Source: Propionivibrio dicarboxylicus
GTDB lineage: Bacteria > Pseudomonadota > Gammaproteobacteria > Burkholderiales > Rhodocyclaceae
Reading direction: 5' to 3'
DNA: 42,732 nt
Assembly: GCF_900099695.1 (NCBI RefSeq)
Contig: NZ_FNCY01000028.1
Span: forward strand, 1-42,732
Below, piece by piece: positions 1 through 42,732 of the stretch (position 1 is the first letter of the stretch; every line of letters begins with the position of its first letter). The notes under the pieces are model-generated. The model made no database searches, was not told the DNA's origin, and saw only the letters and a list, made by a program, of their open reading frames with translations. The translations under genes were made by a program, and so were the position numbers.

Positions 1-1509
1 CTGGTCATGGCCAGCCGGCGGCCCTTGCCTGTGGCACTGGCCCGGCAAGCCTTCAAGGTTAGCCAGCCCGGCGCGGAAACCGAAGACTTCGTTAGTCAGG
101 TACTGCTTCCATTGGGCAGCCTCTTCCCGAAAACAGGCACCGGCGAAGAACAAACGATTCGCCCCTTCCACAAGAGCCTGCGCGACTGGCTGACCAACCC
201 GGACGCGGCCGGTCAATACTACATCGACCCCGTGGCCGGGCATGAAACGCTGGGACGGCTGCTGTGGCAAGAGTTCGTCGCGAAACAAGACGCGCCGGAG
301 ACGCTCACAGAGTACGCCGTCACCGAGTTGCCCTACCACCTATTGGCACTGTCTGAAGAGCAGGAACTCGCCTTGGGGATCGACCGCTTCGCGTGGGAGA
401 GAATGCGTGAAGCGGCCGGTCACATCGCAGACAATCTGCAAGAAAAAGTATGCTGGCCAGCAGCAACGACTTGGTTGCGGTGGGGGCTTCGGAGCGACGA
501 GCGCTGGTTTGGTGCCGAGCATCTCAAGACGGTGACGACCCTCAATAATTTGGCGATGCTGCTTAAGGATCAAGGAGAACTGTCTACTGCCCGGCCGTTC
601 TTGGAACGTGCGCTGGCGATTTATGAAAAAGTGCTTGGAGCCGAGCATCCCGAGACAGCGCTGATCGTCAATAATCTAGCCTTGCTGCTTAAGGATCAAG
701 GTGAACTGTCGGGCGCCCGGTCGTTCCTTGAACGTGCGCTGGCGATAAATGAAAGATACTATGGCGTCGAGCATCCTAATACGGCGAGGAGCTTAGCCAA
801 TTTGGCGGCGCTGCTTCACGGGCAAAGGGACTTCTCCGGGGCTCAGGCGCTCTGTGAGCGCGCGCTGGCGATCCGCGAAAAAGTGCTTGGCAGCGAGCAT
901 CCGGAGACGGCGATTAGCCTCAATAATCTGGCGATGCTGCTTCAGGATCAAGGTGACCTGTCGGGCGCTCGACGGCTTCATGAGCGTGCGCTGGCGATCC
1001 GTGAAAAAATGTTTGGCGCCGAGCATCCCGACATGGCGACGAGTCTGAACAATATGGCGATGTTGCTTCAGGCGCAAGGCGATCTGTCGGGCGCCCGGCC
1101 GTTCTATGAACGCGCCCTGGCAATCCGTGAAAAAGTGCTTGGCGCCGAGCATCCCGATACAGCGAAAAGCCTCAGCAATCTGGCCTGGCTGCTTCTGGCG
1201 CACGGTGATTTGTCTGGGGCGCGGCCGCTCCTGGATCGAGCGCTGGCTGTTCATGAAAAAAGTCTGGGCGCTGAGCATCCTGATACATTGACGAGCCTGG
1301 ATAATCTGGCGGTTCTGCTTCAGAAACAAGGCGACCTATCAGGTGCCCGGCGGCTTATTGCCCGTGCTGAGAAAATTCGTGGAGTAGGGCTTGGTGCAGG
1401 GCTTCCGCTTACGTTGGCAAGCCTGAAACACCTGTTGAAGCAGAATAAACCGAAACTGAAGCGGCAACGAGGTGGTAAACCCTCTGGATCAAGGGGGCGC
1501 CATAAGTAG
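1..1509 (+). CDS. C-terminal part of a NACHT/STAND-type protein with tetratricopeptide repeats (5' end outside window)
   Basis: The frame is open at base 1, so the ATG at 7 is probably internal and the true start lies to the left. The first ~90 residues contain a motif of the type FHKSLRDWL, which is typical of the winged-helix stretch after NACHT ATPase domains. From about residue 175 to 470 there are seven kinesin-light-chain-type TPRs of 42 residues, each with a core like LNNLAMLL, then GDLSGARP, then ERALAIREKVLGAEHP. The C-terminus is basic. Such proteins (often DUF4062 or another N-terminal effector, then NACHT, then TPR or WD40) are thought to be STAND sensors, some acting in phage defence. 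The near-identical repeats suggest recent repeat expansion. The N-terminal effector and ATPase are not in the window, so the function of this copy is inferred. Confidence 0.8.
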   Translation: MVMASRRPLPVALARQAFKVSQPGAETEDFVSQVLLPLGSLFPKTGTGEEQTIRPFHKSLRDWLTNPDAAGQYYIDPVAGHETLGRLLWQEFVAKQDAPETLTEYAVTELPYHLLALSEEQELALGIDRFAWERMREAAGHIADNLQEKVCWPAATTWLRWGLRSDERWFGAEHLKTVTTLNNLAMLLKDQGELSTARPFLERALAIYEKVLGAEHPETALIVNNLALLLKDQGELSGARSFLERALAINERYYGVEHPNTARSLANLAALLHGQRDFSGAQALCERALAIREKVLGSEHPETAISLNNLAMLLQDQGDLSGARRLHERALAIREKMFGAEHPDMATSLNNMAMLLQAQGDLSGARPFYERALAIREKVLGAEHPDTAKSLSNLAWLLLAHGDLSGARPLLDRALAVHEKSLGAEHPDTLTSLDNLAVLLQKQGDLSGARRLIARAEKIRGVGLGAGLPLTLASLKHLLKQNKPKLKRQRGGKPSGSRGRHK

Positions 1510-1540
1510 CGTTACGCTTCAGGGTAACTTTTTCGTGCAA

Positions 1541-1572
1541 TAGGGATGCATGGCATTTGCCATGCATCCCTA
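1541..1572. repeat. Perfect palindrome, 15-bp arms with a 2-bp centre
   Basis: The left arm TAGGGATGCATGGCA (1541-1555) and the right arm TGCCATGCATCCCTA (1558-1572) are exact reverse complements separated by TT. A transcript would fold into a long hairpin on either strand. A T-rich stretch (TTTTTCG) precedes it and CTTTCTTTAAAA follows. It lies between the end of the NACHT/TPR gene and the decayed DUF4062 fragment. It could be a REP-like element, a bidirectional terminator or the end of a small mobile element. No second copy was seen in the window. Confidence 0.75.
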
Positions 1573-1732
1573 CTTTCTTTAAAACAGAATCGCGAAACTC
1601 TATCGGGCAGCTCGACAATAAATCGGACACGCCCCGTGGGAGAGAAGATTCTGCGCACCCACGCCGCGAATGCGTTCGGCCAATGCCATATACCATTGTC
1701 GTATGTTGTGATGGGCTGCCGCAGGATTTCGG

Positions 1733-2053
1733 TCAAACTGCTATCCGTGCCGGAATGGGTTGCCATCCAAACCGATCACCGAGCAACACGATGAAATTGG
1801 GCTTTGGGGGCAATCGCTGACAGCGTCGAATTTCTTCCAGACAAATATCGATCGTCCTGTGTTGACGTGCAGCCTCTTTACTGATGCCCCAACGTAAATC
1901 GACAGCCTGGAACTCAAAGCCGGCACTCTCGCAATGCTGCTTTAACCCGCGGAAAACCTCTCGATGGAGGGCTTCCCTCTCTGCGAGAAAATCGTTGAAC
2001 GTCGATGAAACGAAGATACGTATCGTCCGGGTGAATTTCCTGCGACAGATGCC
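1733..2053 (-). pseudogene. Decayed DUF4062 N-terminal domain
   Basis: Reading leftward from 2053, the frame encodes about 106 residues with DUF4062 hallmarks: an RIFVSSTFNDFLAERE start, then VDLRWGISKEAA, then ICLEEIRRC, then FIVLLGDRFGWQPIPARI. DUF4062 is normally the N-terminal domain of large NACHT/TPR or NACHT/WD40 proteins. Here the frame stops at 1733-1735, directly after the conserved GDRFGWQP region. Upstream, a TGA lies at 2054-2056 with no ATG, GTG or TTG before the domain. Both ends are therefore broken. The ~160 bp to the left show no convincing continuation in one frame. It converges on the NACHT/TPR fragment at 1-1509, so it cannot be that gene's own N-terminus without an inversion. 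Domain recognition is good; the history is inferred. Confidence 0.75.
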
Positions 2054-2199
2054 TCAGAAAACTTTGCTATAAATACTATCGTCATACACTGGACGGTTGA
2101 TATCAAAAATATCCATTTTTGACCGCCCAAGAGGCTTTTTTGCAGAAAGTTGAGGCAGAATCCCATAACTTTTTCGTTACTGTTTTTGAGAGAGAAAAA

Positions 2200-4146
2200 A
2201 TGAGCCGGGAGTATGTGGGGATTGATACGCTAGCGAGCAAGCGAGTGACATATCGTACGCGAGGGCTTGAAGTGAACGTGGAATTCGCTCGGCAAACACA
2301 AACCGTCGCTACGCTTGAGGGGCCTGTTCGGTGTGAGGTTGGGGACGCGATCGTGACAGGTGTGCAGGGAGAGCGTTGGCCGGTGCCGGCACTGAACTTT
2401 CAGGAAAAATACGTACCCGTTGAAGGACAAGCGTTGGGGAGCGACGGGAGATACCGGAAGAAAATATTGCGGGTCCAAGCCATTCAACTCGTGGCGCCTC
2501 TCGATATCGAACTTTCCGGGAATCGTGGGGTTTTGCACGGCGCCGAAGGTGATTGGTGTGTTTGGTATGGTTCCGATGACATGGCAATTGTGAACCGAGA
2601 CGTTTTCCTCAAGTCCTATGAACTCGACTCGGTGCCGGTGTATGTGGCATTGGCCAAGGATCTCTCGCCGACGGAACGTGAAAAGGCTTCGGAAGCACTT
2701 AGGGTGCTATCCGACTCTTTCCCGAAAACCAGCATCGCTGTGCTTGACGAGCGCACCTCGTCGCAATCGGAGATTCCTGTGTGGTTTCGCATTGTGAGTA
2801 AGCCACATCAGAAACCGCTCGGGCTACTCAAGGTCATTGAACTTCCGGCTCAATGTTTCATGGAACCATCCGTTTTCAAAGACGCTCTGGCGCGGATTCA
2901 AAAAGCAAATGGGATGGGGGTCGGTAGCTATTTCTTTTCGCGGGTGCGTAACTTCTTCTCTGGGTTATGTAAAACGAATAGTGGGCACGACTCGCTGGTG
3001 GCAATTGTCGCGGAGCAACTTGTCGAGGTGGATCGTTTCAATTCCGATCTGGCAAGCGATTCAAAACCGACTATCAACGAGTACTTTCTTAACAAACGCG
3101 ACGCCGAACTTGAACCGGTTGGGTTGGCCCGCATTCAAGGTATCGGGGCCGTGGCCGATTATTTCGCCACCGATTACCAAAGCAAATGGCAACGTCTGGT
3201 TTTGGCAACGACCAAAGAGATCGCTGATGTGGAAGCGAAGGGAGTGTGTTGTGCGATCATCGGTGTTGCGAAATATCTGTTTCTCCGCCGAACGTTGGTG
3301 TCCTTCGGAGTTTGGGCGGCCCTAAGCCTGGCAGCCTTTTCAGAATTCTCAGGAGGCTGTAAAGCGGATGACTACTTTGCATTTCTTGGTTGCGCCAGCA
3401 AACACTGGGAGCCCTGGTTTGAGTTGGTATCGGCTGCAATCTATTTTTCTTCCCTAGCCGTTGCTTGGAAAAAATACGCCGAAGCCAAGATCCAGAAATG
3501 GGAAGCGCGCCATCAGGATTATCGCTTGCTTGCTGAGTCGTTGCGTGTGCTCTACGTTCGTTCTCTTCTCGGCCAGACTGCTTGCGTCGCTCGTGATTTG
3601 CCCCGTGCGGAACCGACAGCATCCGGTTGGGTGAAATTGGCCTTGCGCTCGATATTTCATGCTCAGCCGACGATGAGTGTGTCAAACAACGAGGCAGCGC
3701 GTATCGCCGGCGCCAAGACATGCTTTATTGATGATCAGCTGGACTATCATCGGGTCAATCTCATCGACCGCAGAGAGTCGGCCATCGCACTCATTTCTTG
3801 CGTGGGGCGTTGGGCTTTTTTGTTGTTCGCGCTGGCTTTGATAGCACTTTTCTTCTCTGTTCTCTACAAGTTTTTCACCGATTCGCATTCCATGCCCATT
3901 CACTGGGTGCTGTTTCTCCAGTTAACAGGAATTGCTGTTTGGGGAGCAATGCGCAAGGTGATTGATACATTTGCCTGGGAACAGGAAGTTCAGCGTGGCG
4001 AACTGGTTCGTGATGTTCTGTTAGATGCCAGCCAGGGAAACGATCCGGTAATGATCCGCTCTGCTGCGGATTTTTTCCTGAAGGATCTGGCTGCCTGGCA
4101 TGCGCTGCATCGTAGCCGACCGATTGAAGCCGCGATCGGAGGGTGA
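2200..4146 (+). CDS. Large membrane protein: PGDYG-like N-terminal modules and SLATT-like C-terminal membrane region
   Basis: I chose the ATG at 2200 because GAGAGAG stands just upstream; an in-frame TTG at 2119 would add 27 residues. From the ATG the product is 648 aa. The N-terminal ~150 residues hold two similar modules (GPVRCEVGDAIVTGV...NFQEKY and GVLHGAEGDWCVWYG...FLKSYEL) resembling the PGDYG domain. The C-terminal half has hydrophobic pairs near residues 375-430 and 560-620. Between them is a soluble stretch with WEARHQDYRLLAESLRVLYV, a pattern seen in SLATT/DUF4231-type membrane proteins. Those are proposed pore-forming effectors in nucleotide-signalling conflict systems. The gene looks AT-richer than the rest of the window, which suggests transfer. 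It converges with the minus-strand gene ending at 4169. Domain assignments are by motif only. Confidence 0.75.
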   Translation: MSREYVGIDTLASKRVTYRTRGLEVNVEFARQTQTVATLEGPVRCEVGDAIVTGVQGERWPVPALNFQEKYVPVEGQALGSDGRYRKKILRVQAIQLVAPLDIELSGNRGVLHGAEGDWCVWYGSDDMAIVNRDVFLKSYELDSVPVYVALAKDLSPTEREKASEALRVLSDSFPKTSIAVLDERTSSQSEIPVWFRIVSKPHQKPLGLLKVIELPAQCFMEPSVFKDALARIQKANGMGVGSYFFSRVRNFFSGLCKTNSGHDSLVAIVAEQLVEVDRFNSDLASDSKPTINEYFLNKRDAELEPVGLARIQGIGAVADYFATDYQSKWQRLVLATTKEIADVEAKGVCCAIIGVAKYLFLRRTLVSFGVWAALSLAAFSEFSGGCKADDYFAFLGCASKHWEPWFELVSAAIYFSSLAVAWKKYAEAKIQKWEARHQDYRLLAESLRVLYVRSLLGQTACVARDLPRAEPTASGWVKLALRSIFHAQPTMSVSNNEAARIAGAKTCFIDDQLDYHRVNLIDRRESAIALISCVGRWAFLLFALALIALFFSVLYKFFTDSHSMPIHWVLFLQLTGIAVWGAMRKVIDTFAWEQEVQRGELVRDVLLDASQGNDPVMIRSAADFFLKDLAAWHALHRSRPIEAAIGG

Positions 4147-4168
4147 TTCGCCGTCAATTTCACCGCTA

Positions 4169-5158
4169 TCAAAGATATAGCCCGAATGCGTTCTCTGCTG
4201 CCTGCGTATTGTCGCCAATGATCCTGGTAAAGCGGCCTACTTGCCCCCCGATGGCGTAGTAAAGCCGCGAAGGGCGTGTCACGCAGGCGGCAGGGGCTTC
4301 ACCGGTGACGACCTGAATTCCGTAACGTTCGTAGAGGTGTCTGGCATAACGACAGCTTTCGTCGGAATTCTCGTCTGCGCATGCCATGCGCAACAGATCC
4401 CGGATTGTTCGTCCCCCATAGTCCCGATGCTGCAAGATTAAATTATGAGCGCTGGCACGCGCCGCATTGAGGGCTGCCGGATCCATTTTCTCAGGGTCGT
4501 AGGGCCGAGCAGTCCGGATGTCACGCAGTCGCTGACGCTCGTTCGCCCGCAGCGGCTGGTAATCAGCGAGTACTCTGGCCAGACTGAGCTGATGCTCGGC
4601 GCCCGGCGCGTACAGCGGTAACTCGTTGTAGACGTCGGCATAATCGACCAAGGGCTTGAGCACCGGATCGGCGCAACGACCGTGACGCCCGGTCCATCGC
4701 ATATAGGCCAAGGGATGGGAAGAAAGGCCAACGATACGGATACGCTGATTTCTCTCTGCCTGCTCGCACTCCTGTTGCGCCTGGGCTTCGGCAAGTTCAT
4801 AAAGATCAATCCTCCAGTTCTCGTCCGCGCCGGCCGGTTTGGGATATTGCCCCATGATTTGGCGAATCAGCGTATAGCGATCCGGCATGAAGCGGATACC
4901 GAGGCAACGCAACCAGAAGGCATGCGGATACTTGGCGGATTCGTTTAGCATCGGGAACGCCAACAGCGCGTCTCGCACAGGCATGCCGAGACGCGGTACC
5001 TGGACGGCCATGATCGCATCGTGGGCAGCGCGCACAAAGTCAGCCTGCGCCTCGGGCGACAGGTTGGTAAGGACTGTAATCGTCGGGAGGCGTCGTGCAG
5101 AACGCCTGCCGATCTCCGACGCGGGAATGGATTGCTTAGGGGGAACGATCGTCAGCAT
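4169..5158 (-). CDS. Unknown soluble protein, 329 aa, last gene of a three-gene group
   Basis: The open frame extends further upstream inside the preceding gene. The natural start is the ATG at 5158, 29 bp after that gene's stop. The product begins MLTIVPPKQS and has no signal peptide or membrane segment. It is rich in Arg, Ala and Tyr with many predicted helices (for example YELAEAQAQQECEQAERNQR and LARVLADYQPLRANERQRL). A few cysteines are scattered (WLRCLG, MACADEN, ESCRYARH) without a metal-binding pattern. I do not recognise a family. It is co-oriented with the HExxH membrane protein and the Sel1 protein, and ends 22 bp from the end of the convergent membrane-protein gene. Coding status is supported by the clean long frame and context. 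Confidence 0.6.
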   Translation of the reverse strand: MLTIVPPKQSIPASEIGRRSARRLPTITVLTNLSPEAQADFVRAAHDAIMAVQVPRLGMPVRDALLAFPMLNESAKYPHAFWLRCLGIRFMPDRYTLIRQIMGQYPKPAGADENWRIDLYELAEAQAQQECEQAERNQRIRIVGLSSHPLAYMRWTGRHGRCADPVLKPLVDYADVYNELPLYAPGAEHQLSLARVLADYQPLRANERQRLRDIRTARPYDPEKMDPAALNAARASAHNLILQHRDYGGRTIRDLLRMACADENSDESCRYARHLYERYGIQVVTGEAPAACVTRPSRLYYAIGGQVGRFTRIIGDNTQAAENAFGLYL

Positions 5159-5187
5159 GACTCGAAATAGTGAGATCAGATGTATCG

Positions 5188-5703
5188 CTACGGCACGGGC
5201 GCCCAGAACAACAGTGTCGGCGCGGCCAGCACGAGTGCAGCGAGGCAGTACGGTCGGATAGACCAGGCGGCAATGCGAAAATCGGAGGTCGATGGCAAAC
5301 CGGAAAATATGCAGATCGCGCTCAGCCAACCGACCAGCGCCCAGCGCAGATACGCGCCGCCGGAAAACGCCGGCAGCATCAGATGCAGAAAACACCAGAC
5401 GCCGGCGGCCATGAGCAGGAGCGGCGCAAGCGCCACCGGTGCAGCATTCCACTTGCTCAGACGGGCAAAACGCACATAACCCAGAATGTTCTGATGCGGC
5501 TGTATTCGCATTGATTCGGGCTGCGCACCGAGCACATAGCCGATACCGGCGTGCAAGGTCTCGTGCGCGACGGTACCGATCGCAGCGAACCACGCCAAAC
5601 GGCTGTGCGAACGGCGCAGGCGACGGACCAGATATTCCCAGGCCAGTATCAGCGCGATGGACGAGAAGTGGTCGAGGCGATACGCAAGGTAGTCTATCAG
5701 CAT
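5188..5703 (-). CDS. Membrane protein with HExxH motif, M50/site-2-protease-like
   Basis: Translation from the ATG at 5703 gives 171 aa (MLIDYLAYRLDH...). An ATG at 5769 would add 22 polar residues, and neither start has a strong ribosome-binding site. Four to five hydrophobic segments are visible. The motif HETLH sits at the end of a hydrophobic helix (AAIGTVAHETLHAGIGYVLGA is the surrounding region). Further on, SGLPSTSDF follows a hydrophobic segment. HExxH in a membrane helix plus a later Pro/Ser-x-x-Asp motif is how M50 intramembrane metalloproteases supply their zinc ligands, so a membrane zinc protease is the best reading. It is shorter than typical RseP or SpoIVFB. It lies 87 bp after the Sel1 gene and 29 bp before the unknown gene, so co-transcription is likely. 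The proteolytic role is inferred. Confidence 0.65.
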   Translation of the reverse strand: MLIDYLAYRLDHFSSIALILAWEYLVRRLRRSHSRLAWFAAIGTVAHETLHAGIGYVLGAQPESMRIQPHQNILGYVRFARLSKWNAAPVALAPLLLMAAGVWCFLHLMLPAFSGGAYLRWALVGWLSAICIFSGLPSTSDFRIAAWSIRPYCLAALVLAAPTLLFWAPVP

Positions 5704-5790
5704 GATATTCGTTGAGTTGATTGGCGTTTCCGGATCATCATGAGCGCGATAATTGTGGCCAGAGCGCATGGCGCCCTGGCCGCAGAAGTC

Positions 5791-6495
5791 TCAGCGATTT
5801 GGCCAGTTTTCGGCCAGCGCAAACATCTCGGCGTAGCCCAGGAGCATGTTCCGGAAAGCTTCCCGGTTGCCGCGATCACGAGCGATACGGAACCAGTGAT
5901 CGGCTTCCGAAAGGTCCTTGCGAACGCCAAGCCCATCACGGAATATCAAGCCGAGATTGTTGGCCGCCGAAGCGCTGCCACGCTCCGCCGCCGCACGGAA
6001 CCAGCGCATTGCTTCGGCATAGTCGCGGGCGACGCCCAGTCCGTCGCGATACATCACGCCGATATTTCCAGCGGCCAGCGCGCTGCCATGCTCGTTGGCG
6101 ACACGGTATAAGCGCAACGCCTCGGTATAGTCACGGTCTACGCCCAATCCTTCCTGATAGCAGATGCCGAGATTGTTGGTGGCGAGCACATTGCCACGAT
6201 CCGTCGCTGCCTTGTACCAGGCGAAGGCCTCGGAAAATCGCGCGCTGCTCCTTTCAATGTCGCTTGCCAATTCCTGCGGCAGGGCGTTCGGTATGCTGTT
6301 GTCACCGGTGACGATCATGGCGAGTCGCCGGATGTTTTCCGAGCCGCGGTTTTCCGGTGCTGAGATGCCGTATTCGCCGGGAATGATTCGGCAAGCCGAT
6401 GCATGCACGATCGTCCAGATACCGATGGCGGCGCTAATGAACATGAAAATCGACAAAGACATGCACGTGCGGTTCTTCAGAAAGTCGACCAGCAT
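5791..6495 (-). CDS. Sel1-repeat protein with N-terminal membrane anchor
   Basis: The 234-aa product starts MLVDFLKNRT with a good ribosome-binding site (GAGGAG 8 nt upstream of the ATG at 6495). Residues ~12-33 form a hydrophobic signal anchor or signal peptide. About residues 88-225 contain four Sel1-like repeats of ~36 residues with cores such as AFAWYKAATDRGNVLATNNLG and YRDGLGVARDYAEAMRWFRAAAERG-type segments. Sel1 repeats are short alpha-solenoids that hold protein partners together, often in the periplasm or at the membrane. It is the first gene of the minus-strand trio with the HExxH protein and the unknown protein. A scaffold or regulator for the HExxH protein is a reasonable guess, not shown by sequence. 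Confidence 0.85.
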   Translation of the reverse strand: MLVDFLKNRTCMSLSIFMFISAAIGIWTIVHASACRIIPGEYGISAPENRGSENIRRLAMIVTGDNSIPNALPQELASDIERSSARFSEAFAWYKAATDRGNVLATNNLGICYQEGLGVDRDYTEALRLYRVANEHGSALAAGNIGVMYRDGLGVARDYAEAMRWFRAAAERGSASAANNLGLIFRDGLGVRKDLSEADHWFRIARDRGNREAFRNMLLGYAEMFALAENWPNR

Positions 6496-6812
6496 TAATA
6501 GTTCTCCTCTGTTGTTGTGATGAAAATGCCCGGGTGGTGCTTCTTTGTTTTGTCGGGCAATAAGGACACAACGGGGAGAGCCGCGTCATTTTTCAACAGA
6601 ATCGATAAATTTTTTCTGCGTGCGCTTGCAGCTCGCTGGCCTACGTATGGCAAGGGGCTCGGCGATCTTGCAGTTACGCGGATTCCGCTGGCACTTCCTT
6701 CGACGTGGGTACGGTATGGTTTTCTCCGATTCAGCCATGCCGAGCGGGACCCGACACTATAGGGCTGGCATCGGACGGCCGCGCCAGTCCATGGCAGCGC
6801 GATGACGAAATC
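6496..6812. other. Intergenic, 317 bp, between CHAT protease and Sel1 gene
   Basis: No gene is seen. The stretch beside 6495 holds the Sel1 ribosome-binding site. The minus-strand sequence after the CHAT stop codon contains a weak CTGGC...GCCAG hairpin with no T-tract. I found no convincing promoter or terminator, so read-through from the CHAT operon into the Sel1 group cannot be excluded. Confidence 0.5.
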
Positions 6813-7652
6813 TCAGACGGGAAAGACGCTCGGAACGCCGTCGCCCGGCAGACATCCGTGGATGACGAGCGCATCGGCGCAGCCGAGATGCGAATCCTGT
6901 TGCTGCTGGCCGAAAAGCCAATCCGCCAGCGAAGTCGGCGCCGCGCCGAGCCAGTGCGCCATCAGCGGCGCCATGTGGGCGGCAGACAGAGGGCCGCTGG
7001 CGGATACGACGCAGCACGCACCTCTCGAGAGACAGGCGTCGACCAATCCGTCGAGCCCCCCGGCCAGTGCCTCACAGGCCAGGAGCCAGACCAAGGCCGG
7101 CAATTTTTCCGGAGGCTCCCATCCCCATGGCGTCCCGGTTTCGGTGAGCAAGGTCGAGGGGGCGGCAGCACCGTGCGCGACAATAAACAATTCCCGGTAA
7201 GCGCTAAGATCGGGCGTGCCTGCGAGCCAGTCATCGACCGTATCGCCGCGGCGGGCATCGACACGCGATGCGGCTATCAACGGTTGCACCGAGGCGATGA
7301 AGCGGTTGTCTGGCCAGCGATCGAGCAGCAGGCTGCGTCCATGACGAAGCGATAACGGAGCGGCGACGTAGCGGCGAATGATTTGAGCATGTTTGCCGAG
7401 CTCGCTCCCGTTACAGGCCATGCGCTCCCAATTCAATTTTTGCCATTCGGGTGGCAGGCAATCGTCGAGAAGAATGCGCGCACCGACACCGCTACTGACG
7501 ATTTCGAGCATCTCGTCGGCAAGCCACGCAGGCAGGACCCCATCGGGCAATTCGCTGACGGTAACGCGTCGCCCGTTCAGGCGCATCGCTTGCTCGCCGT
7601 CCCGATCGATGTGCAGTGTCCGCAAGGATTTCAGCGACGTCTGATGTGCCAT
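6813..7652 (-). CDS. Short CHAT-like (caspase-fold) cysteine protease
   Basis: The 279-aa product starts MAHQTSLKSL at 7652, overlapping the previous gene's end by 22 bp, so translation is probably coupled. The C-terminal half carries the two CHAT hallmarks: LFIVAHGA (His160) after a hydrophobic strand, and VWLLACEAL (Cys193) after another. A RGACCVVSASGPLS strand then replaces the usual AGARAVVASLWPV. These form the His/Cys dyad of clan CD peptidases. There are no TPRs and no signal peptide, so it is cytoplasmic and short for the family. The N-terminal ~130 residues match nothing I recognise and may be a recognition or inhibitory part. It ends an operon with a CARF nuclease and a sigma-like factor. 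Activity and substrate are inferred. Confidence 0.7.
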   Translation of the reverse strand: MAHQTSLKSLRTLHIDRDGEQAMRLNGRRVTVSELPDGVLPAWLADEMLEIVSSGVGARILLDDCLPPEWQKLNWERMACNGSELGKHAQIIRRYVAAPLSLRHGRSLLLDRWPDNRFIASVQPLIAASRVDARRGDTVDDWLAGTPDLSAYRELFIVAHGAAAPSTLLTETGTPWGWEPPEKLPALVWLLACEALAGGLDGLVDACLSRGACCVVSASGPLSAAHMAPLMAHWLGAAPTSLADWLFGQQQQDSHLGCADALVIHGCLPGDGVPSVFPV

Positions 7653-8683
7653 ATCAGCGGCGCGTGATAGCCGATAGCGATGGTCACTGCCATCGTTTCG
7701 TCATCCGTCAGGGTAAGCGCAGCCTCATCCTCCGGACCGGAGAGTTTCTCGGTTTCCAGCAAAAGATCCTGCTGATAGAGAGCAATCATGGCCGTGTCGT
7801 TGCGGAGAAGCCGCACACGCAATTCCACCGCCTTATCGGCGACCGGTAGCAATGCAACTTCGAAGAGTTCGTCAATGCGCCAGGCGCGCATTTCGCTCTC
7901 GTCGCCCATGGCGTCGGGCAACCAGCGGACCGGCTCCAGCGACTTCCCGAGTTCATGCACGAAGCGTTCGATTGAAGCGACCAAGCCGGCTAACAAGGGT
8001 TGCTGCCGCGCGCTTTGTGCTTCACGCGAGAGCGCCGTAATCATCTTGCGATACATCGCCCGATAGACAGTGCGCGGATCCTTCGCTGCGACCGGCGTCC
8101 CGGTCAGTGCCCAGCAGTGGTCTCCGACCGGGCGCAACGCGATGTGCCCAGGCCTCGGCGACGCGGTTGCCGGGCACCGCTCGACGGCATCGGCAGCGAG
8201 AAGACGTGCGGCGCTAAGGCTTTCGATCGACAAGCGCCCCATCGGGATGGCTTCGACGGGTATTCTGAGTTCGATCGCATTCCATGCTTGTATCATCGCC
8301 GCAGCGGGGTCGAGGCCCTCTTCGGCCGGCACGACGAGATCATGCCATCCGGCATAATCGGCTTCTCCCGCCACCACCCATGCATGCCATGTGCCGTGCC
8401 GGTAGTCTTCCCTGTCCAGTGCCAACAAGACGGGAACCGCCGGACGCCTGTCCGGTGGAAAAGCAGACGGCGGTACTGAAACGAGTTGCCCAGGCTGCAA
8501 CGCATTGCCTTGGGGACGTTGTTGGCTGGCGACACGTTGCTCGATCAGTGCGGCAATATGCGGCGGAAGGTCGATGTCATCGAACGGGAGCAATTCGACG
8601 AAGGGCGTGTCGTCGATAACGTCGTCGCTGGCGTGCAGTTGCCGTGCTATCGACGCCAGGGAAGGCCACACGTTGCGCGTCAT
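7631..8683 (-). CDS. Unknown cytoplasmic protein, 350 aa, between sigma-like factor and CHAT protease
   Basis: The start is the ATG at 8683, whose ATGA overlaps the stop of the sigma-like gene; GAGGAG lies about 8 nt upstream. This makes translational coupling likely. The product has no signal peptide or transmembrane helix. It contains a region NALQPGQLVSVPP followed by VLLALDREDYRHGTWHAWVVAGEADYAGWHDLVV. The order PGQ, then a strand and an AGWHDL segment, recalls small proteins encoded beside ECF sigma factors, but I cannot name a family. The C-terminal half is mixed alpha/beta with many Glu and Arg. A place between a sigma factor and a protease would suit an anti-sigma factor, adaptor or protease substrate; this is inference from position only. 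Confidence 0.7.
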   Translation of the reverse strand: MTRNVWPSLASIARQLHASDDVIDDTPFVELLPFDDIDLPPHIAALIEQRVASQQRPQGNALQPGQLVSVPPSAFPPDRRPAVPVLLALDREDYRHGTWHAWVVAGEADYAGWHDLVVPAEEGLDPAAAMIQAWNAIELRIPVEAIPMGRLSIESLSAARLLAADAVERCPATASPRPGHIALRPVGDHCWALTGTPVAAKDPRTVYRAMYRKMITALSREAQSARQQPLLAGLVASIERFVHELGKSLEPVRWLPDAMGDESEMRAWRIDELFEVALLPVADKAVELRVRLLRNDTAMIALYQQDLLLETEKLSGPEDEAALTLTDDETMAVTIAIGYHAPLIWHIRRR

Positions 8684-9483
8684 GCCGCGTTCTCCTCGGT
8701 AGCGACGGCCAGGCAGAGGACTTTCAGCGCTGCCGCGTACAGTGCAAGGTGCGCGGGATCGAAATGCCCTTCCGTCAGCGACGAGAGCCAGTTGCCCAGC
8801 ATTGTCTCTGAATATGTCGCGGGCACATCCTTCTTTTTCCGCGTAATGCCAAGCTGCGCTGCCCGCGGATGATAGGAGGCGATGCGATGCCGTTTTGCCA
8901 GGTGACACAACGGTTCCGACTCTTCGTCGTCCGGGCAGAAATTATGCGTCAGGTACAGGTCAACCCATTGCTCCTGCCGTTTCAGGAAAGTCAGCGCTGA
9001 GGCAAACACATCCTCAATTGTCAGATGAAATTCGCGAAGGACCTTCTCCGGCGTATCGGCGCTGGCTTCGTCCAATTTATCCTTGTCCGCATACGCCTCG
9101 ACAAATGCGTCGGGATCGATGTCTTCGTTGCCACCGGTCAGTTCGGATACCGGTATTTCGTGAAGGCGCGTCTTGCGCGCACGAAGTTCATCCGTGACGT
9201 AGTTGCGAAAGAAAGCGATCAATGCACCGGCATGATGACATGGCGCTGTGCTGCCATTGATTGCCCGCTGCATGACGACTTGGGTAAAGAAGCCCTGAAT
9301 CAGATCGTCTTTCTCGTCGGCAAGCGGAATCAGTTCCTTGAAACTGGCCGAGCGAAGGATACATACCGTCAAGCGATACAACTCCTCCCATTCGGTGCGG
9401 GAGAGCGTTTGACGATGCCGCCAAAGCTCCGTCAGGCGTTCGTCGTATCGTCTGAGAGGTGGCTGCACTTCAATGGAGGTCAT
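8680..9483 (-). CDS. RNA polymerase sigma-70-like (ECF-type) factor
   Basis: Translation from the ATG at 9483 gives 267 aa (MTSIEVQPPL). An ATG at 9588 would overlap the preceding gene by 38 bp, so the shorter form is preferred without a clear ribosome-binding site. Residues ~55-105 look like sigma region 2: DEKDDLIQGFFTQVV, then ALIAFFRNYVTDELRARK, matching the usual DLVQE-F and RN--D-LRR pattern. Residues ~190-215 (PLCHLAKRHRIASYHPRAAQLGI) look like the helix-turn-helix of region 4. The linker between them is long and acidic. The factor probably redirects RNA polymerase to a small promoter set. It is coupled to the unknown protein and the CHAT protease downstream, and follows a membrane protein that could hold it inactive. 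Assignment rests on motif spacing, without alignment. Confidence 0.6.
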   Translation of the reverse strand: MTSIEVQPPLRRYDERLTELWRHRQTLSRTEWEELYRLTVCILRSASFKELIPLADEKDDLIQGFFTQVVMQRAINGSTAPCHHAGALIAFFRNYVTDELRARKTRLHEIPVSELTGGNEDIDPDAFVEAYADKDKLDEASADTPEKVLREFHLTIEDVFASALTFLKRQEQWVDLYLTHNFCPDDEESEPLCHLAKRHRIASYHPRAAQLGITRKKKDVPATYSETMLGNWLSSLTEGHFDPAHLALYAAALKVLCLAVATEENAA

Positions 9484-9550
9484 GTCTTTGTGCAAGATAT
9501 TGAATCCGGATTGAGCCGGTTTCCCGGACGGCGTCGTCAGCGTCGCTCCA

Positions 9551-10579
9551 TCAATAGTCCGACGTGCCGAAGGTATTGCCGGCGACATCGAAGCAGCTAT
9601 TGTCGATCATCGGATAGCCGTTGGCCGGGTTGACACTGGGATGCGTGTCGAAATCATCAGAATCGTAGGACTGGGATGTTCCATAGGCATTTCCGCCAAC
9701 GTCGATGTTCGTGTCGGCAATCATCGGGTAACCGTTGGCTGGATTGATTTGCGGTAGCGGTGCGGAATACTGGAAGGACGTGTCGTCGTCATCCTGAGAC
9801 GCGCTGTACGCATGCGAGGCCACCGCAGTGCCGGTCACCGCAAGGGCGGCCGTCGCGGCGCCGTACGAAGGAGCACTGGCGATCGGACGCTTGAGCGGCG
9901 GCCGGTTTGTGTCATTGTCATCGCGAGTCGTGACGTTGTCCGATTCTTCATTCTTGCCGAAGAAAATCGCCAGCAGCGCGAGCATGACGAGCACACAGAT
10001 GATCGCGGCGGCGGTGCCGATCAACTGGGAACGACTCCGCTCGGCCGCTTCCTTCTCGGCGCGCTGCTTCCTGGCGAGCGCGATGGCGTTGGCAAGCTCC
10101 TTGGTAATGTAGTGAAGCGTCAGCGTGGCGTCCTTGTCAGCACCGCCGATAATGCTCAGTTGGCCATTGCCCTTGTAATACACGCTGTTCGACACGGACT
10201 TCGGGTCGATGCCGCGAATCGCTGCGTCAAACACCTTGCGGACTGGCGCGGACGGACCTCTGACGGCGATCAGCACCAGGCGCTCATCTGCGCCGTAACC
10301 GAAAACAGCCGAGGCCGTTGACTTCTCGATGCGCAATTCCTCGACGCCGAGGAGCTTCGCACCGGACTCACTATCGGTGCCGGCGTCCTTCGGCTTCCCC
10401 CGCGCGGCCAGGCTTTTCTTCCCTTGGGCATAGGTCGAGACACCCAGTTCCTGTCCGGCGAAGACGAAGTTGGCAGGGGGCGCTTTCGCCTGTCGTGCCG
10501 GGGTCGCATGAGACGATGAAACGAGCATCAGCATGCACAGACAGAGCACGGCATAGAAGGTACGTATGCAGATGTTCAT
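9551..10579 (-). CDS. Secreted single-span membrane protein with repeated C-terminal NPANGYPMI motif
   Basis: The 342-aa product has a signal peptide (about residues 1-25, ending SSSHA). A probable periplasmic domain follows (~30-165), then a charged helix rich in Arg, Lys and Glu, and one transmembrane helix (~186-208). The C-terminal half is low in complexity and polar. It ends with two copies of a 25-residue motif, at ~278-302 and ~316-340, with core NPANGYPMI and a DVGGNAYGTS or DVAGNTFGTS end. No enzyme motif is seen. If the first helix is cleaved, the N-terminal domain faces the periplasm and the repeats face the cytoplasm, a layout suited to transmembrane signalling to the sigma-like factor encoded next. 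That role is inferred from order. The gene starts 81 bp after the CARF nuclease stop. Confidence 0.7.
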   Translation of the reverse strand: MNICIRTFYAVLCLCMLMLVSSSHATPARQAKAPPANFVFAGQELGVSTYAQGKKSLAARGKPKDAGTDSESGAKLLGVEELRIEKSTASAVFGYGADERLVLIAVRGPSAPVRKVFDAAIRGIDPKSVSNSVYYKGNGQLSIIGGADKDATLTLHYITKELANAIALARKQRAEKEAAERSRSQLIGTAAAIICVLVMLALLAIFFGKNEESDNVTTRDDNDTNRPPLKRPIASAPSYGAATAALAVTGTAVASHAYSASQDDDDTSFQYSAPLPQINPANGYPMIADTNIDVGGNAYGTSQSYDSDDFDTHPSVNPANGYPMIDNSCFDVAGNTFGTSDY

Positions 10580-10660
10580 ATTCTGATCGCCAATGCTTCC
10601 GAGGCAATTTTGTTTTACGAGTTATGGCTTCATCAGGGGACCTGCGAGATCGCCTGTCGT

Positions 10661-11785
10661 CTAGGTGGTGGCTCTGATCCAGTGACGGAGTCGCTCGCGA
10701 ATATTATGGAGTTCCTTGCCGTTGATCAGCGCCAACCCCTGCAATGTCGCCCGGCTGACTTCATCGGCCGTCGCGACGCTGAGCGAAATAAGCATGGCGT
10801 GCGCATGCAATCCGCCCAATTGCGAGACGCTGTCGAGCTTGAACAGCACGTCCATGCCGACGCCGCCTCCCTGGCCTTTCTGCACGACGGTCTTGCACTC
10901 GACCAGGAACAGCTGGTTGTTAACCAGCATTGCGAGGTCATATTCGTTGCGGACGGTTTCGTTGGAGACGATCTTGACGCCGCTGGCAGCGTCGTGGATG
11001 TCGAACTCGTCCCGCAGTTGCGCGACCTGATACAGCAACCAGACTTCAAGCCAGCCGCCGCAGAGGAAGAAGCGCGTTTCGGCGTCGCCGAAATCGATCC
11101 GGTCGTCGCTGGTGCGGCAGGCAATCGCACAGCGACTGATGAAATCCTTGAGTTCCTTCTGTTCGACGGGGATGTGCAAACGGCTGACGAAGTTCTTGTC
11201 CATTCCGGCGCCCAGGCGATTGAGCGTATGGATTGCTTCCGGTTGACGGATGGCGATGTCCATCAGCTCGCAAGACAGTTTTTCGAGTTTGCTGTCGCGA
11301 TTGCCAAGACGATATTTGCATTCGACCAGCTCGATGCCATAGAGGCCGAAGTAGCGCTCCAGGTCGAGCGTATCGGCAATGCTGGCGTCTTCGGCCGGTT
11401 GCGCCGATGGCGGCGGCGTGAGCCAGAGGAGTCGGTCTTCCTCCGGGTGGATGACGAACGAGGCAACATTGTGTCGGAGCGCAACTTGCTGCGCGATGGC
11501 TGCCTGTAGCGGTGTTGCTGCAGAGAGATTGATCAGGCAGGGGGCCGGCGACAAGGATATGACGCTGCTCAGGCGCTCGTGCACGGCCTGGACATCCCAT
11601 TCGGGTCGAATTGGCAGCGTATTGACGGGAAGCTTCGCATGGCGGATTTCTTCGGCGACATGGGTTGCATCCCGACGCTTCTCATCTTCGCAGAACAGGG
11701 TGACCTGGCTGATCCTGAACTGCGGGTCGAGCGCCGGTGTCACGATCTCTGGGCGAATGTCGTCAACAAACGATATCAAGTGCAT
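10661..11785 (-). CDS. CARF-domain nuclease of the Card1/Can2 (DUF1887) type
   Basis: The ATG at 11785 (MHLISFVDDI) places the first CARF strand at the N-terminus and gives 374 aa, close to Card1. Residues 1-~115 form a Rossmann-like CARF domain. Visible strands are MHLISFVDD and QVTLFCED, and the ligand loop is CLINLSAATPLQAA, replacing the usual NLTGGTK. Residues ~235-300 form a PD-(D/E)XK nuclease core: GGWLE (Glu247), NEYD (Asp283) and VECK (Glu296, Lys298), all intact. Known relatives are activated by cyclic oligoadenylate from type III CRISPR and cut single-stranded DNA and RNA or nick DNA. No Cas10, cas gene or repeat array is visible here. It is first in a minus-strand operon with a membrane protein, sigma-like factor, unknown protein and CHAT protease. 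Family call strong; activator unknown. Confidence 0.85.
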   Translation of the reverse strand: MHLISFVDDIRPEIVTPALDPQFRISQVTLFCEDEKRRDATHVAEEIRHAKLPVNTLPIRPEWDVQAVHERLSSVISLSPAPCLINLSAATPLQAAIAQQVALRHNVASFVIHPEEDRLLWLTPPPSAQPAEDASIADTLDLERYFGLYGIELVECKYRLGNRDSKLEKLSCELMDIAIRQPEAIHTLNRLGAGMDKNFVSRLHIPVEQKELKDFISRCAIACRTSDDRIDFGDAETRFFLCGGWLEVWLLYQVAQLRDEFDIHDAASGVKIVSNETVRNEYDLAMLVNNQLFLVECKTVVQKGQGGGVGMDVLFKLDSVSQLGGLHAHAMLISLSVATADEVSRATLQGLALINGKELHNIRERLRHWIRATT

Positions 11786-11817
11786 TGGGATATTGGAATG
11801 GCACAAAAATGGCGACA

Positions 11818-11823
11818 ATTGTA
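11818..11823 (-). promoter_or_regulatory. Possible -10 element for the CARF-nuclease operon
   Basis: The minus strand reads TACAAT here, about 33 nt before the ATG at 11785. A -35 element is poor (TGCTTT at 17-bp spacing), so a helper factor or an alternative sigma would be needed. Confidence 0.3.
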
Positions 11824-12029
11824 GCGAATCCATTGCCCACAAAGCATCGTCCGGAATGACTTTTTGATGCGGTGTGACTGGCATGTGTGCTGTATTTCCA
11901 ACAGTTTCTTTAGCTTCGAAAAATGGGGGCGTGACGTGGTCCCAAGGTCGGTTGGCATGATGTTGTCGGAAGGTGTCAATACAAAGCTACAGACAAAGAT
12001 GGCGATTTGAACTGACACGGGGGTTGATC

Positions 12030-12275
12030 ATGGCACACGAGAAAATTGAGGCCACCGATGCCATCAGGGCGTGTCTTGGGCTAAACGAAAACCGGAAGGT
12101 GCTGATTGAGGTTGTCGCGATGAAGGATGGCAAGTGCCGAATGACAGACGATTCAGTACAAACGCTCGACGTTTGCGAAATTATCTGCCAGATGCGCGCG
12201 CGGGCCTTGGGCGCCTCTGGAATCTCAGGTTGCGCTGCGTCGGGAACGGGTGGGTCTGCATCCGGAAACCGATAG
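12030..12275 (+). CDS. Small unknown protein, possibly the first part of a frameshifted gene
   Basis: The ATG at 12030 (MAHEKIEATDAIRACLG) follows a GGGGG tract. The frame encodes 81 aa, with a confident-looking first ~60 residues (KVLIEVVAMKDGKCRM, VCEIICQMRARAL). The last ~20 residues (GASGISGCAASGTGGSASGNR) are low in complexity and look out of frame. In another frame the same DNA continues as a more protein-like sequence to 12429, so the natural protein may be longer, about 130 residues. It is divergent from the CARF nuclease. No family recognised. Confidence 0.45.
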   Translation: MAHEKIEATDAIRACLGLNENRKVLIEVVAMKDGKCRMTDDSVQTLDVCEIICQMRARALGASGISGCAASGTGGSASGNR

Positions 12276-12429
12276 GAGGGTGAAACTACAAGAAGGGCGG
12301 ATAGGCTATGTAGTCGAGAATGGAAGTCCGGATACGGTGATTGTCGAATTTAAGGATGAGCAATCCGGTGAGGCATTCGCTATCGTGAGCGTGAATGTGC
12401 ATGATTTGCTGTCGCTCAAGCGCGGGTAG
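12250..12429 (+). CDS. Small unknown open frame overlapping the previous one
   Basis: From a GTG at 12250 the frame encodes 59 aa ending VNVHDLLSLKRG. It has good protein character: LQEGRIGYVVENG, DTVIVEFKDEQSGEAFAIV. The frame stays open well upstream of the GTG (PLESQVALRRERVGLHPE before it), but has no ATG. An AGGAGG at 12274-12279 abuts a second GTG at 12280, too close to serve it. The simplest reading is that this is the C-terminal part of the gene starting at 12030, separated by a frameshift near 12200-12220. A separate coupled gene is the alternative. Confidence 0.35.
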   Translation: MGLHPETDRRVKLQEGRIGYVVENGSPDTVIVEFKDEQSGEAFAIVSVNVHDLLSLKRG

Positions 12430-12604
12430 CGTGTGGCCGTTCTCTGTAGGGGGGCTTCGTGTTTTTTCGGGGAGAAATATTGCATTTCTTGCGTTAGAAC
12501 TTGAAGAAATTCCGTGTTCTTTCTGTAAACGTCGGGTTTGCCGATTCAATTACTCATCTCGAGTTGAGAATGGTCTCGAACCAATGACAGTGTTCGCGCC
12601 GATC

Positions 12605-12633
12605 TTGATATGACAAAAGTTGGCGATTAAAAT
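12605..12633 (+). promoter_or_regulatory. Sigma-70-type promoter for a small RNA
   Basis: TTGATA (12605-12610) and TAAAAT (12628-12633) are separated by exactly 17 bp. Transcription would start near 12640. No open frame with a ribosome-binding site follows before the terminator at 12724. Confidence 0.65.
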
Positions 12634-12639
12634 CGGGGG

Positions 12640-12757
12640 CAATCAGGCAGGAGTGCGTCCTTCAATTCAAGGAGCGCATATAGTCAGCTCCTATCCCAGT
12701 GGGAGTTTGCCGAGTAGATTGGGAACAGCCGACACTTGGTCGGCTGTTTGTTTTTTT
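12640..12757 (+). ncRNA. Candidate small RNA, about 118 nt
   Basis: The segment is bounded by a well-spaced promoter (12605-12633) and a strong intrinsic terminator (12724-12757). Inside it, GGAGC (12671-12675) can pair with GCTCC (12687-12691). TCCC (12694-12697) can pair with GGGA (12701-12704), and CTCC (12688-12691) can instead pair with GGAG (12702-12705), so alternative folds exist. I do not recognise a known RNA family such as 6S. It lies between the possibly frameshifted gene and a poorly coding 1.2-kb stretch, near the CARF/CHAT operon. Function unknown. Confidence 0.55.
12724..12757 (+). terminator. Intrinsic terminator of the candidate small RNA
   Basis: AACAGCCGAC (12724-12733) pairs perfectly with GTCGGCTGTT (12739-12748) across a 5-nt loop and is followed by TGTTTTTTT. 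Confidence 0.85.
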
Positions 12758-13941
12758 GATCACGTAGTTGTCGCTTCTGGTTCTGATCGTGAACGGGACC
12801 GTGTGTTTATGCCTTTCTCGTCAGGCGGTCCGTGACGATGACTAGCAAACGCCACACCGCAATCGCCGGCGCGAAAAACGCTTTCGGCGTTTCCCTGGCT
12901 CCTTTCATAAAGCCGCGCAAAAAATCTTTCACTATCTGTCTCCCAGTTAAATTCGAGGCATCTGTCTATGTTGTCGCGAGAGTCTGAACTCCGGCTGGAA
13001 ACGACGGAATTTTCTCATGTCTTCGCGCGTGGCTGCGCGAAAACCATGCAGGCGCCACAACAATGGGCCGAGCCAGTCACGTGCCCGAAAATGACTGTTG
13101 GGGCCGGTATATGCGCTCTGTCTTGATGCCATCCTTCCGACTAAACAAAGAATACGAAGTTATCGCCAATTTCAGGTTGGGCTGTGGATCATTGTCTGCG
13201 CCGCCACAACCGGCATCCGATATTGGGTTGGACACCGGCGCTAAGGCCCAAATCTCGGGCGTAGCGGCCATCAAAGCAACTACTCATATGACAAGAATGA
13301 GATCCGTTTATGGCCGGTAGCTGCCTGACGAGCTAGTGCTCAATGGCTAATCGGCAGCGAGTCGCCAGCATAATCGGTGGCGGGATTCAAGCATAATGGC
13401 CGGTGGGAATGGAGCATACGCACTCACAACGGATCGGAAATGGCCCTGGCCGTCAGGGAAGTCGCGATGAACCAAAAAAAATCCCGCGCCAGTCTGGCAC
13501 GGGACATAAATCTCATCGTTGCGATGAGTCAGGGAGGGTCAAACATTGTCAGCAGGGGATGCTGAAGCAACAGTTGAAGTGTACGACTCGCCGATTTTCT
13601 TGTCTGTGTTGCATTCGAGGCGGTTAAGTAACGATTTGTAGCGTCGTGCGATGTTCCCGCCGCCGCTTGCGTAACCCGGTATCCGCAAAGCAGGTGATTT
13701 TTTGCCTGGGCAACTGTTCGGCAAGATGTCGAATGCGTACAATCGGCCAACTTCGGACCTTGGCCGCCAGCCGGGCGCATTCAACGGGGCGCCTGCTTGA
13801 CTCCTGAACGTGCCGGATTGCTCTCCCGTGCTTCCCGGTTACCGATTGAACTGCCTGGAGCGTGCGCGTTTCCGTCGGTCGAGTCGGCGGCTCAGCCCGG
13901 GGCAACAATACGCTGTCATGCCTATTCACTTGACCCCTCCT
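12758..13941. other. Poorly coding stretch, about 1.2 kb
   Basis: No gene is well supported. A 49-codon frame of very basic composition (12838-12987, plus strand, MTSKRHTAIAG) has no ribosome-binding site. A minus-strand frame ending at 13539 (81 codons from 13784) stops 35 bp before a good minus-strand terminator, so something may be transcribed leftward here, but its composition is not convincing. Short hairpins occur, for example TTCGCGC/GCGCGAA near 13020-13040 and CTCATCG/CGATGAG near 13512-13528. The stretch may be remains of decayed accessory genes. Confidence 0.4.
13474..13504 (-). terminator. Intrinsic terminator on the minus strand
   Basis: On the minus strand, TCCCGTGCCA pairs with TGGCGCGGGA (one mismatch in ten) around a 3-nt loop and is followed by eight T (the A-run at 13474-13481). 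It would end leftward transcription from a source between 13505 and about 13800 that I cannot identify. Confidence 0.7.
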
Positions 13942-15093
13942 ATGGAACTCTTCGATCCGCGGACTTACTTGTTGGTGACCAATCTGCTCGGCGTACTGTG
14001 CGCGCTGGTGCTCTGGGTCCAGGCGCGAAGCTTCCCCGAGGAAATCAAGGGTTTGAGGGATTGGGCCAAGGCTGTCGGGCTGATCGCGTTTGCGTCCGGA
14101 TTCAGTGCGCTGCGTGGGATATTGCCGAGCCTGCTGACGGTGGTGGCGGCGAGTGCGTTGTTCCTGTTCGGGCAGCTGTGGGTGATCGTCGGCCTGCTGC
14201 GCTATTGCGGACGTCCGGTCGTCTGGCGCCCCGCCGTGGATATTATCGGCGCGCTGCTCATCGTCATCGTCGGGCTGACGTACGGTAGCGAGCATTATCA
14301 GGGGCGATTGTTCCTGATGGCCCTGGCGCATATCGTCTTTTCCGCTTTCGGCGCCTACCTGGCGTGGCAAGCGCAGCCCAGGGGCTTCGGCAGTCGTTTC
14401 TTGTGCAGCTTCTTCGTGCTCGGCCTTCTCGTCGCCGTCTACCGTATCGCCACGCTGCCTTCGGTGACCGACCGGATGGACGATCTATTCGACCAGGGCC
14501 TGATCCAGCAACTCTATCTGGGGTTTTTCTCGCTTGGCGTCCTGGGACTGTCGATCGGCTTTATCTTGCTCGCCAATGAACGGCTTCGGGTCGATCTCGA
14601 GTTCATGGCGACACGCGATCCGATGACCGGCGCGCTCAATCGGCGAGCATTTTCCGGTCGGGCGAAGGTGGAGTGGTCGCGTAGCCAGCGCACGCGTCAG
14701 CCGCTGGCCGCCGTTACGATGGATATCGATTTCTTCAAGAAAGTGAATGACACCCACGGCCATCATGTCGGAGATCAGGTCATCAAGGATTTTTGCCAGC
14801 GGACCGGGCAAATGTTGCGCGTCCCCGATGTGCTGGCTCGTTTCGGCGGCGAAGAGTTCGTCATCTTGTTGCCAGATACCGGATTGGCCGAAGCCAGGCA
14901 GGTCGCTGAACGGATTCGTAAGGAAATAGCGAAGCAGCGCGTGAAAAGTCTGCCGGCCTACACGATCAGTCTCGGGGTGGCGGTGGCTCAAGCCGGTTCG
15001 GGCAATCCGGAAAATATCGACGCCCTTCTGGCGCTGGCGGACGAGAGGCTTTATCAGGCGAAAGAGCGCGGGCGGAATCGGGTCGAGGCCTAG
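13942..15093 (+). CDS. Membrane-bound diguanylate cyclase (GGDEF)
   Basis: The ATG at 13942 gives 383 aa starting MELFDPRTYLLV, which puts the first helix at the N-terminus; an ATG at 13918 would add eight residues. Residues ~8-210 hold six to seven hydrophobic helices forming a membrane sensor without a named domain. A GGDEF domain follows (~215-383), starting RDPMTGALNRRAF. The active-site loop is RFGGEEF (GGEEF at ~302-306), which is catalytically competent. RVPD lies five residues upstream, the canonical RxxD inhibitory site, so product inhibition by cyclic di-GMP is expected. The protein makes cyclic di-GMP from two GTP in response to an unknown membrane signal. It is a single gene convergent with the min operon. 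Confidence 0.93.
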   Translation: MELFDPRTYLLVTNLLGVLCALVLWVQARSFPEEIKGLRDWAKAVGLIAFASGFSALRGILPSLLTVVAASALFLFGQLWVIVGLLRYCGRPVVWRPAVDIIGALLIVIVGLTYGSEHYQGRLFLMALAHIVFSAFGAYLAWQAQPRGFGSRFLCSFFVLGLLVAVYRIATLPSVTDRMDDLFDQGLIQQLYLGFFSLGVLGLSIGFILLANERLRVDLEFMATRDPMTGALNRRAFSGRAKVEWSRSQRTRQPLAAVTMDIDFFKKVNDTHGHHVGDQVIKDFCQRTGQMLRVPDVLARFGGEEFVILLPDTGLAEARQVAERIRKEIAKQRVKSLPAYTISLGVAVAQAGSGNPENIDALLALADERLYQAKERGRNRVEA

Positions 15094-15189
15094 CGTCGAC
15101 CGGAGGACGCGGATGTTCGCTCTTCCTTCTCGGCGGCAAAGGATCCGTTGAAGGGCCGGGGCGCGTTGCAGACGAACCCGCCAAACAAG

Positions 15190-15215
15190 AAAAAACAGAC
15201 GCAATAAGCGTCTGT
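15190..15215 (-). terminator. Intrinsic terminator of the min operon
   Basis: ACAGACGC and GCGTCTGT pair perfectly across a 5-nt loop. On the minus strand the stem is followed by a run of T, 60 bp after the minE stop codon. Confidence 0.8.
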
Positions 15216-15275
15216 CCTATTAGTTCAGCATGCCGGATACCGGAAATTCTCCGGCAGGCCGCCGCTTTGCCGTGT

Positions 15276-15542
15276 TCAGTTCGGGCCGCCCGCTTCGGGC
15301 AGCACGATATTGACTTCCAGCACTTCAAAATTGCCCTGTTTTTCCAGGGCGACCTTGATGTCGTCCGGATTGACAGCGACATACTTGGAAATGACGGCAA
15401 TCAATTCCTTCTGCAGCTCGGGCAGGAAATCCTGTTTGCTGGTCTGTCCGTTGCGTTCATGGGCAATGATCAGCTGCAGGCGTTCCTTGGCGACGCTCGC
15501 GGTCTTGGGTTTGTTGCCGAAGATGAGGGAAAGCAGTGACAT
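15276..15542 (-). CDS. minE: Cell division topological specificity factor MinE
   Basis: The 88-aa product has the standard MinE length and layout. An N-terminal membrane-binding and MinD-stimulating segment ([30 protein letters not shown]) comes first. The beta-strand topology domain follows ([15 protein letters not shown]..., then [10 protein letters not shown]). MinE triggers MinD ATP hydrolysis and drives the oscillation that keeps MinC away from mid-cell. It begins 2 bp after the minD stop and is followed by an intrinsic terminator, so it is the last gene of minCDE. Call certain. Confidence 0.98.
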
Positions 15543-15544
15543 GC

Positions 15545-16369
15545 TTATTTCCCTCCAAAGATTCTCTTGAGCAGGCCGGGTTTTTCATAGTCGACGAAGC
15601 GCAAGGGCTTGTCTTCCTTGCCGAGGAAGCGATCGACGATGTCGAAATAGGCATCGGAAACGTCGCTGCCTTTCAGGTGAATCGCCGGCGCCCCCTGGTT
15701 CGAGGACTGCAGCACCAATTCCGATTCGGGCACGACACCGATGATCTTGACCCGCAGGATCTCGTGGATGTCCTTGTACGAAAGCATTTCGCCATCCTCG
15801 ACACGCTTGGGCGAGTAGCGGGTAATCAGCAGATGTTCCTTGACCGGTTCACCGCCCGCGATGGCGCGCCGCGATTTGGCCTGGATGATGCCGAGAATGC
15901 GATCGGAGTCACGCACGGACGAGACTTCCGGGTTGGTCACGATCAGGGCTTCGTCGGCGAAGGTCAGCGCCATGATTGCGCCATGCTCGATGCCGGCCGG
16001 GGAGTCGCAGACGATGTAGTCGAAGCCCATGTGCTCGAGCTCCTTGAGCACCTTTTCGACGCCTTCTTCGGTCAGCGCATCCTTGTCGCGTGTCTGCGAG
16101 GCCGGCAGCACATAAAGGTTGTCGTTGCCGCAATGCTTGTCCTTGATCAGGGCCTGCGACAGCGTCGCTTCGCCATTGATCACATTGATCAGGTCATAGA
16201 CCACCCGCCGCTCGCAGCCCATGATCAGGTCGAGATTACGCAGGCCGACGTCGAAGTCGATCACCGCCGTCTTGAAGCCGCGCAAGGCGAGGCCGGACGA
16301 AAAGCTGGCGCTGGTGGTGGTTTTGCCGACGCCACCCTTGCCGGAAGTAACAACAACGATGCGAGTCAA
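15545..16369 (-). CDS. minD: Septum site-determining ATPase MinD
   Basis: The 274-aa product starts [18 protein letters not shown], with the deviant Walker A motif KGGVGKTT at residues 11-18. Further ParA/MinD family motifs follow ([10 protein letters not shown], then [11 protein letters not shown]). The C-terminal amphipathic membrane-targeting helix is present ([13 protein letters not shown]). MinD binds the inner membrane when ATP-bound, recruits MinC and oscillates under MinE. It lies 80 bp after minC and 2 bp before minE. Length and all motifs are normal. Confidence 0.98.
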
Positions 16370-16448
16370 GGATGTCTCTCCGTGAAAAAGGGCAGAATTT
16401 TACCTGTTGCCGGGAATTTCTCCGAATCGCCGCCCGACGGGGGCTCCG

Positions 16449-17252
16449 TCAATCGGTCGATAGCGCCTCGATAACCAGGCTGGAAGCGCCTTCCGCGCCA
16501 CCGGCGAGGCGGATCTGCGTCGGCCGTCCGGCGAGCCGTTCGGGCACGCCGGCCTCGAAGGTGCGGTAGACGCCGGCGATCGATACCAGCTCGGGCTCGA
16601 AACGTGTGGTGAAGATGCGTGCCTCGGTCGAGCCGCTGGCGCCAGCCAGGGCACGTCCGCGCAGCGGCGCGTAGATGTGGATGCTGCCGTCGGCGATGAC
16701 TTCGGCGCCGGCATTGACGGCGGCCAGCACGACCAGGTCGCCGCCGCGCGCGTAGGCCTGTTGTCCGGAACGAAGCGGACGGTCGATGACCAGCGTCGGC
16801 ACGGACACGGTTTTGACGATCGGGGGCGGCGGTGCCGGCGTCGGCGCCGGTTCGGCCTGAACGGGGGGCGCTTGAACGGGCTCGGCATGAACAGGGGCCG
16901 GCGGCACCGCATCTTCGCTCGCGCGGGCGGCGCGCTTGAACGCGGCGAAACTCGGCAATCCCGCCGTGGCGGCGCTCGTGCGCAGGGTTTCGGGGCCGCC
17001 CCGCACACCGATGACAGTCAGTCCGTGCGTGCCGAACAGGGCGCGCAAGGCCGCCCAGTCGGCGTCGCCGTCCTCAATCGCGTCCAGTTCCAAGACAGCG
17101 GCATCACCGTCGAAAAATGCGTCATCACCGAACAGCTCGGTGGCTGCTTTGGTCAGCGCTGCCGGCTGCAACGAGTGCAGCGTGACGCTGACCACCGGGA
17201 GCGTCGTTCCCTTGAACTCGATCAAGGAGCGTTTCTTGTTTGCACGTGCCAT
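16449..17252 (-). CDS. minC: Septum site-determining inhibitor MinC
   Basis: The 267-aa product has the two MinC domains. The N-terminal FtsZ-inhibiting domain spans ~1-110 ([19 protein letters not shown]...). A Pro/Ala/Glu-rich linker follows (~110-155, [18 protein letters not shown]). The C-terminal beta-helix spans ~160-265 ([35 protein letters not shown]), which dimerises and binds MinD. It blocks FtsZ ring assembly near the poles. The linker is long, as is common in betaproteobacteria. It heads minCDE; 160 bp separate it from the ppc stop, where the operon promoter should lie, although no strong consensus was found. Confidence 0.95.
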
Positions 17253-17412
17253 AAGAGTGCTGCAGAAGCCAAAAGCTAGTCCGAAAGGGGGCGAAGTCTA
17301 GCGCAGACCGCAGACCGGCGCAAAAATGAGGCCGTCCCGGCGGCCGGCGCGTCGCCGCCGAAACCCGGCGAAGTCCAGCGAAGCCCAGCCGGTACCGGCC
17401 GGTGCCGCGCGC

Positions 17413-20184
17413 TTAGCCGCTATTGCGCAAGCCGGCGGCGATCCCGTTGATCGTCAGGTGGATGCCATGACGCAGGCGCTCGTCGCTCTCGCCGGCGCGG
17501 TGTCGGCGCAGCAACTCCACCTGCAGGTGGTTGAGCGGGTCCATGTACGGGAAGCGGTTGCGGATCGACCGTCGCAGCAGCGGATTGTCGGCAAGCAACT
17601 CCTCGCGCTCGGTGATCGCCAGGAGATGATGCCGCGTGCGTTCGAACTCGGCGCGGATGCGGCTGAAGATGTCGTTTCGCAGTACCGGGTCGCTGACCAG
17701 TTGCGCGTAGCGCGACGCAATCGTCATGTCGGCCTTGGCCATGACCATGTCCATGTTGGAGAGCAGGGTGCGGAAGAAGGGCCAGCGCGCGGCCATGCGG
17801 CGCAAGACGGCGAGTCCCTCGGGATGGTCCTTGAGCCAGCCCTCGACGGCGCTGCCGAATCCGTACCAGCCGGGCAGCATCAAGCGGCATTGCGCCCAGC
17901 CGAAAACCCAGGGGATGGCCCGCAAATCCTCGATGCGCTCGGTCGGCTTGCGCGATGTCGGCCGGCTGCCGATATTTAATCCGGATATTTCGGCGATCGG
18001 CGTCGATTCGCGGAAATAGCGCGTGAAGTCCTTGCTTTCATAGACCAGGCGGCGATAGGCCTGGAAGGCCCGCTGCGAGAGCGATTCGAGCACCTCGCGG
18101 AATACTTCGGGTTCGGTTTCGAGTTCGAGGTCGAGCAGGGTCGCTTCGAGCGTTGCGGCGATCATGATCTCCAGATTGCGGCGCCCGACTTCCGGATTGG
18201 AATACTTCGACGAGATGACTTCGCCTTGTTCGGTGATCCGGATCTGGCCGGAGACGGCGCCGGCGGGCTGCGCGAGGATCGCCTGGTAGCTGGGTCCGCC
18301 ACCGCGTCCGACCGATCCGCCGCGGCCGTGGAAGAGCCGCAGTCGAATGCCCGCGGCATCGAACACCCGCGCCAGTTCGACCTCGACCTTGTACAACTCC
18401 CAGCCGGAGGTGAGGAAGCCGCCGTCCTTGTTGCTGTCCGAATAGCCGAGCATGACCTCCTGTTCGTCGGCGCGGGAGGCCAGCAAGGCACGATAGACCG
18501 GCAACGCGAACAGGCGCTGCATGATTGCCGGGCCGTTGCGCAGATCCTTGATCGTTTCGAATAGCGGAATGATGTTGAGCGCCAGTTGCGGCGAACCGCC
18601 GGCCGGAGACGCCGGCATCAGCAGCCCGGCTTCCTTGAGCAGCAAAGCCACTTCGAGGATGTCCGAGACGCCGTCGGTCTTCGAAATGATGACATTCGGC
18701 AAGGCGGTATTGCCGTAGCGGGCGCGTAGTGCCCGCGCCGCGAAGAAAATCGACAACTCGCCCTGGGTCTCGTCGGCGTAGTCGAGATGCGGCGAGTAGA
18801 GCGGGCGCGGGCTGGCGATCTCCTCGGCAAGCAAGGCGATGCGCTCGTCCTCGGCGAGCGCCAGATAATCCGGCACGCGGCCGGCGCGGGCGAGCAGTTC
18901 GGCAACCGTGCGTTCATGCACTTCGGAATTCTGGCGCAAATCGATCGGCGCCAGATGGAAACCGAACAGCTGAACCGCTCGCACCAGGCGCCGCAGCCTG
19001 CCGCCGGCGATCAGCGCCGCACCGTGTTGGCATAAGGAGTCGGAAAGCACGACGAGGTCGGCGTGCAATTCGGCGGCGTTGCCGTAGGGCGCCAGGGCGC
19101 CGACCGCATGGCGTAGCGCATCGTGGTGGCCGAATGCCTTGGCGGTCGCCTCCAGGCGCGCGTAGATGCCGGTCAGTGCACGCCGGTAAGGTTCGTCGGC
19201 GCGGTGCGGCGATTGGTCCGGGGACGCGTCGGCGAGCGCCTGAAGTTCAGGCGAAACCTCAAGCAGCCGGCGCGACAGCGGCAGTTCGGCGCCCAGCGCA
19301 TGGACTTCCGTGAGATAGAAATCGAGCGCGGCCGTCGATTGCAGGTGCAGGGCCGTCTTCAGGATGTCTGCGGTGACGAAGGGATTGCCGTCGCGGTCGC
19401 CGCCGATCCAGCTGCCGACGCGGAAGAAGGATGGCAATTCCCAGTCGTCACCGGGAAAGGAGGCCTTGAGCATGTCCTGCAACTGGCCGTAGAGACGCGG
19501 CAATTCGGCGAAGAAGGTGTCGTCGTAATAACTGATCCCGTTCTTGATTTCGTCGACGACGGCCAGGCGGTTGGGCCGCACCATGCGGGTCCGCCAGAGT
19601 CTGAGGACGGCACGGCGCAAGGCGAGATCGTTGTCCTCCTGTTCCTCGGGCGTGAATTGCAGGCGGTCGCGTCGGTCGAGCAAGCCGGCGATCTCGTGCT
19701 GGCACTGCAGGATCGATTTGCGCGAGACCTCGGTCGGATGCGCCGTCAGCACGGGCGAGAGCAGGGCGACATCGAAGAACTGGCGCAGCGCCTTGACCGC
19801 CACGCCCGCCTCCTGCAAGCGGTCGAAGGCGTGCTTGAGGCTGCCCATCTGCGGTGCCGAGCCCATGCGGTCGTGCGCGCGCCGCCGACGGATGTGATGC
19901 TGGTCCTCGGCGATGTTGGCAAGATGCAGAAAGAAACTGAAAGCACGAACGACCTGGATCATCGTGTCGCGCGGCAATTCGTTCAGGAGCGTTTCGACGC
20001 CCGAGGCGACCAGCTGATCCAGCCCACGTACCGGCTCCTGGTTCAGTTGCACCGAGATCTGGCGAACACGTTCGATGATGGCATAGACATCCTCGCCCTC
20101 CTGGTCGCGAACGGTATCGCCGAGCAGTCGGCCGAGCAGACGGATGTCGTCACGGAGCGGGAGATCTTTGTCGTTGGGCGACAT
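17413..20184 (-). CDS. ppc: Phosphoenolpyruvate carboxylase
   Basis: The ATG at 20184 (MSPNDKDLPL) gives 923 aa, the usual size; the frame stays open to an ATG at 20235, which is less likely. Catalytic motifs are intact: LTAHPTEVSRKS (His149), the FHGRGGSVGRGGGP loop and YSDSNKDGG. The conserved C-terminus reads TINGIAAGLRNSG. The enzyme adds bicarbonate to phosphoenolpyruvate to give oxaloacetate, refilling the TCA cycle in the cytoplasm. Its upstream region (20185-20567) is shared with the divergent TRAP binding-protein gene and holds a LysR-type operator about 100 bp from the start, so the LysR protein could also affect ppc, though this is untested. Confidence 0.97.
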   Translation of the reverse strand: MSPNDKDLPLRDDIRLLGRLLGDTVRDQEGEDVYAIIERVRQISVQLNQEPVRGLDQLVASGVETLLNELPRDTMIQVVRAFSFFLHLANIAEDQHHIRRRRAHDRMGSAPQMGSLKHAFDRLQEAGVAVKALRQFFDVALLSPVLTAHPTEVSRKSILQCQHEIAGLLDRRDRLQFTPEEQEDNDLALRRAVLRLWRTRMVRPNRLAVVDEIKNGISYYDDTFFAELPRLYGQLQDMLKASFPGDDWELPSFFRVGSWIGGDRDGNPFVTADILKTALHLQSTAALDFYLTEVHALGAELPLSRRLLEVSPELQALADASPDQSPHRADEPYRRALTGIYARLEATAKAFGHHDALRHAVGALAPYGNAAELHADLVVLSDSLCQHGAALIAGGRLRRLVRAVQLFGFHLAPIDLRQNSEVHERTVAELLARAGRVPDYLALAEDERIALLAEEIASPRPLYSPHLDYADETQGELSIFFAARALRARYGNTALPNVIISKTDGVSDILEVALLLKEAGLLMPASPAGGSPQLALNIIPLFETIKDLRNGPAIMQRLFALPVYRALLASRADEQEVMLGYSDSNKDGGFLTSGWELYKVEVELARVFDAAGIRLRLFHGRGGSVGRGGGPSYQAILAQPAGAVSGQIRITEQGEVISSKYSNPEVGRRNLEIMIAATLEATLLDLELETEPEVFREVLESLSQRAFQAYRRLVYESKDFTRYFRESTPIAEISGLNIGSRPTSRKPTERIEDLRAIPWVFGWAQCRLMLPGWYGFGSAVEGWLKDHPEGLAVLRRMAARWPFFRTLLSNMDMVMAKADMTIASRYAQLVSDPVLRNDIFSRIRAEFERTRHHLLAITEREELLADNPLLRRSIRNRFPYMDPLNHLQVELLRRHRAGESDERLRHGIHLTINGIAAGLRNSG

Positions 20185-21542
<1,358 letters not shown>

Positions 21543-21560
21543 AAGACAGTTCCTCAAGAT

Positions 21561-21595
21561 GCCCGCAGGTGTGATGCCACATCCGCGGGCTTTTT
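21561..21595 (+). terminator. Intrinsic terminator after the TRAP binding-protein gene
   Basis: GCCCGC (21561-21566) pairs with GCGGGC (21585-21590), extended by an inner stem GGTGTG/CACATC, and is followed by TTTTTC. The TRAP gene is therefore probably transcribed alone. Confidence 0.8.
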
Positions 21596-21733
21596 CTTGC
21601 AGAAACCCCTAGACTACGCCTTCGGCTGTCGTCTGCGAGTCGGTGCTGGCCGTGTCAGGCATGATTTCAAGCCTTCCGGCGAACGGCGCCTTGACTCGCG
21701 CGGATGGAATCATCATCGGTAGAGATCGGTGTC

Positions 21734-22615
21734 ATGGACATTAGGCAATTGAAATACTTTATCGCCGTTGCCGAGGAGCAGCACATCGGACGTGCCGCCG
21801 ACCGTTTGCACATCTCTCAGCCGCCGCTCACCCGTCAAATCCATGCGCTCGAGTCGGAACTCGGGGTCCTGCTGTTTACCCGGACGAAATGGGGCGTGAA
21901 GCTGACCCAGGTCGGCGAGTATCTGCTCGACCATGCGCGAGACATCAAGGCGCACGTCGAGCTGGTCAAGGAGCATGCGAAGCATGTGAGCAAGGGCCAG
22001 GTGGGACAGATCGATGCCGGCGTCTATGGGTCGGCCATGCTCAATGTCATTCCGCAGATTCTCGACTCGTTTTCGGCGAGCTATCCCGGCGTCAAAGTGG
22101 TGCTGCACACGCTCAACAAGGGACGCCAGATCGACGCCCTGCATCGCGGCCAGATCATGATTGCCTTCGAGCGCTATATTCCAAAGTCGAAAGGGCTGAA
22201 AATCGAACTGGTCTGCGCGGAACCGCTCTGCGTCGCCCTGAACGAACGGAATCCGCTGTCGAAGCTTCCTTCCATCCGGATGGACCAATTGCGCGGCGAG
22301 CCGATCATCGGCGAGGTTGTGCCGAGCGTTGCGGTCAAGCAGCTATTTGATCGGCATTGTTTCGAGCCGATCGTGGCGCAAAAGTCCGAGGACATGATTT
22401 CCGCCGCAGTCATGGTGGCGGGCGGCTTCGGAACGGCGGTCGTTCCCGCTTCGCTGCAGAATCTGCAATTGCCCAACGTGGTCTTCAGGCCGCTGGAAGA
22501 AGGCGCTGAAACGCTCATCGAACTTCATTGTGCGTATCGCTCCGATGAGAGTTCGCCGCTGTTGCATGCCTTGTTGAAAACGGTTCGGGAATACGACCGC
22601 ATGACGGGTGCCTGA
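21734..22615 (+). CDS. LysR-family transcriptional regulator
   Basis: The ATG at 21734 gives 293 aa with the standard LysR start MDIRQLKYFIAVAEEQHIGRAA; the frame is open a little further upstream. Residues 1-60 form the winged helix-turn-helix (RAADRLHISQPPLTRQIHALESELGV). The rest is the two-lobed inducer-binding domain (GQVGQIDAGVYGSAML, ...AVMVAGGFGTAVVPASLQNL). It lies between two LysR-type operators with identical layout (20282-20324 and 24698-24740), one before the TRAP gene and one before the cupin/epimerase genes. It is therefore the likely common regulator of this sugar-acid cluster. The inducer is unknown. Confidence 0.95.
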   Translation: MDIRQLKYFIAVAEEQHIGRAADRLHISQPPLTRQIHALESELGVLLFTRTKWGVKLTQVGEYLLDHARDIKAHVELVKEHAKHVSKGQVGQIDAGVYGSAMLNVIPQILDSFSASYPGVKVVLHTLNKGRQIDALHRGQIMIAFERYIPKSKGLKIELVCAEPLCVALNERNPLSKLPSIRMDQLRGEPIIGEVVPSVAVKQLFDRHCFEPIVAQKSEDMISAAVMVAGGFGTAVVPASLQNLQLPNVVFRPLEEGAETLIELHCAYRSDESSPLLHALLKTVREYDRMTGA

Positions 22616-22647
22616 AATCTTCGGCGGCGCCGATGCAGTCTTGCCTC

Positions 22648-23343
22648 CTAGCCGCGAGCCGCGATGGCACTCGCCAGCGTTTGCCTGAAACGCACGCAGG
22701 CGTCGGCGATGCTGTCCGGCTGGCGAAAAACGGTGAATACGCCGGTGATGAAGACTTCAGCGCCTTTGCGTGCGCATTCGATGGCATTGGGATAGTCCAC
22801 CCCGCCGTCGATGGAGACGAGAAAGTCGACGTCATGCGCCTTGCGCAGGGCGATGAGCGCGTCCAGGCGCTCCAGGCTGTCCGTCATGAATCGCTGTCCC
22901 GCGTAGCCGGGCTCGACGGTCATCAGGACGACATAATCGACAAAGCGAATGACCGGTTCGATGACCGAGATCGGCTGGCTCGGGTTGATGACGACGCCGG
23001 CTTTCATTCCCATGTCGCGAATCGTCGTCAGGATTCTGCGCGAGAAATGGGTGGCGTCCATGTGAAAGCTGACCCAGTCGGCTCCGTTGTCCTTCAATAG
23101 CGGCAGATAGCTCATCGGATCGGTCACCATGAGATGGACGTCGGTGACCATCTGCGGGTATTTCTCCTTCAGTTCGCGGACGATTCTTACCGGGAAGCAC
23201 AGGTTCGGGACGTAGTGTCCGTCCATGATGTCGATGTGAAACCAGTCGGCGCCGCCCTGAACGAGTTCTTCGACTTGCGCACCGAGTTCGGTGAAGGCGC
23301 AGTTCGCCAGCGATGGCGCGTTGATGATTCGTTGGGCAGTCAT
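22648..23343 (-). CDS. Ribulose-phosphate 3-epimerase family protein (possibly a specialised hexulose/pentulose-phosphate epimerase)
   Basis: The 231-aa TIM-barrel protein carries the family motifs: INAPSLANCAF (beta-1), WFHIDIMDGHYVPN with metal-binding His and Asp, VTDVHLMV (second metal His and substrate site), VEPGYAGQRF, and VSIDGGVDYPNA with the catalytic Asp. It interconverts C3 epimers of ketose phosphates. The gene lies outside the usual Calvin or pentose-phosphate context. It starts 3 bp after the IolB/KduI-like gene, so a role on a pathway-specific sugar phosphate (as with AlsE) is likely. It is the last gene of the minus-strand group controlled from 24698-24740. Confidence 0.88.
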   Translation of the reverse strand: MTAQRIINAPSLANCAFTELGAQVEELVQGGADWFHIDIMDGHYVPNLCFPVRIVRELKEKYPQMVTDVHLMVTDPMSYLPLLKDNGADWVSFHMDATHFSRRILTTIRDMGMKAGVVINPSQPISVIEPVIRFVDYVVLMTVEPGYAGQRFMTDSLERLDALIALRKAHDVDFLVSIDGGVDYPNAIECARKGAEVFITGVFTVFRQPDSIADACVRFRQTLASAIAARG

Positions 23344-23346
23344 TGG

Positions 23347-24099
23347 CTATTCCAGTCTGTTGCCATAGATTTCCTGCGTGTGCAGGTCCATGAAATTTCG
23401 ATCTTCGGCGCTTGTGCTGACCATGCAATAGACGTAGCGAATGCCCGTTTTCGGGCAGCCGACATTGGGGTGATACCCGGACGGAATGCTAATGACATGG
23501 CCGTTCTGTACCAGGGCGACGTTGGCCTTACGCATGTCGTCATAGACGCATTGCAATCCGAAGCCATCGTCCATGTTGAAATAGACGTAAACTTCCTCGC
23601 GTTTTTCGCCGTGCTCGTGCGGCGGCCATGCCGTCCATCCGCCGGGCGCGCCGTAGCATATTCCCATCAGGAAACGGCTCGAATCGAACTTTTCGTCGAT
23701 GCAATTCCAGACTTCGCGGCGTGTCCCGAGTTCGGTTTTGCCGTAGGTCTTGTGTCGGTCATCGGCATCGACATCCTTGAAGCGGATATGCGCGAAGGAG
23801 GTACGCCGTTGGCAAGGCGCGCCGTAGCGAATGAGGACCGCAGGGCCGCCTTGAAGCCTTATTTCACTATTGATCGGCAGGTACAGCATATCGCCGAGTT
23901 CGGCCGTTCCCGCGGTGTCCAGGCAGTGATAGGACAGGTTTCCGTCGATGACGACGAGGCAGAGTTCCTCTGCGCCGCTGTTGAGCACGACTGCGGAAGA
24001 GGAAATTTCGACACGCTGAAGACTGGTATGGACGAGTCCCATGTCGGCAGGTTTGAGAAGATCGAGCGTCTCGTCTGGCTTGAAATGATATTTGGGCAT
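23347..24099 (-). CDS. IolB/KduI-like sugar-acid isomerase (bicupin)
   Basis: From the ATG at 24099 (MPKYHFKPDETLDLL) the product is 250 aa. It has two cupin halves. The second is well marked: GGWTAWPPHEHGEKREEVYVYF, with the His/His/Glu metal-binding set, and VISIPSGYHPNVG, the last metal His. This pattern fits IolB (5-deoxy-glucuronate isomerase) and KduI (5-keto-4-deoxyuronate isomerase). Both turn uronate-like rings into open-chain keto acids. The other inositol (iolCDE) or pectin (kdu) genes are absent, so the substrate is open. It sits 3 bp before the epimerase-like gene and after a small cupin, in one operon. Confidence 0.8.
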   Translation of the reverse strand: MPKYHFKPDETLDLLKPADMGLVHTSLQRVEISSSAVVLNSGAEELCLVVIDGNLSYHCLDTAGTAELGDMLYLPINSEIRLQGGPAVLIRYGAPCQRRTSFAHIRFKDVDADDRHKTYGKTELGTRREVWNCIDEKFDSSRFLMGICYGAPGGWTAWPPHEHGEKREEVYVYFNMDDGFGLQCVYDDMRKANVALVQNGHVISIPSGYHPNVGCPKTGIRYVYCMVSTSAEDRNFMDLHTQEIYGNRLE

Positions 24100-24205
24100 T
24101 TTCGTATCCGACCCTCTGTCTGTCTTTGGCGTGATCGATGTTGCTGGTCGCCGGGGGAATTGCTGTCTGGCGCTGCTTACGTGCAATGGCCTGCCGGGGC
24201 GCCGC

Positions 24206-24541
24206 CTATTTCGGGAAGTGGTAGATGAACACCCTCAGGTTATCCTTCCCGATCTTTCGAATGGCATGCGGCACGCCGGCGGGCGCATACATCGCACATC
24301 CCGGCGCCAGGTCGTATTCGGCATCGTCGACCTTCATTTTTCCGTAGCCGCTGATGACGTAGAAACCCTCGTGGTCGTCGTGCACTCCCGGCGTCGGGTA
24401 CTCTTCCCCAAAAAACACGTTGAGCATCGCCGAGCATGCCGAGATCGGGGTGTTGAGGTCGTTGAAGATCGGGAAGCTCAGCGCGCCCGGATATTCCTTG
24501 CGATCACTCTCGTCGGGATGCGCAACGTAGGTTTCAGCCAT
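24206..24541 (-). CDS. Small single-domain cupin protein
   Basis: From the ATG at 24541 (MAETYVAHPDESDRKEYPGA) the product is 111 aa; GGA lies about 9 nt upstream. An ATG at 24559 would add six residues. Cupin motif 1 reads TPGVHDDHEGFYVISGYGKMKV, with the metal His and Glu. Motif 2 reads PGCAMYAPAGVPHAIRKIG, with the last His. Such proteins are isomerases, dioxygenase relatives or sugar-binding proteins; the activity is not fixed by sequence. It is the first gene of the minus-strand sugar-acid group. Its promoter region contains the LysR-type operator at 24698-24740. Confidence 0.85.
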   Translation of the reverse strand: MAETYVAHPDESDRKEYPGALSFPIFNDLNTPISACSAMLNVFFGEEYPTPGVHDDHEGFYVISGYGKMKVDDAEYDLAPGCAMYAPAGVPHAIRKIGKDNLRVFIYHFPK

Positions 24542-24697
24542 TGTTTTTCCAGTACTCATCGCGGTTTGATCGGTCGCTTCGACTTGCGGTTCACGCGCTT
24601 CAGGTTATTACGCTGCCATCCGGGAGCGAATCCGTGGCTCGCCGTGAATCGTTCGTGCCGTGGTGAGTGGTATTTTTTATTTTCGTGGCATTCGAAT

Positions 24698-24740
24698 CAA
24701 ATACCATTTGGTCGCATCGCCGATACCCTCAAGGTATCAA
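24698..24740 (+). promoter_or_regulatory. LysR-type operator, site B
   Basis: CAAATACCATTTGG, ten bases, then GATACCCTCAAGGTATCAA. The second block contains ATAC-N7-GTAT with T-N11-A spacing and is a near-perfect dyad (GATACC/GGTATC). It matches site A (20282-20324) in both blocks and in spacing. It lies about 160 bp upstream of the small cupin gene on the minus strand. Confidence 0.65.
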
Positions 24741-24752
24741 GTGGGGCGGCAT

Positions 24753-24929
24753 CAGTGGCGACCGCACGGGGAGGGCGGCCGGCGACGCCCAGCCCTTCTG
24801 GAACGCCTCCAGGCGCTTCAGAAGAACCGTTACAACATCAAGGAAACGGCACGTGCCATGGGCGTGTCGCGGCCGACGATTTATCGCTGGATGCGAAAAA
24901 ACAATATCGTCATTACCAGGGTGTTGTGA
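24753..24929 (+). pseudogene. Remnant of a Fis-type helix-turn-helix (C-terminus of an NtrC-like activator)
   Basis: In this frame the last ~45 residues read ALLERLQALQKNRYNIKETARAMGVSRPTIYRWMRKNNI. This is a clear Fis-family DNA-binding helix-turn-helix, as found at the end of sigma-54-dependent activators such as AcoR. There is no ATG, GTG or TTG at a sensible place before it. The upstream part of the frame runs through the LysR-type operator and is not protein-like. The ATPase and sensor domains are missing. It is probably the leftover 3' end of a deleted activator gene; a tiny free-standing DNA-binding protein is less likely. Confidence 0.6.
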
Positions 24930-24967
24930 TGCGCATCCGCCCAGGGGGCGCACCTCGGCGTCGAGTC

Positions 24968-24990
24968 GGCCCCCGGCGTGGCCGGGGGGC
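24968..24990. terminator. GC-rich hairpin between converging transcripts
   Basis: GCCCCCGGC (24969-24977) pairs with GCCGGGGGG (24981-24989) around a 3-nt loop. There is no T-tract on either side, so it may only stabilise 3' ends or pause polymerase after the cytochrome-fusion gene (stop at 24999). Confidence 0.35.
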
Positions 24991-24998
24991 TCAGACCA

Positions 24999-26003
24999 TT
25001 ACTTCTGCGATTCGGTACGATACGCGTCGATAACGCGTTGCATCTTCTTCGACGGCTCGCCGATGGTGATGAACCCCAGCGGGCGGAGCACCTTGTCGGA
25101 TTGAATGATCTTCACTTTCTGTGCGTCGGCGAATCCACGACCGATTCCGCCGATGCCGCCGGGTGTACGCGCCACCGCATCATTCATCTCGCTGATGTTG
25201 CCGAGCGCGACCGCGTTTTGGGCATAGTCCTGGTTGGCCATGACCGCCTGCTTGATGAAACCGCGGGTGGCGCTGGTGAGCGAATCGGTAATCACCGTGA
25301 TCGCCAGATCCTGCCCGCCGACCTCTTTCCAGTTTCCGATCTTTCCGGTGTGAATGTCCCTGATCTGCTCGGGCGAGAGGCTTGCCACGGAATTGGATGC
25401 GTTGACGATGAAGGCGATTTCATCGCTCTTGATCACATGCATTTTCAGCTGCCTGATGTCGACGTCCTTTCCGCCGGTCTTCGCTGCCTGTACCGTCGTT
25501 TCGAGCGATGCGGATGACATCGCCGCGTCGCACTTGCCGTCGACGAGATCGGTCAGTCCTTTTCCGGCGTTGCTCACCGCGATGCCGACTGTATAACCGC
25601 TTGTCTTTTCGACGGCATCTTTGAGCGGCGCGACCAGACGATCGGCGACGGTCGCGGCACCGCAGAGCGCGACCTTTTCCTTGGGCGGTGCCACTCTGTC
25701 GCCGATTCTGCGGTGACATTGCGTGCATTTGTAAAACGCCTTGTCGCCATCGTGGCAGGCGAAACATGCGCCGTCACCATCGTGATCTTCCTTGGTCATC
25801 AGGGCTTTCTTCTTCGTCTGGAAGATGTCCGAATGACAGTCGTTGCACCTCAACCCGGCCGCGGCGTGCGTTCGTCCGTCGAAGATGACCTTGCCTTCTC
25901 CGCCGCCACCGTAGGACAGGGTGCTGCGACCGTCGACGGAGAATGCGCTGCCGGCGAAAAAGAGCATGAGCACTATGCCCAGTCCCTGTAAAAGCTTCTT
26001 CAT
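24999..26003 (-). CDS. Triheme cytochrome c domain fused to a PstS-like periplasmic binding domain
   Basis: The ATG at 26003 (MKKLLQGLGIVLMLFF) is preceded by AAGGAG and gives 334 aa with a signal peptide. Three haem-binding motifs follow: CNDCH (53-57), CFACH (80-84) and CTQCH (93-97). Their spacing and extra His residues (THAAAG, KEDHDGD) recall c7-type triheme domains. From about residue 108 to the end is a PstS-type binding domain (GAATVADRLVAPLKDAVEKTSGYTV, VDGKCDAAMSSASLETTVQAA, LSPEQIRDIHTGKIGNWKEVGG). The protein is thus a periplasmic electron carrier joined to a ligand-binding module, an uncommon fusion. It may link substrate binding to extracytoplasmic electron transfer, together with the FMN dehydrogenase encoded upstream. 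Role inferred. Confidence 0.88.
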   Translation of the reverse strand: MKKLLQGLGIVLMLFFAGSAFSVDGRSTLSYGGGGEGKVIFDGRTHAAAGLRCNDCHSDIFQTKKKALMTKEDHDGDGACFACHDGDKAFYKCTQCHRRIGDRVAPPKEKVALCGAATVADRLVAPLKDAVEKTSGYTVGIAVSNAGKGLTDLVDGKCDAAMSSASLETTVQAAKTGGKDVDIRQLKMHVIKSDEIAFIVNASNSVASLSPEQIRDIHTGKIGNWKEVGGQDLAITVITDSLTSATRGFIKQAVMANQDYAQNAVALGNISEMNDAVARTPGGIGGIGRGFADAQKVKIIQSDKVLRPLGFITIGEPSKKMQRVIDAYRTESQK

Positions 26004-26499
26004 CTGCGACTCCTTCTTGAAATGGAAATGGTTTTGCCCGGCATGCCAGTCGAATGCACGTGAATTCCCGGTCGAGTCGGTCGCCTCGGTTGCTCGGCGA
26101 GAGGAGATCAATCGCCGCAGCGCGGGCATCGACGCGGCCGGAATGCACACAAGCGCGCAGGCAAGAGTGCAGGCAAGAGCAGGAAAGATAACCGGGGTGT
26201 CGCGTCAAGTGGCTGACGACGCCACCGGCCGCGACTTCGGGCGTCAATCCTGGTTCATGTCTCGCGCCGGGCAAAGGCACTGATTCGCATCGCCTGGAGA
26301 ACGCCGACAACACCGCACCCTTCGTTGGTTCGAAGAAGGGGGTCAAGCGGCATTGGTGGCGAGGAGGGATATCCGTTCCGCATGCTGCCGGAACGGGTTC
26401 CCGCCTGGCGGTCGTCTCCGTTCGATGTCATGTCAAGATGCCTGAGCCGGTTCCTGAAATCCTGCCTTGAGCCGATGCTTTCCGGCCTGCGTCCGGCGT
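26004..26499. other. Intergenic, about 500 bp, between FMN dehydrogenase and cytochrome-fusion genes
   Basis: No gene is seen. The cytochrome gene's ribosome-binding site is at its left end. A short direct repeat GCAGGCAAGAG occurs twice near 26157-26180. The stretch is long for an operon gap, so the cytochrome gene may have its own promoter, but no consensus pair is obvious. Confidence 0.4.
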
Positions 26500-27711
26500 C
26501 TATACCAGGATCTTCCTCGTCGCTTTTTTCAGGTTTGGCACGCCGGTCAGCACCATCGCGTCAACAAGCTCGTTCTTCATCTTGTTGACCATCAGGGTGA
26601 CCCCCTCGGGACCGCCGCCGACAGCGCCGCGGACGAACGGCCGGCCCACCAGCACCGCGTCGGCGCCGAGGGCGAGGCACTTCAAGGCGTCGGTTCCGTA
26701 ACGGATGCCGCCATCGACGAAGATCGTGATCTTGCCCTTCAACTTGGCGGCGATCGGTGCCAGCACGTCAACGGTGGCCGGCGTGTGGTCGAGCACCCGG
26801 CCGCCGTGGTTCGAGACGACAATCGCCGCCGCGCCCGCCGCCTTGGCCATCTCGGCTTCATCCACGGTCATGACGCCTTTGACGATGAACGGCAGTTTCG
26901 ATGAGGCAGCGATTTCCTTGAGTTGCGCCAGTGTTTTCGGTTCGACCGTCTGGCCCGGAAGCGCTCTCGCTGCGCGTCCGGCCGAATCGATATCGATTCC
27001 GAAGGCAATCGCGCCGGATGCCTCGACAAGCCGCACCCGCTTGATGATCTCTTCCTGCGTCCGGGGCTTGATGATGGCGATGGCCTTGGCCTGGCTTCTC
27101 GCGATGGCCTTCAATCGCGTTTCATAGACCGTCAGCGGGTCGCCGATGCCGTCGGCGACAAAGCAGACGGTGTTGGCCGCCTTGCATCCGAACAGCATGG
27201 CCTCGATGAACTCGTCTTCGCTCATCTTGCCCGTCAAGCCCATGTTGTAGGTGGTGCCGCCGGTGCATGCCGCGAAAATCGGGAGCGAGAGATCTTGGCC
27301 CCAGAGGGAGATCGTCGTGTCCGGTTTCTTCACATCGTGGAAGGTGCGCATCTTGAACTGGATTCTGGCCAGTCCGTCGTAATTGTTGCGGAAGGCTTTG
27401 CCCGAACCGATGCCGCCAAAGCCGGGGACTTCGCCGGCACACGCGTCGCCGTTGCATTCCGGACAGACACGGCAGCGCGGGTAGAGTTTTTCGCGCGCCA
27501 CCTTCAGTACTTCTTCCAGTTTGAGCGGTTGGCCCTTCTTGGCCGTTGCTTCGGCCGCACCCGCTGCGGATGCCGCCGCTGCCGTGGTTTGGGCATTGGC
27601 TTCGTTCTTGACGAGGCTTGTCAGGGCGACAGCCCCGACGGCGGCTCCGGTGATGAAGCCGCGCCGGCTCAAACCTTCAACACGTTCTTCGTGGTGTTCT
27701 TGCTTCGACAT
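26500..27711 (-). CDS. Tat-exported FMN-dependent alpha-hydroxyacid dehydrogenase with a four-cysteine cluster
   Basis: The 403-aa product starts at 27711 behind AAAGGAGG. A twin-arginine signal is clear (SRRGFITGAAVGAVAL, Arg16-Arg17), so the folded enzyme is probably sent to the periplasm. Cys80, Cys83, Cys86 and Cys91 (CRVCPECNGDACAGE) have C-x2-C-x2-C-x4-C spacing, which could hold an iron-sulphur cluster or zinc. An FMN_dh TIM barrel follows, with FIVKGVMTVDEA and the active-site SNHGGRVLDHTPATVD (His302, Arg305). The family oxidises L-2-hydroxyacids such as lactate or glycolate. The extra cysteines are seen in homologues from anaerobes. Electrons could pass to the triheme protein encoded next. 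A GntR operator lies about 130 bp upstream. Confidence 0.88.
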   Translation of the reverse strand: MSKQEHHEERVEGLSRRGFITGAAVGAVALTSLVKNEANAQTTAAAASAAGAAEATAKKGQPLKLEEVLKVAREKLYPRCRVCPECNGDACAGEVPGFGGIGSGKAFRNNYDGLARIQFKMRTFHDVKKPDTTISLWGQDLSLPIFAACTGGTTYNMGLTGKMSEDEFIEAMLFGCKAANTVCFVADGIGDPLTVYETRLKAIARSQAKAIAIIKPRTQEEIIKRVRLVEASGAIAFGIDIDSAGRAARALPGQTVEPKTLAQLKEIAASSKLPFIVKGVMTVDEAEMAKAAGAAAIVVSNHGGRVLDHTPATVDVLAPIAAKLKGKITIFVDGGIRYGTDALKCLALGADAVLVGRPFVRGAVGGGPEGVTLMVNKMKNELVDAMVLTGVPNLKKATRKILV

Positions 27712-27842
27712 CGCTTATGCCTCCTTTAAGTTGACTCGTCGCCCATGGGATGCGATCAGGTACCGGGTTTTTCCCGAATGTGGATCCAAGAAATGCTTTC
27801 CCGCAGCATGAAGGTCGAACGGTGTCGCCTTCTATCTAGTTG

Positions 27843-27862
27843 GTATTTTGTATGCAAAATAC
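27843..27862. promoter_or_regulatory. GntR (FCD-type) operator before the FMN dehydrogenase gene
   Basis: GTATTTTGTATGCAAAATAC is a 20-bp inverted repeat with core TTGTATGCAA (27848-27857). Matching cores occur at 28998-29007 and 29200-29209, the first at the start of the FCD-type GntR gene. Confidence 0.65.
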
Positions 27863-28295
27863 ACATTATCAGAGAAGTCTGCGGCGAGCAAAGATTTTTT
27901 CGGCGTTGTGCCACTTGATCGGGGGCGTGAGTGGACGAGCGATTCATCCCTTGCCTGTCGGACACGGCTGTTCGGGTAAGCGCCCGGGCGCGTGTGCGGG
28001 AAGCCGGTTGGCCGGATGCCGCTCGGGTTGTTCCGGTGTATGTCGGGGTAATCCGGCCGGGCGGCTTCGGCCGGCGATTCAGGCGCGATTCAGGCGCGAT
28101 TCAGGCGCGATTCAGGCGCGATTCAGGCGCAGCTTGGGCGGTAGCGGTGGCGACGATGGTCGCACCGGGCGATCTGCGCGCCTGCAGTGACGCAGGGATT
28201 GCCAGGAGGAGTGGGGCGTTATGACGACGGGTCGGGGGAAAAGACCGGCAACCTCGTGTCGGGAACGGTCGTCTGGTGTTTTAGACGCAGCTTCG
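27863..28295. other. Intergenic, about 430 bp, before the end of the GntR gene
   Basis: No gene is seen. It holds the 11-bp tandem repeat at 28076-28130. The operator at 27843-27862 adjoins on the left. Confidence 0.45.
28076..28130. repeat. Five exact tandem copies of an 11-bp unit
   Basis: GATTCAGGCGC is repeated five times without a mismatch between 28076 and 28130. As 11 is not a multiple of three and no gene is evident here, it is a non-coding minisatellite, probably variable in copy number between strains. Near one helical turn per unit, it could also carry a row of protein sites on one face. Confidence 0.9.
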
Positions 28296-29003
28296 TTACG
28301 ACGCCTGGGGTTTGTCGGCCGTGCGCAATTCCGCCAGGATGATCTCTTTCTTCTGCACGATATGCTGCCGCAACATGGACGCCAGCAACTTGCCGTCCCG
28401 GGCTTCGAGGGCTTTGATCATTTCGCCGTGTTCCTGAACCGCGCGGTCCCATTTTGCCGCGTTGAGGTTCGAACGAAAGCGCAGGGCGTTGAGGCGCCGA
28501 TTGAGACCGACATAGGTCTGGCGCAAGACCGAGTTGCGCGCGGCCTCGTTGATCCGGTCATGCAGGCGCTGATTGCAGCGGTAGTACGCGGGGAGATCGT
28601 TCCGCGCGTGCAGGGCCAGCATCTCGTAGTGGAGGGCCTTGATTGCGCTCAGCTCCTCGGGCGAGATCCGTTCGCACGCCAATTCGCCGGAAAATGCTTC
28701 GAGTGCGCTCATGAGTTCGAACACTTCGCCTATTTCCGTTTCGGACATGCTTGAGACACTGGCGCCCTTGTTCGGCGTGATATCGACCAGCCCTTCCGTG
28801 GCGAGGACCTTGATCGCTTCTCGCAGGGGCGTGCGGGAGACGCCCAGCGTTTCGCACAAGGCCCGTTCGTTGAGTTTGATGCCTGGAGGCAGGATGCCTT
28901 CGACGATCAGATCCCGGATGTGGCCGACGACGTTGTCATGGAGCGCCTGTCGTTCCATCTTTGGGAGCGCCAAAGAGGTCAAGGATTTTTTTGTATTTTG
29001 CAT
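28296..29003 (-). CDS. GntR-family regulator, FCD (FadR-like) subgroup
   Basis: The ATG at 29003 gives 235 aa (MQNTKKSLTSLALPK); an ATG at 28958 (MERQALHDNVV) is an alternative. Residues ~20-85 form the GntR winged helix-turn-helix (NVVGHIRDLIVEGILPPGIKLNERALCETLGVSRTPLREAIKVLATEGLVDITPNKGA). The rest is the helical FCD effector domain, with metal-binding type His residues (LHYEMLALH, NQRLHDRINEAARN). Such proteins repress genes for organic-acid use until the acid binds. An operator-like GTATTTTGCATTCAATAC overlaps the start region, indicating autoregulation. The same core stands before the FMN dehydrogenase gene, a sensible target. Confidence 0.93.
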   Translation of the reverse strand: MQNTKKSLTSLALPKMERQALHDNVVGHIRDLIVEGILPPGIKLNERALCETLGVSRTPLREAIKVLATEGLVDITPNKGASVSSMSETEIGEVFELMSALEAFSGELACERISPEELSAIKALHYEMLALHARNDLPAYYRCNQRLHDRINEAARNSVLRQTYVGLNRRLNALRFRSNLNAAKWDRAVQEHGEMIKALEARDGKLLASMLRQHIVQKKEIILAELRTADKPQAS

Positions 29004-29010
29004 TCAATAC
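28993..29010. promoter_or_regulatory. GntR operator at the regulator's own start
   Basis: GTATTTTGCATTCAATAC with core TTGCATTCAA, one base different from the dyad TTGCATACAA. It overlaps the ATG at 29003, or lies 35 bp upstream if translation starts at 28958. Confidence 0.55.
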
Positions 29011-29196
29011 TGCGCCGCAGGGTGGTTGCCGTCCGAGCCCGAACTATACCAAAGGATGTCGTTCAGGGCATGGCCGCCGGGTCGCCGTGGCCGCCGCTCG
29101 GGGCGCGGAGCGACGGCAGCGTCATCCAGGCGTTTCCCCTGTTGGGGTCGTTGGTGATCGGCGCAAACGCGCCTCGTGGTAAGAAAGTTCACTTGC

Positions 29197-29228
29197 AACT
29201 TGCATACAAGTTACTTTTGTATTATAGT
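29197..29228 (+). promoter_or_regulatory. Promoter of the bioB leader with overlapping GntR-type operator
   Basis: TTGCAT (29200-29205) and TATAGT (29223-29228) are separated by 17 bp. The -35 element lies inside the dyad AACTTGCATACAAGTT (29197-29212), whose core TTGCATACAA is the reverse complement of the core before the FMN dehydrogenase gene. Binding there would block polymerase. Confidence 0.6.
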
Positions 29229-29274
29229 AACTACAAATGTTTCAACCTCCTGTGACCCTCGATGTAGTACCTTT

Positions 29275-29304
29275 AGCCCCATTTTTGGGGCTTTTTCTTT
29301 TTCG
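29275..29304 (+). terminator. Intrinsic terminator in the bioB leader
   Basis: AGCCCC (29275-29280) pairs with GGGGCT (29287-29292), followed by TTTTTCTTTTTC. It sits between the promoter at 29197-29228 and the bioB start at 29410. Either a short RNA of about 70 nt ends here or it acts as an attenuator. CTACA near 29231 can pair with TGTAG near 29263, a possible alternative fold. Confidence 0.75.
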
Positions 29305-29409
29305 GCTCAGGGATTTGCCTGCTGCTGCCGGACGCAAAACTGCGTATTGTCACAATTGACCAATCGCGTCCGGACGTCTAGCGTTGCGTTTTTTTCGCGC
29401 GTGACGACC

Positions 29410-30372
29410 ATGAGTGCTGAATACATCGAGGTTTTGAAACAACGGATCATCGGCGGCGGCGAGATCACGCCGGCGGAGGCGCTGGCGCTGGCGGCGACTC
29501 CCGACACCGAGGCGCTGTATGCGGCTGCCGATCAGATCCGGGCGCATTTCATGGGCAACGCGGTCGATATGTGCTCGATCCTGAACGCCCGTTCGGGACG
29601 CTGTTCGGAAGACTGCAAATGGTGCTCGCAGTCGCGTCATTTCAAGACAGGCGTGCCCGAGTATCCCCTCGTCGCCGAAGCGGAGGGCGTCGAAGCCGCC
29701 CTCGGCAACCATGCCCACGGCGTCGGTCGTTTCTCGCTGGTGACCAGCGGTCGGTTAATGAAGCCGAAACAGGTCGACCAGGCCTGCACCATTTACCGGG
29801 CAATTCGCCAGCAGTGTTCCATCCGTCTCTGCGCTTCGATGGGATTGGTCAAACGGGCCGAGTTGCAGAAGCTCTGGGATGCCGGCGTCGAACGGTATCA
29901 CTGCAATATCGAGACGGCGCCGTCGCATTTCGCCAGCCTGTGTTCGACACATAGCTTCGAGGACAAGGTGCGCACGATCCGCGATGCCCAGGCGGTGGGC
30001 ATGGCCGTCTGCAGCGGCGGTATCTTCGGCATGGGCGAAAGCATGGAACAACGGATCGAGATGGCGTTCTCGCTGCGGGAACTCGGGGTCGATTCGATTC
30101 CGATCAATATCCTGAATCCGATCGAGGGCACGCCGCTCCAGGATCAGCCGCGGCTTTCCGACGTCGAGATCCTCGTGACCATCGCTGTCTTCCGCTTCGT
30201 CAATCCGCGCGTGCACCTGCGTTTCGCCGGTGGCCGCAGCCTGATTGCCTCGATCCAGGAAAAAGCCCTGGCTGCCGGGGTGAATGCGGCCATCGTCGGC
30301 GATTACCTGACCACGCTTGGGGCCGGTGTCGAACAGGACAAGGCGATGTTCGCGCGTCTCGGCCGTTTGTAG
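29410..30372 (+). CDS. bioB: Biotin synthase (radical SAM), divergent form
   Basis: I chose the ATG at 29410 (MSAEYIEVLKQRI, 320 aa); the frame is open far upstream through the promoter and terminator. The radical-SAM motif is CSEDCKWC (Cys65, Cys69, Cys72). BioB features follow: MCSILNARSG, RLCASMGLV and VCSGGIFGMGE, where the cysteines bind the second cluster, then NILNPIEGTPL and RFAGGRSL. The usual YNHNLDTS segment is YHCNIETAPSHF, a departure from the enterobacterial enzyme seen in more distant BioB groups. It inserts sulphur into dethiobiotin in the cytoplasm. No other bio gene is nearby. A BioB-like enzyme with another substrate is a minor alternative. Confidence 0.85.
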   Translation: MSAEYIEVLKQRIIGGGEITPAEALALAATPDTEALYAAADQIRAHFMGNAVDMCSILNARSGRCSEDCKWCSQSRHFKTGVPEYPLVAEAEGVEAALGNHAHGVGRFSLVTSGRLMKPKQVDQACTIYRAIRQQCSIRLCASMGLVKRAELQKLWDAGVERYHCNIETAPSHFASLCSTHSFEDKVRTIRDAQAVGMAVCSGGIFGMGESMEQRIEMAFSLRELGVDSIPINILNPIEGTPLQDQPRLSDVEILVTIAVFRFVNPRVHLRFAGGRSLIASIQEKALAAGVNAAIVGDYLTTLGAGVEQDKAMFARLGRL

Positions 30373-30852
30373 CTCCTTGCCGGACGCTACGCCGGGCGGC
30401 TGCTTTCCCCGGCGTTCCGGCGAGCTTCGGCGACGGGGATGGCAAAGGTTATCAACAGCGGTGTTTTGGCCTTCCCCGGCTGTTCCCGAGGGCGGGTTTT
30501 TCCACTGTTTTTTTTCGATCACCCTGATTTGATTGGGGTTTGTGATGATCGGGAATGGTTTTTACTGACGGATGAGTCAGTCACTGCGCTCGGCGGAAAT
30601 CCCCGTGGTTCAAGGTTTTCAGACAATTGCCCCGGGCGATCCCGGGCGCCCTGGGCCGGCATTATCGAGGGGCGGCGAAAGTTTCCGGCGGTTTTTTCGT
30701 CCGGCTGCCTAAAAAATAGGCGAACGACTTCATGGCATGGCCGTTGGTGAGATTTGGACCGTATTCCACAGAGTTATCCACAGAAAAAGTGGATGGTCGA
30801 AAAGTCAAGAGGGCGTGCGAAAAAAAGTCGAAAACCTGGGCTTTTGGCGGGC
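30373..30852. other. Intergenic, 480 bp, after bioB
   Basis: No gene is seen. A long GC-rich hairpin follows bioB (GCCGGAC near 30379 with GTTCCGGC near 30423, inner GCCGGG/CCCGGC) without a T-tract. One perfect DnaA box TTATCCACA (30774-30782) and one near match TTATCAACA (30449-30457) occur. Several T-runs are present. The stretch separates the ends of two converging transcripts. Confidence 0.45.
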
Positions 30853-31452
30853 TCAGTGTTGCGTATCGTAGCGCTGTGTGAGGTGCAGAATTTCGCCCGT
30901 GGCGGCGAAGGTGCGCACGAGTTCTGCCATCTCCGCCGTTTCGTGGCGGGTCAATTCCCCGCCGCCCAGTCGTTCGCCACGATAGCCGTTCACAATGAGT
31001 GTCGTCCGCCGTTTGAAGTCGGCGGCGTCGATCAGGCTGGCGGCGCACCGTGTCTGCAGGAAAAGCGTGACGTCGTTGATGAAGAGAATGTCGCGTTCCG
31101 GGCGCAAGGCGGCGATCAGTGCGTCGATGATCCCGGCATTGCGCGTGGCCTTGTCCAGTGCTTCGGCGTCCGAACTCGAGCTGAGTCGCGGCGGTACAAG
31201 GTGGGCGCGCAGGTCGAGCACGCCGCTGTCGGGTGGCGGGCGGAGTTCGCCGCCGACGCCGCGCAGGCCGCGGGCCTTGGCCAGGTCCGGCGGAATCGTC
31301 GGCGCCATGTCGATCAGCGCAATCCGCTGCCCCAGGCCTTGATGGCAGAGTTCTTCAAGCCAGCGCCTGCATTGGGTGGTCTTGCCGGTATTGACCTCGC
31401 CGATGACGAGGATGCGCCGGCCGAGTGGCGTGGCGCCCGCCGCCTCCGTCAT
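30853..31452 (-). CDS. P-loop NTPase coupled to an MFS transporter
   Basis: The ATG at 31452 overlaps the stop of the transporter gene (ATGA), so translation is coupled; 199 aa. Walker A is GEVNTGKTT (residues 18-26) straight after the first strand RRILVI. A second strand reads RIALIDMAPTIPPDL and a possible Walker B strand reads RDILFINDVT. The arrangement resembles small Clp1/MipZ-like or GTPase-type P-loop proteins, but I cannot name the family. No membrane segment. Coupling to a transporter suggests a role in the same pathway or in transporter control. It follows the transporter in a two-gene operon. Confidence 0.75.
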   Translation of the reverse strand: MTEAAGATPLGRRILVIGEVNTGKTTQCRRWLEELCHQGLGQRIALIDMAPTIPPDLAKARGLRGVGGELRPPPDSGVLDLRAHLVPPRLSSSSDAEALDKATRNAGIIDALIAALRPERDILFINDVTLFLQTRCAASLIDAADFKRRTTLIVNGYRGERLGGGELTRHETAEMAELVRTFAATGEILHLTQRYDTQH

Positions 31453-32699
31453 TGCTTCGTCTCGCGTGCTGCGGTGCCGGCATAGGTTTCGGGCAGCAGC
31501 AGGAGCATGACGGTGCCGGCCAGGTAGATGCCGCTGGTGACGAGCAGGCCGGTCTGCAGGCCGTAGACCTTGCCGATCGTGCCGATCGTGAAGGGCGCCA
31601 GGATGGCGCCGATGCGGCCCATGTTCCAGCAGAAGCCACCGGCATAGGCGCGTACCTGTTCGGGGAAGAGCTCGGCATAGTAGGCGCCGAGAATGCCGCC
31701 GGAGCCGCACAGGCCGAAGCCGACGACGGCACCCCACCAGAACAGGAAGTTCGGATTGTCGACGACGATATAGAGCGTGATCGCGACAGCGCACAGCAGG
31801 AATGCGACCATCATGGCGCGACGGCGGCCGATCTTGTCGGCGAGCAGACCGAAGAACTGGAAGCCGAAGAACATGCCGACATACATGACAACGGAAAAGC
31901 CGAGCATGGTGGCGACGTCGAGCCCGCGTTCGCGGGTGAGGAAGGTCGGGATCCAGAAGGCGGCGCCCCAATAGCCGGCGAGGTTGACGATGCTTACCAG
32001 CGAGGCCGGCAGGGTGATGCGCGCGAGTCCCTTGGCGAAGATTGTCGTCAGTCCGACTTTTTCCGACGGCGCGACGTGCTCGGGACGGGTTTCCTTGGTG
32101 CTGGCCGGAATCAGCCGGTACACGACGAGGGCAAGTGGAATCGAAACGGCGCCGAAGGCGAACAGCAAGCGCCAGTCGAAAGCGATGACCGAGCGGCCGA
32201 CAGCGGAGGCGACGACGGCGCCGATGGCGAAGCTGCTGAAGACGAAGGAAGCGGCGCGGCCGCGATAGCCGGGCGACCAGTGTTCGGCGATCAGCGCCGA
32301 GCAGGGGCCCCAGACGCCGCCGATGGCGAGTCCGGTGAAGAAGCGCAGGACCATCCATGACGACCAGGTGTCGACGAAATAGACGCCACCCATGCCGACG
32401 CCGAGCCAGACCAGCGCGAGCACGAGCGAGAAGCGGCGGCCACGGTTTTCGGCGATCAGCCCAAAGACGATGCTGCCGAGCATGGCGCCGAGCGCGGTGG
32501 CCGAACCGAGCAGTCCGCCGTCCGGCAGCGAGATGGCGAGGACCTTGAGCAGCACCGGCATGGCGATGGCTAGCACCATGAGGTCGTAGCTGTCGAAAAG
32601 GTAAGCGATGAAGCCGGCCCAGAGGACCTTCCAGCGATGCGTGGAGCCTCGGGCAATATCGTTTTGCGGCGCGCTGATCGACAGGGTGTGCGTAGTCAT
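31449..32699 (-). CDS. MFS transporter, aromatic/organic acid:H+ symporter-like
   Basis: The 416-aa product has 12 hydrophobic helices in two groups of six. After helix 1 (WAGFIAYLFDSYDLMVLAIAMP) the Asp in FDSYDL matches the acid symporter subgroup (PcaK/ShiA-like, DGYD). The loop between helices 2 and 3 reads GLIAENRGRRF, an MFS signature, and its counterpart in the second half is LLADKIGRRRAM. The LPET motif (LLLPETYAG) comes after helix 12. It probably imports a carboxylic acid with protons across the inner membrane. It is first in a pair with the P-loop NTPase. Substrate not deducible. Confidence 0.9.
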   Translation of the reverse strand: MTTHTLSISAPQNDIARGSTHRWKVLWAGFIAYLFDSYDLMVLAIAMPVLLKVLAISLPDGGLLGSATALGAMLGSIVFGLIAENRGRRFSLVLALVWLGVGMGGVYFVDTWSSWMVLRFFTGLAIGGVWGPCSALIAEHWSPGYRGRAASFVFSSFAIGAVVASAVGRSVIAFDWRLLFAFGAVSIPLALVVYRLIPASTKETRPEHVAPSEKVGLTTIFAKGLARITLPASLVSIVNLAGYWGAAFWIPTFLTRERGLDVATMLGFSVVMYVGMFFGFQFFGLLADKIGRRRAMMVAFLLCAVAITLYIVVDNPNFLFWWGAVVGFGLCGSGGILGAYYAELFPEQVRAYAGGFCWNMGRIGAILAPFTIGTIGKVYGLQTGLLVTSGIYLAGTVMLLLLPETYAGTAARETKQ

Positions 32700-32823
32700 T
32701 CGGAGGCAGTAAGGGCGGGTTGTCGGAAGGAACGGTATTTTTCCACAAAATACGATGGCGTTTCATCCATTATGGCGCCAAGGTTTTTGTCCGCGACGGC
32801 GCCGCTTTTGTTAGACTGAATGC

Positions 32824-33342
32824 ATGAACATGATCATCAGCGCCATTTCCTTTGCTGCCGAGAAGCACCGCAGCCAGCGGCGAAAGGATATCGAGGCCTC
32901 ACCTTACATCAACCATCCGATCGCGCTGGCGAACATTCTCGCCAACGAGGCCGGCATTGAGGACGAGAAGGTGCTGGTGGCCGCGATCCTGCACGACACG
33001 ATCGAGGATACCGAAACGAGCGCCGAGGAACTGGCCGCGCTGTTCGGCGACGAGGTGACGGCGATCGTGCTTGAGGTCAGTGATGACAAATCGCTACCCA
33101 AGGCCGAGCGCAAGCGGCTCCAGATCGAGCACGCACCGACGATCAGTCGTCGCGCCAAACTCGTGAAATTGGCCGACAAGACCGCCAATCTCCGCGATAT
33201 CACGGCGAGCCCGCCGGCCGGTTGGTCGTTGCAGCGGCAGCGCGAATATTTCGACTGGGCCAAGGCCGTCGTCGATGGTTTGCGCGGGATTCACCAGACG
33301 CTCGAACGTCTCTTCGACGAGGCCTGGAAACACCGGCCCTGA
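32824..33342 (+). CDS. MESH1-like HD hydrolase, probable small alarmone (ppGpp) hydrolase
   Basis: The 172-aa protein is a single HD domain matching the hydrolase half of SpoT/Rel and metazoan MESH1: [25 protein letters not shown] (His31), [13 protein letters not shown] (His57-Asp58, Glu61-Asp62) and [14 protein letters not shown] (Asp118). These are the manganese ligands and catalytic acids that remove the 3'-pyrophosphate of (p)ppGpp. There is no synthetase, TGS or ACT domain. It is a single gene between the MFS pair and the caspase operon. Action on NADPH, shown for MESH1, is an alternative. No strong ribosome-binding site was seen; a second ATG lies two codons downstream. Confidence 0.9.
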
Positions 33343-33411
33343 GGCGCTAGCTGCAGTGTTGTCGCGAGTGATGCACGATTAGGTGTGATGCCTGCTCGTC
33401 ATGACTTTTGA

Positions 33412-34878
33412 CTAACGCTCGATCAGTTCGATCCTGGCGGCGCCATAACTGTCTGCCTGCCCGTCTGCCGGCGCGATGCGCTTGAGGTTGCGGCTGTTGC
33501 CGGTCGCGGCGGCTTCACCGGGAAGGCAATCGCGTCGTTTCAGGTTGCGGTTCGCGCAGCTGATGTCCTGTATTGCGGCAGCATTGGCAAGGGTTGCCGC
33601 AGCGCTGCCGCTGCCGAGCACTTTGCCGAAATCGCGCGGCGAAGCGGCGACGAGTGCCAACAGGTGGTTGGTTCCCGCCGGACCTTGGGCGGCAAATTCA
33701 CCGGGAATCCGGAATGGTTGGTTCGCTTCGATCAGATTCGCTTCCTGCGGGCTGGGGAATAGCTGGAGGAATTCCTTGCGATCGGAACCGACATAAATCA
33801 GATAGAGATAGCCGCGCTGGTTGCTGGTGACGGTGAGCGCGAACGCGTCCTGACCGATCCTCGCTTCGGCGGGCGTGGCCGATATGTCGACCTGCCAGCG
33901 GCCGTCGGCGCCGTGCTGAAGGTCGGTCAGCGTTGCCACCGGATCCGCCTTCGTCGACGCCGGTATTGTTGTTTGCGCGGGCGGTGCCAGCGGCAGGTCG
34001 GCATTGCCGGCCAGGGTCAGATGCTGGGGCAGCAGTTGCGGGTCATTGACGAAGTTTGCGTCGATTTTCGCCTGTGCGCACTGGACGAGTTCACGTAAGG
34101 AAACACCGCCGCTGCGGTCGGTGTCGGGAATCGATGTGCGCAGGCAGTCGAGCAGCGAAGTCGTCGCCATGCCGCCCCTGCCTTCCTCGTCGAAGGCGAC
34201 CTCATCGTGGCGTGCAGCGGCCAGGAACAGGTAGTTTTTCGTCATCGGGCCGCTTCGCGTGGCGCCGGCCTCTTTCACGACGGCCTGTTCGAGCACGTTA
34301 ACCGGCTTGTCGCATGACAATCGCGTCGCCAGGTAGCGTGGCCGGAGCTTCCTTTGACTTGTCTGCGCTGACGGGCCGCCGCGCGTTCCGGCAGTCTCGA
34401 CGATGCCGCCGGAATGACAGGCATCGACCACCACCATCACCTTGCTGGCCTTGTCGCGCAGTCGCTGCAGCGCTTCGGCGAGCGTACCGCTCGGCACCAG
34501 TTCGAGATCGTGGCCGACCAGCGACTGCTGGCAGCTGTCGCCAACGGCCTGGCTGGTTCCGTGTCCGGAGAAGTGAACGAAGACGCGGTCGCCGTTCTGC
34601 GTGTCAACGACGAGCTGCTCAAGTGCCGCACGTATGCCTTGCGCGGTCAGCGCCTTGTCCTTGAGCGAGCGTATCCGGTCGGTGCCGATACCCATGCGTG
34701 TCAGGATCTGGCGGAAGTTCGCATCGTCCAGTGACGCACCGGGCAGCGGGTTTTGCGGGTAGTTGCTGATTGTCATGATCAGCGCGCGGTCGGCTGCGGC
34801 CGTCGGAGCGGAACAGCCGAGCGACGCGGCGACGAGAAGCGCGGCGATGACGCACGATGATGATTGCATCGTCATCAT
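33412..34878 (-). CDS. Secreted metacaspase-like (C14) cysteine protease with DUF4384-like C-terminus
   Basis: The 488-aa product has an N-terminal signal peptide (~1-29, CVIAALLVAASLGCSAPTAAA). A caspase-fold domain starts ADRALIMTISNY. The catalytic His is in VHFSGHGT (His106) and the Cys in VVDACHSGG (Cys154), both intact. After a proline-rich linker, residues ~310-430 (AFALTVTSNQRGYLYLIYVGSDRKEFLQLFP) resemble DUF4384, a beta-rich domain often found after bacterial caspases. It is exported, so substrates are periplasmic or extracellular. Its start overlaps the stop of the CHAT gene (ATGA), showing translational coupling in a lipoprotein-CHAT-caspase operon. Substrate unknown. Confidence 0.9.
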   Translation of the reverse strand: MMTMQSSSCVIAALLVAASLGCSAPTAAADRALIMTISNYPQNPLPGASLDDANFRQILTRMGIGTDRIRSLKDKALTAQGIRAALEQLVVDTQNGDRVFVHFSGHGTSQAVGDSCQQSLVGHDLELVPSGTLAEALQRLRDKASKVMVVVDACHSGGIVETAGTRGGPSAQTSQRKLRPRYLATRLSCDKPVNVLEQAVVKEAGATRSGPMTKNYLFLAAARHDEVAFDEEGRGGMATTSLLDCLRTSIPDTDRSGGVSLRELVQCAQAKIDANFVNDPQLLPQHLTLAGNADLPLAPPAQTTIPASTKADPVATLTDLQHGADGRWQVDISATPAEARIGQDAFALTVTSNQRGYLYLIYVGSDRKEFLQLFPSPQEANLIEANQPFRIPGEFAAQGPAGTNHLLALVAASPRDFGKVLGSGSAAATLANAAAIQDISCANRNLKRRDCLPGEAAATGNSRNLKRIAPADGQADSYGAARIELIER

Positions 34879-37577
34879 GACTGGCTGGCCGATCCGGCGC
34901 CGGCTTCGATCAGGATGAAGGGCGCCCAGAAGAAGGGATTCTTCCGGCCTTTGAATTCGCCGGATTGCGCGACCGGCGTCGTGATGCGTTGCAGGTTGCG
35001 CGCATCGCCGGCAGTGCCGGTTTTGTCGCGCATGATGTTTTGCCGGGCGAGTGCCAGCGCCTGGCGGGCGTCGCCGCTCTTCTCGAGTTCGCGGTAGAAG
35101 TCGATCATCAGGTCGCGGGTGGTCAGGCTGTCCACCGGCCAGAGGGAAACAACCACAGCCCTGGCGCCGGCAAGGATGAAGGCGCGTCCCAGCCCCATCA
35201 GCCCTTCGCCGTTGAAGTACTCGCCGTTGCCGGTGTTGCAGGCGGAGAGGACGACGAGGTCGGCTCGCACATTCATTCGCGCGATTTCCGAGGCGGTGAG
35301 GAAGCCCGGGTCGCCGGCTTCGGGCGTCAGCACCAGCGCCGGTTCGTTGATGCGTGGGATCTCGCCGCCGACGACGCCGTGCGTGGCGAAGTGCAGATAG
35401 CGGTAGGGGGTTTTCTCGGCTTCACGCCGGAAGCCGGATTTTGTGGCGTCGACGCCGAGGATCGCGGTGCCGCCCTCGCGCACGTTTCGGAGGATGGCGT
35501 TTACTTCGTCACGGGTTTCGGGCAACGGCGCAAAGCCGAGGTTGTCGCGAGTGCCTCGGTTCTTCAGTTCGCGCTGTGCGTCGATGGCGTCGATCTGCCG
35601 GGCTGCATCGAAACGGGCATCGCCGAGCGCGAGCACGCCCTTGCCGGTGCTGCTGGGGCGGGCGGTGTCTGCCATGGCCAGCGTGGGCAGATAGGAGAGC
35701 GCCGTTTGCGCGCCGAGCGCCTGCATCTTCGCGTCCAGCCAGAGTTCGACCGGCAGAAAGCTCAGGGCGCCGTCGACTTCGGCGATGAGTCGGCGCGTGC
35801 CAAAGACACGGGACTCGAAATCGCCCAGCGCCAGCGTGGCGATGTTGCGTGCTGCTCGGGCGTCGAATAGCTGCCGCTCGGCCAGTCCGTTGCGCAGGCT
35901 TAGCACGTTGGCATCGAACCCGGCCGGTTTGCGGGCGAGCCGGATCGACTTGCCTTTCGCATCGGCGAGATAGGTGATGAGCGTGTCGCCAGTGTCGGCA
36001 ACGGCCAGATAGCTGCTGCCTCGCGCGACGAGCGTGTCGACGGTGGTCGTCGCCGAGACCGTCGGCGCCTCGTTGTGCTTCTCGCCGCTCTTGCCGCTGG
36101 CATCGAGCGCGTCCTTGAGATGACGGGCCTTGAGCTGGCCGAGCGCGTGCAGGGCGGCGTCGAAGGCGGCGTTGTCCGGCTGCTGCGCATACAGCGCGGC
36201 GCGGGCGAGCATGGCGTCCTGATAGGCGCCTTGCGCGGTGCCGCGGAAGTACGGCAGCCGTTCCTCGAGTGAGAGCGAGTTGCGGAAGTTTTCCGACCAG
36301 GCGAGGTAGGGCTCGAGTAGCGCGAGAGCGTCCGCCCAGCGCTTGTGACGCAGGTGCAGCTTTGCCATGACGCGTTGCCATTCGCGGGTGCGTTCTTCGG
36401 GTTTGAGTCCGAGGAGGCCGCGCTGGCCGAGTTCGTCCGAATACATCCTCAGCTGGCCGAGCGCCTGTTGCGCTTTGGCCAGCAGGGTTTCCGCCTGGCC
36501 GAGGTCGTCGTAGCGCAAGGCGAGCTCCGCGCCGATGATGGCGTAATCGACCTCGACCTCGATGCCAAAGACGGAATCACTCGCTTTCAATACCCGGAGT
36601 TCATACGGCGTGTTGTGAAAATTGCGGAGGTAACTGTCAAGCGCCTCTGATGGTTTCACGCCCCGCATCTGCGGGTTCCGGCTCGCCGCCGCGTTGGCCG
36701 AGGCCATCATCCGCGTCGCCGCGCTTCGTGCCAGCGCCGGGTCGCCAGCGGCCAGCGCGCCGCTGGCGATGGAGCGCCAGACATCCTGGTCCTTGCGGTA
36801 GAGATCGTCATCGTTGGCATAGGCACGAACGGTCTGGAAGTTCATTACCGACATCGATGGATCGCAATACCGAATTCGCGGGGCCGTGGTGCTGGCTTCT
36901 TCGTAATAAGCGGAAAAATTGGCGAGTTGCGCCCGGGTGAAGGATTTGCCCGCTCGGATTTGAGCCGCCCAGATGGCGCCCTGGTTGCAGATCTGTGTCG
37001 GGTCGTCCTGGGCGGAAACCTTTGCCGGCAGCGGGCCGTGAATCTTGTCCTGGATCGACTGTGCTTCGGTCAATGTGGCTTGCGCCCGCTCCAGTTGGCC
37101 AATCGCGCGTAGCGTTTCGGCGAGCTGGATGCGGTAGGCGATGGCTGGCTGGTACTCGCGTTTGGCATCGGCTTCGGTGGCTGCAGTCTGGAGGACTTGC
37201 GCGGCGACGGCCGGTTGGCTGGTGCCGAGCAGATAGCTGATATAGGCGTCAACGAGTTTGCCCAAGCCGTTCTGGAAGGCATTGAGATCAGCGGTGCTGG
37301 TCCAGCGCGGCGAGGAGCGCCAGGCTGCCAGTCCGGCATCATAAGCGGCTCTTGCCGTCTGATCGTTACGGATGCGCTGGTTCGGAGCGGCGGGGCCGAT
37401 CAGTTGCCGGATTTCAGTGGCGCCCTGGAGCGTGCCTTGCCGCCACGTGATGCCTTCGGCCATCTGAACATCATTCCTGGCAGCACAGCCCGCCAGTGAC
37501 AGCGCCAGGCAGAGCACGGCGATTGGGCCGAGCGCGAAGCGCGCGGGCCGGAGGAGCCTTCGTGTGTTGGCAGGCAT
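34875..37577 (-). CDS. CHAT-domain protease lipoprotein with TPR-like helical region
   Basis: From the ATG at 37577 (MPANTRRLLRPARF) the product is 900 aa; starts further upstream would remove the signal peptide from the N-terminus. The lipobox is LALSLAGC (Cys31), so it is probably a lipoprotein on the periplasmic side. About 250 residues of helical, TPR-like sequence follow (AAQVLQTAATEADAKREYQPAIAYRIQLAETLRAIGQLERAQATL is one region), with more helical repeats to ~520. The C-terminal CHAT domain has YLHFATHGVVGG (His733) and LVVLSACNTGNG (Cys780), then GARAVVVSLWPVDSLTTR. Full catalytic dyad present. It begins 4 bp after the lipoprotein gene and overlaps the caspase start. Confidence 0.9.
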   Translation of the reverse strand: MPANTRRLLRPARFALGPIAVLCLALSLAGCAARNDVQMAEGITWRQGTLQGATEIRQLIGPAAPNQRIRNDQTARAAYDAGLAAWRSSPRWTSTADLNAFQNGLGKLVDAYISYLLGTSQPAVAAQVLQTAATEADAKREYQPAIAYRIQLAETLRAIGQLERAQATLTEAQSIQDKIHGPLPAKVSAQDDPTQICNQGAIWAAQIRAGKSFTRAQLANFSAYYEEASTTAPRIRYCDPSMSVMNFQTVRAYANDDDLYRKDQDVWRSIASGALAAGDPALARSAATRMMASANAAASRNPQMRGVKPSEALDSYLRNFHNTPYELRVLKASDSVFGIEVEVDYAIIGAELALRYDDLGQAETLLAKAQQALGQLRMYSDELGQRGLLGLKPEERTREWQRVMAKLHLRHKRWADALALLEPYLAWSENFRNSLSLEERLPYFRGTAQGAYQDAMLARAALYAQQPDNAAFDAALHALGQLKARHLKDALDASGKSGEKHNEAPTVSATTTVDTLVARGSSYLAVADTGDTLITYLADAKGKSIRLARKPAGFDANVLSLRNGLAERQLFDARAARNIATLALGDFESRVFGTRRLIAEVDGALSFLPVELWLDAKMQALGAQTALSYLPTLAMADTARPSSTGKGVLALGDARFDAARQIDAIDAQRELKNRGTRDNLGFAPLPETRDEVNAILRNVREGGTAILGVDATKSGFRREAEKTPYRYLHFATHGVVGGEIPRINEPALVLTPEAGDPGFLTASEIARMNVRADLVVLSACNTGNGEYFNGEGLMGLGRAFILAGARAVVVSLWPVDSLTTRDLMIDFYRELEKSGDARQALALARQNIMRDKTGTAGDARNLQRITTPVAQSGEFKGRKNPFFWAPFILIEAGAGSASQS

Positions 37578-37581
37578 GATC

Positions 37582-38565
37582 TCAGGCATCTCGGGCGGCG
37601 AGCGTCGGCAGCGGTGCCTTGTATGGCTGAACGAGATGCAGTGCGATTTGAACGAAGAGCTCGAATTGTCCCTGGTTTGGCTCAAGGTTCGGGGTGATCG
37701 AAATGGTGACAAGATTTTGCGCCGGGAGTCCCGCGAGGCCGAGGCCAAGGCCTCGATGCGTGTAATAGCCGCTTTGCCAGCTATATGACATCATCACCAG
37801 CCCGTGCTCGTAGAGACGGTGGGAGAACGCGGCGGAGGCGCTTTCGGCCTCTTCGCGGGCCGCCCGGCGCTCCTTGCTCTCGCTGCTGGTCTTTGCATTC
37901 TTGTCATTGAGGGCGCGCATTTGCCGTTCCGTTTCGGTGACTTGCGCGAGATCGGAGATATTCCAGCCGGGTTGTCCGGCAATCAGGATGCGCAATTTCC
38001 TGTCGAGCGACTGCGCTTTGGCCTTCATTTCGTCGGCGGAGGAGAATCGATACATCATCTCGGCACTGGTGAGCGCGTGCCGGACTTCGTCGGTTCCGCT
38101 GATTTCCTTGGTCTTGACGCTGGCCATGGATCGATCCGGCATGGCGCCGGGGGGTGGTGCGGCGAGATAGACCGGCGGCGGCGAGGCGCGTTCGTTGTCG
38201 AGTTCGCGCTCGATCACGGCGAGCATCATCGCACGCGGGACGGCGGTGTTGTTCCGCGCCATGGCGATCGAGCGTGCTTCCCGGTCTTCCATGAACCGGC
38301 TGCGTTCGGCCGGCGACATCGTACGCCCGAGCACGCCGGCAAAGCCTTTGTCCAGGGAGCCGATCAGGCGTTGATAGGCCCGGGTTTCGGGATCGTCGGC
38401 CGGGCGCGACGCCGCAGCGGCGAGATCGGGTGGTCCGGCATTCACGGCGCCCGTGTGGGTAAGCATCGTGTCGGTGGCCAGTTGGCAGCCGCCAAGTGCC
38501 GCGGACACAAGAACGATGAGCGCGGCGCGAAACGCCTGCCCCGACAGCACGTGCGTGGGCTTCAT
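37582..38565 (-). CDS. Unknown lipoprotein, first gene of the CHAT-caspase operon
   Basis: The 327-aa product has a lipoprotein signal (ALIVLVSAALGGC, Cys27). The middle is helical and charged (a long coiled-coil-like stretch ~200-260: KNAKTSSESKERRAAREEAE). The C-terminal ~80 residues look beta-rich and may be membrane-associated (GLVMMSYSWQSGYYTHRGLG, LVTISITPNLEPNQG). I recognise no family. It is followed after 4 bp by the CHAT lipoprotein gene and may anchor or inhibit the proteases; this is inferred from position. A 13-bp palindrome GTCATTTTATGAC at 38677-38689, about 110 bp upstream, could be an operator for this operon. Confidence 0.75.
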   Translation of the reverse strand: MKPTHVLSGQAFRAALIVLVSAALGGCQLATDTMLTHTGAVNAGPPDLAAAASRPADDPETRAYQRLIGSLDKGFAGVLGRTMSPAERSRFMEDREARSIAMARNNTAVPRAMMLAVIERELDNERASPPPVYLAAPPPGAMPDRSMASVKTKEISGTDEVRHALTSAEMMYRFSSADEMKAKAQSLDRKLRILIAGQPGWNISDLAQVTETERQMRALNDKNAKTSSESKERRAAREEAESASAAFSHRLYEHGLVMMSYSWQSGYYTHRGLGLGLAGLPAQNLVTISITPNLEPNQGQFELFVQIALHLVQPYKAPLPTLAARDA

Positions 38566-38769
38566 GATGTCTTGTATTCCTTATTCGTCAAACCTTGCCG
38601 GAAGCGGCTGCGACGATGTCGGAACATCGCCGTCGTTCTCTGCCGCGATATGCTGTTTCGGGAAATCGCGGCTGTCGTCATTTTATGACAAGAGGAAGCT
38701 AGAGGGGGCCTTGGTTCAGGTCAATCCGGTGAGCGGTAAATGCCGGTAAAGTATCGTCTGTCGATCCCG

Positions 38770-39630
38770 TCAGGCCTTCTGTCGTTTCGAGAAGACGACG
38801 AGCAAGCCGCCGGTGGCGACGGTGGCGATGCCGATCAGCGTCGCCATGTCGGGAAAGTCACCGAACATCAGCGCGCCGAGGATGGCCACCCAGACCAGTT
38901 GGACGTAGGCGAACGGCGCCAGCAGCGAGGCGGGGGCATATTCGAGCGCCTTGATCGTCGAAAAATGACCGCAGCCCGAAACGATGCCGATGACCGTCAG
39001 CATGGCAAGCGCCTGGATGGACTGCGGCGTCCAGGCGAAGGGGAGCACGATCGACATGCTTGCGGTGCCGACCGCCAGTACCCAGAAGAGCGAGTTGATC
39101 GATTTTTCCTTGCCGGCGACGATCCGCGTGAGGATCTGGTAGGTCGAGAAGGTCAGCGCCAGCCCCAGGGGCAGGAGCGCTGCCGGGCGGAAGAGCCCGC
39201 CACCGGGGCGGACGATGATCAGCACGCCGGCAAATCCGATGACGACGGCAAGCCAGCCGCGCGATGACACCTTCTCGCCGAGAAACAGCACGGCGAGCAG
39301 CGTCAGCAGGACGGGGTGGATGAAGAAGATCGCCTGGGCCTCGGCGATCGGCATGACGCGGTAGGCGAGCACGATCAGCAGCGTGCCGCCGGTGAGGAGC
39401 AGTCCTCGTGCAGTCTGCAGCCAGGGGTGCCCGGTGCGCAGCATGGCGACGCCCTGCCGCGGCAGGAAAAATGCCAGCAGCAGAACGAGCGGGACGCCGT
39501 ACCGGGCCCAGACGATCAATTCGACCGGGGATGTCCTGGCCTGGTATTTCGACAGTGCATCGACGATGGCATAAAAAATCGTGGCCATGATCGCCAGGGT
39601 GATTCCGCGTCTCTTGTCGGAGGAAGGCAT
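38770..39630 (-). CDS. EamA/DMT-family transporter
   Basis: From the ATG at 39630 (MPSSDKRRGITLAIMATIFYAIVDALSKY) the product is 286 aa with ten hydrophobic helices in two EamA repeats. The first contains the typical WARYGVPLVLLLAFF and PIAEAQAIFFIHPVLLTLLAVLFLGEKV; the second contains EYAPASLLAPFAYVQLVWVAILGALMFGDFP. Such drug/metabolite transporters export or import small metabolites, and the substrate is not deducible. It is divergent from the tartrate operon with 286 bp between starts. Confidence 0.9.
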   Translation of the reverse strand: MPSSDKRRGITLAIMATIFYAIVDALSKYQARTSPVELIVWARYGVPLVLLLAFFLPRQGVAMLRTGHPWLQTARGLLLTGGTLLIVLAYRVMPIAEAQAIFFIHPVLLTLLAVLFLGEKVSSRGWLAVVIGFAGVLIIVRPGGGLFRPAALLPLGLALTFSTYQILTRIVAGKEKSINSLFWVLAVGTASMSIVLPFAWTPQSIQALAMLTVIGIVSGCGHFSTIKALEYAPASLLAPFAYVQLVWVAILGALMFGDFPDMATLIGIATVATGGLLVVFSKRQKA

Positions 39631-39763
39631 GGCGTTGTGCGTCTTCGAGGGCGTGAAGCGAAGGAGTCGGACCGGCAACGCCGGATGAATATGCGAAGGC
39701 GATGGTACAGCAGGCGACCGGTCGCGGAAAGGCTGCGATGCGGCAACCGGCGGGAATCTTCAT

Positions 39764-39781
39764 ATTTTCCTGTATGGAAAT
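39764..39781. promoter_or_regulatory. Possible operator in the divergent EamA/tartrate region
   Basis: ATTTTCCTGTATGGAAAT has 5-bp arms TTTCC/GGAAA around TGTAT. A further GGTTTTCC and GGGAAAAC follow within 40 bp. The spacing would suit a dimeric repressor or activator of the tartrate genes, but no regulator is encoded next to it. Confidence 0.3.
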
Positions 39782-39916
39782 AAAGGTTTTCCGTGGCGTT
39801 GAATGATTCTCTTTGGGAAAACATTACAGTGATTCCGGTTTTTCCGGCGTGCTTCTGCCGGGGAGAGTCGCGCAGGTCGCGATTGGCCGAGCAATCAATA
39901 ATTCAAGGAGGGTCAA

Positions 39917-41227
39917 ATGGAAGAGTCGGAAGTCCAGAAACGTACCTTGCGCCGGATCAGCTGGCGCATCATCCCGTTCATCATGCTGTTGTATTTCATC
40001 GCCTATATCGACCGGGTCAATATCGGTTTCGCCTCGCTGACGATGAACAAGGATCTCGGCTTTACCGCTTCGATGCTTGGATTCGGCGCCGGCATCTTCT
40101 TCTGGGGCTATTTCCTGTTCGAAGTGCCGTCGAACCTGGTCCTGCACAAGGTCGGGGCGCGGCTCTGGATTGCCCGGGTCATGGTTACCTGGGGGATCAT
40201 CTCGGGCGCCATGGCCTTCGTCCAGGGGCCGACGAGTTTCTACGTGCTGCGCTTCCTGCTCGGCGCGTCCGAGGCCGGGTTCTTCCCCGGCATCATTCTT
40301 TATCTCAGCTACTGGTTCCCGGCCCGGCATCGCGCCGGCGTCACCGCCCTGTTCATGGGTGCGGCGCCGATCTCGACCGCGCTCGGCTCGCCGATTTCGG
40401 CGGCCCTGCTCGAGATGAACGGCGTCCTCGGCCTCGCCGGCTGGCAATGGCTGTTCATCATCGAAGCGATTCCCGCACTGATTCTTGGTGTCGTCGTCTT
40501 CTTCTACATGACCGACAAGCCCGAGCAGGCGACCTGGCTCAAGGATGACGAACGCAACTGGCTGGTCAGCGCGATGAATGCTGAAGTGGCCTCGAAGGCT
40601 GCCGAAGCCGAGCACAGTTTTATCCGCGGCATGGCAGACAAGCGCGTGATCGCGCTCGCGCTCATCTATTTCGGCACCTCGGCCGGGCTCTATACGCTTG
40701 GCATCTGGGCGCCGCAGATCATCAAGCAACTCGGCATGTCGTCGATGATGGTGGGATTCCTCAACGCGATTCCGCCAACGGTTTCGGTCGTTGCCATGTT
40801 CTTCTGGTCGCGCCATTCGGATCGCACCGGCGAGCGTACCTGGCACGTCATTCTCGCTTGCCTGCTGGCCTCGGCCGGACTGGTCATCGCCGGTAATGCC
40901 AGCGGCGTGGTCGGCCTGATCGCGGCGCTGACGCTCGTCAATGTCGGTATCAGTTGCGCCAAGCCGCCGCTGTGGAGCATGCCGACGATGTTCCTGTCGG
41001 GCGCGGCCGCGGCGACGGGGATCGCGACGATCAATTCGATCGGCAATCTCGGCGGCTTTGCCGGGCCGGCAATGATCGGCTGGATAAAGGACAAGACCGG
41101 CAGCTTTACCGGGGGGCTGTATTTTGTCGCGGCGCTGTTGGTGTTTTCGGCGGTGCTGACGCTGCTGCTGGCGCGCTCGCAGAACCGGAAGGACGCCGTT
41201 GCCTGTGCGCAAGCGGCCGGCGATTGA
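39917..41227 (+). CDS. MFS permease of the anion:cation symporter family, probable tartrate importer
   Basis: AAGGAGGGTCAA precedes the ATG at 39917; 436 aa. Twelve helices are visible. The start RRISWRIIPFIMLLYFIAYIDRVNIGFA is the signature of the ACS subfamily (phthalate, tartrate and glucarate permeases), followed by GYFLFEVPSNLVLHKVGARLWIARVMVTWG and LRFLLGASEAGFFPGIILYLSYWFP. The gene ends 28 bp before ttdA, so import of tartrate or a close dicarboxylate followed by dehydration is the obvious pathway. Unlike the E. coli tartrate system, which uses the DASS antiporter TtdT, an MFS permease is used here. Confidence 0.92.
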   Translation: MEESEVQKRTLRRISWRIIPFIMLLYFIAYIDRVNIGFASLTMNKDLGFTASMLGFGAGIFFWGYFLFEVPSNLVLHKVGARLWIARVMVTWGIISGAMAFVQGPTSFYVLRFLLGASEAGFFPGIILYLSYWFPARHRAGVTALFMGAAPISTALGSPISAALLEMNGVLGLAGWQWLFIIEAIPALILGVVVFFYMTDKPEQATWLKDDERNWLVSAMNAEVASKAAEAEHSFIRGMADKRVIALALIYFGTSAGLYTLGIWAPQIIKQLGMSSMMVGFLNAIPPTVSVVAMFFWSRHSDRTGERTWHVILACLLASAGLVIAGNASGVVGLIAALTLVNVGISCAKPPLWSMPTMFLSGAAAATGIATINSIGNLGGFAGPAMIGWIKDKTGSFTGGLYFVAALLVFSAVLTLLLARSQNRKDAVACAQAAGD

Positions 41228-41255
41228 GAAGCTTTTTACCAAGGAAGACAGCATC

Positions 41256-42155
41256 ATGAACAAGGAAACATCCATTCAGTCACTGACTGAGACGATGGCG
41301 AAATTCACGGCGTATATCGGGAAGCACTTGCCGACGGACGTGGAGAAGAAGCTGTCGGAATTGAGGGCGCGGGAGACGAAGCCGTTGGCGAAGGCGATCT
41401 ATCTGTCGATGGCGGAGAACCAGGAAGTGGCGGCGAAGCTGGACCGGCCGAGCTGCCAGGACACTGGGGTGATCCAGTACTTCGTGACGGCGGGGGCGAA
41501 GTTTCCGCTGCTGGGCGAACTGGGTGACATTCTGGCCGAGGCGACGCGGCAGGCGACGGATGCATCGCCCTTGCGTCACAACGCGGTCGAGACCTTCGTC
41601 GAGAAGAATACCGGGACGAACACGGGGACGAAAGCGCCATGGCTGGACTGGGAGATCGTCGGTGATGACGACGGCGTGACGATCGACGTGTATATGGCCG
41701 GCGGTGGCTGCACGCTACCGGGCTCGGCGACGGTGCTGATGCCGGGTCAGGGCTACGAAGGGGTGACCGATTTCGTTTTCGAGGTGATTTCGTCGCGCGG
41801 CGTGAATGCCTGTCCGCCGCTGCTGGTGGGGGTCGGGGTGTCGACGGCGGTGGAGACGGCAGCGCGCCTGTCGAAGAAGGCGCTGATGCGGCCGATCGGC
41901 TCGCACCACGAGAACGAACGGGCGGCGCTGATGGAGAAGCTGCTGGAAGACGGTCTGAACGAGATGGGCATCGGCCCGCAGGGGCTGACCGGGACGGACA
42001 GCGTCATGGGGGTGAACATCGAGTCCTCGGCGCGACATCCCTCGACGATCGGGGTGGCGGTGTCGACGGGGTGCTGGGCGCACCGTCGCGGGCGGATCCG
42101 GATCAACGCGGACCTGAGCTATCAAATCATCTCGCATGAAGGAGCGACGCTGTGA
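41256..42155 (+). CDS. ttdA: L(+)-tartrate dehydratase alpha subunit (class I fumarase family)
   Basis: The ATG at 41256 follows AAGGAAGACAGC and gives 299 aa. Three cysteines suited to hold the oxygen-sensitive [4Fe-4S] cluster are present: SCQDTG (Cys67), GVNACPP (Cys186) and [10 protein letters not shown] (Cys273). The catalytic-region motifs [17 protein letters not shown] and [12 protein letters not shown] also fit the family. With the beta subunit it turns L-tartrate into oxaloacetate and water in the cytoplasm. Fumarase of the two-subunit type is the alternative, but the permease context favours tartrate. Its stop overlaps the ttdB start. Confidence 0.9.
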
Positions 42156-42732
42156 GCAAGAAGATTCTGAGAACGCCGATCAAGGACGAAGACCTCGAAG
42201 ATTTGCGTGCGGGCGACGTCGTCTATCTGACCGGTCACATCGTCACCTGCCGTGACGTGGCGCATCGCCGGTTGATCGAGCAGAAACGGGAGTTGCCGGT
42301 GGATCTGGCGGGTGGCGCGATCTTTCATGCGGGTCCGATCGTGCGCAAGCTGGCGGAGGGCAAGTACGAGATGGTGTCGATCGGGCCGACGACGAGCACG
42401 CGGATGGAGAAGTTCGAGAAGGAATTCATCGCGCAGACCGGGGTGAAACTGATCGTCGGCAAGGGCGGCATGGGTCCGCTGACCGAGGCAGGATGCCGGG
42501 AGCACAAGGCGGTGCACGCGATCTTTCCGGGCGGCTGCGCGGTGGTGGCGGCGACGCAGGTGGAAGAGATCGAGCGGGCCGAGTGGCTGGATCTCGGGAT
42601 GCCGGAGACGCTGTGGGTGAACCGGGTGAAAGAGTTCGGACCGCTGATCATCTCGATCGACACACAGGGCAACAACCTGATCGAGAAGAACAAGGCCGAG
42701 TTCAACGCCAAGAAGGCGTCGATCGTCGCCAG
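42152..42732 (+). CDS. ttdB: L(+)-tartrate dehydratase beta subunit, 3' end outside window
   Basis: A GTG start at 42152 overlaps the ttdA stop (GTGA), with GAAGGAG about 8 nt upstream, so the two are coupled. The visible 193 residues match the beta part of class I fumarases: [62 protein letters not shown] and [15 protein letters not shown]. The frame runs off the right edge near its expected C-terminus (about 200 aa in TtdB). It supplies part of the active site at the interface with TtdA. Confidence 0.92.

What the first reader, a model, noticed from the sequence alone, without database searches (positions are those of the whole stretch)
6813..11785. CARF nuclease, membrane protein, sigma-like factor, unknown protein and CHAT protease in one operon, without CRISPR
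Five minus-strand genes in a row, with two overlapping junctions, join a Card1/Can2-like CARF nuclease (intact CARF loop and PD-(D/E)XK residues) to a secreted single-span protein, a sigma-70-like factor and a caspase-fold CHAT protease. Known type III CRISPR accessory modules use a cyclic-oligonucleotide-activated protease to free a sigma factor (CalpL/CalpT/CalpS: Lon-SAVED protease, anti-sigma, ECF sigma). Here the sensor is a CARF nuclease and the protease is CHAT, which would be a different build of the same logic. The unknown 350-aa protein or the membrane protein could be the anti-sigma or the protease target. No cas gene or repeat array is in the window, so the nucleotide signal would have to come from elsewhere. 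Motifs are seen directly; the circuit is inference.
Basis: partly seen in the sequence, partly recalled or inferred. Interest (0 to 1): 0.88.

Follow-up and report, generated by a model that had tools for sequence, protein, structure and literature searches.

The report
CHAT protease beside sigma/anti-sigma pair
Three of the five genes look like an undescribed bacterial alarm relay, in which a caspase-like protease would free a transcription factor from its inhibitor; in related bacteria the same gene set sits in CRISPR immune loci, while the nuclease gene beside it here looks like a neighbour rather than a part.

Summary
The five minus-strand genes are real and correctly placed, but they are not one conserved unit. 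The core is three genes: a sigma-like factor, a two-domain protein X with a MazF-type fold in its model, and a CHAT protease. A profile scan found X in 27 other loci, sigma beside it in 23 and CHAT in 15. By hydropathy X has no membrane helix in 16 of 16 CHAT loci (window included) and has one in 9 of 10 assessable loci without CHAT. This suggests that CHAT does by cleavage what membrane signalling does elsewhere: release sigma from X.

CHAT-type loci lean to type III CRISPR. Cas10 is in 13 of 15 genomes, and in Lamprobacter CHAT overlaps cas6 on a contig with a complete type III-D locus. The window genome gave no Cas10 or Cas1 match, and its CHAT lacks the C-terminal TPR half.

The CARF nuclease belongs to an orphan DUF1887 clade. 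None of its 9 close relatives lies near sigma, X or CHAT, and its CARF loop has lost the conserved basic residue. The secreted protein was found in no other genome tried. So 'Calp-like logic with a CHAT protease' fits three genes; the CARF sensor is not supported. Cleavage, release and trigger are inferred.

The parts
8680..9483 (-). Sigma-like factor (267 aa, P0003): helical lobe of sigma-2 type, disordered linker, helical second lobe with a helix-turn-helix-like stretch
   Evidence: AlphaFold pLDDT 82.9; best PDB match SigC sigma-2, 7 of 50 listed rows are sigma factors, no match with E <= 0.001; NCBIfam 0.019; homologues next to X in 23 of 27 loci
7631..8683 (-). Protein X (350 aa, P0002): proposed anti-sigma factor; MazF-like fold, then a long helix (203-245) and a C-terminal beta-sandwich
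   Evidence: AlphaFold pLDDT 86.6; 18 of 50 listed PDB rows are named MazF, probability up to 1.00, TM up to 0.74 of the target, E about 0.01-0.03; 4 bp overlap with sigma
6813..7652 (-). CHAT-type protease (279 aa, P0001), catalytic dyad His160/Cys193; lacks the C-terminal TPR half of its relatives
   Evidence: Dyad invariant in 14 of 14 rows; 3 of 14 rows match Pfam CHAT; tblastn of four relatives stops inside the CHAT part of the window
10661..11785 (-). CARF nuclease of the DUF1887 (VC1899/Can2/Card1) family, orphan clade; judged a neighbour, not a member of the module
   Evidence: nuclease residues intact, loop NLSAATP; no module gene near 9 of 9 close relatives
9551..10579 (-). Secreted or single-span protein (342 aa, P0004) with two C-terminal NPANGYPM repeats; no relative found
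   Evidence: 1 of 150 family genomes, its own; no plasmid match; Pfam TraS 3.1e-6 on the repeats
5791..6495 (-). Secreted Sel1-repeat protein just downstream; Sel1 genes also lie near X in 7 loci without CHAT, so possibly a regulated output
   Evidence: Pfam Sel1 3.6e-26; cluster of 8 loci with the window; Sel1 repeats cluster loosely

Best explanation
The conserved unit is sigma-X-CHAT (8680-9483, 7631-8683, 6813-7652). X is an anti-sigma factor that binds the sigma-like protein and keeps it silent. When the CHAT protease is switched on it cuts X, sigma is freed, and a set of genes is turned on. Shown here: the operon and its conservation, the fold resemblance of sigma and X, the intact protease dyad, the exchange between a membrane-anchored X and a soluble X with CHAT, and the link of CHAT-type loci to type III CRISPR. 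Inferred: that X binds sigma, that CHAT cuts X, what activates CHAT, and the target genes. In this genome the module appears to stand alone: no Cas10 or Cas1 match, CHAT without its TPR half, and no copy of the small gene 'U' that precedes sigma in most CHAT-type loci. The CARF nuclease and the secreted protein are neighbours.
For: X in 27 loci, sigma with it in 23, CHAT in 15. X has no membrane helix in 16 of 16 CHAT loci (hydropathy maxima 0.81-1.44) and has one in 9 of 10 assessable loci without CHAT (1.49-2.25, between the two domains) (Fisher 3.2e-6). Folds: sigma-2, MazF. CHAT dyad 14 of 14. Cas10 in 13 of 15 CHAT-type genomes against 19 of 150 in the window's family and 34 of 116 in the Chromatiaceae sample. 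L083/L106, one 54.8 kb contig: module overlapping cas6, then cas1, cas2, RT, a 58-repeat array, and type III-D cas genes. Known parallel: in type III-E the TPR-CHAT protease Csx29 cuts Csx30, an inhibitor of CASP-sigma (passages of PMC10028731 and PMC9729208).
Against: Sequence profiles alone do not call sigma: no sigma family among 27 rows, fold E-values above 1. The best-ranked PDB rows for X are not MazF (rank 1 is Ptr ToxA, E 5e-3), none reaches E 0.001, and the output does not show which part of X is matched. The membrane/CHAT exchange rests on few events: on the tree the membrane form needs 1 change (bootstrap 1-2), and L084 has neither. Cas10 in CHAT-type against membrane-type genomes is 13 of 15 against 4 of 9, Fisher 0.06. 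No complex was predicted and no cleavage site is known. X of the window has a very long branch (2.09) and is weakly placed.
Confidence: 0.6

Rival explanations
1. One reading: the CARF nuclease senses a cyclic nucleotide and works with the protease-sigma module, with P0004 or X as the target.
For: Same strand and order with gaps of only 81 and 67 bp; no terminator-like site at the CARF-P0004 or P0004-sigma junction (the scan is crude and found fewer sites than shuffles). CARF nucleases co-reside with the module in type III genomes: 4 of 26 at E <= 1e-15, and one on the Lamprobacter contig.
Against: 0 of 27 X loci hold a homologue of the window CARF; 0 of 9 close CARF relatives have module genes in the fetched flanks. 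In the family sample the 4 genomes with sigma and the 8 with CARF share only the window genome. The CARF loop lacks the basic residue. P0004 has no relative found.
Confidence: 0.1
2. X is a MazF-type RNase toxin and the sigma-like protein its antitoxin or regulator; CHAT activates the toxin.
For: MazF-like fold of the model; toxin-antitoxin style overlap of genes.
Against: The position that holds the catalytic Arg in MazF (recalled) is Arg in 8 of 23 rows with a letter and Val in the window. Membrane-anchored forms of X beside the same sigma fit an anti-sigma factor better.
Confidence: 0.12
3. The window copy is a decaying remnant: CHAT has lost its TPR half, the U gene and CRISPR are missing, and the module no longer works.
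For: CHAT of 279 aa against 561-753 aa in the other rows of the alignment; long branch of X; no U; no Cas10 or Cas1 match.
Against: All three frames are open, packed and overlapping, with catalytic dyad and invariant X residues kept.
Confidence: 0.15

Closest known systems
Craspase / CASP (type III-E: Cas7-11, Csx29 TPR-CHAT, Csx30, CASP-sigma)
   Same: CHAT protease with TPR repeats, a sigma factor and an inhibitor-like partner in one locus; in relatives linked to type III CRISPR adaptation genes, as CASP-sigma motifs lie at cas1 in the D. ishimotonii locus (passages of PMC10028731)
   Different: CHAT is N-terminal and TPR C-terminal here (dyad 160/193); in Csx29 the dyad is H585/C627 (passages of PMC9729208). 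No gRAMP was found in the Lamprobacter locus, which is III-D. The window has no CRISPR genes found and no TPR half. Homology of X to Csx30 could not be tested.
Calp (CalpL Lon-SAVED protease, CalpT anti-sigma, CalpS ECF sigma)
   Same: Protease, anti-sigma and sigma in one operon; X has a MazF-like fold, and CalpT is recalled to be a MazF homologue (Nature 2023 paper not held)
   Different: Protease is CHAT, not Lon; no SAVED domain in the three proteins by Pfam; no cA4 link shown
Can2 / Card1 / VC1899 (DUF1887) CARF nucleases
   Same: CARF plus PD-(D/E)XK nuclease with all four residues
   Different: Orphan clade with NLS(G/A)A(T/S/N)P in place of NxTGGTK; none of the 9 close relatives' genomes gave a convincing Cas10 match. 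VC1899-family genes without CRISPR links were already noted in PMC4012209 (passages).
Membrane anti-sigma / ECF sigma pairs
   Same: The form of X without CHAT has one membrane helix between two domains; one member's C-terminal part matches Fervidolysin_NPro-like, 4.4e-7
   Different: MazF-like domain where classical anti-sigma domains would be (recalled); here X is soluble and paired with a protease

Membership tests
Calp system | Lon-SAVED protease | tested here: not met
   No Lon or SAVED match in P0001-P0003; protease is CHAT-type
Calp system | MazF-fold anti-sigma next to a sigma factor | tested here: met
   Fold only; binding not tested; that CalpT is a MazF homologue is recalled
Calp system | cA4 activation / type III CRISPR operon | tested here: not met
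   No CRISPR match in the window, no Cas10 or Cas1 in the genome; relatives do have the CRISPR link
Craspase (type III-E) | gRAMP/Cas7-11 effector | not tested
   Not searched in the window genome; in L106 the Cas7 proteins score best as type III-D, gRAMP model weaker
Craspase (type III-E) | Csx29 with CHAT at the C-terminal end | tested here: not met
   CHAT is N-terminal in 14 of 14 rows; profile A8 finds no Csx29 in PDB
Craspase (type III-E) | Csx30 homologue as substrate | tested here: inconclusive
   No match of X to any PADLOC, NCBIfam or PDB entry so named; no Csx30 sequence at hand
CHAT peptidase | His/Cys dyad | tested here: met
   H160 and C193 invariant, 14 of 14
CHAT peptidase | Match to Pfam CHAT | tested here: inconclusive
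   Window protein none; 3 of 14 rows at E <= 0.01, best 1.1e-4
ECF-type sigma factor | Sigma-2 fold | tested here: met
   SigC sigma-2 best match, TM 0.70 of target, weak E
ECF-type sigma factor | Family profile match | tested here: not met
   No sigma family in Pfam for 27 rows; NCBIfam below cut-off
Card1/Can2 CARF nuclease | PD-(D/E)XK residues | tested here: met
   E281, D283, E296, K298, 17 of 17
Card1/Can2 CARF nuclease | CARF loop [DN]X[ST]XXX[RK] (PMC4012209) | tested here: not met
   NLSAATP; Pro replaces K/R in 10 of 10 rows of the orphan clade

The most novel reading that the evidence does not exclude
U-sigma-X-CHAT is a third, undescribed class of protease-gated sigma relay serving type III CRISPR (beside Calp and Craspase), with a MazF-fold anti-sigma and a CHAT-first protease. 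It is used with several type III subtypes, exchanges with a membrane-anchored form of the same anti-sigma, and in this genome has been set free of CRISPR.
Probability: 0.45. Interest if true: 0.82.

Novelty: new variant of a known kind. Interest (0 to 1): 0.72.

Why it matters
Only two protease-to-sigma relays are known to me in CRISPR immunity, and each rests on a few systems. [quoted passage not shown] It would also show that the relay can be swapped for a membrane sensor. The pairing of soluble X with CHAT and membrane X without it gives a direct test of what CHAT cuts.

Tried and rejected
Rejected: the five-gene operon as a unit. P0004 as anti-sigma: no relative found. Homology of the small upstream gene U to X: hhalign probability 0.1; to PDB sequences: nothing. 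Direct sequence match of X, sigma or CHAT to Csx30, CASP-sigma or Csx29 in PDB: none. First genome-contig scan with P0003 alone found nothing; the second, with an X alignment, gave 27 loci. Viral contigs: none for X. Plasmids: sigma-like relatives in 5 records without X or CHAT beside them by blastp; none for X, CARF, P0004. Promoter and terminator scans gave no more sites than shuffles. A Cas10 search at E <= 0.001 rang weakly in many genomes and in E. coli, up to 2.5 bits over Pfam's cut-off; I take these as GGDEF cross-matches and used E <= 1e-8 later. That profile missed the type III-D Cas10 of Lamprobacter, so 'no Cas10' for the window genome carries the same risk. In one search I entered 17 CHAT loci in the Fisher test; the right number is 16, redone. 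Rows dropped: L073 and L090 are not in the X alignment and tree; L069 and L080 were left out of the CHAT count because the contig ends 53 and 134 bp after X.
Full report
OBSERVATION. Sigma/X overlap by 4 bp and X/CHAT by 22 bp; CARF-P0004 and P0004-sigma are separated by 81 and 67 bp. The CARF protein is a DUF1887 nuclease. P0003, P0002 and P0001 match no Pfam, NCBIfam or PADLOC family above cut-off.

WHAT IS CONSERVED. In 150 genomes of the window's family, sigma was found in 4, CARF at E <= 1e-20 in 8 and P0004 in 1, each count including the window genome; no other genome had two of them. A scan of one genome per species with an X alignment gave 27 loci. By blastp, sigma lies with X in 23 of 27; three of the other four contigs start at X, and L084 has no sigma. 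CHAT is there in 15 of 27 (13 by blastp, two more at contig ends). In one of these, L082, CHAT lies before sigma. No X locus held a homologue of the window's CARF at 1e-4. The flanks are 3.5-21 kb in all, so this is a statement about near neighbours only.

THE CARF GENE. In an order-wide sample it was found in 12 of 349 genomes at E <= 1e-25: the window, 9 close relatives (35-44 % identity) and 2 distant ones. None of the 9 has sigma, X or CHAT in the fetched flanks, and their neighbours differ from genome to genome. The seven distant relatives in the family sample lie beside cas genes. The CARF loop reads N-[LI]-S-[GA]-A-[TSN]-P in 10 of 10 rows of the close clade and N-x-T-G-G-T-K in 7 of 7 CRISPR-linked rows. 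PMC4012209 (passages) gives [DN]X[ST]XXX[RK] as the CARF signature and suggests other ligands where the basic residue is missing.

FOLDS. The sigma model (22 sequences, pLDDT 82.9, pTM 0.52) has two helical lobes and a disordered linker. Its best PDB match is SigC region 2, and 7 of the 50 listed rows are sigma factors, but all E-values are above 1. A three-row sigma profile also picked up, at 8.5e-4, a gene in another genome that I read by eye as an ECF sigma factor. The X model (26 sequences, pLDDT 86.6) has a beta-rich N-terminal half, a helix at 203-245 and a beta-sandwich. Eighteen of 50 listed rows are named MazF, two more an mRNA interferase and a toxin; the top rows are not MazF, no E-value reaches 0.001, and the output gives no ranges. 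I assign the MazF match to the N-terminal half by alignment length (about 115-130 columns) and element order. The MazF catalytic Arg position is Arg in 8 of 23 rows. In the CHAT family His160 and Cys193 are invariant in 14 of 14 rows; 3 rows match Pfam CHAT and 3 match TPR_2. The window protein ends after the CHAT domain.

THE EXCHANGE. Among 28 loci (window included), 16 have CHAT, and their X has no stretch above 1.44 in mean hydropathy. Of 12 without CHAT, two contigs end just after X. Nine of the other ten have a stretch of 1.49-2.25 between the two domains; L084 does not. The cut is narrow (1.44 against 1.49), and the 1.44 stretch of L068 lies in the N-terminal domain. Fisher gives 3.2e-6, but the tree needs only one change for the membrane form (bootstrap 1-2), so few independent events stand behind it. 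A small gene, U, of about 130 aa precedes sigma in 10 loci: 9 of 11 CHAT-type loci with upstream DNA, none of 7 membrane-type loci, and not the window.

THE CRISPR LINK. Cas10 (PF22335, E <= 1e-8) is in 18 of 26 X-locus genomes: 13 of 15 CHAT-type, 4 of 9 membrane-type, L084, and not L069. Family rates are 19 of 150 and, for Chromatiaceae, 34 of 116. Chromatiaceae CHAT-type genomes 5 of 6 against the rest gives p 0.007; CHAT-type against membrane-type gives p 0.06. The other CHAT-type genomes have no matched base rate. Ten of these Cas10s were typed: 7 score as III-B-like and 3 as III-A (one of the III-B-like comes from the membrane-type L080 and one from L084), so no single subtype is involved. 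Physical links: L074 (array, RT and Cas1 within 5 kb), L083 (cas6 overlapping CHAT, cas1, cas2, RT, 58-repeat array), L079 (cas6 downstream, a CARF-adenosine deaminase upstream, Cas1 24 kb away), L082 (arrays and Cas1 about 7 kb from CHAT), L067 (Cas1 8 kb upstream). The L083 contig continues into Cas10d, Cas5, three Cas7s, Csx19 and a CARF nuclease, a type III-D set. No Cas query hit the ten membrane-type loci, but L093 has a three-copy periodic repeat, as has CHAT-type L081. The window genome has no Cas1 and no Cas10 by this profile, which did miss the III-D Cas10 of Lamprobacter.

MECHANISM. The simplest reading is a relay: X holds sigma, CHAT cuts X, sigma acts. In the membrane form the same X would be released by other means. 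The published parallel is Craspase, where Csx29 cuts Csx30, an inhibitor of CASP-sigma (passages of PMC10028731); a caution from the same field is that Csx30-N stays bound to the sigma factor after cutting (passages of PMC9729208). Calp is the other parallel (passages of PMC11417357, PMC12751052 and PMC11229360). In the window, where the TPR half of CHAT is missing, the trigger is open.

NOVELTY. No family library used names sigma, X or CHAT of this module. In the open library, 'CHAT domain' with 'sigma factor' gave four papers, of which the two on topic concern Craspase; searches gave no description of such a module in their listings. Most subscription papers are not held. I rate it a new variant of a known kind.

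Noticed in passing
L106 with L083 (one contig, Lamprobacter modestohalophilus): A complete type III-D CRISPR locus with a CARF nuclease, RT-cas2-cas1, a 58-repeat array and a U-sigma-X-CHAT-cas6 operon; the best place to study the module.
   Followed up: partly
L067:8851-9252, L079:8408-8803 and eight more loci: Small gene U just before sigma, about 130 aa, with an invariant R in an RPVV-like stretch that reminds me of MazF (recalled, not tested).
   Followed up: partly
window 2119-4146: PGDYG-domain protein with membrane helices; a PGDYG-like relative also lies near X in L086.
   Followed up: no
window 33412-38565: Caspase-domain (Peptidase_C14) gene next to a second CHAT protein; the genome has seven Pfam CHAT matches, none of them P0001.
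   Followed up: no
window 9551-9790 (C-terminus of P0004): Repeated NPANGYPM...GN.YGTS motif that matches the end of Pfam TraS.
   Followed up: no
L038-L042, L044, L045: Burkholderiaceae relatives of the sigma-like protein without X or CHAT, beside sensor kinases or other genes; two lie near filamentous-haemagglutinin-type secretion genes.
   Followed up: no
L079:3-1820: CARF-adenosine deaminase fusion (Cad1-like, name recalled) 7 kb upstream of sigma-X-CHAT.
   Followed up: no
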